Shown piece by piece: positions 1 through 64,000 of a stretch of DNA of 64,000 nt. This DNA comes from Varunaivibrio sulfuroxidans. Lineage in GTDB: Bacteria; Pseudomonadota; Alphaproteobacteria; Rhodospirillales; Magnetovibrionaceae. The position numbers and the translations under genes were made by a program. Within the stretch, counting starts at the first letter, position 1. Every line of letters begins with the position of its first letter. Where the stretch lies: positions 1,873,001 to 1,937,000 of the forward strand of contig NZ_CP119676.1 of assembly GCF_029318635.1 (NCBI RefSeq). The letters run 5' to 3'. A model generated the notes under the pieces. That model did not search any database. It was not told where the DNA came from and saw nothing but the letters and a program-made list of their open reading frames with translations.

Positions 1-811
1 TGGCCAGCCCGTTATCCGCCGCACCGTGAAACAACGCATTGATCTCCTCGGCGGTGACCGGACGTTCGACCTCGAACACGCAGTCGGTCAGCGAAGCGTT
101 GAGCAACGGCACCCGCACGGCGTAGCCGTTCAGTTTTCCTTTCAGTTCGGGATAAATCATCGTGATCGCCGTGGCCGATCCCGTCGAGGTCGGGATCAAA
201 TTGTTCAACGCCGAGCGCGCCCGGCGCAAATCCTTGTGCGGGCGATCGACGATCACCTGGGTGTTGGTCACGTCGTGTATCGTGGTGATCGCGCCATGGC
301 GGATGCCGACCGTCTCAAGGAGGACCTTGACGATCGGCGCCAGGCAATTGGTAGTACAACTGGCGGCGGTCAAAAGATGATGGCGCGCCGGATCGTACAG
401 ATGATCGTTAACGCCATAAACGATGTTGAGAGCGCCGCCGTCCTTGACCGGGGCGGCGACAATCACCTTCTGCACCCCTTGGTCGAAGTACGCCTGCAAT
501 TGCGCGGCGCGACGAAAGGCCCCGGTGCATTCCAGGACGATGTCGCAATCTCCCCAGTCGCCGTCCTCGATCGCGGCAAACGAGGTATGCGCAATGGACG
601 CCCCGCCAATGACGATCGCCCCCTCGGTGGCGGTGGCTTCGGTATGCCAACGTCCATGCACCGAATCGAAATTCAGCAGATGCGCCGAGGTCCGCCCGTC
701 GCCGTCGCGCTCGTTGATGGTCTGCCAGCGTAGATACGGTGTGTCCCACAGGGCGCGCAGCACCAGCCGGCCCATCCGGCCGAAGCCGTTAATTCCAATG
801 CGTGTCGTCAT
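1..811 (-). CDS. gap: Glyceraldehyde-3-phosphate dehydrogenase, ArsJ-associated type (3' end outside window)
   Basis: A type I GAPDH begins with ATG at 811 and runs off the left edge. About 270 residues are visible, so roughly the last 65 are missing. The Rossmann start INGFGRMGR and the catalytic SCTTNC (nucleophilic Cys) are intact. FDSVHGRW and the stretch HDVTNTQ followed by HKDLRRAR match, as far as I recall, the subfamily found beside arsJ rather than the glycolytic enzyme. In that pathway GAPDH forms 1-arseno-3-phosphoglycerate from arsenate and the permease ArsJ exports it. The gene is divergent from arsR-acr3, which fits this role. No arsJ is visible; it would have to lie left of the window. 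GAPDH is certain; the arsenate role is inference. Confidence 0.9.
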
Positions 812-955
812 GTCGTCTGTCTCTTTGCTGTTTGCGAGATGATGGGGCGATTGTGTCCAAGGAACGAAAAATTAAAAAGCGATCATGAAAATTCGACCCC
901 TGCGAATTCGGTGTGCGTTTCGATTCAAATCCATCATGAATATTTAATCAATTCT

Positions 956-979
956 ATATTTCAAATTTAATTGAAATAT
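956..979. promoter_or_regulatory. Candidate ArsR operator (inverted repeat)
   Basis: A perfect 9-bp inverted repeat, ATATTTCAA and TTGAAATAT separated by 6 bp, lies in the AT-rich stretch between the divergent gap and arsR starts. The sequence around it is far more AT-rich than the genes. ArsR/SmtB-family dimers bind AT-rich inverted repeats of this general design, so it is a natural operator for the adjacent arsR and could control both directions. The binding protein is inferred. Confidence 0.5.
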
Positions 980-1101
980 TGTATGAAAGGTATGACTGTT
1001 TTATGACATTCGCCGACACGATCGGCGTTCGACAACTTTCCGATAGCCGATCGAACCGATTATACAATCCGACGGATGTCGAGGCCGAAACCAGGGTGCG
1101 C

Positions 1102-1461
1102 ATGATGAACACCGACGAGGCCGCCGCCATATTAACCGCGCTGGCCAATGAAATTCGCTTGAACATTTTTAGAACCCTGATCGCGTCGGAGGGCATGGCC
1201 GCCGGCGATCTGGGCGCGGACTTGGGCATGGCGCCCTCTTCATTGTCTTTTCATCTGAAGGATTTGCGCTTTGCAGGCCTGATCGACCGTCACCGCGAGG
1301 GTCGGCGGATCATATACCGGGCGAATATCGACGCCCTCAATGGGCTGCTCGGCTTCCTGGTCGATGATTGTTGCGGCGGGCGCCCGGATTTGTGCATACG
1401 CATCGCCCCACCCACATCCGGCGCGGGGACCAAAAAAACACCCCCCGGCGCAAAAAAATAA
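1102..1461 (+). CDS. arsR: ArsR-family arsenite-responsive repressor
   Basis: This is a 119-residue winged-helix repressor. The recognition helix region is MAPSSLSFHLKDL at about residues 43-55. The C-terminal part carries Cys90, Cys91 and Cys98 (DDCCGGRPDLC), resembling the C-terminal triple-cysteine As(III) site described for Acidithiobacillus ferrooxidans ArsR rather than the E. coli type. The ATG at 1102 is preferred because it gives the usual family length; the frame is open back to 979. It is followed by acr3 after about 40 bp, forming an arsR-acr3 operon, and is expected to repress its own operon until arsenite binds. Confidence 0.88.
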   Translation: MMNTDEAAAILTALANEIRLNIFRTLIASEGMAAGDLGADLGMAPSSLSFHLKDLRFAGLIDRHREGRRIIYRANIDALNGLLGFLVDDCCGGRPDLCIRIAPPTSGAGTKKTPPGAKK

Positions 1462-1501
1462 GCCGCGGTCGCCTTCTCTAGCCAGATACAGGAATATCAC
1501 G

Positions 1502-2566
1502 ATGACCACCTCCACCAAATCCTTGCCGAAATTGGGTTTTTTCAGTCGTTATCTCAGTCTCTGGGTCGCCCTGTGCATCGTCGCGGGGATCGGATCCGGT
1601 CATTTCTTTGCTCCCTTTTTCGAGGCCGTCGCCGCCCTGGAGATCGCCCACGTCAACCTTGCCGTCGCCGGATTGGTTTGGGTGATGATCATCCCCATGC
1701 TCGCCAAAATCGACTTTGGCGCCCTCACTCGGGTCGGCGCGCATTGGCGGGGCGTCGCCTTGACGTTGTTCGTCAATTGGGGCGTCAAACCGTTTTCCAT
1801 GGCGCTCCTCGCTTGGCTGTTCATCGGCCATTTTTTCGCCCCCTGGCTCTCCGCCGAGCAAATTCCGTCTTATATCGCGGGGCTGATCTTGCTCGCGGCG
1901 GCCCCGTGCACGGCGATGGTTTTTGTCTGGTGCCATCTATGCGACGGCGACGGGCCGTTCACCTTGACCCAAGTGGCGCTGAACGACATCATCATGGTCT
2001 TCGCCTTCGCCCCGATTGTGGGACTGCTGTTGGGTATCAGTAGCATCGCCGTGCCCTGGAACACGTTGGCGATTTCGGTCGGGGTCTATATCGTCGCCCC
2101 CGTCCTGGTGGCCCGCGCGCTACGCGCCGTGGCCCTTGCCCGCGGCGGCGATGACGGCCTCGGGCGAACGTTGAAGGTGCTCAACCCGCTTTCCATGGTC
2201 GCACTGCTGACCACCCTGGTCTTTTTGTTCGCCTTTCAGGGTGACCAAATCATGGCTCAGCCCCTGGTGATCGTCCTGCTCGCGGTGCCGATCCTGATCC
2301 AGGTCTACGCCAACGCCGCCTTGGCGTATTTTTTGGGCCGCAAACTGGGAGTCGCCCACAGCGTCGCCGGTCCGGCGGCCCTGATCGGCGCCAGTAACTT
2401 CTTCGAACTGGCCGTCGCCGCCGCGATCTCGCTCTTCGGTCTCAATTCCGGCGCCGCCCTGGCTACCGTCGTCGGCGTCCTGGTCGAGGTCCCGGTCATG
2501 CTTTCGGTGGTGCGCGCCGTCAATGCGAGCCGGTCGTGGTATCTGGCGACGGCGCGGCGGCGATAA
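1502..2566 (+). CDS. acr3: Arsenite efflux permease Acr3
   Basis: A 354-residue integral membrane protein with about ten hydrophobic segments, the normal Acr3 length. The family landmarks NWGVKPF (about residue 92) and APCTAMVFVW are present, with the functionally important cysteine at position 136. Acr3 exports As(III) from the cytoplasm using the proton motive force. The ATG at 1502 follows ACAGGA at a suitable distance; the frame is open upstream to 1340 but that part overlaps arsR. No arsC-type arsenate reductase is visible in the window; arsenate may instead be handled by the divergent GAPDH with ArsJ. Confidence 0.92.
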   Translation: MTTSTKSLPKLGFFSRYLSLWVALCIVAGIGSGHFFAPFFEAVAALEIAHVNLAVAGLVWVMIIPMLAKIDFGALTRVGAHWRGVALTLFVNWGVKPFSMALLAWLFIGHFFAPWLSAEQIPSYIAGLILLAAAPCTAMVFVWCHLCDGDGPFTLTQVALNDIIMVFAFAPIVGLLLGISSIAVPWNTLAISVGVYIVAPVLVARALRAVALARGGDDGLGRTLKVLNPLSMVALLTTLVFLFAFQGDQIMAQPLVIVLLAVPILIQVYANAALAYFLGRKLGVAHSVAGPAALIGASNFFELAVAAAISLFGLNSGAALATVVGVLVEVPVMLSVVRAVNASRSWYLATARRR

Positions 2567-2937
2567 TTCCCCGAAACGTCTTGCTCCGCCGCCGAATCAC
2601 TCATTAGGCGCGATCCGTTTTGTGTTAATATTCAACAAATAAGAGTATTTGCGTCCTATTTACGCATATATTCGCAGCCCCATCCGGGCAACCCGCCTCT
2701 CACGAGAAAGGTCCCACGGCCTTATTTTCGCGGGAAGAATACAAAAAACACTGTTCAAACCATGGGGCGCACTTTATAACCTTAGGTGGTGCCGTGCTGG
2801 TCATGGGGGTTCGCCGCGACGTCTTGGGCGTCGGGTCTTCCGCTGCGTGGCTTTACGGCGCCGGCATATGGAGGCGTTCGGTCCACGACCGTCCGCGCTT
2901 GTGATTTTAAGACAACTGACGACCATAAGGAGAGGCT
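2567..2937. other. Intergenic region with cold-shock gene leader
   Basis: This 371-bp gap separates acr3 from the cold-shock gene. The first 110 bp are AT-rich and may hold promoters; I see no clear intrinsic terminator for acr3. A weak -10-like TATAAC sits near 2775. That would leave a leader of about 150 nt, which is typical of cspA-type mRNAs whose long leader folds differently in the cold. Reading frames across it have no coding look. Confidence 0.4.
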
Positions 2938-3147
2938 ATGCCTACCGGAAGCGTTAAATGGTTCAATGCAACCAAAGGTTTTGGGTTTATCAACCCCGAT
3001 GATGGCGATCAAGACGCGTTTGTTCATATTTCCGCCGTCGAGCGCGCGGGTCTGAGCGGTCTACGCGAAGGCCAACGCCTTGAATACGAACTTGTCGAAG
3101 GCCGTAACGGCAAGGTATCCGCGGAAAACCTCGTCGCCCAGGATTAA
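2938..3147 (+). CDS. cspA: Cold-shock protein CspA family
   Basis: A 69-residue single cold-shock domain. RNP1 (KGFGFI) and RNP2 (DAFVHIS) are intact and the protein begins MPTGSVKWFN as in the family. It binds single-stranded RNA and DNA and acts as an RNA chaperone. A strong AAGGAGA Shine-Dalgarno sits 6 bp before the ATG. The gene stands alone with a long leader. Alphaproteobacteria usually carry several csp paralogues, so the exact member cannot be named. Confidence 0.93.
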   Translation: MPTGSVKWFNATKGFGFINPDDGDQDAFVHISAVERAGLSGLREGQRLEYELVEGRNGKVSAENLVAQD

Positions 3148-3480
3148 GCCCCCCGACGGACGCCCCCTGGGTGCGGTGATGTTCGGGGAAGGTTTACGTC
3201 CAAGCCGCCGGAGAACGCGTTTTGCTTAATTGCGACCCGCTCTCCGGCGAATTTGGTTTTTGCTTTTTGATCTCCATGGGTTCCCCGTTTTTAACCCCTG
3301 CGCGTCTTCGTCTCCTGCGCGTCTTCATCTTCTGCGCGTCATGGGCGGATGGGTGCCTTTGTCCCCATCGTGGGTTTCGTTATCCTCCGCCGCCGCTTTG
3401 TTTTTTTATTTTTCGACTCCATCGATTTCGTTAACCGAACCGAAATCGATTTGAGCCGTGTGGGCGGGACCGAGCCAACC

Positions 3481-3864
3481 ATGAGCGCTAACGAGACACG
3501 GAGCGGCGGTTCTGCGGTGCGCACCGCCCCCTCCCGTTCATCCCATGACACCAGCGATGACACCAGCGATGACACCGCGGAGGATTCTTCCCCCCGACAC
3601 AAATCGCCCCCGTTCACAATACGCGTCTGCGTCAACCGCAGGCTTCCTCCCGGGGCTTCGTGCGCGATGCGTGGGGGAGCGGCGCTGATGGAACTCCTGG
3701 AGCGCGAAGCCGCCCGCCAAAACATCGCCGTGAAGGTGGAACCTAGCGTATGCATGGGGTTTTGCCCACATGGCCCTAATATCAAGGTGATTGGCGGCGC
3801 ACTCTACAATCGCGTCTCTCCCGAAAATATCCCCGCTATCGTGCGTGCCCTAACCGTGGATTGA
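3481..3864 (+). CDS. Thioredoxin-like [2Fe-2S] ferredoxin domain protein
   Basis: This 127-residue protein has a disordered, Ser/Thr/Asp-rich N-terminus of about 45 residues followed by a thioredoxin-fold [2Fe-2S] ferredoxin. The four likely cluster ligands are Cys50, Cys61, Cys91 and Cys95 (spacing C-x10-C and C-x3-C), with the typical CMGFCPHGP and N-R context of the NuoE/Shethna-like family. The N-terminal part contains a tandem DTSD repeat encoded by a duplicated 12-bp unit near 3548-3575. The electron partner is unknown. It lies just before ettA with no obvious joint regulation. The start is uncertain, as there is only a weak ribosome site. Confidence 0.75.
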   Translation: MSANETRSGGSAVRTAPSRSSHDTSDDTSDDTAEDSSPRHKSPPFTIRVCVNRRLPPGASCAMRGGAALMELLEREAARQNIAVKVEPSVCMGFCPHGPNIKVIGGALYNRVSPENIPAIVRALTVD

Positions 3865-3960
3865 GTGTGCGTTTCGCCCTCTTCTTGGACACGTTGATCC
3901 GCACCGTACGCTCATGTACTATCCCGGCACAAATTCAACCCCCCCTTTGTGGAGTGCCCG

Positions 3961-5640
3961 ATGGCGTCCTACCAGTACATTTACGTGATGAAAAACCTGA
4001 CCAAGATTTTCCCCGGCGGGCGGGAAATCCTAAAGGGCGTCACCTTGTCGTTTCTGCCCGGGGCGAAGATCGGCGTGCTGGGAAATAACGGCGCCGGCAA
4101 ATCGACGCTGCTCAAGATCATGGCCGGTCTCGACAAGGATGTCGGCGGCGAGGCCTGGGCCGCCGATGGCGTCAAGATCGGTTATCTGGAGCAAGAACCC
4201 CAACTCGATCCGAACAAAACGGTGCTCGAAAACGTCATGGACGCGATGGCCGAAACCAAGGCGCTGCTTGACCGTTTCAACGAAATTTCCATGAAGTTCG
4301 CAGAGCCCATGGACGACGATGAAATGACTGCGCTGCTGGCGGAACAGGGTGAGTTGCAGGAAAAAATCGACCACGTTAACGGATGGGAGGTCGAGCGTAC
4401 CCTAGAGGTCGCCATGGATGCCTTGCGCTGCCCCCCCGCGGACGCCGATGTCACCAAGTTGTCGGGTGGCGAGCGCCGTCGGGTCGCTCTGTGCCGCCTG
4501 TTGCTCAGCCATCCCGATATGCTTCTGCTCGACGAGCCGACCAACCATTTGGACGCCCAGTCGGTGGCCTGGCTGGAACGCTTCCTGCACGAATATGACG
4601 GCACCGTGGTGGCGATCACCCACGACCGCTATTTCCTCGATAACGTCGCCGGGTGGATATTGGAGCTCGACCGCGGCCACGGCATCCCCTACGAAGGCAA
4701 TTACTCCTCGTGGCTGGAACAGAAGGAAAAACGCCTGGAGCACGAGGAAAAACAGGAAACCTCGCGCCAGCGCACCTTGCAAAGCGAGCTCGAATGGATT
4801 CGTCAATCCCCCCGCGCCCGCCAAGCCAAAAGCAAGGCCCGCATCACCGCCTACGACAATCTGCTCGCCCAGGCCAACGAGGCCCGTGGCGGCACCGCCC
4901 AGATCACGATCCCTCCCGGCCCGCGCCTGGGCGACATCGTCATTGAGGCCGAGCACGTCACCAAGGCCTTCGGCGATAAGTTGTTGGTCGAGGACCTGAG
5001 TTTCCGCCTGCCGCCAGGGGGCATCGTCGGCGTGATCGGCCCCAACGGGGCGGGCAAGACAACCCTGTTCCGAATGATTACCGGACAGGACAAACCCGAC
5101 AGCGGGACCCTGCGCATCGGCGAAACGGTAAAATTGGGCTACGTCGATCAGTCACGCGATAGCCTGGACGACAAAAGCACGGTGTGGCAGGAAATTTCCG
5201 GCGGCCTGGACGTTCTTCAACTCGGCAAGCGCGAGGTGCAGAGCCGTTCCTACGTATCGTGGTTCAATTTCAAAGGTGGCGACCAACAAAAAAAACTCGG
5301 CCAGCTATCGGGCGGCGAACGTAACCGCGTTCATCTGGCGAAAATGCTGCAGACCGGCGCCAATGTCATCTTGCTTGACGAGCCGACCAACGACCTCGAC
5401 GTCGATACCCTGCGCGCCTTGGAAGACGCCCTGCTCGATTTCGCCGGGTGCGCCGTGGTGATCTCCCATGATCGCTGGTTCCTGGACCGCATCGCGACCC
5501 ACATCCTGGCCTTCGAGGGCGACAGCAAGGTGGTTTGGTTCGAGGGCAACTATCAAGATTACGAGGCCGATCTGGAACGCCGCCTGGGCGCCGATGCTGG
5601 ACAACCCCACCGCATCAAATACAAGCCCCTCGGTCGCTAG
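3961..5640 (+). CDS. ettA: Energy-dependent translational throttle protein EttA (ABC-F)
   Basis: A 559-residue ABC-F protein with two ATPase domains and no membrane part, close to the E. coli EttA length. Domain 1 has [13 protein letters not shown] and [12 protein letters not shown]; domain 2 has [16 protein letters not shown] and a second DEPTND. It binds the ribosomal E site and gates the first elongation step according to ATP/ADP level. The start at 3961 ([10 protein letters not shown]) matches the family start. The C-terminus [10 protein letters not shown] is also the normal end. Its TAG stop lies in the CTAG that begins the palindromic element at 5637, so the element joins the gene exactly at its stop codon. 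Confidence 0.95.
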
Positions 5641-5780
5641 GGTCAGGGCCCCTTTATCCGATGCGTCTGGTTTGTGAAAAATGTCACAAGCCTAGGAGAA
5701 AACTTGCCGGAAGTGCCGTTCACTTTCAAAAGTCTTCGACGACGTTCCTGGGGCATTTTTCACAAACCCCCGCGGGACGG
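5637..5780 (+). repeat. Palindromic dispersed element, copy A (right end missing)
   Basis: About 144 bp closely resembling copy B (19581) and copy C (54511, inverted). It starts with CTAGGGTCAGG, then GATGCGTCTGG, and contains the 13-bp inverted repeat TTTGTGAAAAATG (5671-5683) and CATTTTTCACAAA (5754-5766). The outer right terminus (GATGAAGAGGTCC type) is absent, so this copy is truncated after about 5780. The left CTAG overlaps the ettA stop codon. It has no coding capacity, and looks like a MITE or ERIC-like element. Confidence 0.85.
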
Positions 5781-6019
5781 GCCGACGTTTCACTCCCGCG
5801 AACCATCGGGTTGGGCACGATCTCTTTTTTTGTTGCGGTTTGATTTCTTCATACATCCGCGTCCAATGGCGTCGAACCCAAATGTTAAACGCAAACCATC
5901 CGGCAACGGCGCGACGATACGGGGCGCGACGACGCGCCGAAACGACAGGCCTTCGAATCACGACGGGGCCACGGCGAAAGCACCGTGCGAACGCCCCGGC
6001 GTAAATTATCCTCGCGTTG
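5781..6019. other. Non-coding spacer between convergent ettA and mlaA
   Basis: This is the remainder of the gap after element copy A. It contains a T-rich stretch near 5820-5850 and otherwise nothing I can assign. No clear intrinsic terminator is visible for either convergent gene, though the hairpin-rich element itself could serve ettA. Confidence 0.3.
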
Positions 6020-6925
6020 TCAACGGGTCTGCGCCGCCGCCTGGACGGTCTGGCCGAAATCGACGGGATGCGGCACGGAGGACGCCGAAGGAGAAGACAT
6101 CGGCGGCGCGGCGCTCATCGAACCGAAGTCCGGCGAAGTCATCGGGGTCGGATGCGCCCCGTTATTGATTTGGTCGCGGCGATGCTGACGGTAAAGGCTG
6201 CGTATGGCCGCGTAATAATCCAGAGACGTCCGTTCGAGGCTGTCGATCTCCTTGGCGTTGCGCGCACGCGTGTCCACCGCGTCGGTCCCCCGGCGCGCCC
6301 ATGTGGTCCAACCTTCATCCGTGTTGGCCGCCCAGCGGCTAAAGGGATCCGCAAGGAAATCCACAACCAAGCCCGTGGTGTCGCGAGGATTGGACGGCCC
6401 GAACAGCGGCAACATCAAATACGGCCCATCCGACACCCCCCATTTCGCCAAGGTTTGCCCGAAATCTTCGCCATGATAGGCCAGGCCGACGCCCGTCGCG
6501 GGGTCGCCGAGGCCAAGGACGCCGAAGGTTGAGTTGATTAAAAAGCGCCCCAACGTTTGGCGCGCGCGGACACCCTCGCCCTGCAATACGTCATTGATGA
6601 AAACGATGGGCAGGCGCAGGTTGCTCAAAAAATTATGAACGCCCACCTTCACCGGCGCCGGAAAAACGCCGCCGTAAATGGTCGCGGCGGGTCTTAGGAA
6701 CATGGTATCGACGCCCCGGTTCACCGTAAAAATAGCGCGGTTGAGCGGTTCGAGAGGATCATTGATTTGCTTGAATTCCCGGACCGCCACCGGATCGCTC
6801 GGGTTGGGCGCGCTGGCGCACCCGCCAAGCACCAGCAAGATGGCGGCGACCGACAACCCCGGCGCGGCGCGCCAGAGCCGCGCGCCGCGCCGGAGACGAG
6901 AAACAAACGATACGGACATAATCAA
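6020..6925 (-). CDS. mlaA: Outer-membrane lipoprotein MlaA (VacJ family)
   Basis: A lipoprotein of about 300 residues. A signal peptide ends in the lipobox LGGC with acylated Cys36, followed by the MlaA domain with NDPLEPLNRAIF and the GVGLAYHGEDFGQTLAKWGV region. MlaA sits in the outer membrane and extracts phospholipids from its outer leaflet for retrograde transport by MlaC and MlaFEDB. A TTG at 6925 has an AGGA 7 bp ahead; the ATG at 6919 is the alternative. No mlaC or toluene-tolerance gene adjoins it here, although the two are often linked in alphaproteobacteria. It faces ettA. Confidence 0.92.
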   Translation of the reverse strand: MIMSVSFVSRLRRGARLWRAAPGLSVAAILLVLGGCASAPNPSDPVAVREFKQINDPLEPLNRAIFTVNRGVDTMFLRPAATIYGGVFPAPVKVGVHNFLSNLRLPIVFINDVLQGEGVRARQTLGRFLINSTFGVLGLGDPATGVGLAYHGEDFGQTLAKWGVSDGPYLMLPLFGPSNPRDTTGLVVDFLADPFSRWAANTDEGWTTWARRGTDAVDTRARNAKEIDSLERTSLDYYAAIRSLYRQHRRDQINNGAHPTPMTSPDFGSMSAAPPMSSPSASSVPHPVDFGQTVQAAAQTR

Positions 6926-7074
6926 CGCGTCATCCTAAAAAACGTTACGAACAAGGACCAAAGACGAAGCGTACCCTGGTGCAGAGTGTGCTCTGATGCG
7001 TACATTATCATCTGCTCGTCCTCCTGGCGGGTTTCAACTCCGTTTTTGCCCACTCGACGTCAAACTTTATCCTT

Positions 7075-7122
7075 AACTGGCGAATATCGGGTCCCGCCAA
7101 CTGGCGAATATCGCGTCCCGCC
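7075..7122. repeat. 24-bp tandem duplication
   Basis: Two adjacent 24-bp units beginning AACTGGCGAATATCG differ by one base (G or C) in the middle. It lies in non-coding DNA and has no visible function. Confidence 0.8.
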
Positions 7123-7499
7123 GAAAGTTCGGGCGCCTGATCTCAGCCCAAAAAATTAAGGCGGATAAAACGCGCCCGCCCATATTTAAAGAACATCCCG
7201 GCTCGCGTGGCGCACCCGTAAAAGCGGACACCCACCCTCGAAAAACAAAATCGCCTTCGTCTATTGGGTTACCATAGGCGCAATGTCTTGACCAGGAGGC
7301 ATGCGCATCATCCCGGTGAGTCTACGCCGCAGTGTTGCAATATTACAACTCAATCTAGGGAAAAAGATATATGTCATTAATTTAATCTCTTAAAATTCAA
7401 TAGACATAAAGATATATTTATATTAACAATTACGATCAAGTCCGCTCGAAAATATTCAAAAAAATACGGGAAATGCCAAAAACCCCTCCAGACAAAGCT

Positions 7500-7543
7500 T
7501 TCGCGACAGAGCCCCCCTCCTGCGACTGGGGCCTGTCCGCGAA
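7500..7543 (+). promoter_or_regulatory. Strong stem-loop with CCUCC loop in metF-block leader
   Basis: The arms TTCGC, GACAG and GCCCC pair with GGGGC, CTGTC and GCGAA, giving about 15 bp with two single-base bulges. The 12-nt loop is CCTCCTGCGACT, so it displays an anti-Shine-Dalgarno CCUCC. No T-run follows, so it is not a simple terminator. It lies about 100 bp before the ArsR-methyltransferase start and could be a leader control element or part of a small RNA. Confidence 0.45.
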
Positions 7544-7640
7544 CATCCCCAAAGGTAAGAAAACGAGACGCAGCAATGAAACAAGCCCGTGGACCCAGAA
7601 AACGAACCCGCCGTAATGCGATAAGACACGAGGGTCGTGC

Positions 7641-8612
7641 ATGAACACCCTTTTGATGGTTCTACGCGCGGCGGCGGACGAGACGCGCCTACGCCTTCTC
7701 AATCTTTTCGCCCGCGGCGAGTGGACGGTCAGCGAGGTCGTGCGCGTTCTCGGGCAAAGCCAGCCCAGAGTGTCGCGCCATCTGAAAATTTTGACCGACT
7801 CCGGCCTTTTGGAACGCTACCGCGAGGGCAGCTGGGTCTTCCATCGCCTGACCATGAGGGGGTCGGGCAGGCGCGCGGCGACCGCCCTGCTCGACCTTTT
7901 GTCCGAGGACGATCCCGTGGTGACGCGAGACCTGGAACAACTGGATCTGATTATCGCCCAACGACGCCGCGACGCCGCCGAGTATTTCGGGCGCGCCGCC
8001 GCCAGTTGGGACGAGGTGCGCTCGCTCCATCTCGATGAAATCCTCGTCGAGCGCGCCATCATGGATACCTTGACGCCGTCCGGAATCGACGATTTTCTCG
8101 ATATCGGCACCGGCACCGGGCGCATGGTCGAACTGTACGCCCCGCGCGTCACCCATGCTCTGGGAGTCGATCAGTCCCACGAAATGCTAAGCCTCGCGCG
8201 CGCCAATCTGGAGCGGGCGGGCCTCACCAACGCCCATGTCCGCCAAGCCGACGCCTACCAACTTCCTTTCGAATCGGCGAGCTTCGACGGCGTATGCATC
8301 CATCAGGTTTTACATTTTCTGGATCATCCATCACGCGCCGTCACCGAGGCCGGTCGTGTGCTGCGCGCCGGCGGAAGGTTGCTGGTTGTCGATTTCGCCC
8401 CACATCAATACGAACACCTGCGCGAGAATCACGCCCATCGCCGCCTTGGGTTTTCCGATGACGAAGTCACCGCATGGGTCGATGCGGGCGGACTGAAGAT
8501 GGATAAAACCCTTAAGCTAACGGGGGGAGCGCTAACCGTCGGTCTGTGGTTGGCCGTCAAGCCGCAACGCCGCGCCGATGTCGATAACCGGGCGGCGAGC
8601 GCCCCAAGCTAA
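7641..8612 (+). CDS. ArsR-type regulator fused to SAM-dependent methyltransferase
   Basis: A 323-residue two-domain protein. Residues 1-90 form an ArsR winged helix (SQPRVSRHLKIL recognition helix) without the metal-binding cysteines of arsenic regulators. Residues about 115-310 form a class I methyltransferase with motif I DIGTGTG at 154-160 and the later VCIHQVLHFL and LRAGGRLLVVD segments. This fusion commonly sits directly upstream of metF/metH in alphaproteobacteria and is thought to sense SAM or SAH and control methionine-cycle genes; that role is inference here. A GAGGG lies 6 bp before the ATG. The gap to metF is 63 bp, so the three genes probably form one operon. Confidence 0.85.
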   Translation: MNTLLMVLRAAADETRLRLLNLFARGEWTVSEVVRVLGQSQPRVSRHLKILTDSGLLERYREGSWVFHRLTMRGSGRRAATALLDLLSEDDPVVTRDLEQLDLIIAQRRRDAAEYFGRAAASWDEVRSLHLDEILVERAIMDTLTPSGIDDFLDIGTGTGRMVELYAPRVTHALGVDQSHEMLSLARANLERAGLTNAHVRQADAYQLPFESASFDGVCIHQVLHFLDHPSRAVTEAGRVLRAGGRLLVVDFAPHQYEHLRENHAHRRLGFSDDEVTAWVDAGGLKMDKTLKLTGGALTVGLWLAVKPQRRADVDNRAASAPS

Positions 8613-9602
<990 letters not shown>

Positions 9603-9651
9603 ACGCCAGAGCCGAACACTTCAGATTTGAACGCCTAAAAGGATTTTTCCG

Positions 9652-13359
<3,708 letters not shown>

Positions 13360-13515
13360 ACCGATCTCGTGCGCGTTCTCTTGGCGGCGGACGGTTTCAT
13401 AATACGATAAAACTATGTAGGCTGGGGGCATGCCCCGGCGCTTTGCGTGATTTTGTGTGGCGGTGTCCGTGGCGCGGCTCTTTGTCGAACATATAAGGTA
13501 ATGGGGCGTATTTTC

Positions 13516-15171
13516 ATGACGAAAGTCATCATCTTGGGCGGCGGATTTGGCGGCGTTTTCACGGCCAAACATCTAAAAAAAATCGCTCCACCGGACACCG
13601 ACATCCGCCTGATCAGCGAAAACAACTATTTTACCTTCCAACCCCTTCTGCCCGAAGTCGCCGCCGGGGCGATCGGGGCCTCGGATTCGGTGACGCCGCT
13701 GCGCGTCCTGCTGCCCGGCGTGCGCACCGTGATGGGCGAAGTGCGCGCCATCGATCTTGCCCGTAAAAACGTCGATATCGTTCAGGGCTCCAAGCGCCGC
13801 ATCAAAACCATGACCTACGATCATCTGGTGTTGGCGCTGGGCCAGGTGGTGCATCTGTCGCGGGTGCCCGGCCTCGAAGAACACGCCTTCCCGATCAAAC
13901 ATTCCGCCCACGCCTTGCGTCTGCGCAACCACGTTATCAACTGCCTGGAATACGCCGACAGTGTCGATGACCCACAAATCAAGGCGCGACTGCTGACCTT
14001 CGTGGTCGTCGGCGCAGGCTTTTCCGGAGTCGAAACGGTGGGCGAAATCAAGGATATGATCGACCGTTCCTTGAAATTTTACCCCAACATCGCCAAGGCC
14101 GACGTGCGTACCGTTTTGGTTGAATTTTCCGATCGTATCTTGGGCGAGCTCCCCGAAAAATTGGCCAATTACGCCCAGGAGCGCCTCGCCCGCCAGGGCA
14201 TCGATGTGTGGTTGAACACCGCCGTTAAATCGGCCAGCGCGACCACCGTGGAAATGGCCGATGGACGCATCCTGACCAGTTCAACCGTCGTCGCCACCAT
14301 CGGCAACGGTCCGTCTCCCTTGATCGAGGCGCTCGATATCGAAAAGGAACGCGGTCGCCTGAAGGTGGATCGCTTCATGCGTATTCCCGGCGTAGACGGC
14401 GCATGGGCGGTCGGCGATGCGGCGCTGATCCCCCTGACCGACACCCCCGAGGGTCCGCGCGATTACGCCCCGCCGACCGCCCAGTTCGCGGTGCGCGAAG
14501 GCCAGCAACTGGCCGCCAATGTCGCCGCCCAAATTTCCGGCGCACCGCTAAAGGCGTTCCATTACGTGCCGCGCGGGGCGATGGCGTCGATCGGCAACTA
14601 CCGCGCCGTCGCCAGCACCATGGGGGTGCAACTGCACGGCGTTCTCGCCTGGCTGCTGTGGCGCACATTTTATTTGGGCATGCTGCCCGGCGCGGTGACC
14701 AAGCTGCGCGTGGTTTTGAACTGGGCACTTGACCTGTTCGCCCCTAGAAATTTAGGGCAGGTTCAGGAGGTCAAGAAGCCGTCGGCAAAATACATGCGTT
14801 TCTCCGAAGGCCAGGAAGTTTTCGAGCCGGGCATGATCCCCGACGGCTTCTACACCATTGTTTCGGGGAGTTGCCGACTGGAGATTCCTCGCGATGACGG
14901 CGGCGCGCCCTACCGGCGCGACCTTAAGGTCGGCGATCACTTCGGCGAACGGGTGTTGTTCCGCCAGCAATTGCGCACCGGGCGCGTGACCGCCCTGGAA
15001 GACAGCCGGGTCTTGCGCGTGCAGCGCGACGATTTCTGGCGCTTGTCGTCCTCTTTTCCCATGCTGGAAAAATATTTCAAGAACTACATCGCCGAAAATT
15101 TCCCCGAAGACCTTCGCCCCCATGTTTTGGGGGGGACGGAACGCGATACAAAGACGCCACCTAAAAGCTGA
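13516..15171 (+). CDS. ndh: Type II NADH dehydrogenase with C-terminal cyclic-nucleotide-binding-like domain
   Basis: A 551-residue protein. Residues 1-400 form a two-dinucleotide-fold NDH-2: VIILGGGFGGV binds FAD, VVVGAGFSGVET binds NADH, and AWAVGDAA is the second FAD contact. It passes electrons from NADH to quinone without pumping protons. After an amphipathic stretch around residues 385-405, residues about 430-535 form a cNMP-binding beta-roll with GDHFGER and RTGRVTA, so the Glu and Arg positions of the phosphate-binding cassette appear kept. ATG 13516 is preferred; 13501 is also possible. The fusion suggests allosteric control by a nucleotide, which is inference. Confidence 0.85.
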   Translation: MTKVIILGGGFGGVFTAKHLKKIAPPDTDIRLISENNYFTFQPLLPEVAAGAIGASDSVTPLRVLLPGVRTVMGEVRAIDLARKNVDIVQGSKRRIKTMTYDHLVLALGQVVHLSRVPGLEEHAFPIKHSAHALRLRNHVINCLEYADSVDDPQIKARLLTFVVVGAGFSGVETVGEIKDMIDRSLKFYPNIAKADVRTVLVEFSDRILGELPEKLANYAQERLARQGIDVWLNTAVKSASATTVEMADGRILTSSTVVATIGNGPSPLIEALDIEKERGRLKVDRFMRIPGVDGAWAVGDAALIPLTDTPEGPRDYAPPTAQFAVREGQQLAANVAAQISGAPLKAFHYVPRGAMASIGNYRAVASTMGVQLHGVLAWLLWRTFYLGMLPGAVTKLRVVLNWALDLFAPRNLGQVQEVKKPSAKYMRFSEGQEVFEPGMIPDGFYTIVSGSCRLEIPRDDGGAPYRRDLKVGDHFGERVLFRQQLRTGRVTALEDSRVLRVQRDDFWRLSSSFPMLEKYFKNYIAENFPEDLRPHVLGGTERDTKTPPKS

Positions 15172-15217
15172 GCGCGCACCCCCGAAAAATCCCTTTCGGC
15201 CGATCACCCTTAAAAAT

Positions 15218-15233
15218 TGGCACGCCCCTTGCT
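15218..15233 (+). promoter_or_regulatory. Sigma-54 (-24/-12) promoter
   Basis: TTGGCACG, four bases, then TTGC is an exact match to the sigma-54 consensus. GG (15219-15220) and GC (15231-15232) are separated by exactly 10 bp. Transcription should start near 15244. No clear enhancer-binding site (NtrC or NifA type) was recognised upstream, where the DNA is the 3' end of the NDH-2 gene. Confidence 0.8.
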
Positions 15234-15243
15234 TATATCTTTT

Positions 15244-15400
15244 ACAGAACCCCAGTGGATGCGGACCACGGCCTCCCCCTCCTGAGAAGCCCCGCCCCAT
15301 TAGGATCGTAGATCTCTTACAAATAATAATAAGTGTTAAAAAAATACAGTTTTACGGCACCTAACCCCTTCGTGATCCCCCTCCACGAAGGGGTTATTTT
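15244..15400 (+). ncRNA. Candidate sigma-54-dependent small RNA
   Basis: A transcript from the promoter at 15218 would run about 155 nt to the hairpin at 15363-15395, or about 218 nt to the terminator at 15439-15461. No reading frame with a good ribosome site lies within it. It contains CCTCCCCCTCC near 15272 and the terminator-loop sequence ATCCCCCTC, both able to pair with Shine-Dalgarno sequences. Such C/U-rich loops are typical of several alphaproteobacterial trans-acting small RNAs. Sigma-54-driven small RNAs are established in other proteobacteria (Qrr, CrcZ, NrsZ). The call is inference from promoter plus terminator. Confidence 0.55.
15363..15400 (+). terminator. Intrinsic terminator-like hairpin
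   Basis: AACCCCTTCGTG and CACGAAGGGGTT form a perfect 12-bp stem with a 9-nt C-rich loop, followed by ATTTTAT. The T-run is short (four), so termination may be partial. The stem also hides AAGGGG, a possible ribosome site for the 29-codon frame at 15401. Confidence 0.6.
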
Positions 15401-15438
15401 ATGCCTAAAGCACAAGATATTCCGTATTCTCTGCGCAT

Positions 15439-15461
15439 CCGCCCTAAAGAGGCGGTTTTTA
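15439..15461 (+). terminator. Second intrinsic terminator
   Basis: CCGCC, a 7-nt loop, then GGCGG followed by five T. It lies 44 bp after the first hairpin on the same strand and would catch read-through of the sigma-54 transcript. Confidence 0.6.
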
Positions 15462-15661
15462 TACATCTCGGCGAAATGGCCTGCGCGTGAAGATCGCCTT
15501 TTTTCAATTTTACCTTCACCTCTATCGTTTTTTGCCGAACAATCCCGTAATGCACCGCACGCGAAGAAAGTTGCATTTTAAAAATTGCAAAACGCGAATT
15601 TCCCCCCTTGGTCGGGGCGTTGTCGCCACACGCGGTAATCGGCGCGGCGAAAAAAACAAAT

Positions 15662-15689
15662 AAAAAAAAGCCGGGCATAAATGCCCGGC
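15662..15689 (-). terminator. Strong intrinsic terminator (minus strand)
   Basis: GCCGGGCA, loop of 4, TGCCCGGC, and on the minus strand eight consecutive T. It is 250 bp beyond the lysR stop, too far to be simply its terminator, and is preceded by several hairpins on the same strand. Confidence 0.85.
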
Positions 15690-15835
15690 GAGTTTAACAG
15701 GGAGGCTTCACGTCTGGGAGACGTCGGACTCGCTCAGCGTCCCAAGGGGGGGAGGAGGGGTGCGAGCAGAGCCCGTTTTCGGGCCTAAGCCCGAAGGGGA
15801 GAAAATGTTGCGGTGCAACATCAACTGTTTTGAAT
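15690..15835 (-). ncRNA. Candidate structured small RNA, minus strand
   Basis: Read on the minus strand this region holds, in order, the perfect inverted repeat at 15805-15821, hairpins TTCGGGC-CTTA... against GCCCGAA (about 15778-15796), a pyrimidine run of CCTCCTCCCCCCC type (about 15745-15758), the 6-bp hairpin at 15710-15724, and then the strong terminator. Hairpins, an anti-Shine-Dalgarno run and a T8 terminator are the usual small-RNA signature. It could also be the 3' UTR of lysR. No promoter was identified. Confidence 0.35.
15805..15821. repeat. Perfect 7-bp inverted repeat
   Basis: ATGTTGC, GGT, GCAACAT. The spacing resembles regulator operators (for example TGC-N3-GCA sites of PhaR type), but the binding protein is unknown. 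It lies between the candidate small RNA and the lysR 3' end. Confidence 0.4.
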
Positions 15836-15937
15836 ATACGGAGTTCATCCAAGCAGGGCTACCCCAATGGACGCAATGCCGATATGCAATAAACGCATAC
15901 CTATTGATTATTCTAATGCTAAAACGACTGCCTCGGC

Positions 15938-16825
15938 CTACGCCATCTCTCCGGCGATTTTCCGCAACAAGAAATCTCTGAACACGGCGATTCTTTTCGA
16001 ATTCCTCAGTTCATCGGGATAGACGAAGAAACTGTCGAAACTCGGTCCTTCCAATTCAGGCAGGACTTCGACCAGGGTACTGGTGTCCCGACAGATATAA
16101 TCGGGAAGAGCGGCGATCCCCAGTCCACTTTGGGCGGCGCGAAAAATACCGTAGATGCTGTTGACCTTCAAGACCGGACGGCGCGTTTTCTCTCCGGCCC
16201 CTTCGCCAAGAAGCCAGTTGAGGCTGGAGACCGGAGGCTTCGCGTCTTCACCGTAAATAATCAGGCGATGGTTATCCAAATCCTGGGGGGTTTTGGGAAT
16301 GCCGAACGCCTTGAGATATTCGGGCGCAGCATAGACCCGGTAGCGCATCTCCATCAAATGGCGCTGCACCAAATCGGGTTGGGTCGGTGGGCGCATGCGG
16401 ATCGCAACGTCGGCCGCGCGCATGGACAAGTCCAGCTCGGACTCGGACAACACCAAGGAGACGTCGATATCCGGGTAGGCGTCGAGGAATTCACGAATGC
16501 GCGGGGTGAGCCAAATCGACCCGAAGGCGACCGTGGTGGTGATCTTAAGGGGGCCTTGCGGGCGGTTTTTGCTGTCGCTGATGCGCTGGGACGTCGCCGC
16601 CAGCTTGGCCGAGATGTCCCGCGTCGCCCGATACAAAAGTTCGCCCTGTTCGGTAAGAATAAGGCCCCGGGCATGACGGTGGAACAAGGGCGCGTGCATG
16701 GTCTCCTCAAGGGCGCTGATTTGCCGACTGACCGCCGACTGACTGAGGGTCAACGCCTCGCCGGCGTGGGTAAAACTTCCCACTTCGGCGACCGTGTGAA
16801 AAATTCTTAATTTATCCCAGTCCAT
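15938..16825 (-). CDS. LysR-family transcriptional regulator
   Basis: A 295-residue LysR regulator. The N-terminal winged helix (FHTVAEVGSFTHAGEAL, LSQSAVSRQISALE) is followed by a periplasmic-binding-like effector domain from about residue 90. It is the second gene after trxB on the same strand with 69 bp between, a pairing seen in other Rhodospirillales. The effector and targets cannot be told from sequence; a redox link through trxB is only contextual. Confidence 0.9.
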   Translation of the reverse strand: MDWDKLRIFHTVAEVGSFTHAGEALTLSQSAVSRQISALEETMHAPLFHRHARGLILTEQGELLYRATRDISAKLAATSQRISDSKNRPQGPLKITTTVAFGSIWLTPRIREFLDAYPDIDVSLVLSESELDLSMRAADVAIRMRPPTQPDLVQRHLMEMRYRVYAAPEYLKAFGIPKTPQDLDNHRLIIYGEDAKPPVSSLNWLLGEGAGEKTRRPVLKVNSIYGIFRAAQSGLGIAALPDYICRDTSTLVEVLPELEGPSFDSFFVYPDELRNSKRIAVFRDFLLRKIAGEMA

Positions 16826-16894
16826 GCGTCCCCCGATCGTGACGTTGCGTTAAGACCCGTGGCGCACGGCGAGGAGCGCGCGATCACCCCCATC

Positions 16895-17842
16895 CTAGTC
16901 GTCATGCCCGGCCAGGAATCGCTCGGCCTCAAGCGCGCTCATGCAGCCGGTTCCCGCGGCGGTCACCGCCTGGCGATAGATCTTGTCCTGCACGTCGCCG
17001 GCGGCGAAAACCCCCGGTACGGAGGTCGCCGTCGTGCCGGGTCGAGTCAAGATGTAGCCCTCCCGATCCATATCGAGAAGTCCTTTAAACAAGTCGGTGT
17101 TAGGGCTGTGGCCGATGGCGATGAAAACGCCATCGACATCCAGGCGCGACGAGGCTCCGGTTTTAACATTCTTCAGCAGCGCCCCCGTGACCCCCGGCGG
17201 ATTGCTGTCGCCGACGATCTCTTCGAGTACGCTGTCCCAAACCACCTCCACCTTGGGATTGGCCAGAAGGCGATCTTGCAAAATTTTCTCTGCGCGCAGG
17301 GCGTCGCGGCGATGCACCAACGTCACCTTGGCGGCGTGGTTGGTGAGATAAATCGCCTCTTCCACGGCGGTATTGCCGCCGCCGATGACGGCGACGTTTT
17401 TGCCGCGATAAAAAAAGCCGTCGCAGGTCGCGCACGCCGATACGCCGTAACCCATAAATTTCTGTTCGCTTTCCAGGCCCAACCAGCGCGCCGAGGCGCC
17501 GGTGCACACGATCAAGGCGTCGGCGCCGTAGGTATCGCCGGAATCACCGACCAGACGAAAAGGGCGCGCCGACAGATCGGCGCTGACGATGGTGTCGTCG
17601 CGCATCGCGACGCCGACATGCTCGGCCTGCACCTGCATCTGCTCCATCAGCCAGGGTCCCTGGACCGCCTCGGCGAAGCCCGGATAATTTTCGACATCGG
17701 TGGTGATGGTCAGCTGCCCACCGGGTTGGATCCCCTTTACCAGCAAAGGCTCAAGGTTGGCGCGCGCGCTGTATATCGCGGCAGTGTACCCAGCGGGTCC
17801 GGATCCGATGATAAGGACCTTGGCGTGATGGTGCGTCGTCAT
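16895..17842 (-). CDS. trxB: Thioredoxin reductase
   Basis: A 315-residue low-molecular-weight thioredoxin reductase. It has the FAD fold GSGPAGYTAA, the redox-active CATC at residues 137-140, the NADPH fold GGGNTAVEEA with HRRD following, and the C-terminal AAGDVQDKIYRQ. It reduces thioredoxin with NADPH. It is probably the first gene of a trxB-lysR operon and is divergent from the Lrp-family gene. Confidence 0.97.
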   Translation of the reverse strand: MTTHHHAKVLIIGSGPAGYTAAIYSARANLEPLLVKGIQPGGQLTITTDVENYPGFAEAVQGPWLMEQMQVQAEHVGVAMRDDTIVSADLSARPFRLVGDSGDTYGADALIVCTGASARWLGLESEQKFMGYGVSACATCDGFFYRGKNVAVIGGGNTAVEEAIYLTNHAAKVTLVHRRDALRAEKILQDRLLANPKVEVVWDSVLEEIVGDSNPPGVTGALLKNVKTGASSRLDVDGVFIAIGHSPNTDLFKGLLDMDREGYILTRPGTTATSVPGVFAAGDVQDKIYRQAVTAAGTGCMSALEAERFLAGHDD

Positions 17843-18162
17843 GACCCTACGTTTTCCTCATTCAAAATTATTCCCGAAGCGCTCTGCGACGAACGCTCAC
17901 CGCGCCCGGCGCAGGGGGGCGCCCTTGCGGCGACGAAGGCCTGGCCCGGCGGCAAAGACCGGACGAAAACGCCACGTTCTCCCGGACTTCTTCCCGGCCC
18001 CTAAGATACGGAGCAAAACCCCGGCGCGCAAGGTCCGTGGCAAGCGAAGCGCATGGATAAGACCCGCCTTGCATAGCATTGAAAATAAAAAATACATAGG
18101 GGGGTTTTAATGGGCTTGCGTGCGCCATATTTGTAATATAGTTACACGCCTAGGAGGACTCC
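17843..18162. promoter_or_regulatory. Divergent promoter region trxB / Lrp-family gene
   Basis: A 320-bp spacer. An AT-rich patch with TTGCAT, 18 bp, TACATA (about 18070-18100) is a plausible sigma-70-type promoter toward the right. The trxB-proximal half is GC-rich without recognisable motifs. Nothing coding is evident. Confidence 0.35.
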
Positions 18163-18687
18163 GTGAGCGAAAACATTGTACAACGCGTCAAGCTCGACCA
18201 AATCGACCGACGTATTTTGCACGACCTACAAGAAGACGGTCGCATGACAAACGTCGAACTGGCGCGCCGGGTCGGTATATCGGCCCCACCGTGTCTGCGT
18301 CGGGTCCGCGCCCTCGAAGACGCCGGATTCATTCACGGCTATCACGGCGAACTGGACGCCCGCGCCCTGGGTTACAACGTCACCGTTTTCGCCCATGTCG
18401 GACTGAACAGTCAGGCCGAACAAGATCTGGAGGCTTTCGAGGCCTTGGTCGATACTTGGCCCGAGGTGCGCGAGTGCCACATGTTGGCGGGAGAGACGGA
18501 CTTCCTGCTCAAAGTGGTCGCCCACGATTGGGACGATTACCAACGCTTCCTGACCACCCGCCTCACGCCGGCGTCAAATGTCAGCCATGTCAAAACGGCC
18601 CTTTCCGTGCGTTCTTCGAAGCAAGTTCCCGGCGTGCCGATCGATTTGAGTGATGTTCCTTCCGAACGCAAGCCCACCGAGAAATAA
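18163..18687 (+). CDS. Lrp/AsnC-family transcriptional regulator
   Basis: A 174-residue protein with an N-terminal helix-turn-helix (LDQIDRRILHDLQEDGR, VGISAPPCLRRVRALE) and a C-terminal RAM/AsnC effector domain (ECHMLAGETDFLLKVV). The GTG start at 18163 has AGGAGG 6 bp upstream. Such proteins sense amino acids and form octamers or higher. The target is unknown; the adjacent SDR is convergent, so not co-transcribed. Confidence 0.92.
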   Translation: MSENIVQRVKLDQIDRRILHDLQEDGRMTNVELARRVGISAPPCLRRVRALEDAGFIHGYHGELDARALGYNVTVFAHVGLNSQAEQDLEAFEALVDTWPEVRECHMLAGETDFLLKVVAHDWDDYQRFLTTRLTPASNVSHVKTALSVRSSKQVPGVPIDLSDVPSERKPTEK

Positions 18688-18732
18688 CCCGACGAAAAAT
18701 AACCCGGTCTCCCTATAACGTGAAGCCCTCCA

Positions 18733-19440
18733 TCAACTGCGGCCGTAAACGCTAACCAGCGATCCTCGCGCGGCGCCGTTTTCCGGCGACGCCAGAAACG
18801 TTATCGCGGTGGCGACCTCATCGACCTTGGGCCACGCCTCAAACTGCGCACCGGTCATCACGGCGCGATTGGCCGGCGTATCCAAAATCGACGGCGCAAC
18901 GGCGTTGACCCAAATCCCTTCGGGCGCCAACTCTTCACCCAGGGCCTGCGTCAGCGCCGCCACCGCCGCCTTCGATGCCGTGTAGGCGGCCATCCCCGCG
19001 CCGCCGCGCGGTTCCAGCGCCGGGCGCGCGGCGACATTGACGATACGCCCACCTCCGTCCGGGGCATGACTGCGCATCGTCTTCACCGCCTCGCGGCAAC
19101 ATAGAAAACAACTCAGGGCATTGAGCGACCATTGGGCCATGAACGTCGCCTTGGTGGTCTCGGTCAGGTCCGCCATGGCGAAGCCGCCGGCAATATGAAC
19201 CGAGGCCCACAATCCGGGAAGCGCCGCGAAATACGCGACAGCGGCGGCTTCGTCGGTAAGATCGACCCCCGGCGTCAACGACACCCTAGAATGGTCTTTA
19301 TGGGCGAAATTTTGTATTTCACGGGCGTCGAAAACCGGGATATGGCAATATCCTCCGGCATTCAACACACGCGCAGTCACGGCGCTACCCAATGCGCCGG
19401 TTCCCCCCGTCACCACGACATGGCGGCCATCGAAATCCAT
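18733..19440 (-). CDS. Short-chain dehydrogenase/reductase family protein
   Basis: A 235-residue Rossmann oxidoreductase. It has the cofactor motif TGGTGALG at the N-terminus, the catalytic YTASK with the preceding region of a classical SDR, and NAVAPSILDTP near the C-terminus. The N-terminal region lacks an obvious Arg that would favour NADPH. The substrate is unknown. It is convergent with the Lrp-family gene and its start faces the palindromic element copy B. Confidence 0.85.
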   Translation of the reverse strand: MDFDGRHVVVTGGTGALGSAVTARVLNAGGYCHIPVFDAREIQNFAHKDHSRVSLTPGVDLTDEAAAVAYFAALPGLWASVHIAGGFAMADLTETTKATFMAQWSLNALSCFLCCREAVKTMRSHAPDGGGRIVNVAARPALEPRGGAGMAAYTASKAAVAALTQALGEELAPEGIWVNAVAPSILDTPANRAVMTGAQFEAWPKVDEVATAITFLASPENGAARGSLVSVYGRS

Positions 19441-19580
19441 ACCCTTGTTCCTTTTCTGCGGTAGACTAGATTGCTTCGTGGATTATCTTTTTAATATGGT
19501 TTGACTTTCTTCAACAAAGCACCCCGCCTGTCGGCGGACTCTTTTGTCTCGGCCAAACCACCGGCCTATTCTTTAGGCGC

Positions 19581-19746
19581 CTAGGGTCAGGACCTCTTCA
19601 TCCGATGCGTCTGGTTTGTGAAAAATGTCACAAGTCTAGGAGAAGACTTGCCGGAAGTGCCGTTCACCTTCAAAAGTCTTCGACGACGTTCCTGGGGCAT
19701 TTTTCACAAATCCCTGTGGGGCGGAGATGAAGAGGTCCCGACTCTA
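19581..19746 (+). repeat. Palindromic dispersed element, copy B (both ends present)
   Basis: 166 bp beginning CTAGGGTCAGGACCTCTTC and ending GATGAAGAGGTCCCGAC with CTCTA, so the termini are inverted repeats. It holds the same 13-bp inner inverted repeat as copy A (19615-19627 and 19698-19710) and an inner hairpin CAAGTCT/AGACTTG. It lies in the gap between the SDR and the deacetylase, not touching a stop codon. Compared with copy C it lacks the long second arm, so it may be the compact form. Confidence 0.88.
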
Positions 19747-19864
19747 ACTTGTTGGTATGTCCGTTATCACAGACTTACAAAATGAAATAGCGCTATACCT
19801 CATAATGGAGATAATCTCGGCACGCTTCAAGCGCCCGCACACCTCAATAGAAAGACCGCCGCCG

Positions 19865-20956
19865 ATGTTGTTCGTTTTAAAAATATTCCGAAAAATCGCG
19901 ATCGCCGTGCCCAGGGCGGGCGTCCGCCGTATCGCCAGCGCGTTCACCCTCGGCATTTTGAGCCTTTCCGCCTTCGCGGCGCAACGCGCCGACGCCGCGC
20001 AGAGCGCGGCGGTAATTCTGTATCATCGTTTCGGCGAAAATGATTACCCCTCGACGAACATCCGCCTCGATCAATTTGACGCCCAGATTCGCGAACTGAC
20101 GTCCGGGGCCTACCACGTCATGGCGCTACCCGACATCATCGACGCCCTACGCGAGGGACGCACGCTGCCCGATCGCACCGTGGCGATCACCATGGACGAC
20201 GCCTACCGGTCGATCTACACCGAAGCTTGGCCACGCCTTAAAAAGGCCGGCCTGCCATTTACCGTCTTCGTTTCGACCGACGCCGTCGATCGCGGCGGCC
20301 CACGCACCATGACCTGGGATCAATTACGCACCCTACACGAAAACGGCGTCACCATCGGCCATCACAGCGCATCGCACCTGCACATGGTCGGAGCGAGCGA
20401 AAAGCGCATTAACGAAGAACTTACCCGCGCCCAAAGCCGCTTTCAGGAAATGCTCGGTATCAAGCCGACCTTGTTCGCCTATCCTTACGGTGAATTTGAC
20501 CTGGCGGTGACCCGTCAGGTGCGCGCATTCGGATTTAAAGCGGCGTTCGGCCAACAATCCGGGGCCTTTGGCGTTGGTGATGATCTCTTTACCTTGCCCC
20601 GCTTTTCGATGAGCGAAAACTACGGCGATATTACGCGCTTCCGCACCGCGCTGAATGCCTTGCCGATCCCCGTAAGCGACATGCTGCCCGCCGATTCCCT
20701 GGTTTCCAAGATCAATCCGCCATTGATCGGCTTCACCATCGACGAGGGGATTAAGAATATTGACGCGATTGCATGTTATTCATCGCGTAGCGGTAAATTG
20801 GATCTCGTTCATCTCGGCGACAGCCGGGTCGAGGTGCGCATGAAAGAGCCGCTGACGCCGGGCCGCACGCGTATGAACTGCACCATGCCGTCCGATCAAA
20901 AAGGCCGCTGGCGTTGGCTTGGGCGGCTGTTTTACGTACCCGGCGCACCCGACTAA
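19865..20956 (+). CDS. Secreted NodB-type polysaccharide deacetylase
   Basis: About 363 residues from the ATG at 19865; the frame is open to 19757, directly after element copy B. A hydrophobic signal segment (about residues 20-40) ends near ADAAQ. The NodB domain shows TMDDAY (catalytic Asp and metal Asp), HSASH (metal His pair) and AYPYGEFD, so the catalytic set appears complete. It should remove acetyl groups from a cell-wall or exopolysaccharide sugar in the periplasm. About 100 C-terminal residues have no domain I recognise. The start is uncertain because no good ribosome site is visible. Confidence 0.85.
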   Translation: MLFVLKIFRKIAIAVPRAGVRRIASAFTLGILSLSAFAAQRADAAQSAAVILYHRFGENDYPSTNIRLDQFDAQIRELTSGAYHVMALPDIIDALREGRTLPDRTVAITMDDAYRSIYTEAWPRLKKAGLPFTVFVSTDAVDRGGPRTMTWDQLRTLHENGVTIGHHSASHLHMVGASEKRINEELTRAQSRFQEMLGIKPTLFAYPYGEFDLAVTRQVRAFGFKAAFGQQSGAFGVGDDLFTLPRFSMSENYGDITRFRTALNALPIPVSDMLPADSLVSKINPPLIGFTIDEGIKNIDAIACYSSRSGKLDLVHLGDSRVEVRMKEPLTPGRTRMNCTMPSDQKGRWRWLGRLFYVPGAPD

Positions 20957-21043
20957 GCGCGCGTTCCGCGTCCGGTTGGTCCTGTTCGACTGGCTTCGTG
21001 GGCGCTCGTTCGCCCTGATTTTCCAAAGGCATTCGCCGCAAGG

Positions 21044-21079
21044 CCGAGTTCGGCGCGACGTCTTTGCGCCAAACCTCGG
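21044..21079. terminator. Hairpin between convergent genes
   Basis: CCGAGTT-GGCGC pairs with GCGCC-AA-CTCGG with small bulges, between the convergent deacetylase and glucosaminidase genes. There is no T-run, so a terminator role is tentative. Confidence 0.3.
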
Positions 21080-21111
21080 TGGGAAATTTCGATCTTGAGC
21101 TTAGTTTTCGC

Positions 21112-22071
21112 TCACGTGTTGCTTCCGACCAAACGGGCGTCGTCGAGGGCGCTTAGGTTGTTGGCCGCGATAATGGTCTGCAAATCGGCGACGTAGGCGT
21201 CCCCACGCTGTGAGTATTTATCCAGAAACTGCGCCAAATCCGAGCCATCCAAGGGTGCGCCCCTGCGACGCAACGCGGCACGCTCCCGCCGTAAGGCGCG
21301 GTAGGCGCGGTGGGTATTGATGTTCAGCATGTAGGCGCGCACCGAATCGATCAAGCTGCTGAACGCCCGAATGCGATGGGTTTTGCCCTCGGCGCGTCCC
21401 AAAGGCACGATCCCGGCATCCTGAGACCAAGTCCATTGGCCGAAGATGGCGTTGCCCTCACGCGCGAAGCGCGACGTCCCCCACCCGCTTTCCGTCGCCG
21501 CCTGGGCCAAGGCAAGAGACGGCGGCACCACGTCCAAGCGCACCATCAAGGCGTCGATATCGCCGTGGGCGACGCCATAACGCTCGGTCATGACGTTCAG
21601 CCACAGACGATCGGCCGCGGCGACATGCCGGCCCAGCCGCTTTTCGTTACGAATCTTCCAGGCCCGTCGCCGATCTTTAAGAATTTCTTCGTTGACCTGC
21701 AACACCAGGGGCAACACCGCCTTGAAGAACATTGTCTTGCGTTGCGAAACCTGTTTCAGGTCGCTCAGGGTCGCGGGCATGCGCGCCAATGTCAGTCGGG
21801 GCACGGCGCGCTCGCCGCGCAGCACGGCGTCCAGGGCGTAATCCAACTTATGGTGCGTGCGCGCGTGAACCGCCGAGACGCCGCCCGAGACGTTGCCGGC
21901 GCGCGCCGCCCGCGCGCCGATGTCTGAGGCCGCCCGAAAAGCGCTATGCTTATGCGCGGCGGAAGGGGCGGCGTTAAACGAAGGCGGATTCACCCAGACC
22001 ATCATCGCCACCGACGTCGCCAAGGCGCCAAGGCCGATGGCCAACTTCAGTTTGAACCGTGTCGTGTGCAT
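21112..22071 (-). CDS. Glucosaminidase (Bax/LytG-like) family protein
   Basis: A 319-residue protein with an N-terminal membrane/signal segment (AIGLGALATSVAMMVW) and a C-terminal Bax-like glucosaminidase domain. The hallmark AATESGWGTSRFAREGNAIFG carries the likely catalytic Glu. It is predicted to cleave peptidoglycan N-acetylglucosamine linkages in the periplasm, or to be anchored in the inner membrane. The stretch between the signal and the domain is basic and of low complexity. It is downstream of the Nfu gene on the same strand but separated by 314 bp. Confidence 0.85.
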   Translation of the reverse strand: MHTTRFKLKLAIGLGALATSVAMMVWVNPPSFNAAPSAAHKHSAFRAASDIGARAARAGNVSGGVSAVHARTHHKLDYALDAVLRGERAVPRLTLARMPATLSDLKQVSQRKTMFFKAVLPLVLQVNEEILKDRRRAWKIRNEKRLGRHVAAADRLWLNVMTERYGVAHGDIDALMVRLDVVPPSLALAQAATESGWGTSRFAREGNAIFGQWTWSQDAGIVPLGRAEGKTHRIRAFSSLIDSVRAYMLNINTHRAYRALRRERAALRRRGAPLDGSDLAQFLDKYSQRGDAYVADLQTIIAANNLSALDDARLVGSNT

Positions 22072-22385
22072 GGCCTCATAAGCTCAACAGTTTCAATATC
22101 GTCGCATCGCGCCGGGCGGTTCAATCGGCCCTAGGGCCGTCTTCCGGGTGATTTTCCAATCGACCCGCGATCATCTTCCCGCGATCATCTTCGCCTTACG
22201 CGCCCGTCTTTAGTATCGGCCCCAAATGGGCCTTGCGCAACGACGAAGACAAACGCCGCGCACCCACGATGCGACACCTTTTTATAAATATTTGACTAAA
22301 AAGCAAGTCCAGATTGTGTGCGTGGCACACCGCACCCGTCCAACACCTTGGACGAGCACGGTAAATTCCACATAAAAAATTGCGC
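22072..22385. other. 314-bp intergenic region with palindromes and a short duplication
   Basis: It holds a perfect 14-bp palindrome CGGCCCTAGGGCCG (22126-22139), a 14-bp tandem duplication (CCCGCGATCATCTT at 22164 and 22178), a GGCCC/GGGCC hairpin near 22215, and GTCCAA-CACC-TTGGAC at 22338-22353. An AT-rich patch at 22275-22310 may hold the promoter for the minus-strand glucosaminidase gene. No terminator with a T-run was found. Confidence 0.45.
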
Positions 22386-22931
22386 TTAGTTGACGGCGCG
22401 CACTTCCTGGATCTCGGGAATGTAGTGACGCAGCATATTTTCGATGCCGTTCTTCAGCGTCGCCGTCGAACTGGGGCAGCCCGAACACGCCCCCATCATA
22501 TGCAGATAGACAACGCCATCCTCGAAAGAATGGAACGTGATGTCGCCGCCGTCCTGCGCCACGGCGGGGCGCACCCGCGTTTCCAGCAGTTCCTTAATTT
22601 GCTGGACCACCGGGGTATCGTCGGCGGTGCTGACGGCCGCGGCGTCTTCGCCCATCACCGGCTTGCCCGAGGTGAAATGCTCCATGATCGCGCCCAGAAC
22701 CATCGGCTTGACGATATCCCAAGGTTTGTCTTCGGCCTTCGTCACCGTGATGAAATCGCCGCCCAGGAAAATGCCGCCGACGCCGTCGATTTCGAATAGG
22801 CGCTTGGCCAACGGGGACGCCGACGCCATTTCCGGGTCGGTGAAGTTTGCGGTGCCGCCGCGCATCACCTGCGCACCGGGTAAAAATTTAAGCGTCGCGG
22901 GATTGGGAGTGGCTTCGGTCTGAATGAACAT
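22386..22931 (-). CDS. Nfu-type Fe-S cluster carrier (NifU family)
   Basis: A 181-residue protein starting MFIQTEATPNP. The N-terminal Nfu domain is followed by a NifU C-terminal domain with the cluster-binding GACSGCPSS (CxxC). It carries assembled 4Fe-4S clusters to apo-proteins. GAGGAAAACC before ATG 22931 supports this start; the frame is open nine codons further. It lies downstream of trpS on the same strand, 147 bp away. Confidence 0.93.
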   Translation of the reverse strand: MFIQTEATPNPATLKFLPGAQVMRGGTANFTDPEMASASPLAKRLFEIDGVGGIFLGGDFITVTKAEDKPWDIVKPMVLGAIMEHFTSGKPVMGEDAAAVSTADDTPVVQQIKELLETRVRPAVAQDGGDITFHSFEDGVVYLHMMGACSGCPSSTATLKNGIENMLRHYIPEIQEVRAVN

Positions 22932-23078
22932 GGTTTTCCTCATCAATCTTCGGCACACGAAGGTGCGTGATTCTCGACCCTATTTCCGACTTCTTTGATC
23001 GGTTAATAAATGGTCCGGTTTCGAAAAAAAATCAAGTCGGCGTCTTCACGGCGCGCGGACCGCGAGTATAGGCCCCCT

Positions 23079-24077
23079 TCAGGCGCGGAGGAAGCCGACG
23101 ATGTCTTGAATTTCGGCCATGATCGGCGCCGCGATGGCGCGGGCGCGGGCCGCCCCGTCACGCAAGACGCCGTCGATATAGCCGGGATCGGCCATCAGGC
23201 GACGCATCTCATCTTGGATCGGCGACAGCTTGGCGACAGCCAGATCCGCCAATTCCTGCTTGAAGGTGGAAAACTGCGCGCCGCCGAAACGACCGAGCAC
23301 CGCGTCCATCTCGATCCCGTCGAGGGCGGCGTAGATGCTCATCAGGTTTCGCGCCTCGGGCCGACCAGCGAAACCTTCCTCGCTCACGGGGAGGTCCTCG
23401 GGGTCGGTCTTGGCCTTGCGGATTTTCTTGGCGATAGTGTCGGCGTCGTCGATCATGTTGATTCGCGACAGGTCCGACGGATCGGACTTGGACATCTTCT
23501 TGGTCCCGTCGCGCAGGCTCATCACCCGCGTCGCGACCCCCAAAATCAGCGGTTCGACAATCGGAAAGATATCGCACTTGAAGTCATTGTTGAACTTTTG
23601 GGCGATGTCCCGGGTCAATTCCAGGTGTTGTTTCTGGTCGTCGCCGACGGGCACGTGGGTCGCCTTATAGAGCAGAATGTCGGCGGCCATCAAATTGGGA
23701 TAGGCGAACAGGCCGACCGAGGCATTTTCCTTGTTCTTGCCGGCCTTTTCCTTGAACTGGGTCATCCGGTTCAGCCAACCCATGCGCGCCACGCAATTGA
23801 AAATCCACGCCAGTTCGGCATGGCCGGGGACCTGGCTTTGGTTGAACACGACATGGCGCCGAGGATCGACCCCGGCGGCGATCAAGCTCGCCGCCACCTC
23901 GCGTGTGCTGGCGCGCAGCTGCTCGGGGTCCTGCCACACCGTGATCGCGTGCATATCGACGATGCAGAAAATACACTCGAAATCCGCCTGCAGGGCGACC
24001 CAGTTACGGGTCGCGCCTAAATAATTGCCGAGATGCAGATTGCCGGTGGGCTGGATACCGGAGAAAACTCTGTGCAT
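23079..24077 (-). CDS. trpS: Tryptophanyl-tRNA synthetase
   Basis: 332 residues, the normal class Ic length. It has [12 protein letters not shown] (HIGH-type signature) near the N-terminus and [10 protein letters not shown], the KMSKS loop. It charges tRNA-Trp. It is often adjacent to murJ in alphaproteobacteria; here a GFA-family gene on the opposite strand lies between the two. Confidence 0.97.
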
Positions 24078-24276
24078 GGTCGATGGGTCCGCGAAAGGAT
24101 AAACAAAGGATTAAACAAGAGCATCCGGTTATGGCCTTATTCCCAAATTCGGTCAAGGGTGAGGGGGCGCGCGGCGCGGCCGCATTCCAATGCATGATTT
24201 TGCGGAAGAATTGCTTTTCTATCTCTGATTGATATGGTGTGGAGCACCTTCCAACGCATGGCGAAAGGCGAAACCG

Positions 24277-24714
24277 ATGGAATCCGAACACGCCCTCGAC
24301 GGGGGATGCTTCTGCAAGGCGGTGCGTTTGCACATAACCGGCCCGGCGATGTTCGCCGGGCATTGCCACTGTACCGACTGTCAGAAATTCAGCGGCGGCG
24401 GCCACGCCTCGGCGATAATCTTCGCCACAAACGATGTCCACGTCAGCGGCGAGACCGCGAGCTTTCGCTATGCGGCGGACAGCGGCAATCACCTGACCCG
24501 CCATTTCTGCCCGGTCTGCGGGGTGCATCTCTACCATATCAACGACGCCCACCCGCAAATGACCACCATCCCGGCGGGCGCGCTCGACGAGCCCGCGCTT
24601 TTCCGGCCCGCCTTCTCCATCTATGGCGCCAGCGCGCAAGCCTGGGACGCCCCCGACGACACGCTGCCGTCATTCGCCCACATGCCCCCGCGTGGCGCCA
24701 TCGACGACGCATAA
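24277..24714 (+). CDS. GFA family (glutathione-dependent formaldehyde-activating-like) protein
   Basis: A 145-residue zinc protein of the CENP-V/GFA fold. The paired cysteine sets CFC, CHCTDC and CPVCG are present, forming the structural and exchangeable zinc sites. Members include glutathione S-(hydroxymethyl) transferases, but most have no known substrate, so no reaction is assigned. The start at 24277 has AAAGGCGA upstream. It is the only plus-strand gene in the 21-32 kb block, between trpS and murJ. Confidence 0.85.
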   Translation: MESEHALDGGCFCKAVRLHITGPAMFAGHCHCTDCQKFSGGGHASAIIFATNDVHVSGETASFRYAADSGNHLTRHFCPVCGVHLYHINDAHPQMTTIPAGALDEPALFRPAFSIYGASAQAWDAPDDTLPSFAHMPPRGAIDDA

Positions 24715-24723
24715 AAGGCCACC

Positions 24724-26316
24724 TCACGCATCGGGCGTTTTCCCCGCCGATGCGGACTTCCCGCCGCCCAGCATCCTTTTCAAGTCGCGCAGATCGGCCG
24801 CGCCGAAAACCTGCGCCGCGAGCGCGTAACTGAGGAGCCCCGCCCCAACCAAGGCCGCCAACCCCCCGATGCGGCCCAATTGCCCGCCATGCAGCCAGTC
24901 CCCCGCGCCCCATACGTTCAGACCCCATAGCGTCACCAACAGAACCAACACCATGACGACGGAGGCTGCGATCGCACGGGGCAGAAAGCGCGCCAAGCGT
25001 CGATCAAAATCGAGGTGCCCACGCATCATCAAGACCCCACCCAACAGTCCCGCGTTGACCCACGCCGAAACCACCGTCGCCAAGGCGATGCCGACGTGGG
25101 CGAGAGGCCCCATCAGCCACAGGTTAAGGGCGACGTTGACGCCCAGGGCGAAAATGCCGATCTTTATTGGGGTTTTGGTATCTTCGCGGGCGAAAAACCC
25201 AGGCGCCAGGGTCTTCACCAGGACGTATGCCGGAAGTCCCGCCGCGAACACGGCCAATGCCTGGGCGGTCGCCTGAGCCTGCAACGCACCAAAAGCACCA
25301 CGCTCAAACAGCACGACAATCACCGGATGGGCCAATGCGACCAGCGCGCAGGCCGCCGGCAACGTCAGCAATAGGGCAAATTCGATCGCCCGATTCTGAG
25401 CGTGGCGCGCCGCCCCGTCATGGCCCGCCCTGATCTGGCGCGACAGCAGGGGCAGCAGGGCGGTCCCCACCGCGACCCCGACCACGCCTAGGGGCAATTG
25501 ATTGACCCGATCGGCGTAAAACAGATACGAAATCGCGCCCGACGGCAGCAGCGACGCAATCACGGTATCAACCAGAAGGTTAAGCTGATAAATACCCGCA
25601 CCGACCGCCACCGGCGCGATCCGCCGCGCCAGCAGTCGAACATCGGCGCTCAGGCGCGGGCGCACCAGACGCAACCCCATACCCGCCCGCCGGGCGTGTA
25701 TCGCCAGCCAGCCGAGTTGAATCGCGCCGGCCATAAAAACCCCGATACTCAGGGCGTAGGCCGGACTGGGCGCCCACGGCGATATCCCGAAAATCGCCGC
25801 GATCAAGGTGATATTGAGCAAAATCGGCGTCGCCGCCGGAGCGGCGAATTTGCCCGCACTGTTGAGCATCCCGGCCAACAACGAAACCAGGGAAATAAAA
25901 AAAAGATAGGGAAAGGTTATTCGCGCCAAATCGACGGCGAGCTGAAATTTTTCCGGCTCGGAAACGAAGCCGGGGGCGAACACCGTCACCACCCCCCCCA
26001 TCGCCAGTTCACCGACCGCGACAAAGCCCGCCAGAGACCAGAACAGGACGCTGAAGGCCTCCTCGGCGAAGGTTTTCGCCGCCGCTTCGCCCTCGCCCTC
26101 CAACTTGCCCGCGAACAGCGGCACGAAGGCGAGGTTGAACGCCCCCTCGGCGAATAGACGGCGGAACAAATTGGGCAGCTTGAAGGCGACGAAAAACGCA
26201 TCGGCCATCCACCCCGCGCCCAGGGTCGCCGCCACCAGCATATCGCGCACAAACCCCAGAACGCGCGAAATCATGGTCATCGCGCCGACGGTGGCGATCG
26301 ATCGCAATAAGGGCAT
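24724..26316 (-). CDS. murJ: Lipid II flippase MurJ
   Basis: A 530-residue polytopic MOP-superfamily transporter with about 14 hydrophobic segments. The start MPLLRSIATVGAMTMISRVLGF and the FRRLFAEGAFNLAFVPLF loop are family hallmarks. It flips lipid II across the inner membrane for peptidoglycan synthesis. ATG 26316 overlaps the stop of a short repeat-encoded frame (TGATG), so it may be translationally coupled. It lies downstream of glnD. Confidence 0.95.
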   Translation of the reverse strand: MPLLRSIATVGAMTMISRVLGFVRDMLVAATLGAGWMADAFFVAFKLPNLFRRLFAEGAFNLAFVPLFAGKLEGEGEAAAKTFAEEAFSVLFWSLAGFVAVGELAMGGVVTVFAPGFVSEPEKFQLAVDLARITFPYLFFISLVSLLAGMLNSAGKFAAPAATPILLNITLIAAIFGISPWAPSPAYALSIGVFMAGAIQLGWLAIHARRAGMGLRLVRPRLSADVRLLARRIAPVAVGAGIYQLNLLVDTVIASLLPSGAISYLFYADRVNQLPLGVVGVAVGTALLPLLSRQIRAGHDGAARHAQNRAIEFALLLTLPAACALVALAHPVIVVLFERGAFGALQAQATAQALAVFAAGLPAYVLVKTLAPGFFAREDTKTPIKIGIFALGVNVALNLWLMGPLAHVGIALATVVSAWVNAGLLGGVLMMRGHLDFDRRLARFLPRAIAASVVMVLVLLVTLWGLNVWGAGDWLHGGQLGRIGGLAALVGAGLLSYALAAQVFGAADLRDLKRMLGGGKSASAGKTPDA

Positions 26317-26501
26317 CAGCGGCCTCGCGGCGAAAAAGGCCGCGCGGGCATCATACGCGCGGCGGCGGCGCGGGCGCACACGCGGCGCGTGGCTCCATCC
26401 TCGGCGCTCATTCGGCGCGCGGTTCTATCTCCGGCGCTCATTCGGCGCGCGGCTCTATCTCCGGCGCTCATTCGGCGCGCGGCTCTATCTCCGGCGCTCA
26501 T
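26316..26501 (-). CDS. Possible 61-residue repeat peptide coupled to glnD and murJ
   Basis: This frame starts with an ATG that overlaps the glnD stop (ATGA) and ends with a TGA overlapping the murJ start (TGATG). Its first 40 residues are four copies of a decapeptide of type MSAGDRAARR, encoded by the 30-bp tandem repeat. The remainder is Ala/Arg-rich. Perfect coupling at both ends is suggestive, but each repeat unit carries its own ATGA, so the frame may be an accident of the duplication. No homologue is recognised. Confidence 0.3.
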   Translation of the reverse strand: MSAGDRAARRMSAGDRAARRMSAGDRTARRMSAEDGATRRVCARAAAARMMPARPFSPRGR

Positions 26502-26510
26502 TCGGCGCGC
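26391..26510. repeat. Four tandem copies of a 30-bp unit between glnD and murJ
   Basis: Units at 26391, 26421, 26451 and 26481 share GCTCATTCGGCGCGC. Copies 3 and 4 are identical, copy 2 differs by one base, and copy 1 by a few. The last unit (nearest glnD) contains the glnD stop codon at 26498-26500, so the array looks like a tandem amplification of the 3' end of glnD. The copy number is likely to vary between strains. Confidence 0.9.
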
Positions 26511-29299
26511 GCCTTGGCCAAGGGGCGTTTCTTTTTTGCCGGCTTCGCAGGCGCGGCGTCGGCGGGCGGCGCCAACGCCTTCAACAACCGCTGGCGGACC
26601 GTCTTGATCTTGTCCTGCTGATCGACCTTCAGGCCGAAGACGTCCTTGACGTAAAACACATCGACCGCGCGCTCGCCATAGGTCGCGATGTGCGCCGAGG
26701 CGATCTGTAGCCCCAGTTGAGTCAACGCGGCGGTAATGTCATGGAGCAGTCCGAGACGGTTGCGTCCGTTCATTTCGATAACGGTAAAGGTGTTCGACGC
26801 CGTGTTGTCGATCAGCACCCGAGGAGCGACCTTGAACACGCGGGTTCGCGATTTCATCGCCTGGGCGCGCGCCTTGGCCAACTCGCGGACGGGATGAAGG
26901 CGGCCGGATAAGGCCATTTCGATGCGTTCATACAGGCGCGCCAGACGTTCCTCGCCGTCGTAAGCCCCCCCCTCGCTGTCTTGAATCCAGAATGTATCGA
27001 GCGCCATGCCGTCGGTCAGGGTCGTCACCTTGGCGTCAACGATCGACGCCCCCGAAAGCGCCAGCGCCCCCGCCACGTGGGCGAACAGACCGGGGTGATC
27101 GGGGGTATAAACCATCAATTCGCTGACCGCGCGGGCATCATCGACATTGGCCTCGACCATGAACGCGCGCCCTTCTTGCCTCGCGCGGCGAAGCAGGAAG
27201 GCATGACGCACCAACAGATCGGTTTCGACGCCAAGCCAATAGCTGTCGTAACCACGCTCCAAATGGGCCTCCACATCGGCGACGGGCCATTCCTTGAGCC
27301 GTTCGCGCAGGCGTTCATGAACACGCATAACCCGCTGGGCGCGGTGCTCTCCCTTCATGCCGCCGGTCAGCACCTCTTCGGTGCGTTCGAACAGGTCGCG
27401 CAGCAGCGTCGCCTTCCAACCATTCCACACGTTCGGTCCGACGGCGCGGATATCGACCACGGTCAAGATTAAAAGTAGGCGCAAGCGTTCGAGCGACTGC
27501 ACCCGCTTGGCGAAATCGATCGCCGTTTTCGGATCTTCCACATCGCGCTTAAAGGCCGTTCGGCTCATGTCCAAATGATGGCGCACCAACCACGCCACGG
27601 TTTCGCTTTCCCAATCGCTGAGGGCGAAACGCTTGCATAGTTTCAAGGCGACCTTGGCCCCCAATATCGAATGGTCGCCGCCGCGCCCCTTGGCGATGTC
27701 GTGCAGAAAAACCGCCAGATAAAGCACGCGGCGCGACTGGAGGTGTCCGATCACATTGGTGGAGACGGGATGGTCGTCACCCAGTAACCCGCGCTCGATT
27801 TTAGATAAAATCTCGATCGCGCGGATGGTGTGCTCATCCACCGTGTAAACATGATACATATCGTATTGCATTTGCGCCACGACACGACCGAAATCGGGGA
27901 TAAAACGCCCCAAGACCCCCGCTTCATTAAGCCATTTCAAAGCGGTGACCGGGTCTTTCTCGTCACATAAAATATCGAGAAAAACCTTATTCGCCGCCGC
28001 GTCGGCGCGCAGAACCTTATCGATGCGCTTTAGGTTTTGCACAACCATACGCATGGCGTCGGGATGGATATCATGGGTGAACTTTTGGGCGGCGCGAAAC
28101 AGCGACAACAACTTGATCGGATGGCTCTGTAAATCGGCGGCGTCGCCGATCGTCAATCGATTTCCGTCGAGGCGAAACCCTTCAACATTTCGTTTCCGAA
28201 ACGAAAATGACGGCAACGAAAACCGCCCCGGTTGGCTTTTCAGGCCTTCCTCAAGCACCGCGCACAACACCCGCGTCAAATCGCCGACATCCTTGGCGAC
28301 CAAAAAATAGTGTTTCATGAACCGTTCGACCCCGCGCGAGCCGGCACGATCGGTATAGCCCATGCGTTCGGCCAAGGTGCTTTGGTAGGTAAAGCTGATG
28401 ATTTCCTCGGGACGGTCGGCCAGATAGTGCAAATGGCACCGTACCGCCCACAAAAAGCTCTGCGCCTTGGCGAAACGCCGCGCATCGCCCTTGGTGAAAA
28501 CACCCTTCGCCACCAGCTCGCGCATATCGCGCACCCGGTAAAGAAATTGAGCGATCCAGAACAGGGTTTGCAGGTCGCGCAATCCTCCCTTGCCTTCCTT
28601 GATGTTGGGCTCCAGCACATAGCGCGAATCGCCCATGCGATCATGGCGGGCGTCGCGCTCGGCCAGCTTCGCCTTGACGAAGGCCGGGCCGCCCGACTGA
28701 ATGCTTTTCTCGAACAGCGCCTGAAATTTCCGATAAAGCGCTTCGTCGCCCCACAGCAAGCGCGATTCCAGTAGGCTGGTCTGAATGGTGACATCCTCCT
28801 TGGACAGCCGCACCGCGTCACCGACCGAGCGGGTGGCGTGCCCCACCTTCAGCCCTAAGTCCCACAGCATATATAGGATGTATTCAACCACCTGTTCGAT
28901 ATGCGACGTCTTTTTATAGGGCAGCAAAAACATCAGATCGATATCGGAATGAGGAGCGAGTTCAGCCCGACCATAGCCCCCGGTGGCGATGATGCTCATC
29001 CTCTCGCCGGTCGTCGGATTGGCCGCCGGATAGACATAGGTCGCCGCAAAGTCGTGAATGGCCCGCACCAACTGATCAATCAGGTAGGCGTTGGCGCGCA
29101 GAACATCGACGCCAAGCGCGCCATCTTCTTCGAAGCGCCGGCGTACTTCGGCCCGGCCTTGCGCCAACGCATCCTTAAAAATCGCCAGGACTTTACTTTG
29201 GGTCTTGGCGGAATATCCCGACCACGCCACCAACGCCGCCAATTCGCCGGCCAGCGCCTTACGGTGAATCACGGTGCGCGGGTGGGCGATGCGAAGCAT
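26498..29299 (-). CDS. glnD: Bifunctional uridylyltransferase / uridylyl-removing enzyme GlnD
   Basis: About 933 residues from the ATG at 29299 (MLRIAHPRTVIHRKAL, like related GlnD starts); the frame is open to 29350. It has the nucleotidyltransferase motif GGYGRAELAPHSDIDL, an HD domain with FLHDIAKGRGGDHS, and two C-terminal ACT domains (YTPDHPGLFAHV and MNGRNRLGLLHDI). It uridylylates and deuridylylates PII proteins according to glutamine level. It is the nitrogen sensor upstream of NtrBC and sigma-54, which is relevant to the sigma-54 promoter at 15218. Its stop lies in the 30-bp repeat array. Confidence 0.96.
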   Translation of the reverse strand: MLRIAHPRTVIHRKALAGELAALVAWSGYSAKTQSKVLAIFKDALAQGRAEVRRRFEEDGALGVDVLRANAYLIDQLVRAIHDFAATYVYPAANPTTGERMSIIATGGYGRAELAPHSDIDLMFLLPYKKTSHIEQVVEYILYMLWDLGLKVGHATRSVGDAVRLSKEDVTIQTSLLESRLLWGDEALYRKFQALFEKSIQSGGPAFVKAKLAERDARHDRMGDSRYVLEPNIKEGKGGLRDLQTLFWIAQFLYRVRDMRELVAKGVFTKGDARRFAKAQSFLWAVRCHLHYLADRPEEIISFTYQSTLAERMGYTDRAGSRGVERFMKHYFLVAKDVGDLTRVLCAVLEEGLKSQPGRFSLPSFSFRKRNVEGFRLDGNRLTIGDAADLQSHPIKLLSLFRAAQKFTHDIHPDAMRMVVQNLKRIDKVLRADAAANKVFLDILCDEKDPVTALKWLNEAGVLGRFIPDFGRVVAQMQYDMYHVYTVDEHTIRAIEILSKIERGLLGDDHPVSTNVIGHLQSRRVLYLAVFLHDIAKGRGGDHSILGAKVALKLCKRFALSDWESETVAWLVRHHLDMSRTAFKRDVEDPKTAIDFAKRVQSLERLRLLLILTVVDIRAVGPNVWNGWKATLLRDLFERTEEVLTGGMKGEHRAQRVMRVHERLRERLKEWPVADVEAHLERGYDSYWLGVETDLLVRHAFLLRRARQEGRAFMVEANVDDARAVSELMVYTPDHPGLFAHVAGALALSGASIVDAKVTTLTDGMALDTFWIQDSEGGAYDGEERLARLYERIEMALSGRLHPVRELAKARAQAMKSRTRVFKVAPRVLIDNTASNTFTVIEMNGRNRLGLLHDITAALTQLGLQIASAHIATYGERAVDVFYVKDVFGLKVDQQDKIKTVRQRLLKALAPPADAAPAKPAKKKRPLAKARAE

Positions 29300-29400
29300 G
29301 AAGGTTTCGGTCCTAACGGCGAAGGGGATGGAAAGATAAGCCACTTTCATTCTTAAGTGGAATCAGTCCGAAAAACAACGTCCGGCTGACGTGCGCGGCC

Positions 29401-32145
29401 TCAAGAGGCGCGCAACGCCTTCAAACGATACAACACGTCCAGGGCGTCGCGCGGCGTCAACGCGTCGGGATCGACGTCGTCCAAGGCCCGCTCGGCGGCG
29501 CTCGGCCCCTCGCACCCTCGCGGCGCGTCAGCCTTAAGAGCCTGAGAAAAAAGCGGCAAGTCGTCGGCGAGGCGGGTGACCGCGGACGATTGTTCGCCTT
29601 GCTCCAGGGTTTTTAATATTTGTTCCGCCCTATTAACGACAGCCTCGGGCAAACCGGCGAGCTGGCCGACGTGAATGCCATATGAGCGCGCCGCCGCGCC
29701 CGAACCAACCTCGTGAAGGAACACCACCTCGTCCTGCCATTCTTTGATTTTCATGGTGTGGCAGGTCATCCCGGCGAGCTTGGCGCCGAGCGCCGTCAAT
29801 TCGTGGTAATGGGTCGCGAACACCGCCCGCGAACGATTGACCTCGTGCAGATGCTCGACCACCGCCCAGGCGATCGACAAGCCGTCGTAGGTCGAGGTGC
29901 CGCGCCCGATCTCGTCGAGAATGACCAGGGATTTCGGTCCCGCCTGGTTCAAGATCGCCGCCGTTTCGACCATTTCGACCATGAATGTCGAACGCCCCCG
30001 CGCCAAATCGTCGGCCGCCCCGACGCGGGAAAACAGACGATCGACCAAGCCGATCCGCGCCCGCGACGCGGGCACGAACGACCCCATCTGGGCGAGCACA
30101 GCGATCAAGGCGTTTTGCCGCAAAAAGGTACTTTTTCCCGCCATATTCGGCCCCGTCAACAACCACAGCCGACCGTCCCCGTCATCCAGGCGGCAGTCGT
30201 TGGCGACAAAGGCATGGCCCTCGCCCTCGCCGAGGGCGGCTTCGACCACGGGGTGACGGCCGCCCTCGATATCGAAGTCGCAGCTGTCGTCGATTTCGGG
30301 GCGTGCGTAGGCGCGCTCATGGGCGAGCACCGCCAACGCGGCGGCGACGTCAATGTCGGCCAAGGCCGCGGCGGCGTTCGCGATAGCTTGGGCGCGCGCA
30401 CCGATCAGGGCGGTCAAGTCTTCGAAAATTTCCAACTCCAGAGCCAACGCCTGATCCCCGGCGCGAGCGATCTTAGTCTCCAACTCGCTGAGTTCGACGG
30501 TGGTGTAGCGCACCGCATTGGCCATGGTCTGACGATGTATGTAGGGGCTGTCCTCGGCGAGAACGATCTTCTCCGCCTGTTTGGCCGGCACCTCGATAAA
30601 GTACCCGAGCACGTTGTTGTGCTTGATCTTCAACGAAGAAATTCCGGTATCGGCGACATACCCGCCCTGAAGGCCGGCGATCAGGCGGCGGCTTTCATCG
30701 CGCAGGCGGCGCAGCTCATCCAATTCGGCGCGGTACCCGGCGCGCACGAAACCGCCGTCGCGGGCATATACCGGCAAATCGACGCCCAGGGCCTGTTCCA
30801 ACCGCGCCACCAATTCGCCGTGCGCGCCAAGGCCCACAACAGCGTCGGCGATGCCGGGAGGGGGCGTCAGTGGCGCCAAGGCGGTGCGGATGTCGGCGCT
30901 CAGCGCCAAACCGTCACGTACCGCCGCCAAATCACGCGGTCCGCCACGGCCCAAGGTCAGGCGCGACAACGCCCGTTCGATATCGCCGGCGCGCCCCAAA
31001 AGGCCGCGCACCTCGCCACGGAGGTCTCGCTGCGCATAAAAGAAATCGACCATGTCGAGACGGCGCTCAATCCCCGCCACATCGTTCAGCGGCGCCCCCA
31101 GGCGCTGCGCCAAGACGCGCGCCCCGGCGCTGCTGACGGTACGATCGATCACCGCAAGCAGGCTGCCTTTGCGTTCTCCACCCAAGGTTTTACTCAACTC
31201 CAGATTGCGGCGGGTCGCCCCATCGATCTCCATCACCGCCCCTTGGGAAACCTGCCGAGGCCGAGAAATACGGGGCAACCGCCCCTTCTGGGTCAACTCG
31301 ATATAATCGATAATCGCCCCCGCCGCGGCGATTTCAGCGCGGGAAAAGGCCCCGAAGGCATCCAATGCCCCAACGCCATACAGCGCCTTCAGCCGGTTCA
31401 GGGCATTGAGGCTATCGAAGCGGGCGCGCGCCAGGACACTGAGAACGTCGCGCCAATCGGTCAGAATTTCATTCGTCTCGGCGCGCGCGAGAAGGCCGTC
31501 GGGAACCAGCAGCTCGCCCGGATCGAGGCGGGCCAGCGCCGCGCCAAGACCGCCACGGTCAAGGTGCTGGGTCTGCAAATCCCCCGTTGACATATCGATC
31601 CAGGCCAATCCGAAACCGCCCTGGACATGGGCCAGCGCCGCCAAATAATTGTGGCTGCGCGCATCCAAAAGGGCATCCTCGGTCAGCGTTCCCCGGGTGA
31701 TGATCCGCCCCACTTCGCGGCGCACCACCGATTTCGCGCCGCGCTTCTTGGCCTCGCTGGGGTCCTCGACCTGTTCGCAGACCGCAACCTTGAAGCCTTC
31801 GCGGATCAGGCGAGATAGGTATTGTTCGTGGCTATGCACCGGCACCCCACACATCGGGATATCCTCGCCCAGGTGCTTACCGCGCTTAGTCAGCGTGATG
31901 TCCAACGCCCGCGACGCCTTCACCGCATCATCGAAAAAAAGCTCGTAAAAATCACCCATGCGATAAAACAGCAGGGCGTCCCGGTGGGCGGCCTTAATTT
32001 CCAGGTATTGCGCCATCATCGGCGTTAGCGCCCCGCCCTTTGGCGCTGATCTCGCCGCGCCCTTGGCGTTGGAGGCGCCGGTTTCCACGTGCGCCGAAAC
32101 CGGTCGGTCGGAAACGTGCGGTGGGATCGCTTCGCGGCTATCCAT
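29401..32145 (-). CDS. mutS: DNA mismatch repair protein MutS
   Basis: 914 residues from ATG 32145; the frame is open to 32298 but the family start region is [11 protein letters not shown]. It has the mismatch-binding domain with [12 protein letters not shown] (the Phe-x-Glu wedge), Walker [10 protein letters not shown], Walker [14 protein letters not shown] and the C-terminal helix-turn-helix. It recognises mismatches and recruits MutL. It is followed on the same strand by glnD after about 100 bp. The first 35 residues are a low-complexity extension before the conserved core. Confidence 0.96.
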
Positions 32146-32523
32146 GGCTTTAGAATATTCCGTAGTTGAGAGAAACACCCGATCGATACGGCGCGACGCC
32201 CGACCGACAAGGTGTGGTGACCGTGCCCACGACACATGATTTGACGCCGACGTAAACTGGCGGCTTGCAATTCGAATTCGCTCCTGTGACCATAACACAC
32301 CCCCCTAGCTTCGGGCTATCCATCCCCTATCTTTTTGGGGCACAATGCCCATATCTTTTTTTAGGGCACAATGCCCATGGCTCTATTTTTAGGGCACAAT
32401 GCCCGTGGCCCCGAAATTTGGAAAACAAAAATCAAAATACGCGGCTTGGAAAACAGAATTCAGAAAACAGGGATCGGCCCCCGATTTCGATCACCACAGA
32501 AAAAACCGGAAAGTCACACCATC
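32146..32523. other. Divergent spacer mutS / glycine-rich membrane protein gene
   Basis: A 378-bp spacer. Its main feature is the array of three GGGCACAATGCCC palindromes at 32338-32404. The rest, including the AT-rich stretch 32405-32520, shows no coding signal or clear promoter. Confidence 0.4.
32338..32404 (+). repeat. Three tandem copies of palindrome GGGCACAATGCCC
   Basis: Copies at 32338-32350, 32364-32376 and 32392-32404, spaced 26 and 28 bp, each GGGCA-CAA-TGCCC. The first two are followed by T-rich runs (ATATCTTTTTTTA and a similar one), so in RNA each would be a terminator-like hairpin; in DNA they look like three operators. They lie about 120 bp before the gene at 32524. Confidence 0.8.
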
Positions 32524-33009
32524 ATGGCAGCAAATGCTCCGCGCGAAACCGTCGGAATTTTCACCTCTCGCGACGCCTTTGAAAGCGCCGTCGCCGCCCT
32601 CCTCAAAGCCGGCTTCGAACGACCGGACCTTAGCGTGCTCAGCTCTCACGAATCTCTCGACGCGGCGGGCGGCCAGGAAACGTCATGGCGCGATGCGTTG
32701 GGCGCGTTGGTCGGCGAAATAAAATACGAGGGGCCCTTGGTCGCTTCGGGCGCGATCGTGCTGGCGGGCGGTCCGGTGGCCGCGACCTTGGCCGGGATCA
32801 TCGCCGCCGCGACCGCCGGCGTCGCCGCCAGCCAATTGCTGGGCGAGGTCACCGCCAGCCCACATACCGACGATTTCGCCCGCGCCGTGGACGCGGGCAG
32901 CATCGTCCTTTGGGTGCGCGCCACTACCGTCGCGCAGGAAAACAAGGCCAGCGAGATCCTCGTCGAAAACGGTGCGCAAAACGTTCATGTCCACACACCG
33001 GAATCCTAA
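32524..33009 (+). CDS. Glycine-zipper membrane protein, general-stress-like N-terminus
   Basis: A 161-residue protein of unknown function. Residues 1-45 (TVGIFTSRDAFESAVAALLKAGF) resemble the start of general-stress / DUF1269-like proteins. Residues about 75-110 are a Gly/Ala-rich hydrophobic hairpin that could insert in the membrane. The C-terminus (WVRATTVAQENKASEILVENGAQNVHVH) is a small alpha/beta segment. This layout occurs in uncharacterised alphaproteobacterial proteins; no function is claimed. Upstream are the three palindromes; downstream, 87 bp away on the same strand, is maeB. Confidence 0.65.
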   Translation: MAANAPRETVGIFTSRDAFESAVAALLKAGFERPDLSVLSSHESLDAAGGQETSWRDALGALVGEIKYEGPLVASGAIVLAGGPVAATLAGIIAAATAGVAASQLLGEVTASPHTDDFARAVDAGSIVLWVRATTVAQENKASEILVENGAQNVHVHTPES

Positions 33010-33096
33010 ATTCTTCCCTCGCGCCATCGCCGCGCGAAGAGCTCGCAAACACCAATATCTTATTTAATTAAAATAAACATATAAGGCACATACGTT

Positions 33097-35382
33097 ATGA
33101 AAGATGAAAGCGCCCACGTCAGTGACCGGGAAGCCCTTTTGATGCATTCAAGCGGGCGCCCCGGCAAGATCGAAATTCGGGCGACCAAACCCCTGACCAC
33201 CCAACGCGACCTGTCGTTGGCCTATTCGCCGGGCGTCGCCGCGCCGTGCATGGAAATCCAACGCGATCCGACCCTGGCCTACGACTACACCGCCAAAGGC
33301 AATCTGGTCGCCATAATCTCCAACGGCACCGCCGTCCTGGGCCTGGGCGATCTGGGCGCGCTGGCGGCGAAGCCGGTGATGGAGGGCAAGGCCGTCCTGT
33401 TCAAGCGCTTCGCCGATATCGACGGTCTCGATCTTGAGGTCGATACCCGCGACGTGGACGAATTCGTCAACTGCGTGCGCTACCTGGGGCCCAGCTTCGG
33501 GGGCATCAACCTGGAGGATATCCGCGCGCCCGAATGCTTCATCATCGAGCAGCGTTTGCGCGAATTGATGGACATTCCGATCTTTCACGACGACCAGCAC
33601 GGCACCGCGATCATTACCGCCGCCGCCTTGATCAACGCCTGCGACCTGACCGGGCGCAAATTGGAAAACGTCAAGGTCGTCGTCAACGGCGCGGGCGCCG
33701 CCGCGATCGCCTGCGTCGAACTGATCAAGGCGATGGGCGTCCACCACGACAACGTCATCATGTGCGACACCAAGGGCGCCATCCACCTGGACCGTACGGA
33801 AGGCCTCAATCAGTGGAAGTCGGCCCACGCCGTCAAAACCGACACACGCACCCTGAAGGAAGCCTTGGTCGGCGCCGACGTCTTTTTAGGGCTATCGGTC
33901 AAAGGCGCCGTCACCCAGGAAATGATCACCGAAATGGCCGACAAGCCGCTGATTTTCGCAATGGCCAACCCGGATCCGGAAATCGACCCCGACGAGGTCA
34001 CGGCGGTCCGTCCCGACGCCATCATGGCCACCGGGCGTTCCGATTATCCAAACCAAATCAACAACGTGTTGGGTTTTCCCTATATCTTCCGCGGCGCCTT
34101 GGACGTCCGCGCCACGACCATCAACGATGACATGAAAATCGCCGCCGCGCGCGCCATCGCCCGTCTCGCCCGCGAAGACGTCCCCGACGAGGTCGATGCC
34201 GCCTACGCCGGGCAACACCTGCGCTACGGTCCCGAGTACATCATCCCCGCCCCGTTCGACCCGCGCCTGATCACCGCCGTTCCCCCCGCCGTGGCCCAGG
34301 CCGCGATGGACAGCGGCGTGGCGCAGAAGCCGATCATCGACATGGAGGCGTACAAGGTCGAACTTTCCGCGCGCCTCGATCCTACCGCCGACACGCTGCA
34401 GGCGATTTTTGATGAAATTCGCGCCAACCCCCGGCGCATCGTCTTCGCCGAGGGCGAGGAAGAAAAATCGATCCGCGCCGCCGTCGCCTTTCACAATGCG
34501 GGATACGGCCAACCGATCCTGATCGGGCGGGTCGATCGCATCAAGGCCAAGATGAAAGAACTGGGCCTGCCCGATATCGAGGGTCTCGAAATTCACAACG
34601 CCCGCCTGTCGGATAACAACCAGGTCTATACCGACTTCCTATACGCCCGCCTGCAACGCCAGGGCGCGCTGTTGCGCGATTGCCAACGCATGGTCAATCA
34701 AGACCGCAACGTCTTCGGCGCCTGCATGGTGGCGATGGGCAACGCCGACGCCATGGTCACCGGCCTGACACGCAATTATCATGTCGCATTGGATGAAATT
34801 ACCCGCGTCCTCGACCCCAAGCCCGACCAGTGCATCTTGGGCCTGACCATGATGGTCGCGCGCGAACGCACGGTTTTTCTCGCCGACACGGCGGTGAACT
34901 TCACCCCCGACGGTAAGGAGCTGGCCGACATCGCGGTCCAGGCCGCCGCCCAGGTCCGCCGCCTGGGCCAGGAACCCCGTGTCGCCATGGTGTCGTTCTC
35001 CAACTTCGGCAACCCAATGCCCGAACGCACCCAAGTGGTGCGCGACGCGGTGGCGCTGCTTGACGAGATGGACGTTAATTTTGAATACGACGGCGAAATG
35101 AACGTGGACGTCGCCCTTGATTACAAGTTGATGATGAACGCCTACCCCTTCGCCCGCCTGTCGGCGGCGGCCAACGTGCTGATCATGCCCGGCTTGAATG
35201 CCGCCAGCGTCGCCTCGGCGCTGATGCAACAGCTCGGCGGCGGTACGGTGATCGGCCCATTGCTGCAGGGCCTGTCGAAACCGGCGCAGATCGTCCATAT
35301 GGGCGCCACCGTGGCGGATATCGTCACCATGGGGGCGCTGGCGGTCCACGATGCGGTAACGTCGTCATATACCGGGCCATGA
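33097..35382 (+). CDS. maeB: NADP-dependent malic enzyme with phosphotransacetylase-like domain
   Basis: 761 residues (E. coli MaeB 759). Residues 1-430 form the malic enzyme: [20 protein letters not shown] and [14 protein letters not shown] (NADP fold). Residues about 440-760 form a PTA-like domain that is regulatory rather than catalytic in characterised MaeB proteins and binds acetyl-CoA. It decarboxylates malate to pyruvate, making NADPH. It ends directly before a bidirectional terminator. Confidence 0.96.
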
Positions 35383-35383
35383 A

Positions 35384-35418
35384 CAAAAAAGGCCGGACAC
35401 TCTAGTCCGGCCTTTTTT
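35384..35418. terminator. Bidirectional intrinsic terminator maeB / macro-domain gene
   Basis: GGCCGGAC, loop ACTCTA, GTCCGGCC with AAAAAA before and TTTTTT after, so it works on both strands. It begins 2 bp after the maeB stop. On the other strand the macro-domain gene's last codons and its TAG stop (35402-35404) lie inside it. Confidence 0.95.
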
Positions 35419-35977
35419 CCGTCTCGGCATCTTGCATCTCGCCCTGCGTCAGCGCCGCCAAGGCGCCCTTGAGGATGGCCATCGACGACGGCCCGTAGGC
35501 GCAAAACGTCACCCGGGCGGGGGTCGCGTTTTCACTCAGAAAATCGGCGACGGTGCGCATCGCGATCTTGGCCGCGCGTTCGGCGGGAAACCCGAAGTTC
35601 CCGGTCGAAATCGCGGGAAAGGCGATGTGCCCAAGGCCGTGGGCCGCGGCCAACCCCAAGGCGCGGCGATAACAGCTCGCCAGCAAAGCGTCCTCGTCGT
35701 CGTTTCCCCCCCGCCACACCGGGCCAACGGCGTGGATTACATAGCCGGCGAGCAGATTGTACCCTTCGGTAATGCGCGCCTCGCCGGTGGGGCAGCCCCG
35801 CAGCTTGAGACAGCGCTCCAGCAATCGCGGCCCGGCGGCTCGGTGAATCGCGCCGCACACGCCGGCGCCGTCGGTCAAGCCCTCGTTGGCGGCGTTGACG
35901 ATAGCGTCCAGCGCAAGCGTGGTGATGTCGGTGCCGGCGACATCCATTCTCTCCAAGACGCTGCGCGCGATGGTCAT
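35402..35977 (-). CDS. Macro-domain protein (O-acetyl-ADP-ribose deacetylase-like)
   Basis: 191 residues from ATG 35977; the frame is open to 36109. It is a macro domain of the YmdB/MacroD type: [26 protein letters not shown], then [15 protein letters not shown] and [13 protein letters not shown]. The Asn-Ala-Ala-Asn and Gly-rich loops that bind ADP-ribose are intact. The likely reaction is removal of the acetyl group from O-acetyl-ADP-ribose or of ADP-ribose from acidic residues. It lies 41 bp downstream of ppa, probably co-transcribed. The five last codons and stop are part of the terminator stem-loop. Confidence 0.88.
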
Positions 35978-35998
35978 GGCGATACTGCCCCGATAGCG

Positions 35999-36022
35999 GT
36001 CTTTGCTCAGGTCTTTGCTCAG
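35999..36022. repeat. 12-bp tandem duplication at the ppa stop codon
   Basis: GTCTTTGCTCAG is repeated twice in direct succession just after ppa. On the minus strand the unit contains CTGAGC, so the duplication carries a second copy of the ppa TGA region. It is a small local slippage-type duplication. Confidence 0.7.
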
Positions 36023-36555
36023 GCCTTTTTCGCCTGGGCGCGTTCGATGCCCTGGCGGATCAGATCGAAAGCGGATTCCTGCTCGCTCCAACCTTTGACC
36101 TTGACCCATTTGCCCTTTTCCAGATCCTTGTAGTGGGTGAAGAAATGCGAAATCTGATCGAGCAGGACCGGGCGAACGTCACGATAGGTCGAGATGTTTT
36201 CATAGTACGGATGCAAGCGATCGACCGGCACGCAGAGAATTTTCTCGTCGATACCACTTTCGTCTTCCATCAACAGCACCCCGATCGGCCGCGAAGCGAT
36301 CACCACCCCGGGAGCCACCGGAAGCTGCCCCATGACGGCGGCGTCCACCGGGTCGCCATCCTCGGACAGGGTATGGGGGATGAAACCGTAGTTGACCGGA
36401 TAGTGCATCGCGGTGTGCAGGAAGCGATCGACGAACATCGCGCCCGATTCTTTGTCCAACTCGTATTTCACGGGCGCGCTGCCCATCGGCACTTCGATAA
36501 TCACGTTGACGTCGTAAGGTACGTTGAGGCCGATGGGAATTTTTTTAATGTCCAT
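36019..36555 (-). CDS. ppa: Inorganic pyrophosphatase, family I
   Basis: 178 residues from ATG 36555 ([11 protein letters not shown]). It has the family signature [11 protein letters not shown] with the metal-binding Asp residues, plus [11 protein letters not shown] and [11 protein letters not shown]. It hydrolyses PPi to phosphate and drives biosynthetic reactions. Length and motifs are normal. It is followed by the macro-domain gene on the same strand. Confidence 0.96.
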
Positions 36556-36673
36556 GGTCGATGTCTGTCCGCTTCGCAAGGATGGGATTGGGCGCCCGAC
36601 CTCGGGCGGGCGCGGAAAATGCTGTATGCCATTTTTCCCCCTCGCGGTCCATGGAAGAATTCCAGGGTTGCAC

Positions 36674-38017
36674 CTAACGGTCCGGCGGGGGAGACGCCTC
36701 CTGCGGTGGAAAGCGGCGGATCATCCACAGCAACAACAGTAAACCGGGAATGGCGGCGAGCGTGGTCAGAACGAAAAACGTCACCCAATTCACTTGATCG
36801 GCGAGCCAGCCGCCGCCCGACGACATCAAGGTGCGCGAGAAGGCCATGAACGACGTCAACAACGCATACTGACTGGCGGTGTAGGCGACGGTGCACAACG
36901 ATGACAGATAGGCGACGAACGCCGTCGTTCCCATGCCGGTGGTGATGTTTTCGACCGCGACGGTTACCGCCAGCATTCGGGGATCGGGCCCGACCCAGGC
37001 CTGCACGACGAACACCAGGTTGGAGGCCGCCATCAGAACACCGCACAGCAAAAGTCCCCGCATCATGCCGAAACGCGCCAGCACCACGCCGCCCAGGACG
37101 CCGCCCGCGATGATCGCGTTGAAGCCGAAGATTTTGACGACGGCGGCGATCTCGGTCTTGGAAAAACCGATATCCAGGAAAAACGGGACCTTCATCACCG
37201 CCAGGATCGCGTCGCCGTATTTGTAGAGCAGGATAAACAACAAAATCGCCCCCCAGCCCCGCCGCGTCATGAAATCGGCAAACGGGCAGACCACCGCGCC
37301 GTAAAGCCAGGCCAAGGTTTCCGCCAGCCAGGGCCGTAAATGACTTTTGCGTTCGAGGAAATCTTCCACCGCCTGCTCGCGGGCTTCGCTTTCGGCGCTG
37401 GGACGCACCACCGGTTCGGGATTGATTAAAATGGCGACGATACCCACCAGAACGAACGCCGCCATGCCCCAGAACACCGCTTGCCAGGGGAAAATATCGG
37501 CGAAAATAAGCCCCGCCGCACCGCCGCCGACCTGACCCAGCCGCCAGCCGAACACCGCCGTCGCGGCCCCGGCGGCAAGTTTGTCGGCGGGTAGAATTTC
37601 GACCCGATAGGCGTCGATGACGATATCCTGGCTGGCCGAGCTGAACGCCACCGCCAGGGCGAGCGCCGCCGTCCACCACGGATCGACGCCGGGCATGGTC
37701 ATCCCCATACCCCCGATCGCGGCGAGCAGCACCAATTGGGTGAACAAGACCCAGCCCCGGCGGCGGCCAAACAACCGGGTAAACAGCGGCAGCGCCATTT
37801 TATCCATGATCGGCGACCACAAAAACTTAATCGAGTAAGGCAAGCTGACCAGCGCGAACAGGCCGATTTCCGTTTTGCTGACCCCCTCGTCCACCAGCCA
37901 GGCGCTAAGTGGATCGGCGAGGACGCCAAAGGGCAGGCCGCTGGAAAAGCCCAAAAATAGCAACGACAGCACCCGCCGGTCCCGGTAAACCTCAAGCGCG
38001 CTTAACCATGTCCTCAT
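36674..38017 (-). CDS. ampG: AmpG-family muropeptide MFS transporter
   Basis: 447 residues with 12-14 hydrophobic segments. The start FLGFSSGLPFGVLADPLSAWLVDEGVSKTEIG is characteristic of AmpG (SLC33-like) permeases. AmpG imports anhydromuropeptides from the periplasm for cell-wall recycling. It is located between typA and ppa on the minus strand; a strong terminator separates it from typA, so it has its own promoter. No ampD or ampR lies nearby. Confidence 0.88.
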   Translation of the reverse strand: MRTWLSALEVYRDRRVLSLLFLGFSSGLPFGVLADPLSAWLVDEGVSKTEIGLFALVSLPYSIKFLWSPIMDKMALPLFTRLFGRRRGWVLFTQLVLLAAIGGMGMTMPGVDPWWTAALALAVAFSSASQDIVIDAYRVEILPADKLAAGAATAVFGWRLGQVGGGAAGLIFADIFPWQAVFWGMAAFVLVGIVAILINPEPVVRPSAESEAREQAVEDFLERKSHLRPWLAETLAWLYGAVVCPFADFMTRRGWGAILLFILLYKYGDAILAVMKVPFFLDIGFSKTEIAAVVKIFGFNAIIAGGVLGGVVLARFGMMRGLLLCGVLMAASNLVFVVQAWVGPDPRMLAVTVAVENITTGMGTTAFVAYLSSLCTVAYTASQYALLTSFMAFSRTLMSSGGGWLADQVNWVTFFVLTTLAAIPGLLLLLWMIRRFPPQEASPPPDR

Positions 38018-38040
38018 GACCGTTCCCGATGATCTTCCAC

Positions 38041-38083
38041 AAAAAAACCGTCCCCGCCACGCTAGGGTGCGGCGGGGACGGTT
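38041..38083 (-). terminator. Intrinsic terminator after typA
   Basis: AACCGTCCCCGCC and GGCGGGGACGGTT form a 13-bp stem. On the minus strand it is followed by seven T. It is 45 bp past the typA stop. Confidence 0.92.
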
Positions 38084-38127
38084 GCCAAGGTATTAACGCG
38101 ACGCGCAAAAAGGACGCGGGCGGCGGA

Positions 38128-39948
38128 TTAGGCCTTTTCGGCGCGGGCGTTGCGCTTGCGTTCGTGCGGATCGAGATAGCGCTTGCGCAGACGGATGTTT
38201 TTCGGCGTCACCTCGACCAGTTCGTCGTTTTCGATATAGGCGATCGACTGTTCGAGCGACATCCGCCGGGGCGGCGTCAAGCGCACCGCCTCGTCGGTAC
38301 CCGAGGCGCGCACGTTGGTCAGCTGCTTGGATTTCATCGGGTTGACTTCGAGATCGCCTGCGCGTGAATGCTCGCCGATGATCATTCCGGTATAGACCTT
38401 GACGCCCGAGCCGATGAACAGCGGTCCGCGGCCCTCCAGCCCGGCCAACCCGTAGGCCACCGTGGCGCCCGCCGCGTTGGACACCAACACCCCGTTGCGC
38501 CGTCCCGGCAGGAGGCCGACGTGCGGCACGTAGTCGTGAAAGACCCGCGCCATGATGCCGGTGCCCCGAGTTTCGGTGAGAAATTCGCCGTAATATCCGA
38601 TCATGCCACGCGACGGCACATGAAAAATCAGGCGCACCTTGCCGCCGCCGGACGGGCGCATTTCCTTCATCTGACCCTTGCGCAGGGACAGCGCCTCGAC
38701 CACGATGCCGGAGTACTCTTCATCGACATCGACGGTGACTTCTTCCAGAGGTTCGGTTTTTTGGCCGCTTTCGGGGTCCTCGTGGATCAGCACCCGGGGG
38801 CGCGATATGGTCAGCTCGAAGCCCTCGCGGCGCATCTGTTCGATCAGCACGCCCAATTGCAGTTCGCCGCGACCGGCGACTTCGAAGGCGTCCTTGTTTT
38901 CGGCTTCGGTCACCCTGAGGGCGACGTTGCCCTCGGCCTCGGAGAACAGGCGGTCGCGGATCATCCGCGAGGTCACCTTGGTGCCTTCGGTGCCCGCCAG
39001 CGGACTGTCGTTGACGGAGAAGGTCATCGCCAGGGTCGGCGGATCGACCGGCTGGGCATGCAGCGGAGTTTCGATCTGAGGGTCGCACAGGGTGTCGGCG
39101 ACGGTGGCCTTGGTCAGCCCCGCGATGGCGACCAGATCGCCGGAGCGGACCTCGTCGGCGGGAACCCGCTCCAGGCCGCGAAAGGCGAGCAGCTTGGATA
39201 TCCGCCCCTGTTCGACCAATTTTCCCTCACGGTTGAGGACTTTGACCGTGGTGTTGGGCTTGGCGATTCCGGTAGCGACCCGCCCGGTCAGGATGCGGCC
39301 CAGGAAGGGATCGGATTCCAGGGTTACCGCCAGCATGGAAAAGGGACTGTCTTCGTCGATCGTCGGCGCCGGAACGTGGCTCAGGATGGTTTCGAAGATG
39401 ACGTCCATGTTGTCCCGGGGGCCTTCCGGTTCGGCGGCCGCCCAACCGTTCTTGGCCGAGGCGAAAAGCGTCGGAAAGTCCAATTGTTGGTCGTTGGCGT
39501 CGAGCGCCGAGAACAGATCGAAGACTTCGTCTTGGACCTCGTAGGCGCGCTGTTCGGGCTTATCGACCTTGTTGACCACGACGATCGGGCGCAAACCGAG
39601 TTTTAACGCCTTGGCGGTGACGAATTTGGTTTGCGGCATCGCGCCTTCGGCGGCATCGACCAGCAACAGGACGCCATCGACCATCGACAGGATGCGTTCC
39701 ACCTCGCCGCCGAAATCGGCGTGGCCCGGGGTATCGACGATATTGATACGGGTGCCTTTCCACTCCACCGAGGTCGGCTTGGCGAGAATGGTGATGCCGC
39801 GCTCGCGCTCCAACTCGCCCGAATCCATGGCCCGTTCGGCGACCTGTTGGTTTTCGCGGAACGATCCCGACTGTCTCAACAAGACATCGACCAGGGTCGT
39901 CTTGCCATGATCGACGTGGGCGATGATGGCGATATTGCGTATATCCAT
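38128..39948 (-). CDS. typA: Translational GTPase TypA/BipA
   Basis: 606 residues from ATG 39948 ([18 protein letters not shown]); AGAGGAA lies 6-7 bp upstream, better spaced than for the ATG two codons earlier. G1 AHVDHGKT, G3 DTPGHADF and G4 NKVD are present, followed by the EF-G-like and C-terminal domains. It is a ribosome-associated GTPase needed for stress and low-temperature ribosome assembly. It ends in a strong terminator. Confidence 0.97.
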
Positions 39949-40052
39949 ATTCATTTCCTCTGGCCCCGGGGGGCGGAATTCCTCATCGCGGTCGGCCCGT
40001 CATGAGAATAATTGATCGTCCCGGCGCGAGGCCGCGGGCGAGAAAAGCATTC

Positions 40053-41057
40053 TTAGGCAACGCCCAATATGGTGTTGAGGCGATCCTTCAAATTATCGGC
40101 GGGGCGCGCCCCGAACTGAGCGATCACGTCCCCGGCGCAAATGCCGCCGATCCGCGCGCACAGCGCCAAGTCGTCACCGTGTCCGTTGGTCAAACCGTAC
40201 AAAAATCCCGCGGCGTAGGCGTCGCCCGCACCGGTGGTGTCCATCACCTTGGCGACGCTTTCGGCATCGACCACGTGCAGTTCCTCGCCGCTGACCACGA
40301 TCGAGCCCTTTTCCGAGCGAGTCAGGGCGGCGATCTTGCAATGACCGCGCGCCTTCTGAAGCGCGTCGTCGAAGGTCACGGTCCGATACAGCGACATGAT
40401 CTCGTCTTCGTTGGCGAACAGAATATCGACGTGGTTTTCCACCAGGGCGAGGAAGCTGTCGCGGTGACGATCGACGCAGAACGGGTCGGACAGCGACAGC
40501 GACACCATGCGCCCCGCCTCGTGGGCGATCTTGGCGGCCTTAACGAAGGCTTCCTTGGCGGTGTCCTTGTCCCAAAGGTAGCCTTCCATATAGGTCACCT
40601 TGGCGGCGGCGATGACGTCGGGATCGACATCGTCGGCGTTCAAATCGACGCAGGCGCCCAAATATGTGTTCATCGTGCGTTCGGCGTCGGGGGTAACCAC
40701 GATCATGCTGCGCGCGGTGGGCGCGCCGTCTTTCGAGGGCGCGGTGGCGAAATGCACCCCCGCGCTGGTGATATCGTGGGCGAAGACGCGGCCCAGTTGA
40801 TCGTCGCTGACCTTGCCGATGAACGCCGCGCGCGCGCCCAAAAGCGCCAGCCCGGCGATGGTATTGGCCGCCGAACCGCCCGAGCATTCGATGCCCGGTC
40901 CCATATCTTGGTACAGCGCCTCGGCGCGGACGTCGTCAACCAGGGCCATCGACCCCTTGTTTAAGCCATGCTTGCCGATAAAGGCGTCATCGGCATGGGC
41001 GAGAACGTCCACGATCGCATTGCCGATCCCCGCGACATCGAAGCGTGTCTGCGTCAT
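40053..41057 (-). CDS. PfkB-family sugar/nucleoside (adenosine-type) kinase
   Basis: 334 residues. PfkB signature 1 is ECSGGSAANTIAGLALLG and signature 2 is DTTGAGDAYAAGFLYGL, with the catalytic base Asp in GAGD. Overall layout and length match bacterial adenosine kinase-like members, but PfkB substrate cannot be fixed by eye. It is upstream of typA on the same strand (about 105 bp gap). Confidence 0.9.
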   Translation of the reverse strand: MTQTRFDVAGIGNAIVDVLAHADDAFIGKHGLNKGSMALVDDVRAEALYQDMGPGIECSGGSAANTIAGLALLGARAAFIGKVSDDQLGRVFAHDITSAGVHFATAPSKDGAPTARSMIVVTPDAERTMNTYLGACVDLNADDVDPDVIAAAKVTYMEGYLWDKDTAKEAFVKAAKIAHEAGRMVSLSLSDPFCVDRHRDSFLALVENHVDILFANEDEIMSLYRTVTFDDALQKARGHCKIAALTRSEKGSIVVSGEELHVVDAESVAKVMDTTGAGDAYAAGFLYGLTNGHGDDLALCARIGGICAGDVIAQFGARPADNLKDRLNTILGVA

Positions 41058-41243
41058 TGTCGTATTTCCTCGATTGTTCGAACGCGTCTAAAAAGGCCTC
41101 TTTCGCGGCGCAGTATACAAGGCGCGCCCGCCAGGGGAAGCACAAACCGCCGGGGCCGGACCCCTCAATATTCATTTGGGGCATTTTCCTTGCCGCGTCG
41201 GGCCTGCGCAAAGTACATATAAAGGTAGTCACGGTAATTACGA

Positions 41244-41951
41244 ATGAAAGCCGCACGCCACATGATCGGTGCGTTCTACAAAGGGTTCGAGCAACTCTCC
41301 GACCCCAAGACCCGCAAAGTAATTTGGAGTTCTATCGCCTGGTCGGTGCTGATTTTCGCCGCCCTGTGGGGGCTTGCCTGGACGGCGATCGCCTCCAGCG
41401 CGCTTTTTTCCCTGCATTGGCTCGATGTTTTGGTTGACGCCCTGGGCATGTTGGCGACGCTGGCGCTAACGTGGTTCTTGTTTCCCGCCGTGGTCACGGC
41501 GGTGGGTTCGTTGATGCTGGAAAGCGTCGCCGACGCCGTCGAGGAACGTCATTACCCCGCCCTGGACAAGCCCAGCGGGCCGCCACTTTCCCAGCTCATC
41601 ATGCCCGCCTTGAAATTCACCGCGGTCAGCGTCGGGCTCAATCTGTTGACGCTGCCGTTCATTGTCGCCGCGCCGCCGCTCTTTCCCTTCATCTATTACG
41701 CGCTCAACGGATACTTGTTGAGCCGGGAATATTTCGAATTGGTCGCCTTTCGCCGCATTCCCCCAAAGGCGGCGCGCGCTTTGCGCCTGGAACACAGCAA
41801 AAAATTATTCGCCGCGGGCGTGATCATCGCCTTCTTGCTGACGGTGCCGATCGTCAATTTGCTCGCCCCGGCGGTCGCCACCGCGACGTTCGTTCATTTG
41901 TTCGAACGCTGGCGCGCGCAAAGTGGCGCCACCGCTACACCACGGTTTTGA
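41244..41951 (+). CDS. EI24 / CysZ-like membrane protein
   Basis: A 235-residue membrane protein with about four to five hydrophobic segments. The stretch FPFIYYALNGYLLSREYFELVAFRR is the hallmark of the EI24 domain. E. coli CysZ of this family is a sulfate permease, but alphaproteobacterial members are less certain, so only the family is assigned. It is divergent from the PfkB kinase. The start may be ATG 41244 or 41262. Confidence 0.85.
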   Translation: MKAARHMIGAFYKGFEQLSDPKTRKVIWSSIAWSVLIFAALWGLAWTAIASSALFSLHWLDVLVDALGMLATLALTWFLFPAVVTAVGSLMLESVADAVEERHYPALDKPSGPPLSQLIMPALKFTAVSVGLNLLTLPFIVAAPPLFPFIYYALNGYLLSREYFELVAFRRIPPKAARALRLEHSKKLFAAGVIIAFLLTVPIVNLLAPAVATATFVHLFERWRAQSGATATPRF

Positions 41952-42006
41952 CCCCCACAGACGCCCGTACATTGTCCGGGTGACGTGGCCCGCCGGTCGG
42001 CATACA

Positions 42007-42038
42007 ATGGGACTCCGATCTTTCGGGATCGGGCCCAT
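42007..42038 (+). terminator. Hairpin downstream of EI24 gene
   Basis: ATGGG...CCGATC pairs with GATCGG...CCCAT around a short loop, 55 bp after the EI24 stop and before bactofilin. There is no T-run, so it may be a weak terminator or processing hairpin. Confidence 0.35.
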
Positions 42039-42088
42039 GGCCACGAGCGAGCGGCCGTTAGCGTGATACCGGCGGGGAGACTGAACCT

Positions 42089-42659
42089 ATGTTTCGACGC
42101 AAAGACGGTGAAAAAGACGTAGCCGATAAAAAAGATGAGGGTCCGGACATCGCGCCGACGATCCCTCTCAGGCCCTTTTCAGGCAAGGCCGGTCCGGCCC
42201 CGCACCCGACGGCAAAAGCGCCCGCTTTCGCGTTTCCTCCAGACAAGGAAAGCACCATCACCCATCCCGCCCCACATATCCCCCGCCCCACGCAAGCCCG
42301 ATCACCGTACGCCCATCGGCGCGACCGAAAGCCGACGGTTGCTGATCCCCGGCGAGGTCGCCATCACCGGAGAGATCGTCAAATGCGAAAAATTAATCGT
42401 CGAGGGCGAGTTTCGCGGAACGGCGATGAGCGCCCGGGGCCTTCTTGTCGGCGAGCGCGGCGTTTTTCAGGGCGAGGCCGCGGTCGATGAGGCCGAGATT
42501 ATCGGTTTTTTCGACGGCGCCCTGACAGTGCGCGAAAAACTGCTTATCCGCGCCGGCGGACGGGTCAAGGGCACCGTGCGTTACGGTCGCCTGTCCATCG
42601 AAAACGGCGGCGTGCTGAGTGGCGATACGCAGCCTCTCGACGAAAACGGCAAAACGTGA
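42089..42659 (+). pseudogene. Bactofilin-family cytoskeletal protein, reading frame broken by one base
   Basis: The N-terminus MFRRKDGEKD (ATG 42089, with GGGGAG upstream) is the usual bactofilin start followed by a Pro-rich linker. The polymerising core (SRRLLIPGEVAITGEIVKCE, then GFFDGALTVREKLLIRAGG and VKGTVRYGRLSIENGG) is in a different frame ending at 42659. Deleting one C from the CCCCC run near 42289-42293 joins both parts into a normal protein of about 190 residues. Either the gene is truly frameshifted, phase-variable, or the base is a sequencing error. Bactofilins form filaments and help shape and stalk/cell-wall placement. Core-only translation from 42135 is a less likely alternative. 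Confidence 0.8.
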
Positions 42660-42765
42660 GCATATCGCACGACGTCGGCGGGCATATCTATCTTCCCTTC
42701 GCCCCCGTATTTTCTTCCGGACTCTCCTCCGAACAACCATGGAACGCTCCTCAGGTCTCACCTCA

Positions 42766-43314
42766 ATGCCCTATTCCTATTCCCATGCCCAGACGACCAT
42801 TTTCGCCCGCCGCCGACCAGGACTTCGAGGGCTGCTTATCACCGGTCTTCTCGTCCTGACCGCCTGCGCCGGGCGCACGCCGCACACCGCCACGCCCGAC
42901 ACCCCCCCGACCCATACCGTTCCGACAGGCGCAGGCGCGCCGGACAAGGGTGTTTTCGAGGCCCGGCCAACACCGCAGACGCCTCCGGTCCAGGTCCGCC
43001 GGAAGAGCCGGGAACGGCCGCAAATTCACGCCGCCTCCCTTATCGGCATGGATGCGCTCACCGTGGAAAAGACCCTCGGCCCTCCGCAATTTGTCCGTCA
43101 CGATCTTCAAGCCCAGATCTGGCAATACGCCAGCGCGACATGCATTCTCGACCTGTTTTTATACCCACCCCCATCGACCGGGAAAAAAACGGTGAAAAAT
43201 CCTCCCGATTCACCGGCCCACCGCAACGTGCTGCACATCGAAAGTCACACCCGCCAGGGCGCGCCGATACCCGAAGACAGCTGCCTGCGCACGCTGGAAC
43301 CGGACGCGGGCTGA
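42766..43314 (+). CDS. Small SmpA/OmlA-like lipoprotein
   Basis: About 182 residues from ATG 42766 (42739 is possible). A signal peptide with lipobox LTAC is followed by a Pro/Thr-rich linker and a C-terminal domain. That domain contains IGMDALTVEKTLGPPQFVRHD and QIWQYASATCILDLFLYP, the pattern of BamE/SmpA-like folds used by many alphaproteobacterial outer-membrane lipoproteins. The exact role is unknown. It follows the bactofilin gene on the same strand, so both may act on the envelope. Confidence 0.75.
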   Translation: MPYSYSHAQTTIFARRRPGLRGLLITGLLVLTACAGRTPHTATPDTPPTHTVPTGAGAPDKGVFEARPTPQTPPVQVRRKSRERPQIHAASLIGMDALTVEKTLGPPQFVRHDLQAQIWQYASATCILDLFLYPPPSTGKKTVKNPPDSPAHRNVLHIESHTRQGAPIPEDSCLRTLEPDAG

Positions 43315-43331
43315 GCGGCCGAGAGTGGCGT

Positions 43332-43970
43332 TTAGATCGGAATCGCCTTGCCCTTAAAGGCGCACAGGTCATTGACGGCGCACGTCCCGCATTGAGGCTT
43401 GCGCGCCTTACAAACATAGCGACCGTGTAAAATAAGCCAGTGGTGAGCGTGCTGCTTCCATCGGGTGGGCGTCGCCTTATCCAGTTTTTTTTCAACATCG
43501 AGCACCGTCTTTCCCGGAGCCAAGCCGGTCCGGTTGGAAACCCGAAAAATATGCGTGTCAACCGCAATCGTCGGCACGCCAAACGCAATATTGAGCACGA
43601 CATTGGCGGTTTTCCGACCGACGCCGGGTAATTTTTCCAGGGCCTCGCGCGTGGTGGGAACGGCTCCGTCATGCTCGTCCAGCAAAATTTGACTGAGCTT
43701 GATGACGTTCTTCGCCTTGGTGTTGAACAGTCCGATCGTCTTGATGAAGTTCTTAAGCCGACCCTCGCCCAGGGCGACCATCTGGGCGGGTGTCGTGATT
43801 TTCTTAAAAAGCGGGCCGGTAGCCTTGTTGACGCCGACATCCGTCGCCTGCGCCGACAGGACCACGGCGACCAGCAGGGTGTATGGATTGATCCAGTTCA
43901 ACTCTCCTTTCGGCTCAGGGTTTTGTGCGCTTAATCTGCTATAAAATTCATTGATGTCGGCTCTTTTCAT
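43332..43970 (-). CDS. nth: Endonuclease III
   Basis: 212 residues, the normal length. The helix-hairpin-helix LPGVGRKTANVVL includes the catalytic Lys; VDTHIFRV carries the catalytic Asp; the C-terminal C-x6-C-x2-C-x5-C set (CKARKPQCGTCAVNDLC) binds the 4Fe-4S cluster. It removes oxidised pyrimidines and nicks abasic sites in base-excision repair. It is convergent with the lipoprotein gene and divergent from the cyclase. Confidence 0.97.
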   Translation of the reverse strand: MKRADINEFYSRLSAQNPEPKGELNWINPYTLLVAVVLSAQATDVGVNKATGPLFKKITTPAQMVALGEGRLKNFIKTIGLFNTKAKNVIKLSQILLDEHDGAVPTTREALEKLPGVGRKTANVVLNIAFGVPTIAVDTHIFRVSNRTGLAPGKTVLDVEKKLDKATPTRWKQHAHHWLILHGRYVCKARKPQCGTCAVNDLCAFKGKAIPI

Positions 43971-44228
43971 CTCTTCTCCCTATTCCGTCCGTATCCTGAT
44001 CGAAATTCCGTCCCGAATCCAGGGCCTGGATCGGTCGGCGCGGGGCGCAATCCAGCGCTTTTCTAAAAATTGGCGACGGCATGTATACTTTTTTGTGATG
44101 CTTTTTCTTTACCATGGCGCGGGGCTTGACCGTCGTGGCAGTATACGCCGGACACGCACGGAATTCGTGTATTGGGCGGCATCGGTGTACCCGATCCGCC
44201 TTCAACCTTTGTTTTTTGATCGGTCCCG

Positions 44229-45536
44229 ATGACCACTGCAAAGAAAATTACGCCCCCCCTAACCGACAAGCCTTTTCCCCTAGCCGACCATTTTCGTAAA
44301 CGGATCATACCGGGGATGCTTTTGTTCATTGTCATCCTGGGGGTGTTGGTCTGGCTCGCCTTCCAACAGATCGCACAAAAAATTTACCTTGAGCAGGCGC
44401 AGGCGCGCGCCGACCTGATCACGGAAACCGTTGAAAACGCCCTCCCCACGCAGTGGAAGGCTTTTCTAGCGAATACCGCCACGCCAAGCGACCTTGCCGC
44501 CCTGGACAAGGTCTTCCAGGAAGAAGCCCTGCGGCGAAAATTGACGAGCCTGCGCGTATTCGATCCTTCGGGCGCCGTGATTTACGATTCAAAAGGCGCC
44601 AAGACCCCCGCTCATAAAACCTCGGCGGCGCTTTCGAAAATCATTGCCGGAGGCGGGGCGTCGGCCAGCCACATCGATCTGCCCAGCGGAGACCATTTCG
44701 AGCTGTACGTGCCCCATCGCGACGAGAGCGGTGCTTTACTCATCGTTTTCGAGCTGTTTGAACCGGCCAGCTATTCAAACGAACTTCTGATTCGAACCGC
44801 CGTGCCCGCCATCGCCGTGCCCGCCATTCTTTTGTTGGGACTGTTATGGATTCTGCGCGTTCTGGTGCTGCGCGCCCAAGGCGATATCGACCGGCGCACA
44901 AGCGCCATCGCCGAGTTGAGTCACCGCCTGGAAACTTTTGTCTCGTCAAGCGCCCTCGACGCCGCGAAGGCCGCTCACGGCGCCGATGGAATCGCCTCGA
45001 AAAATATCACGTGCACGCTGTTCCACTCCGATGTGCGCGATTTCACCAGCCTCGCCGAAACCAACAGCCCCCAGGACGTCGTTTCTTTTCTCAACGACCT
45101 GATGACGGTTCAAGTCGAAATCGTAGCCAAGCATGGCGGCGATGTCGATAAGATGATCGGCGATGCGCTGTTGGTGCGTTTCGAGGGTCCCGAACGGGAA
45201 CGGCGCGCGATCTCCGCCGCCCGCGATATCTTGAACGAAGCCCGCCTCAAGAGGCTGGCTCGGGGGGTCGGTGTCGGGATTTATTCCGGAGAGGTCATCT
45301 CCGGGGCGATCGGACCCAGATCGCGGCGCGACTTCACCGTTATCGGCGACAGCGTCAATATCGCCGCACGGTTATGCTCGAACGCACGAAAAAACGAGTT
45401 GATCGTCGATACACAGACCGCGGCCCGCGCCGACATCCGCGATTTCGGCCCCCCCGACAAACTTGCCGTCAAGGGACGCAACGAGCCGCTTACCGTTCAC
45501 CGCTGGACCGCCCGCCAACCCGACCGTCCGCGCTGA
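44229..45536 (+). CDS. Membrane-bound class III adenylate/guanylate cyclase
   Basis: 435 residues. Transmembrane helix 1 is at about residues 28-48, then a periplasmic sensor segment of about 150 residues, then transmembrane helix 2 at about 195-215 and a cyclase domain. Metal-binding Asp268 (FHSDVRDFTS) and Asp312 (GDALLVRF) are present, as is Lys308 at the purine-selecting position, which favours ATP. GDSVNIAARLC contains the transition-state Asn. It probably makes cAMP in response to a periplasmic or membrane signal. A possible local target is the cNMP-binding domain fused to the NDH-2. Confidence 0.88.
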   Translation: MTTAKKITPPLTDKPFPLADHFRKRIIPGMLLFIVILGVLVWLAFQQIAQKIYLEQAQARADLITETVENALPTQWKAFLANTATPSDLAALDKVFQEEALRRKLTSLRVFDPSGAVIYDSKGAKTPAHKTSAALSKIIAGGGASASHIDLPSGDHFELYVPHRDESGALLIVFELFEPASYSNELLIRTAVPAIAVPAILLLGLLWILRVLVLRAQGDIDRRTSAIAELSHRLETFVSSSALDAAKAAHGADGIASKNITCTLFHSDVRDFTSLAETNSPQDVVSFLNDLMTVQVEIVAKHGGDVDKMIGDALLVRFEGPERERRAISAARDILNEARLKRLARGVGVGIYSGEVISGAIGPRSRRDFTVIGDSVNIAARLCSNARKNELIVDTQTAARADIRDFGPPDKLAVKGRNEPLTVHRWTARQPDRPR

Positions 45537-45565
45537 AGCCCTCGCCGGCGGTTTCGATGGCGCGC

Positions 45566-46366
45566 CTACTTGAAACCCAAAACGTGCGCCATCGAATACA
45601 GGCCGGGCCGCTGAGCCGCGCACCACATCGCGCCCTGCACCGCGCCACGGGCGAACACGGTGCGCGCGCTCGCCTTATGGGTCAGTTCGATACGCTCGCC
45701 GTCGCCGGCGAAAATCACGCTGTGATCGCCCACCACATCGCCGCCGCGCAAGGTGGCGAAGCCGATATGGCCGCTTTGGCGTGGGCCGACGATGCCATCG
45801 CGCACTTTATCCGCGACCCGGTCGAGATCGACGCCCCGGCCCTTCGCCGCGCTGCGACCCAGCGCCAGGGCCGTGCCCGAGGGGGCATCGACTTTATGGC
45901 GATGGTGCATTTCGACGATTTCAATATCGAACTCCGGCCCCAACACCGCCGCCGTTTGGGCGACAAGGCCTTGCAGTAGGTTCACGCCCAACGAATAGTT
46001 CGCCGCCTGGAGCACCGCGACCCGGCGCGCCGCATCGTCGATGGCGCGCTGCTGGTCGGGATCGAGACCCGTGGTGCCGACGACGAGCGCCGCGCCCAGC
46101 GCCGCCGCCATGGCGCCATGGCGCGCCGTCGCCTCGGGAAAGGTAAAATCAATGACCACATCGGCGGCGGCGAACAGGGCTTCGCTATCCGCGCCAAGAG
46201 GCGCGCCGATTTCACCGCGCCCAGCCAGCGCGCCGAGGTCGGCGCCCAACTCGGGGTGGTCGGCGCGATCGACGCCACCGATTAAATCCGCCCCCTCGGT
46301 TTCCAGGCAGACTTCCACCAGCATTCGGCCCATGCGTCCCGCCGCGCCGACGATTCCGATTTTCAT
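45566..46366 (-). CDS. dapB: 4-hydroxy-tetrahydrodipicolinate reductase
   Basis: 266 residues from ATG 46366 (MKIGIVGAAGRMGR), preceded by GGGGGAAAG. The Rossmann motif GAAGRMGR and the catalytic/substrate loop HHRHKVDAPSGTAL are intact. It carries out the second committed step of diaminopimelate and lysine synthesis. It is the last gene of the hrcA-grpE-dnaK-dnaJ series, 52 bp after dnaJ, a common alphaproteobacterial arrangement. Confidence 0.96.
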   Translation of the reverse strand: MKIGIVGAAGRMGRMLVEVCLETEGADLIGGVDRADHPELGADLGALAGRGEIGAPLGADSEALFAAADVVIDFTFPEATARHGAMAAALGAALVVGTTGLDPDQQRAIDDAARRVAVLQAANYSLGVNLLQGLVAQTAAVLGPEFDIEIVEMHHRHKVDAPSGTALALGRSAAKGRGVDLDRVADKVRDGIVGPRQSGHIGFATLRGGDVVGDHSVIFAGDGERIELTHKASARTVFARGAVQGAMWCAAQRPGLYSMAHVLGFK

Positions 46367-46418
46367 TCTGCTTTCCCCCCTGCCGCCGCCCCATGAAAGA
46401 GACGCTCGGACCGCGCGA

Positions 46419-47558
46419 TCAATCCTTGAGATCTTCCCACAGGTCCTTGACCTTGTCGAAGAAACCGTGGGATTGCGGACTGTGGGTTTCGCCCGACGTC
46501 GCATTGGCGAATTCCTTGAGCAGGTCCTTTTGCTTTTTATTCAGTTTCACCGGCGTTTCCACATCGACGCGCACGAACATGTCGCCGCGCGCCGCCGAAC
46601 GCAACACACTCATACCCTTGCCCTTGAGACGGAACTGTTGACCCGGCTGAGTGCCCTCGGGAACGTTCAAGCGCGCCAGCGCGCCGTCCACGGTCGGCAC
46701 CTCGATAGATCCCCCCAGGGCGGCGGTGGTCATCGCAATCGGCACCCGGCAATGAATGTTCGCGCCCTCGCGGCGGAACAGACGGTGCGGCTCCAGGCTC
46801 AAAAAGATATACAGATCGCCTGCCGGCGCGCCGCGCAGACCGGCCTCGCCCTCGCCGGTCAACCGGATCCGGGTGCCGTCCTCGACCCCGGCGGGGATGT
46901 TGACCGATAGCGTTTTTTCCTTGTGCACGCGCCCCGATCCACCGCAGGCGCGGCACGGATCCTTGATCACCTTGCCCTGGCCGTCGCACGACGGGCAGGT
47001 CCGCTCGACGGTAAAAAAGCCCGATTGCGAGCGCACCCGACCATGTCCGCCGCAGGTCGTGCAGGTGACCGGCTTGCTGCCCCCCTCGGCGCCCGAGCCC
47101 GAACAACTCGCGCAGGGCACCGACGTCGGGACGCGAATCTTAGTCTGCAGGCCGCGAAAGGCGTCCTCCAGAGTAATCGTCATATTATAGCGGATATCGG
47201 AGCCGCGCCCCGACTGTTGCTGGCCGCGCGCTGCGCCGAAACCGCCAAACATTTCTTCGAAAATATCGCCGAAGCCTTCGAAGCCCGCACCGCCACCGGC
47301 GAAACCGCCGCCGCCGCCGCCCATGCCGCCCTGCTCGAAGGCGGCATGGCCGAAACGATCGTAAGCGGCGCGCTTGTCGCCGTCTTTCAGGACCTCGTAG
47401 GCCTCGTTGACCGCTTTGAATTTCAGCTCGGCGGCCTCATCTCCCGGATTGCGATCGGGGTGATACTTCATCGCCAGTTTGCGATACGCCTTCTTGATCT
47501 CGGCGTCGTCGGCGCCGCGTTCCAAGCCCAGCAGCTGATAATAATCTTCCTTCGCCAT
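46419..47558 (-). CDS. dnaJ: Chaperone protein DnaJ
   Basis: 379 residues. The J domain (YHPDRNPGD with the HPD motif) is followed by a Gly/Phe-rich linker, four CxxCxGxG zinc repeats ([32 protein letters not shown]) and the C-terminal substrate-binding domains. It stimulates the DnaK ATPase. It is separated from dnaK by a 123-bp spacer holding a hairpin that could lower its expression relative to dnaK. Confidence 0.98.
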
Positions 47559-47630
47559 CGATATCCCTCATGGAGAATTTTCGCGAAACCGGAGGCGAGT
47601 CCACCATCCCACGAACACCGGTTTTCCAAA

Positions 47631-47660
47631 CGGCCCGGCCGGAAATTTCCGACCGGGCCG
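47631..47660 (-). terminator. Hairpin (attenuator) between dnaK and dnaJ
   Basis: CGGCCCGG-CGGAAATTTCCG-CCGGGCCG is a near-perfect long stem. On the minus strand only three T follow (GGGCCGTTTGG), so termination is probably partial. It may also stabilise the dnaK mRNA 3' end. Confidence 0.5.
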
Positions 47661-47681
47661 CCATTCTTTGGAAAGGCGGCG

Positions 47682-49610
<1,929 letters not shown>

Positions 49611-49709
49611 AGTATCCTCTCTCATTTGCGGCGGACAATCGCGGGCCTTATCAAAAGCGCCCCTCGCGTCCCCTAGGGTTCACCGCCACGATCGAAACCG
49701 TCGGGCGGC

Positions 49710-49744
49710 ATAAAGGTTCATGTGTACTGATAAAGGTTCATGTG
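49710..49744. repeat. Direct repeat in the dnaK leader
   Basis: ATAAAGGTTCATGTG occurs at 49710-49724 and again at 49730-49744, a 20-bp spacing. On the transcribed strand each contains CATGAACCTTTAT. It is downstream of the putative promoter, hence in the dnaK 5' untranslated RNA. Confidence 0.75.
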
Positions 49745-49771
49745 CACAGACATAACGCCTACATTTGCCCG

Positions 49772-49801
49772 TTATATAGGCCCATGAGGCAAAACGCGCA
49801 A
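49772..49801 (-). promoter_or_regulatory. Candidate RpoH-type promoter for dnaK
   Basis: On the minus strand TTGCGC, a 15-bp spacer and CCTATATAA lie just after the grpE stop. The C-rich start of the -10 element and the short spacer fit sigma-32 promoters of alphaproteobacteria. No CIRCE element was seen before dnaK or hrcA. Confidence 0.4.
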
Positions 49802-49821
49802 CTGCTCAACATCCCGAACGC

Positions 49822-50541
49822 CTACAGTTCCTCATCAATTTTTCCACCCTTTTCGTCCGCTTTGGCGGGAGCGACGTCGGGATAGGCTTTTTGCCCGTCC
49901 GCGGGGCTCTCTGCGTGCGGCGCGGGCGCGGCCTTCGCCCCGCCGGTGGCGACCAGGACCTGGGCCGGACGCAACAAGCGCCCGGCGATGGTATAGCCGC
50001 TGCGCACTTCCTGCACCACGGTGCCCTCGGGGACGTCCGGGTTGGGGATTTGCGACAGCGCCTCGTGGACGTTGTGGTCGAACGGCTTACCTTCGGACGC
50101 GACCCTTAAGATAGCGTTGCGTTCGAAAGCGCCGAGCATTTCCCGTTCGGTCATCTCAACGCCAACGCATAAATTATTAAGGACCTCGCTGGCGGCGCGC
50201 TCCTCGGCGCCGACGCTGTCCAGGGCGCGGCGCAGATTATCGCCGACGCCAACCATGTCGCGGGCGAAATTGGCGATCGCGTATTTCGAGGCGTCGGCCT
50301 TCTCACGCGCCGCAATCCGCCGGGCGTTTTCGGCGTCGGAAAGGGCGCGCAACATTTTATCTTTTAGCTCCGCCACCTCCGCTTCGAGTTTGGCGATGGT
50401 TTCGGCGGATGCATCCCCCGTGGTTTCCGCGGCTTCGGGCCGCGCCGCGTCCTGGTGCTTCGCCTCGGGCGGTGTTTCGCCATTGCCGTCTTCGGGGATC
50501 TCGGTTTTTTGCGTCGTCATCTCGCAAATACTCTCCGTCAT
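49822..50541 (-). CDS. grpE: Nucleotide exchange factor GrpE
   Basis: About 232-239 residues (ATG 50541, or 50520 starting MTTQKTEIPE). An acidic disordered N-terminus leads to a long coiled coil (residues about 45-110) and the C-terminal beta domain with NPDVPEGTVVQEVRSGYTIAGRLLRPA. It releases ADP from DnaK. It starts 15 bp after the hrcA stop. Its C-terminal 25 residues are a charged extension. Confidence 0.96.
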   Translation of the reverse strand: MTESICEMTTQKTEIPEDGNGETPPEAKHQDAARPEAAETTGDASAETIAKLEAEVAELKDKMLRALSDAENARRIAAREKADASKYAIANFARDMVGVGDNLRRALDSVGAEERAASEVLNNLCVGVEMTEREMLGAFERNAILRVASEGKPFDHNVHEALSQIPNPDVPEGTVVQEVRSGYTIAGRLLRPAQVLVATGGAKAAPAPHAESPADGQKAYPDVAPAKADEKGGKIDEEL

Positions 50542-50556
50542 TGGGTTTTCAGAAGG

Positions 50557-51594
50557 TTAACCAACCACACGACCGATCAACTTCGACGTATAATCGACCA
50601 TCGGAATAATCCGGGCGTAATTCATCCGCGTCGGGCCGATCACGCCGATCGCTCCGACGATACGCTCCTGCTTATTGCGGTAGGGTCCGACAATCAGCGT
50701 GCAGCCCGACATACCGAACAGCTTGTTGTCGGCGCCGATAAAAATTTGCACACCTTCGGCTTTGTCCGTCAGCCCCAGAAGGCGCGCCATCATCTCCTTG
50801 GTTTCCAGGGCCTCGAAAAGGGCGCGAATGTGTTCCAGATCGGCGACGGCGTCAACGTCGTCCAGCAAGTTGGCCTGGCCGCGCACGATCAACGCGCCGC
50901 CCGGCGCGCCTTCGCCGGACCACACCGCCATACCGTTTTTCACCACCCGCGCCGTCAACTCATCGAGGGCGACACGATGGCCGTCGAGTTCGTGGGCGAT
51001 GGTGTCGCGCGCCTCGCTCAGGGTGCGCCCGACCAGACGCGCCGACAAAAAATTGGTCGCCTCGACCAAGGCTGAGGGGCGAACATCCAACGGGACCTCG
51101 ATAATGCGATTTTCGACCACCCCATTTTCGGTGACCAAAACCACCAACGCTCGACCCGGACTTAACGATACGAACTCGATATGCTTCAGCGGACTTTCGG
51201 TCTTCGGCGCCATCACCATGCCGGCGCAGCGCGACAGTCCCGACAAGGTGGCGGTGGCGGTTTCCAAAAGGCCCTCGATACTATTGCCCGCGCTTTGGCA
51301 CTTGGCCTCCAGGCTCTGACGTTCGTCTTCGGTCAGGTTGCCGATTTCCAAGAGACCATCGACGAACAAGCGCAGTCCCGCCTCGGTGGGCACCCGCCCG
51401 GCCGAGGCATGGGGCGCAAACAGCAGCCCCATATCCTCGAGGTCGGCCATCACGTTGCGCACGGTCGCGGGCGACAATGACAGCGGCAGTTTTTGCGATA
51501 GGGTGCGCGAACCGATCGGCGTGCCGGTCTCAAGATAACCATCGACGATCTGCCTGAAAATTTCACGCGAGCGTTCATTCAGTTCGGAAATCAT
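50557..51594 (-). CDS. hrcA: Heat-inducible transcription repressor HrcA
   Basis: 345 residues: an N-terminal winged helix (LSPATVRNVMADLEDMGLL, HASAGRVPTEAGLR) followed by the GAF-like domain, ending in GVIGPTRMNYARIIPMVDY, a conserved family feature. HrcA represses groESL through CIRCE in many bacteria, helped by GroEL. No CIRCE is seen in this window, so its target is probably groESL elsewhere. It is first in the hrcA-grpE-dnaK-dnaJ-dapB series. Confidence 0.96.
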   Translation of the reverse strand: MISELNERSREIFRQIVDGYLETGTPIGSRTLSQKLPLSLSPATVRNVMADLEDMGLLFAPHASAGRVPTEAGLRLFVDGLLEIGNLTEDERQSLEAKCQSAGNSIEGLLETATATLSGLSRCAGMVMAPKTESPLKHIEFVSLSPGRALVVLVTENGVVENRIIEVPLDVRPSALVEATNFLSARLVGRTLSEARDTIAHELDGHRVALDELTARVVKNGMAVWSGEGAPGGALIVRGQANLLDDVDAVADLEHIRALFEALETKEMMARLLGLTDKAEGVQIFIGADNKLFGMSGCTLIVGPYRNKQERIVGAIGVIGPTRMNYARIIPMVDYTSKLIGRVVG

Positions 51595-51922
51595 GTCATC
51601 CCGTTTCGCTGTTCATCCGCGTTGTTCATCCGCGTTTCGCCGCGCGCCTCCGCTAAGCGCCCATGGGTCCGCCGAACGACGATAGCCCTTTGTGGCGCGA
51701 AGGTAGTCGCGCCCGCACCCGTCGTCAACGCTTGCCCTTCATTCTTTTTGGCCATCTTTCGCCATTATTCAGCAAAATATCGACTTTTCCCGAATCCTGA
51801 AATGGGGGGCTTTACGCAAGGTGGCTCGGCGGGGTAGCTTCCAGCGAACGACGCGGCGCGGCGGGCTCGCCTCACTACCGCGCCGCCCTCCCATTGATCG
51901 TATGTGTTAAGGATACCCCGAT
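51595..51922. other. Divergent spacer hrcA / rph
   Basis: A 328-bp spacer. It contains a 13-bp tandem duplication (GTTCATCCGCGTT at 51611 and 51624) near the hrcA start and a GC-rich hairpin CGGCGCGG/CCGCGCCG (51854-51885) in the rph leader. AT-rich DNA at 51755-51800 may hold promoters. Nothing coding is evident. Confidence 0.4.
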
Positions 51923-52645
51923 ATGAGACCTTCCGGCCGCCAGACCGACGAGATGCGTACCGTCAGCCTCGAGACCGGCGTCACCAAATACGCCGAGGGC
52001 TCATGCATGGCGCGCTTCGGCGACACCCACGTGCTGTGCACGGCGTCGATCGAAACCCGGGTTCCGCCTTGGTTGCGCGGCAAGGGCAGCGGCTGGGTCA
52101 CCGCCGAATACGGCATGCTGCCCCGCTCCACCTCGGAACGCATGAACCGTGAGGCGGCGCGCGGCAAGCAATCGGGACGAACCCAGGAAATTCAGCGCCT
52201 GATCGGCCGCAGCCTGCGCGCCGTCACCGACCTGAAGGCGATGGGCGAAATTCAGATCACGGTTGACTGCGATGTCATCCAGGCCGACGGCGGCACCCGC
52301 ACGGCGTCGATTACCGGCGCTTACGTGGCGCTATTCATGGCCTTCGAGAAGCTGGTCAAGACCGGGGCGCTAAAGTCGATCCCGATCACCGATCAGGTGG
52401 CGGCGGTGTCGTGCGGCCTGTACAAGGGAGCGGCGGTGCTCGATCTCGATTACATCGAGGACAGCGACGCCGAGGCCGACACCAACTTCGTGCTCACCGC
52501 GTCGGGCGGCATCGTCGAAGTGCAGGGCACCGCCGAGGATAAACCCTTCACCCAAGAGCAGTTCATGGAGCTGATGCGCCTCGCGCGCCTCGGCGTGGAC
52601 GAGCTGTGCCTGGCGCAACGCGCGGTCCTCAGTCAGAATATCTAA
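51923..52645 (+). CDS. rph: Ribonuclease PH
   Basis: 240 residues of the phosphorolytic exoribonuclease fold: [24 protein letters not shown], and [19 protein letters not shown], including the catalytic Asp residues and the Arg/Ser phosphate site. It trims tRNA 3' ends. It is full-length, unlike the truncated form in some E. coli strains. It is followed by rdgB after 18 bp. Confidence 0.97.
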
Positions 52646-52663
52646 CGGCGGGAGGGGAACGTC

Positions 52664-53272
52664 ATGACGCGGCGCTTCGAGGGCGGCAAGTTGGTGATCG
52701 CCTCGCATAACGCGGGCAAGGTGCGGGAAATCGACGCCCTGCTCAGGCCGCTGGGGGCCGACGTCGTTTCGGCGGGTGACCTTGGCCTCGGTGAGCCGGT
52801 CGAGGACGGCGCGACGTTCGTCGCCAATGCCGAGATCAAGGCGCGCGCCGCCGCCGCCGCCAGCGGCGCGGTCGCCCTGGCCGACGATTCCGGCTTGTGC
52901 GTCGATGCGCTGGATGGCGATCCCGGCATTTTCTCGGCGCGCTGGGCGGGACCCGGCAAGGACTTCGCCGCCGCCATGGCGAAGATCGAAGACGCCCTCG
53001 CCCGGGCGGCGCAAGAAGGCCGAACCTCGCGGCGCGCCCATTTCGTGTGCGCCTTGTCGCTATGCTGGCCCGACGGCCATTGCGAAAGCGTCGAGGGTAA
53101 AGTCTTCGGCGTCCTGGTCTGGCCAATGCGCGGGCAAAAGGGGTTCGGCTATGACCCCATTTTCCTGCCCGACGGCCACCACCTGACTTTCGGCGAGATG
53201 GAACCCGACGCCAAGCACGCCATCAGCCATCGGGCCAACGCCTTCAATCTGTTGACGGAAGCGTGTTTCTAA
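52664..53272 (+). CDS. rdgB: XTP/dITP pyrophosphatase (RdgB/HAM1)
   Basis: 202 residues. It starts with [12 protein letters not shown] (the SxNxxK signature), followed by [18 protein letters not shown] (catalytic Asp) and [12 protein letters not shown]. It cleans non-canonical purine triphosphates (ITP, XTP) from the nucleotide pool. GGAGGGG precedes the ATG. It is in operon with rph and hemW. Confidence 0.97.
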
Positions 53273-53321
53273 CCCGCCCGCCGTCTCAAAGCGTGATCCC
53301 TTGGCGGAAAGAGGTCCCGCA

Positions 53322-54470
53322 ATGACCGACGAGGCCATCGCACTTTATATTCACTGGCCGTTTTGCCTGTCCAAGTGCCCGTATTGCGACTTCAATTCGC
53401 ACGCCTCCGATCGCGCGGCTATCGATCAGGCGCGTTGGCGCGACGCCCTGCTTCGGGAGGTCGATCACTACGCCGTCCTGTGTCCCGGCCGCCCCCTGGG
53501 CAGTCTGTTTTTCGGCGGCGGCACGCCGTCGCTGATGGACCCCGAGACCGTGCGCGCCCTGATCGCACGGGCGCGACGCCATTGGCCCTGGAACGGCGAC
53601 ATCGAAATCACCCTGGAGGCCAACCCGACGTCGGTCGAAACCGCGCGGCTCGAAGCCTTTCGCGACGCCGGGGTCAACCGGGTGTCGCTCGGCGTGCAGT
53701 CCCTCGACGATGACGCGCTGCGTTTCCTGGGGCGCGGCCACAGCGCCGCCGAGGCCCTACGCGCCGTGCGCACGGCGGCGGATCATTTCGATCGTTTCAG
53801 TTTCGATCTGATTTACGCCCGACCCGAACAAACTCCCAAAGACTGGCGCGATGAGCTGGGCCGCGCCCTCGACGTCGCCGGCGGTCATCTGTCGCTGTAT
53901 CAGCTCACCATCGAGCCGGGCACCGCCTATTTCCGCGACGGGGTTACGACGGCGGACGAGGACGCCGCCGCGACATTGTTCGAGATCACCCAGCAACTGT
54001 GCGCCGACGCCGGTCTGCCCGCCTATGAAATTTCCAACCATGCGCGCCCGGACCAACAATCACGCCATAATCTGACCTACTGGCGAGGCGGCGAATACAT
54101 TGGCGTCGGTCCGGGCGCGCATGGGCGAATTTTGCAGGACGGACGGACCCACGCCACCCACCAGATCGCGACCCCGGCACGCTGGTTGGAGCGCGTCGAT
54201 CAACGTGGCCACGGGACGGCGAAATCAACGCCGCTCGACGCTTCGCAACGCCGCGACGAACTGGTTATGACGGGTCTGCGCCTGAGCGCGGGCATCGACC
54301 GCGAGCGCTTCGAACGTCAGACCGGCGCGCCCATCCTCGATGTTTTTTCACGCAGCGCCGTGAACACCCTAATCGAGGGCGGCTTCATCACCCTCGACAA
54401 CCGCGCGCTGCGCGCCACCCCCGCGGGTTTACTGCGCTTGAACGGCGTCATCGCGACATTGCTCGCCTAG
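53322..54470 (+). CDS. hemW: Radical SAM heme chaperone HemW
   Basis: 382 residues from ATG 53322; the frame is open seven codons upstream. It has the CxxxCxxC radical-SAM motif (CLSKCPYCDF), the GGGTPSLM motif, and the HemW C-terminal domain. HemW, formerly called a coproporphyrinogen oxidase-like protein, transfers heme to respiratory enzymes. The CPYCDF form without the extra cysteine of HemN supports HemW. It is the third gene of rph-rdgB-hemW and is followed by element copy C 40 bp downstream. Confidence 0.95.
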   Translation: MTDEAIALYIHWPFCLSKCPYCDFNSHASDRAAIDQARWRDALLREVDHYAVLCPGRPLGSLFFGGGTPSLMDPETVRALIARARRHWPWNGDIEITLEANPTSVETARLEAFRDAGVNRVSLGVQSLDDDALRFLGRGHSAAEALRAVRTAADHFDRFSFDLIYARPEQTPKDWRDELGRALDVAGGHLSLYQLTIEPGTAYFRDGVTTADEDAAATLFEITQQLCADAGLPAYEISNHARPDQQSRHNLTYWRGGEYIGVGPGAHGRILQDGRTHATHQIATPARWLERVDQRGHGTAKSTPLDASQRRDELVMTGLRLSAGIDRERFERQTGAPILDVFSRSAVNTLIEGGFITLDNRALRATPAGLLRLNGVIATLLA

Positions 54471-54510
54471 GCCGAAACCGGGACCGGGACCGGGAAAAAC
54501 CGCGCAACGG

Positions 54511-54780
54511 CTAGGGTCAGGACCTCTTAATCTGATGCGTCCGGCGGAGATGAATTTAAGTGTGGGTTAGGCGGAAAACCCGCCGCAATGGCCCTCATTG
54601 CAAGGATTTTCCAACGACATCCGCACTTAAACTCATCCCGTCCCGCAGGAATTTGTGAAAAATGCCCCAGGAACGTCGTCGAAGACTTTTGAAAGTGAAC
54701 GGCACTTCCGGCAAGTCTTCTCCTAGGCCTGTGACATTTTTCACAAACCAGACGCATCAGATGAAGAGGTCCTGACCTAG
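54511..54780 (-). repeat. Palindromic dispersed element, copy C (long form, inverted)
   Basis: 270 bp with both termini: CTAGGGTCAGGACCTCTTA on the left and GAGGTCCTGACCTAG on the right. The part from about 54650 to 54780 is the reverse complement of copies A and B, with the same 13-bp inner repeat (54652-54664 and 54735-54747). The part 54541-54650 is a second arm absent from B: GATGAATTTAAGTGTGG (54549) pairs with CCGCACTTAAACTCATC (54621), enclosing a GGCGG/CCGCC hairpin. The right CTAG contains the stop codon of the neighbouring lipoprotein gene. Confidence 0.9.
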
Positions 54781-56246
54781 GGAAAAGCCTTCGGCGCCGG
54801 ATCGATCACGCGCGAGGAATGGCGCCCCACCTCAAGCACCGCCAACCCTCGCTGAACGCTGCCGTCAGGCATCAAGCGAAAAATGCCATCGCGCCCAACG
54901 AAACCGGTCGATGTCGTCAAGTCGGCGGGGCTATAGGCCGGACCTCCCTCGCGGGCGCCCAAAACCACGGCAAGGGCGCAGGCGTCGTAGGCCAGCGTCG
55001 CCACACGGGGCGGGTTGACCGCATAGACCTGCTTATAGCGTTGGACGAAATCCGCCCGAAGTTGCGGCGCCGGGGCGGCGTACCAGCCCCCCAAAAGGGC
55101 CGGCTCGGCGCCAATTCCCGGCGCATCCCACTGTCCCGCGCCCAAGATGTGCACCTTTTGCGGATCGATATCGTAAAACGGCAGCAGGGCGGCGATCGCC
55201 GTCAGACGCTTGCCGCCATCGGCCAACACCACGGCGTCGAACGGCGAATCGCCCAAAGTCACCAACCCCTTTAGGCGTTTCAGCGCCAAACGCGAAGCCT
55301 CGTCATTGCGCACCTCAAGAGCGCGGCGTTGATCGAGCAGCGCCCGGTGGCGGCTGTCGTAATCGGCGATGCGGCGTACCACGGCGCTATAATCCCGGGC
55401 GGCGGGATCGTAAAGCGCGGCGGCGGTGACGCGCGCCCCGCGGTCAAGGGTCGCCTGACGCAACGCCCGGGAAACCACGCGCCCATATTCGGTATCGGGC
55501 GCGAGCAGGGCAAATCGGCTTGCACCCTTTGAAATCGCATAATCGACGACACGCGTCACTTCGTCGCCGGGGGAAAATCCCAACGTATAGACGCCCGGCG
55601 CGGCGGCGGAACGATCGTTGGAAAAAGCCAAAACCGGCACACCCGCGGGACGGGCGATATCCTGGATCGCGCGGACCGAACCGGATAGAAGCGGCCCCAT
55701 GATCAAACGCGCGCCCTCGGCCAACGCCGCCTGGGCCGCCGCGCGCGCGCCATCCGGGGTACCCTGGGTGTCGTGGACAGTCATCTCGAAACCATCCTTG
55801 GCAAAATCAAACAACGCCATTTGCGCCGCGTTAAGCATCGCTTGGCCGACCCGTGCATTGGCTCCACTCAGGGGCAGCAGCAATGCCGTGCGCACGCCTT
55901 GAGGTGCGGAAATTCCCGCCGGGCCTTGAGCTTGGCCGGGCGCTTTCGGGGTGCCCAGGCCTTTCAGAATTTCCTCCAGCGTCGGTAATTTCGGCTGTTG
56001 GGCAGGCGGTTTCGGTGCGGGGGGACGGGGCACCGTCGGGGCGGCGGGCCGCGTCCCGCTCGACGGTGGGGCGGATAGGACCGGGCCTTGATTGCCCCCT
56101 TGCTTCCCCAGCAAGAATTGGCCAGACTCACACGCGCTCAACAGCAGCGTCAACCCCAAAAGACCCGAGATCAGCACCCATGGCCGCACGGCGAAATATT
56201 TCTTCAAAAAAGCTCGAAACGTCATCCGGTGCATCAACCCCATCAT
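54777..56246 (-). CDS. LppC/LpoA-type penicillin-binding-protein-activator lipoprotein
   Basis: 489 residues: a signal peptide with lipobox LSAC (start at 56246, 56231 or 56225), a long Pro-rich linker (to about residue 115), then a periplasmic-binding-protein fold (TALLLPLSGANARVGQAMLNA, and VPVLAFSNDRSAA) as in LpoA/YraM. It is likely outer-membrane anchored and activates peptidoglycan synthases. It is divergent from rsmI as yraM is in many proteobacteria. Its stop TAG (54777-54779) is within the terminal CTAG of element copy C, so the last codons abut the element. Confidence 0.88.
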   Translation of the reverse strand: MMGLMHRMTFRAFLKKYFAVRPWVLISGLLGLTLLLSACESGQFLLGKQGGNQGPVLSAPPSSGTRPAAPTVPRPPAPKPPAQQPKLPTLEEILKGLGTPKAPGQAQGPAGISAPQGVRTALLLPLSGANARVGQAMLNAAQMALFDFAKDGFEMTVHDTQGTPDGARAAAQAALAEGARLIMGPLLSGSVRAIQDIARPAGVPVLAFSNDRSAAAPGVYTLGFSPGDEVTRVVDYAISKGASRFALLAPDTEYGRVVSRALRQATLDRGARVTAAALYDPAARDYSAVVRRIADYDSRHRALLDQRRALEVRNDEASRLALKRLKGLVTLGDSPFDAVVLADGGKRLTAIAALLPFYDIDPQKVHILGAGQWDAPGIGAEPALLGGWYAAPAPQLRADFVQRYKQVYAVNPPRVATLAYDACALAVVLGAREGGPAYSPADLTTSTGFVGRDGIFRLMPDGSVQRGLAVLEVGRHSSRVIDPAPKAFP

Positions 56247-56281
56247 CTCACGGCTCCCTATCGGCCACAGAGCCTAACTCC

Positions 56282-57169
56282 ATGGCAGAGGGGAGTAAAC
56301 CGCCTAAACAAGCTTTGCCGGGAGGGCTGTATCTCGTCGCCACCCCGATCGGAAACGCCGGCGATATTACCCTGCGCGCCCTGGACGTCATCGCCCGAGC
56401 CGACGTGCTGGCTTGCGAGGATACCCGCGTCAGCGCCAAACTTCTGGCGGCGCACGCCATACGGCGCACGCTTATTTCATACCATGATCACAACGCGGCA
56501 TCGATGCGTCCCGTGATCCTTGAACATCTCAGGAACGGCGACAGCGTGGCTTTGATTTCCGACGCCGGGACGCCCTTGGTCTCCGATCCCGGCTACAAGC
56601 TGGTGCGCCAGTGCCGGGAGGAGGGTCTCGACGTGACCACGGTCCCCGGAGCCTCGTCCGTACTCAGCGCACTGCAACTTTCCGCCCTGCCCAGCGACAG
56701 GTTCCTTTTCGTCGGTTTTTTACCCCCCAAACAGGCGGCGCGCCGCCATGCCCTGGAAGACATCAAGGATATCAAGGCGACTTTGGTGATCATGGAAAGC
56801 GCGAAACGGTTGCCCAAAATGCTCGGCGACGCCGCCCACGTCCTGGGCGAACGCGAAGCCTGCGTGACCAGAGAGATGACCAAGCTGTTCGAGGAGGCGC
56901 GTTCGGAGAGTCTTCACAATCTCGCCGATTTCTATACCCAAAACGGTCCCCCGAAAGGCGAGGTCGTCGTCGTCGTCGAGGGCGCGCGCGCGAAAGACGC
57001 CCCCTCCGACGAGGCTCTCGACGCCCTACTCGGCGACGCCCTGCGAGACCACACCCTACGCGACGCCGTGGACGAGGTGGCGCATCGCACCGGCGTGGCG
57101 CGAAAACGGGTTTATCGCCGCGCCTTGGCGCTGCCGCGGGAGACCGCGTCACCCACCGACGACGCATGA
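56282..57169 (+). CDS. rsmI: 16S rRNA (cytidine(1402)-2'-O)-methyltransferase
   Basis: 295 residues from ATG 56282. It has the TP-methylase fold with GGLYLVATPIGNAGDITLRAL, ACEDTRVSAKLL and ISDAGTPLVSDPGYKLV. It methylates the ribose of C1402 in 16S rRNA. It is separated by only 35 bp from the divergent lipoprotein gene and overlaps yraN by ATGA, so the two are translationally coupled. Confidence 0.96.
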   Translation: MAEGSKPPKQALPGGLYLVATPIGNAGDITLRALDVIARADVLACEDTRVSAKLLAAHAIRRTLISYHDHNAASMRPVILEHLRNGDSVALISDAGTPLVSDPGYKLVRQCREEGLDVTTVPGASSVLSALQLSALPSDRFLFVGFLPPKQAARRHALEDIKDIKATLVIMESAKRLPKMLGDAAHVLGEREACVTREMTKLFEEARSESLHNLADFYTQNGPPKGEVVVVVEGARAKDAPSDEALDALLGDALRDHTLRDAVDEVAHRTGVARKRVYRRALALPRETASPTDDA

Positions 57170-57513
57170 CCAGCCACAGCACCGGAAAACGCGGCGAGGA
57201 GCTGGCCACCCTTTTCTTGCGCGCCAAGGGCTACGCCATCGTCGCCCGCAACTGGCGCGCCGTAACCGGTGAAATCGACATTATCGCCCGGCGCGGCGAG
57301 CGGCTGTGTTTCATCGAAGTCAAAACACGCCGCCACATCGAAGACGCTCGGGACGCCATCACCGCCCGCCAACGTCGCCGTATCGAACACACCGCCCAGG
57401 CCTTCGTGCAAACCCGCCCCGATCTCGCCGATCTCGACATGCGCTTCGACGCCATTTTCGTCAGTGGCGTACGCACCCATCATTTACAAAATGCTTGGTG
57501 GATGGGAGAGTAG
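57166..57513 (+). CDS. UPF0102 family protein YraN
   Basis: 115 residues with an endonuclease-like fold: GKRGEELATLFLRAKGY, then GEIDIIARRGERLCFIEVKTR, the conserved E-x-D-x-I plus E-V-K nuclease-type motif. The biological role is not settled. The start overlaps the rsmI stop, as in many proteobacteria. Confidence 0.93.
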   Translation: MTSHSTGKRGEELATLFLRAKGYAIVARNWRAVTGEIDIIARRGERLCFIEVKTRRHIEDARDAITARQRRRIEHTAQAFVQTRPDLADLDMRFDAIFVSGVRTHHLQNAWWMGE

Positions 57514-57695
57514 CATCCGACCTGAACTCTCGTCGATTTTTTGAACTTTCCCAAAATAGTGCGGCCTCCATTTTTTACCTTGGCCGCCTTGACCGTTGCC
57601 TCCGGTCTCCCTCACCGCTTACAATCGGCGTGGACGCCGGTAGCGTCCGCGCGCCGAACGTCTCCGCCCAAGATCAATGCAGAGATTCCACCACA

Positions 57696-58325
57696 ATGAA
57701 CCGCAACACGTTCACGCCCTCCGTATTTTTTTCGACGCCCCTGCGCCGTGGCGCGGCGAACGGACTTTTGTTCGCCCTGCTCGCCCTCGGCGGATGCACC
57801 CCCCTGGGCTTGGCGGTCGGGGCGGGCGCGGCCACCGGGGTCGCCGCCTACGAAGAGCGCGGCGTTGACGGTGCTGCGCGCGACCTGCGCATCACGGGCG
57901 GCATTCTCGACCTTTGGCTCCGGGCCGATTACCACCTGCCGGCCGAGGTCGGGCTGGAGGTCTATGACGGACGCGCCATGCTGACCGGCCAAGTTCACGA
58001 CGAAAAAATACGCACCGAGGCGGTCGCCCTGGCGTGGAAAGTCGATGGTGTGCGGGACGTCATTAACGATATCATCGTCACCGACAAGGGAAGCCTTCTG
58101 GACACCGCGCGAGACAGCTGGATCACTGCTCAACTGAAAACCGAGCTAACCTTCGACAAGTCGGTCATGGCCATCAATTACGCCATCGAAACGGTTGGGG
58201 GGACGGTGTATATGATCGGCATCGCACAAAATCAAGGTGAGTTGGACCGCGTCCTCGCCCACGCCCGTTCGATCGCCTATGTCCGCGCCGTCGTCAATCA
58301 CGTCCGCATCAAGAGGCCGTCATGA
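57696..58325 (+). CDS. BON-domain lipoprotein
   Basis: 209 residues from ATG 57696. A signal peptide ends in lipobox LGGC, followed by a Gly/Ala-rich segment (VGAGAATGVAAYEERG) and two BON domains (residues about 70-130 and 145-205, the second with AINYAIETVGGTVYMIG). BON domains bind lipids and stabilise the outer membrane, as in OsmY and DolP (YraP), whose gene also sits near yraN in gammaproteobacteria. It is likely a DolP-type envelope protein. It ends overlapping the next gene by ATGA. Confidence 0.88.
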   Translation: MNRNTFTPSVFFSTPLRRGAANGLLFALLALGGCTPLGLAVGAGAATGVAAYEERGVDGAARDLRITGGILDLWLRADYHLPAEVGLEVYDGRAMLTGQVHDEKIRTEAVALAWKVDGVRDVINDIIVTDKGSLLDTARDSWITAQLKTELTFDKSVMAINYAIETVGGTVYMIGIAQNQGELDRVLAHARSIAYVRAVVNHVRIKRPS

Positions 58326-59230
58326 CCGCGCGGCGCAAGTCCGATCCACCCCGTAGCCACGACCCCTTGGTGGCAATCGGAAAAATGGCGGATGACGACA
58401 TCGTCATCGGCGTCGCGGCGCTTGAGATAAGTCGCGCGCAGATCGGACAGGGGGCCCGGCTTTCCGATTTTCCGATGGCCGCCTACCTGCGCCATCTGGA
58501 CGTTCTGGTGCGCGACGTGCGCAGCTATGCCGGCGATGACGGCGATCGCACCGTCATTCAGGCCGAAGCACTTTGCCAAGTCCTGGCGCGTCGCTACGGT
58601 TATGCCGCCGGTAACCTGGATCATGAATTCGACCCCGACGACACCCTGTTTTCCTCCGTGATCGATCGGCGTGCGGGTTCCGCGCCGTCCCTGGTGGCGC
58701 TGTATCTACATGTCGCCAACACCCTGGGCTGGACCGCCGAGGCCATCCATTTTCCAACACGTCCGATGCTCCGTCTGGGCGCTCAACAACGGATCATCAT
58801 CGACCCGTACTATGGCGGCCAACAACTGGAGCCACACGAACTGCGCGCTATGCTCAAGGCGGAAGAGGGCGATGGCGTGGAACTGGCGTTCGAGCAATGC
58901 GGGACCCTATCCTCCCGCGAACTCCTGTACCACATGCATAGCCCCCTCAAGGACAGATACCTGCTCGACGGAGACCACCACAACGCCTTACGCGCCACCG
59001 AAATTTTGCGCGCCATCGATCCCGGTCGCGCTATTTTATGGCGTGACGCCGGCGTGCTTCACGCCAGACTCGAACAGGTCGAAGAGGCCGTGCACGCACT
59101 CGAAGTTTTCCTCGCAAAAGCCTCCGACGACACCCGGCGCTATCAAACCTCGGTTCTGCTGCAGGACCTTCGCGCGCGCCTTTCCCGTCCACCCGGCCTG
59201 GGAAGCCCGAAAATTCGGCCGCTACGCTAG
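58322..59230 (+). CDS. SirB1/transglutaminase-like and TPR-type protein
   Basis: 302 residues. The middle matches the SirB1 N-terminal transglutaminase-like domain: [15 protein letters not shown]-type, and the [25 protein letters not shown] segment. The usual GFPGHFLVR is here [11 protein letters not shown], so the His normally found there is missing. The C-terminal 80 residues form a TPR-like helical repeat. Function is unknown. The start overlaps the BON gene stop (ATGA), so the two are coupled, and gshB follows 68 bp later. Confidence 0.78.
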
Positions 59231-59298
59231 GAAACATACCATCTCATCCCATGCAATGCCTCGCCATGGCATCGCCCCACATCCGCAGGAACCTCCCC

Positions 59299-60261
59299 AT
59301 GGGCCTTAATGTCGCCATCCAAATGGACCCCATCGCCGATATCAATATCGACGCCGACAGCACCTTCGTGCTTGCCCTTGAGGCGCAAAAACGCGGCCAC
59401 AAGCTGTTCGTCTACCACCCTGACGATCTTGGTCTCGAAAGCGCGAACGCGGGGGTCCGCGTCCTGGCGCGCGCGCGTCCGCTCGAAGTGCGGCGCAAAA
59501 AGGGCGACCATTTTACCCTGGGCGAGAAAACCATGATCGATCTCGCCGACATGAATGTCGTGCTGATGCGCCAAGACCCACCCTTCGACATGGCCTACAT
59601 CACGGCGACTTTCTTATTGGAGCACGTCCACCCCAAGACCCTTGTGGTCAACAACCCCGCCGAAGTGCGCAACAATCCGGAAAAATTGTACACCAGCCGT
59701 TTCCCCGGCCTGATTCCGCCCGCTCTGATCAGTCGCGACCGCGAACAAATCAAGGCTTTTCGCGGCAGATACAAGGACATCATCATCAAACCGCTTTACG
59801 GCAACGGTGGGGCGGGGGTTTTTCATTTGCGCCCGGACGACGAAAACCTCGGCGCTCTCTTGGATATGTTCCAAGGCGTCAATCGCGAGCCGGTCATGGC
59901 CCAGGCGTATCTGGCCGACGTGCGCGGCGGCGATAAGCGGATCATCCTGATCGATGGCGAGGCCGCGGGCGCGATCAACCGCATCCCGCCCGAGGGGGAC
60001 GCCCGATCCAACATGCACGCCGGCGGCAGACCCGAGCCTTCAACCCTGACCGAACGGGAACATTTTATTTGCGAAACGATTGGTCCGGATTTGCGTGCGC
60101 GAGGGCTGGTGTTTACCGGCATCGACGTCATCGGCGGCTATCTTACCGAAATCAACGTCACCTCACCGACCGGACTTCAGGAAATCAACCGTTTTGACGA
60201 TGTCCACCTGGAAGCGCGCCTGTGGGACGCCATCGAATCCCGACGCCGCGACCAGGCCTGA
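59299..60261 (+). CDS. gshB: Glutathione synthetase
   Basis: 320 residues from ATG 59299 ([20 protein letters not shown]), AGGA 7 bp upstream. It is an ATP-grasp enzyme with [31 protein letters not shown] and [19 protein letters not shown] (metal and ATP ligands). It joins gamma-glutamylcysteine and glycine. It is the last gene of the rsmI-yraN-BON-SirB1-gshB run, and its 3' side carries the remnant element D. Confidence 0.97.
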
Positions 60262-60301
60262 ATCTCTCGCAACGGGCGGGAAAGGCCTAGCAGCAGATTA
60301 G

Positions 60302-60325
60302 CAGATTAATAGGTCCTGACCCTAG
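60302..60325 (-). repeat. Palindromic dispersed element, remnant D (one terminus)
   Basis: CAGATTAATAGGTCCTGACCCTAG (24 bp, split here: CAGATTAATAGG then TCCTGACCCTAG) matches the outer end of copy C with one mismatch. The rest of the element is absent. Just before it AGCAGATT is duplicated (60294-60309). The terminal CTAG holds the stop codon of the minus-strand 76-residue gene. Confidence 0.75.
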
Positions 60326-60552
60326 TGCAAAACCCGCGACGCCGGAACGAACCTCGGGGCGGGGCTGGAGCCTGAAACCGCAGTGAAGCCCGGAACCAAC
60401 GACGTGCCGGTCGTCCATTCAAAATCCGGGTGAAGATGGACGAGCCGCGCGACACGTCCCCGCGCCTCCGCGCGGGTGGCGCGGCCTTGTTCGAAAAGGT
60501 CGCCGTCACGATAGATGGCGTAGCAAACGATTGTTCTGGAGAATACCTGCAT
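60322..60552 (-). CDS. Hypothetical 76-residue protein
   Basis: It has a near-ideal Shine-Dalgarno (AAGGAGGT, 4-5 bp before ATG 60552), which makes this a real gene despite its size. The protein starts MQVFSRTIVCYAIYRDGDLF and has an amphipathic basic middle (RAEARGRVARLVHLHPDFEW), with no signal peptide or known motif. It is not recognised. Its TAG stop is inside the CTAG end of remnant element D, so its original C-terminus may have been replaced or the element may have inserted at the stop. It lies between gshB and livM, about 175 bp downstream of livM on the same strand. Confidence 0.6.
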   Translation of the reverse strand: MQVFSRTIVCYAIYRDGDLFEQGRATRAEARGRVARLVHLHPDFEWTTGTSLVPGFTAVSGSSPAPRFVPASRVLH

Positions 60553-60728
60553 TCGGACCTCCTTGAAAGATCGTCAAAAATTTTGGATTCTTCACGGACC
60601 GCCTTTGGCCACACTAGCCACACTTGTTACGGTAGAGCAATTATTTTACATTTTTATGGCTATTTTATGGTTAATGCCAACTTCCGTTAATCCCAAACAC
60701 GACGCGCGCCGCCGTAACAACCGGCCCC

Positions 60729-61670
60729 CTACAAGGCGCGTTTGAGTATTTTTCCCAGTTCGCCAACAAACCCGCGACGGAACGCGAGCACACAGACGAC
60801 AAACGTCGCACCGATCACCACCGTCACCCACGAGCCGATAGCGCTCAGTTCGGAGTGCAAAGTCAGCACCGTGAACGCCCCCACCACCGGCCCCAATATC
60901 GTGCCCAGCCCGCCCAGAAGGGTCATCAAAATTACCTCGCCCGACGCCTGCCAGCTAACGTCGGTCAATGAGGCGAGTTGGAAAACCAGCGCTTTCGTCG
61001 CCCCGGCCATCCCCGCCAGCGCCGCCGACAGGACAAAGGCGAGCAATTTGAAGCGATCGACCCGATAGCCCAACGAGAGCGCCCGTGGTTCGTTCTCGCG
61101 GATCGCCTTGAGCACTTGGCCGAACGGGGAGTGCACGGCGCGATAGATCACCCAGAAACCGAAGATAAAAACGGCGAACACGAAATAATACAGGTTCAGC
61201 TCCAACGGTTCGCCATGGATGCGATAGGCATGCCCCAGGTTGACGATGCCCAACAACATGCCCCGGGGAACGTCCTGCAGGCCGTCCTCGCCGCCGGTAA
61301 ACGGGGCCTTGAGGGCGATAAAATAAACCACCTGGGCCAAGGCTAGGGTAATCATGGCGAAATAAATGCCCTGGCGGCGGATCGCCACCAAACCGAAGAC
61401 AAGCCCCATCAGCGCCGCCACCGCCGTGCCGGCGAGAATGCCCAGTTCCGGCGTCAGGCCCGCGGTTTTGACCAGATAACCCGTAATATAAGCCGCACCA
61501 CCGAAAAAGGCGGCATGGCCGAACGACAAAAGACCGGTATAGCCGATCAACAAATTGAACGCGCAGGCGAACAGGGCGAAGCAAAGCAATTGCATCAGAA
61601 AGACCGGATAAATCACAAACGGCGCGACCAGTCCGAGCAAAACCAGCCCCGCCCATAGCATTTTATTCAC
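60729..61670 (-). CDS. livM: Branched-chain amino acid ABC transporter permease LivM
   Basis: 313 residues with about ten hydrophobic segments and the family signature FGHAAFFGGAAYITGYL near the N-terminus, plus the ABC-contact loop RAIRENEPRALSLGYRVDRFK-like. It is one of the two HAAT-family permeases. The GTG start at 61670 has GGGAG upstream. It follows livH by 10 bp. No ATPase gene follows it in this window. Confidence 0.93.
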   Translation of the reverse strand: MNKMLWAGLVLLGLVAPFVIYPVFLMQLLCFALFACAFNLLIGYTGLLSFGHAAFFGGAAYITGYLVKTAGLTPELGILAGTAVAALMGLVFGLVAIRRQGIYFAMITLALAQVVYFIALKAPFTGGEDGLQDVPRGMLLGIVNLGHAYRIHGEPLELNLYYFVFAVFIFGFWVIYRAVHSPFGQVLKAIRENEPRALSLGYRVDRFKLLAFVLSAALAGMAGATKALVFQLASLTDVSWQASGEVILMTLLGGLGTILGPVVGAFTVLTLHSELSAIGSWVTVVIGATFVVCVLAFRRGFVGELGKILKRAL

Positions 61671-61680
61671 ACCAGACTCC

Positions 61681-62586
61681 CTACTGTTCCCTGCCGAAAA
61701 GGCCCGCCGGCCTAACCAACAACACCACGATCATCATGAAAAAAATCACCGTATTGGATGCCGGCGGATAGACCACTTTGGTCAGCCCCTCAAGCATGCC
61801 CAAGGAAAGCCCGGTGATAATGGAACCCATGATCGATCCCATGCCGCCGATCACCACGACGGCGAAAACGGTGATGATCATTTCCGAGCCCATGATCGGG
61901 CTGACCGAATAAATCGGCGCCGCCACCACCCCGGCGAACGCCGCCAGAGCGACGCCAAAGCCGTAGGTCAACGTGATCATCAGCGGCACGTTGACCCCGA
62001 AGGCCTGCACCAGGGCGGGGTTTTCCGTGCCCGCACGCAGGTACGATCCCAGCTTGGTGCGCTCGACGACAAACCAGGTGGCGAAACAGACGACCAGTGA
62101 AAGACCGATCGACCACAATCGATAGGTGGGAAACCACATGAACCCGAGGTTAAGCGCACCGCCGAGAATTTCCGGTTTGCCGCCGTAGGGCGTTCCCGAC
62201 ACGTTGAAATAGTTGGTGAACACCCCCTGCAGGATCAACGCCAAGCCAAAAGTCAGCAAAAGCCCATAAAGGTGATCGACCTTATAAAGACGCTTGAGCA
62301 TGGTTTTTTCGATCGCCATGCCCAGCGCCCCGACGACCAGGGGGGCGACGAGAAGAGCGGCCCAGTAATTCAAGTGCAGACCGGGAACGCCAAGTAGGGG
62401 ACCCAGTTTGTTATAACCGAGCAAGGCGACGAACGCCCCCAACATGTACAAGGCGCCATGGGCGAAATTGATAATGTTCAACAGGCCGAAGATGACCGCC
62501 AGCCCAAGGCTGAGCACGGCGTAAAAAGCGCCCGTGTTCAGCCCCAGCATCATCTGCGCCAGAACCATCTGAAGGGATAAATGCAT
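61681..62586 (-). CDS. livH: Branched-chain amino acid ABC transporter permease LivH
   Basis: 301 residues from ATG 62586 (MHLSLQMVLAQMMLGLNTGAF). It has the hallmark GLAVIFGLLNIINFAHGALYMLGAF and about eight membrane segments, with the Glu-Lys/Arg-rich ATPase contact near VNVPLMI. It is the partner permease of LivM. It lies 68 bp after the binding-protein gene. Confidence 0.93.
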   Translation of the reverse strand: MHLSLQMVLAQMMLGLNTGAFYAVLSLGLAVIFGLLNIINFAHGALYMLGAFVALLGYNKLGPLLGVPGLHLNYWAALLVAPLVVGALGMAIEKTMLKRLYKVDHLYGLLLTFGLALILQGVFTNYFNVSGTPYGGKPEILGGALNLGFMWFPTYRLWSIGLSLVVCFATWFVVERTKLGSYLRAGTENPALVQAFGVNVPLMITLTYGFGVALAAFAGVVAAPIYSVSPIMGSEMIITVFAVVVIGGMGSIMGSIITGLSLGMLEGLTKVVYPPASNTVIFFMMIVVLLVRPAGLFGREQ

Positions 62587-62653
62587 TATCGGCTCTTCAT
62601 ACTTGCGTCCCCGGACCGGCGGAAACCGCCGGTCCGGGGCGCGTGGACGAGAT

Positions 62654-63916
62654 TTAGTAACCGCCTGTGCCGGCGCCGCCACCCGCCTTGACCAGGGGGC
62701 ACGTCCCTTCGGACATCGGCATGAACGCCTGATCGCCCGGCACCTGCTTGATCACCTTAAGCAGATCCCAGGGACCCTTCGATTCGGACGGTTTCTTGAC
62801 CTCGACCAGGAACATGTCGTGAACCATGGTTCCATCGGCGCGCAGATGGCCGTTGATCGAGAAAAAATCGTCGATTTTCATCCCGCGCAATGTTTTCATC
62901 ACCGCGTCGGGATCGTCGGTTCCCGCCGCTTTGATCGCCTTCAGATAGGTCATGGTGGCGGAATAGACCCCGGCCTGATCCATCGTCGGCATCGCCCCGG
63001 TCTTGGCGAAGTAACGCTTCGACCATGCGCGCGACGCCGGATCGCGATCCCAATAGAAACTGGTGGCGAACTCCATGCCCTGGGCGACATCCAGGCCGAG
63101 GCTTTTAACGTCGCTGAGAAAAACCAGCATCCCGGCGATGGTCTGCCCGCCTTGAACGATACCGAATTCGCGGGCCTGCTTGACCGCATTGACAAAATCG
63201 CCGCCCGCGTTGGCGAGACCGATCACCTTCGCGCCCGAAGCCTGGGCCTGCAGCAAATACGAGGAAAAATCGGCGGTCGCCAGGGGGTGACGGACCTGGC
63301 CTAATACTTTGCCGCCCTGGGATTTAACAAAGGCGGCGGTATTTTTCTCCAGGGAGTGGCCGAAGGCGTAGTCGGCGGTAAGGAAGAACCATGTCTTACC
63401 GCCGTGCTGAACGATGGCGCTACCGGCGACCTTGGGCAGGGAATATGTATCGTAGACGTAATGAATTCCGTAGGGTCCGCAGTCCTTGTTGGTCAACGCC
63501 GTGCTGCCCGCCCCGGTGGCCATCGTGATCATTTTCTTTTCGGTGCCGATCTTTTGCACCGCGATCGCGGCGCCGGAATTCAAAAGCCCGGTGATCATGT
63601 CAACATGATCGGTATCCGCCCATTGCCGCGCCTTGGTCGAGGCGATGTCGGGCTTGTTTTGGTGATCGGCGGAAATGACGTCGATCGGTTTGCCGAGCAC
63701 CGTGCCGCCAAAATCGGCGACCGCCATTTTCGCGGCGGTCACGCTGCCCTCGCCACCGATCGCGGAGTAAACCCCGGACATATCCGTGAGCACTCCGATT
63801 TTCACCACGTCATTGGAAATTCCCGCCGCCAAGGCGCTGCCGGGAAATGCCGACATACCCACAAACGCCCCCACAAACGCCGCGCTCAGCGCGGCTCGCA
63901 CAAGCCCTTTTTTCAT
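62654..63916 (-). CDS. livK: Periplasmic branched-chain amino acid-type binding protein
   Basis: 420 residues from ATG 63916, with GGAG 8 bp upstream. A Sec signal peptide ends at ALAAG, then KIGVLTDMSGVYSAIGGEGSV begins the type I periplasmic-binding fold. The family includes Leu/Ile/Val, amide and urea binders, so the ligand is not certain. It is the first gene of livK-livH-livM; its promoter lies at or beyond 63935, near the right edge. Confidence 0.9.
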   Translation of the reverse strand: MKKGLVRAALSAAFVGAFVGMSAFPGSALAAGISNDVVKIGVLTDMSGVYSAIGGEGSVTAAKMAVADFGGTVLGKPIDVISADHQNKPDIASTKARQWADTDHVDMITGLLNSGAAIAVQKIGTEKKMITMATGAGSTALTNKDCGPYGIHYVYDTYSLPKVAGSAIVQHGGKTWFFLTADYAFGHSLEKNTAAFVKSQGGKVLGQVRHPLATADFSSYLLQAQASGAKVIGLANAGGDFVNAVKQAREFGIVQGGQTIAGMLVFLSDVKSLGLDVAQGMEFATSFYWDRDPASRAWSKRYFAKTGAMPTMDQAGVYSATMTYLKAIKAAGTDDPDAVMKTLRGMKIDDFFSINGHLRADGTMVHDMFLVEVKKPSESKGPWDLLKVIKQVPGDQAFMPMSEGTCPLVKAGGGAGTGGY

Positions 63917-64000
63917 GATGTGACTCCTCGCCATGTTGATTGTTTTTTATTTCACTCTAAACCCCAAGATAGCCGTTAAGCAGTTCCTGGCTTTGCGCCA

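Follow-up and report, generated by a model that had tools for sequence, protein, structure and literature searches.

The question raised by this locus is whether an exact sigma-54 promoter with no recognisable gene behind it drives a short RNA of its own. The promoter, TTGGCACGCCCCTTGC, lies on the plus strand at 15217-15232 of the window (the whole 64-kb stretch of DNA that was analysed), matches the −24/−12 consensus exactly with a GG-to-GC spacing of 10 bp, and is predicted to start transcription near 15244; a sequence-only reading of the same DNA had placed it at about 15218 with the same spacing. It sits in a 766-nt gap between ndh (13516-15171, plus strand), which encodes an NDH-2-type NADH dehydrogenase with a C-terminal cyclic-nucleotide-binding domain (PF07992, PF22366, and PF00027; ATG at 13516, with query sequences started three codons downstream), and lysR (15938-16825, minus strand), identified by homology search as the conserved gene upstream of a SorX/MmgR-type RNA. 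That reading had also held that no gene follows the promoter, and none that is recognisable does: of the ORFs present on the plus strand of the gap, six lack a Pfam match, and a 29-codon ORF at 15401-15490 has neither a homologue in 59 other relatives nor an NCBIfam match.

The window contains only one exact copy of the core TGGCACGN4TTGC, the one at 15217-15232. Another 23 matches with one or two mismatches bring the total to 24, which is within chance expectation (mean 29.2). Genome-wide (3.07 Mb), five exact cores were found as compared to 3.0 expected under a first-order Markov model, and because chance alone gives about 3.0, this count is weak evidence by itself; cores with one mismatch were likewise not enriched (24 + 30 vs. 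40 + 42 in a reversed control). The extended form YTGGCACGN4TTGCW is present at three of the five exact loci (L032, L034, and L035), vs. an expectation under the Markov model of 0.45 genome-wide, or 0.033 per tenth of the genome at the composition of this gap, and shuffled versions of the gap contained a mean of 0.0003 exact cores.

The genome has one RpoN gene and matches Sigma54_activat nine times; six of these matches are strong, and the four of the six that were compared to NCBIfam score above its cut-offs as NifA, NtrC, NtrX, and FlbD. Two of the five exact sites lie 5′ of nifV and nifB, both of which are above NCBIfam cut-offs, and at these promoters a NifA site (TGT-N10-ACA) is found 69 and 89 nt ahead of the motif, respectively, so that at least these two exact sites look functional, as judged from their surroundings. 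Two promoters with one mismatch between nifV and nifB also have a NifA site; one (L053) precedes a gene for a solute-binding protein and the other (L054) a gene for a nitrogenase component. Another exact site precedes a response regulator gene with an ANTAR domain, which we read as NasT-like, and the last (L031; G000:C1:80573-80587, minus strand) precedes a 78-codon ORF that lacks a Pfam match and has AAGGAG in front of its ATG. Because RpoN, its activators, and calibrating sites such as those of nifV and nifB are all found, we conclude that the genome has a sigma-54 system that makes use of the exact motif.

Downstream of the promoter, an intrinsic terminator with a perfect 12-bp stem and a 9-nt C-rich loop lies at 15363-15395 (plus strand; −19.7 kcal/mol), one of only two places in the window with a perfect stem of at least 9 bp and at least six T within the next nine positions. 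A second, weaker hairpin follows at 15439-15460 (plus strand; stem-loop 15439-15455 plus T5; −8.1 kcal/mol), and the two correspond to the terminators earlier proposed at 15363-15395 and 15439-15461. A looser mechanical scan of 14000-17000 yielded no excess of terminator-like sites (5 vs. 4.8 in shuffles). The span from promoter to first terminator, together with its fold, predicts a short non-coding transcript of ∼150 nt on the plus strand (15244-15402). This 159-nt segment has a predicted fold of −44.3 kcal/mol, as compared to −30.6 ± 3.4 in shuffles (z = −4.0), with none of 200 shuffles as stable; part of this z-score is owed to the terminator itself. When the segment was compared to Rfam, nothing on the plus strand reached a gathering score and only weak matches were returned.

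The C-rich loops of anti-Shine-Dalgarno type that the sequence-only reading had noticed here hold up against shuffling: CCTCC occurs three times in the 159-nt segment, as compared to a shuffle mean of 0.46 (p = 0.007), and two of the three copies are predicted to be largely unpaired. According to predicted pairing probabilities, of the two CCUCC carried by CCTCCCCCTCC (15272-15282, plus strand), the second (15278-15282) is unpaired with a probability of 0.95-1.0, and the first (15272-15276) is mostly paired (unpaired probability 0.01-0.94); the third copy, that of the terminator loop, is mostly unpaired. Duplexes with 50 gene-start regions (46 from the window and four from other loci) had a mean energy of −24.5 vs. 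−23.0 for 60 mononucleotide shuffles (sd 0.46), which is weak support because the gene starts are uncurated. The segment is thus consistent with an RNA bearing anti-Shine-Dalgarno loops.

The likeliest reading of these observations, to which we give an even chance, is that the promoter is real and makes a short, lineage-specific non-coding RNA. An activator would fire the site at 15217-15232, RNA polymerase would initiate near 15244, and transcription would halt at the hairpin at 15363-15395, releasing a ∼150-nt non-coding RNA encoded in the 3′ flank of ndh. Such an RNA would display two C-rich loops, CCCCUCCU and AUCCCCCUC, capable of pairing with Shine-Dalgarno sequences, and its most likely effect would be reduced translation of some mRNAs. 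The motif, the terminator, the lack of a recognisable gene, the predicted fold, and the genes for RpoN and its activators are observed, whereas transcription of the RNA, its dependence on RpoN, and its pairing with mRNAs are inferred.

The sRNAs Qrr, CrcZ, and NrsZ of gammaproteobacteria are sigma-54 dependent and combine a −24/−12 promoter, a short RNA, and an intrinsic terminator. The predicted unit resembles them in all three respects, but it differs in being unconserved and in having a transcript that is predicted only, and its sequence relation to them is judged through Rfam. It is plausible that it is a lineage-specific member of this known class. The idea of an sRNA with an RpoN promoter is not new for alphaproteobacteria, because BjsR5a and BjsR6a of Bradyrhizobium are described as sRNAs with a predicted RpoN-type promoter (PMC5082802) and MmgR is listed as “RpoD RpoN” (PMC7143759). 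These RNAs likewise pair an alphaproteobacterial sRNA with an RpoN-like promoter; however, they belong to other loci and were seen in expression data, whereas the present case is drawn from sequence. A motif of this kind does not guarantee activity: most sigma-54 sites of Escherichia coli are reported to have seemed transcriptionally inactive (PMC4591121), and the Sinorhizobium meliloti sRNA EcpR1 has a predicted sigma-54 motif, much poorer than the one here, that is described as non-functional in the conditions tested (PMC4414408). RpoN, sigma54, suhB, mmgR, and NtrC all go unmentioned in the main text of a paper on sRNAs of nitrogen-starved Azospirillum brasilense (PMC7685610). Judged by titles and abstract openings, and with partial coverage of the literature, no publication describing the locus was found. 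The unit is of modest interest until its transcript is demonstrated; if the RNA is made, it would offer a small example, open to testing, of the way in which sigma-54 sRNAs originate: a gene with a terminator already in place gains one strong promoter in its 3′ flank. It would then also be asked which sigma-54 activator, among at least four with assigned names, drives this promoter.

The main rival, doubtful in our view yet one to be taken seriously, is that the motif is an orphan or relict site 3′ of ndh, present by chance or left from the promoter of a lost gene, to which the holoenzyme may bind without yielding a functional RNA, the hairpin being merely the terminator of ndh. The lack of conservation speaks for this alternative at every level searched. 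The DNA searches covered 60, 18, and 317 genomes, each of these counts including the own genome. Among the matches listed for 15180-15480, the best foreign match in the 59 other relatives had E = 0.021; 15172-15520 gave nothing at E ≤ 0.01 in the 17 other members of the family; and 15210-15400 gave, in the 316 other genomes of the order, a search that scored few candidates per genome, one match at E ≤ 0.001, covering the promoter only. This match (G113; 27 nt, 93%) precedes flgG. Among the weak matches listed for 15180-15480, those covering the promoter in L003 and L008 precede a hydrogenase small-subunit gene and again flgG, respectively. The window is also alone among 110 lysR loci (30 and 80 from two genome collections, window included) in having an exact core in the 1.5 kb that lie beyond lysR, the 109 others being without one; five other loci (L088, L093, L133, L139, and L173) have a core with one mismatch beyond lysR, four of them on this strand. 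These 110 loci are not all independent, because two pairs are seemingly the same species in both collections, and four of them hold fewer than 300 nt beyond lysR.

Conservation in relatives, a feature of anti-Shine-Dalgarno sRNAs, was thus not found for the sigma-54 unit, the genomes compared being all from outside the genus, and because it is without a homologue in these genomes we regard the unit as young or lineage-specific. Missing homologues elsewhere do not show that it is dead. The sequence-only reading had named an unconserved region between conserved flanks as the pattern that would count against an sRNA. This pattern is seen on the lysR side, where lysR and the RNA adjoining it are widespread in the order (lysR at E ≤ 1e-70 in 51 of 60 genomes, own included), but the ndh side affords no clean test, since ndh is patchy. 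At E ≤ 1e-60, a homologue of ndh was found in only 1 of 59 other relatives (L071; 68% identical), and as its context there is different, ndh was rejected as a synteny anchor.

The orphan-site alternative also draws on the terminator and on precedent. No terminator-like site was found on the plus strand by the scan between the ndh stop (15171) and 15363, and because no other site precedes it, the hairpin at 15363-15395 probably also ends ndh transcripts, for which ndh would need it. For eight intergenic sigma-54 sites of E. coli, any gene in a suitable orientation is reported to be over 300 bp away (PMC4591121). The absence of a detected activator site, described below, points the same way. Set against this alternative are the exact extended motif, found where chance gives very few, the functional appearance of nifV and nifB with their NifA sites among the other four exact sites, and the C-rich loops, which exceed chance expectation.

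Which activator would serve the promoter bears on both the orphan-site alternative and the preferred reading of a short, lineage-specific RNA. The latter had earlier been given a nitrogen or stress role. No NifA site (TGT-N10-ACA) occurs within 300 nt of the promoter at 15217-15232, a pattern present in 12 of 630 random 300-mers. The best NtrC-like match upstream, scored against an NtrC consensus, was 8/12, a value equalled or exceeded in ∼63% of 630 random 300-mers and hence at background; the promoter of a P-II (glnB/glnK-type) gene scored 9/12 in the same scan, and because this is not clearly apart from background either, the NtrC scan decides nothing. With the one significant foreign match preceding flgG, the grounds for the nitrogen label are gone, and a nitrogen-stress role of the predicted RNA is not supported. 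That the extended promoter resembles the flgG promoter of G113 is, in turn, no reason to call the RNA flagellar, because a sigma-54 core by itself is silent on which activator uses it.

A conserved sRNA of anti-Shine-Dalgarno type is present in the gap on the strand opposite the sigma-54 promoter. At 15730-15662 (minus strand), convergent with the sigma-54 unit, we identified by homology model, Rfam, covariation, and fold the core of what we read as a SorX/MmgR-type sRNA, i.e., an RNA of known kind; its nearest families are SorX and suhB/MmgR, and it is distinct from the sigma-54 transcript. The core consists of an ACGTC-TCCCA-GACGT hairpin, CCUCCCUGUU, and a GC-rich terminator, and thus has the hairpin, CCUCCCUG, and terminator with conserved pairing that characterize the family. 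Our model R1 scored the window copy, itself one of the 39 rows from which R1 was built, at 87.5 bits. The minus-strand RNA aligns along the full length of both Rfam models but remains below their gathering scores (SorX, RF02784: 32.6 bits vs. 46.6; suhB/mmgR, RF00519: 28.2 vs. 41), and no Rfam family reached its gathering score in 20 further loci. Because copies in the window and these 20 loci fall below the cut-offs, annotation by Rfam alone would miss them. In L167 (Sneathiella), a copy beyond lysR scores 50.4 bits and passes the SorX gathering score. The plus-strand RNA was itself considered as a SorX/MmgR copy and rejected, as the one significant match of R1 in the window is the minus-strand copy.

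This RNA is widespread. R1 finds matches in 58 of the 60 genomes searched, the own genome among them; 18 of its 39 rows come from these 60, and the own genome has five matches. GCCTCCCTG is found within 800 nt beyond lysR in 83 of the 110 loci; among the 27 loci without an exact copy, 23 were examined, 13 of which have an R1 match somewhere, and L080 was examined as well. A first alignment (A1) was drawn from these 83 loci, giving 80 usable stretches, 68 after thinning, and 40 picked by hand; a second cut (A2) went from 62 to 50 after thinning, with 39 used. In the 39 copies of A2, 92.1% of 507 pair cells are standard, and double changes are seen in 7 of 13 pairs, a number reached by 4 of 500 shuffles. 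The covariation score was 0.290, as compared to 0.107 in shuffles and no more than 0.106 on sliding; the number of pair types did not exceed that of shuffles (179 of 500). The structure behind this count was drawn by hand, and RNAalifold on A1 recovered the ACGTC hairpin only. The fold of 15662-15830 has a z-score of −6.3.

Near the start of the SorX/MmgR-type gene is a PhaR/AniA-like palindrome with a TGCACCGCA centre (15803-15823, minus strand), and 50 of 83 loci carry YGCRNYGCR in the stretch from lysR to the core, as compared to 323 of 1660 control stretches from the same loci. The mmgR operator of S. meliloti is printed as CAATTGTGCACCGCAGCATTA, the centre of which equals the TGCACCGCA of the window (PMC12542648), so that the palindrome is a putative operator like that at S. 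meliloti mmgR. There, NtrC is reported to induce mmgR and AniA to repress it (PMC7143759). The SorX/MmgR-type RNA after lysR is a better-supported result than the sigma-54 sRNA. Joining the two, we tentatively suggest, as a possibility we would not ourselves expect to hold, that a recently evolved sigma-54 sRNA with Shine-Dalgarno-mimicking loops was born in the 3′ flank of ndh, convergent with the ancient SorX/MmgR-type RNA, so that two anti-Shine-Dalgarno RNAs of different age and control would share the gap, the activator of the younger one being flagellar (FlbD), nitrogen-related, or other.

An improbable alternative is that the promoter acts on the convergent gene itself, by read-through from 15244 that interferes with, or is antisense to, the RNA at 15730-15662. 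The promoter does aim at this gene, ∼430 nt off, and a sigma-54 link near the locus is conceivable because mmgR of S. meliloti is reported to be under positive NtrC control (PMC7143759). However, two terminator-like hairpins lie between the promoter and the gene, and the 109 other lysR loci lack the arrangement with an exact core, widespread as the RNA is. Less probable still is that the promoter drives a small protein gene such as the 29-codon ORF at 15401-15490 (plus strand), which exists directly behind the terminator at 15363-15395 with AAGGGG (15388-15393, in the 3′ arm of the hairpin) 8-13 nt ahead of its ATG as a possible ribosome site; this product was rejected because the ORF stands behind a strong terminator, has the second one inside it, and has neither a homologue nor an NCBIfam match in the searches described above; the six other plus-strand ORFs of the gap lack a Pfam match.

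Three further features of the SorX/MmgR-type RNA were observed. CCCCTCCTCCCCCCC lies upstream of its core at 15746-15760 (minus strand). In the own genome, two of its further copies form a close pair at G000:C1:2474396-2474767 (minus strand; 85.4 and 62.5 bits). Beyond lysR, the RNA occurs in three consecutive copies in two Sneathiella loci (L160 and L167) and in L176.
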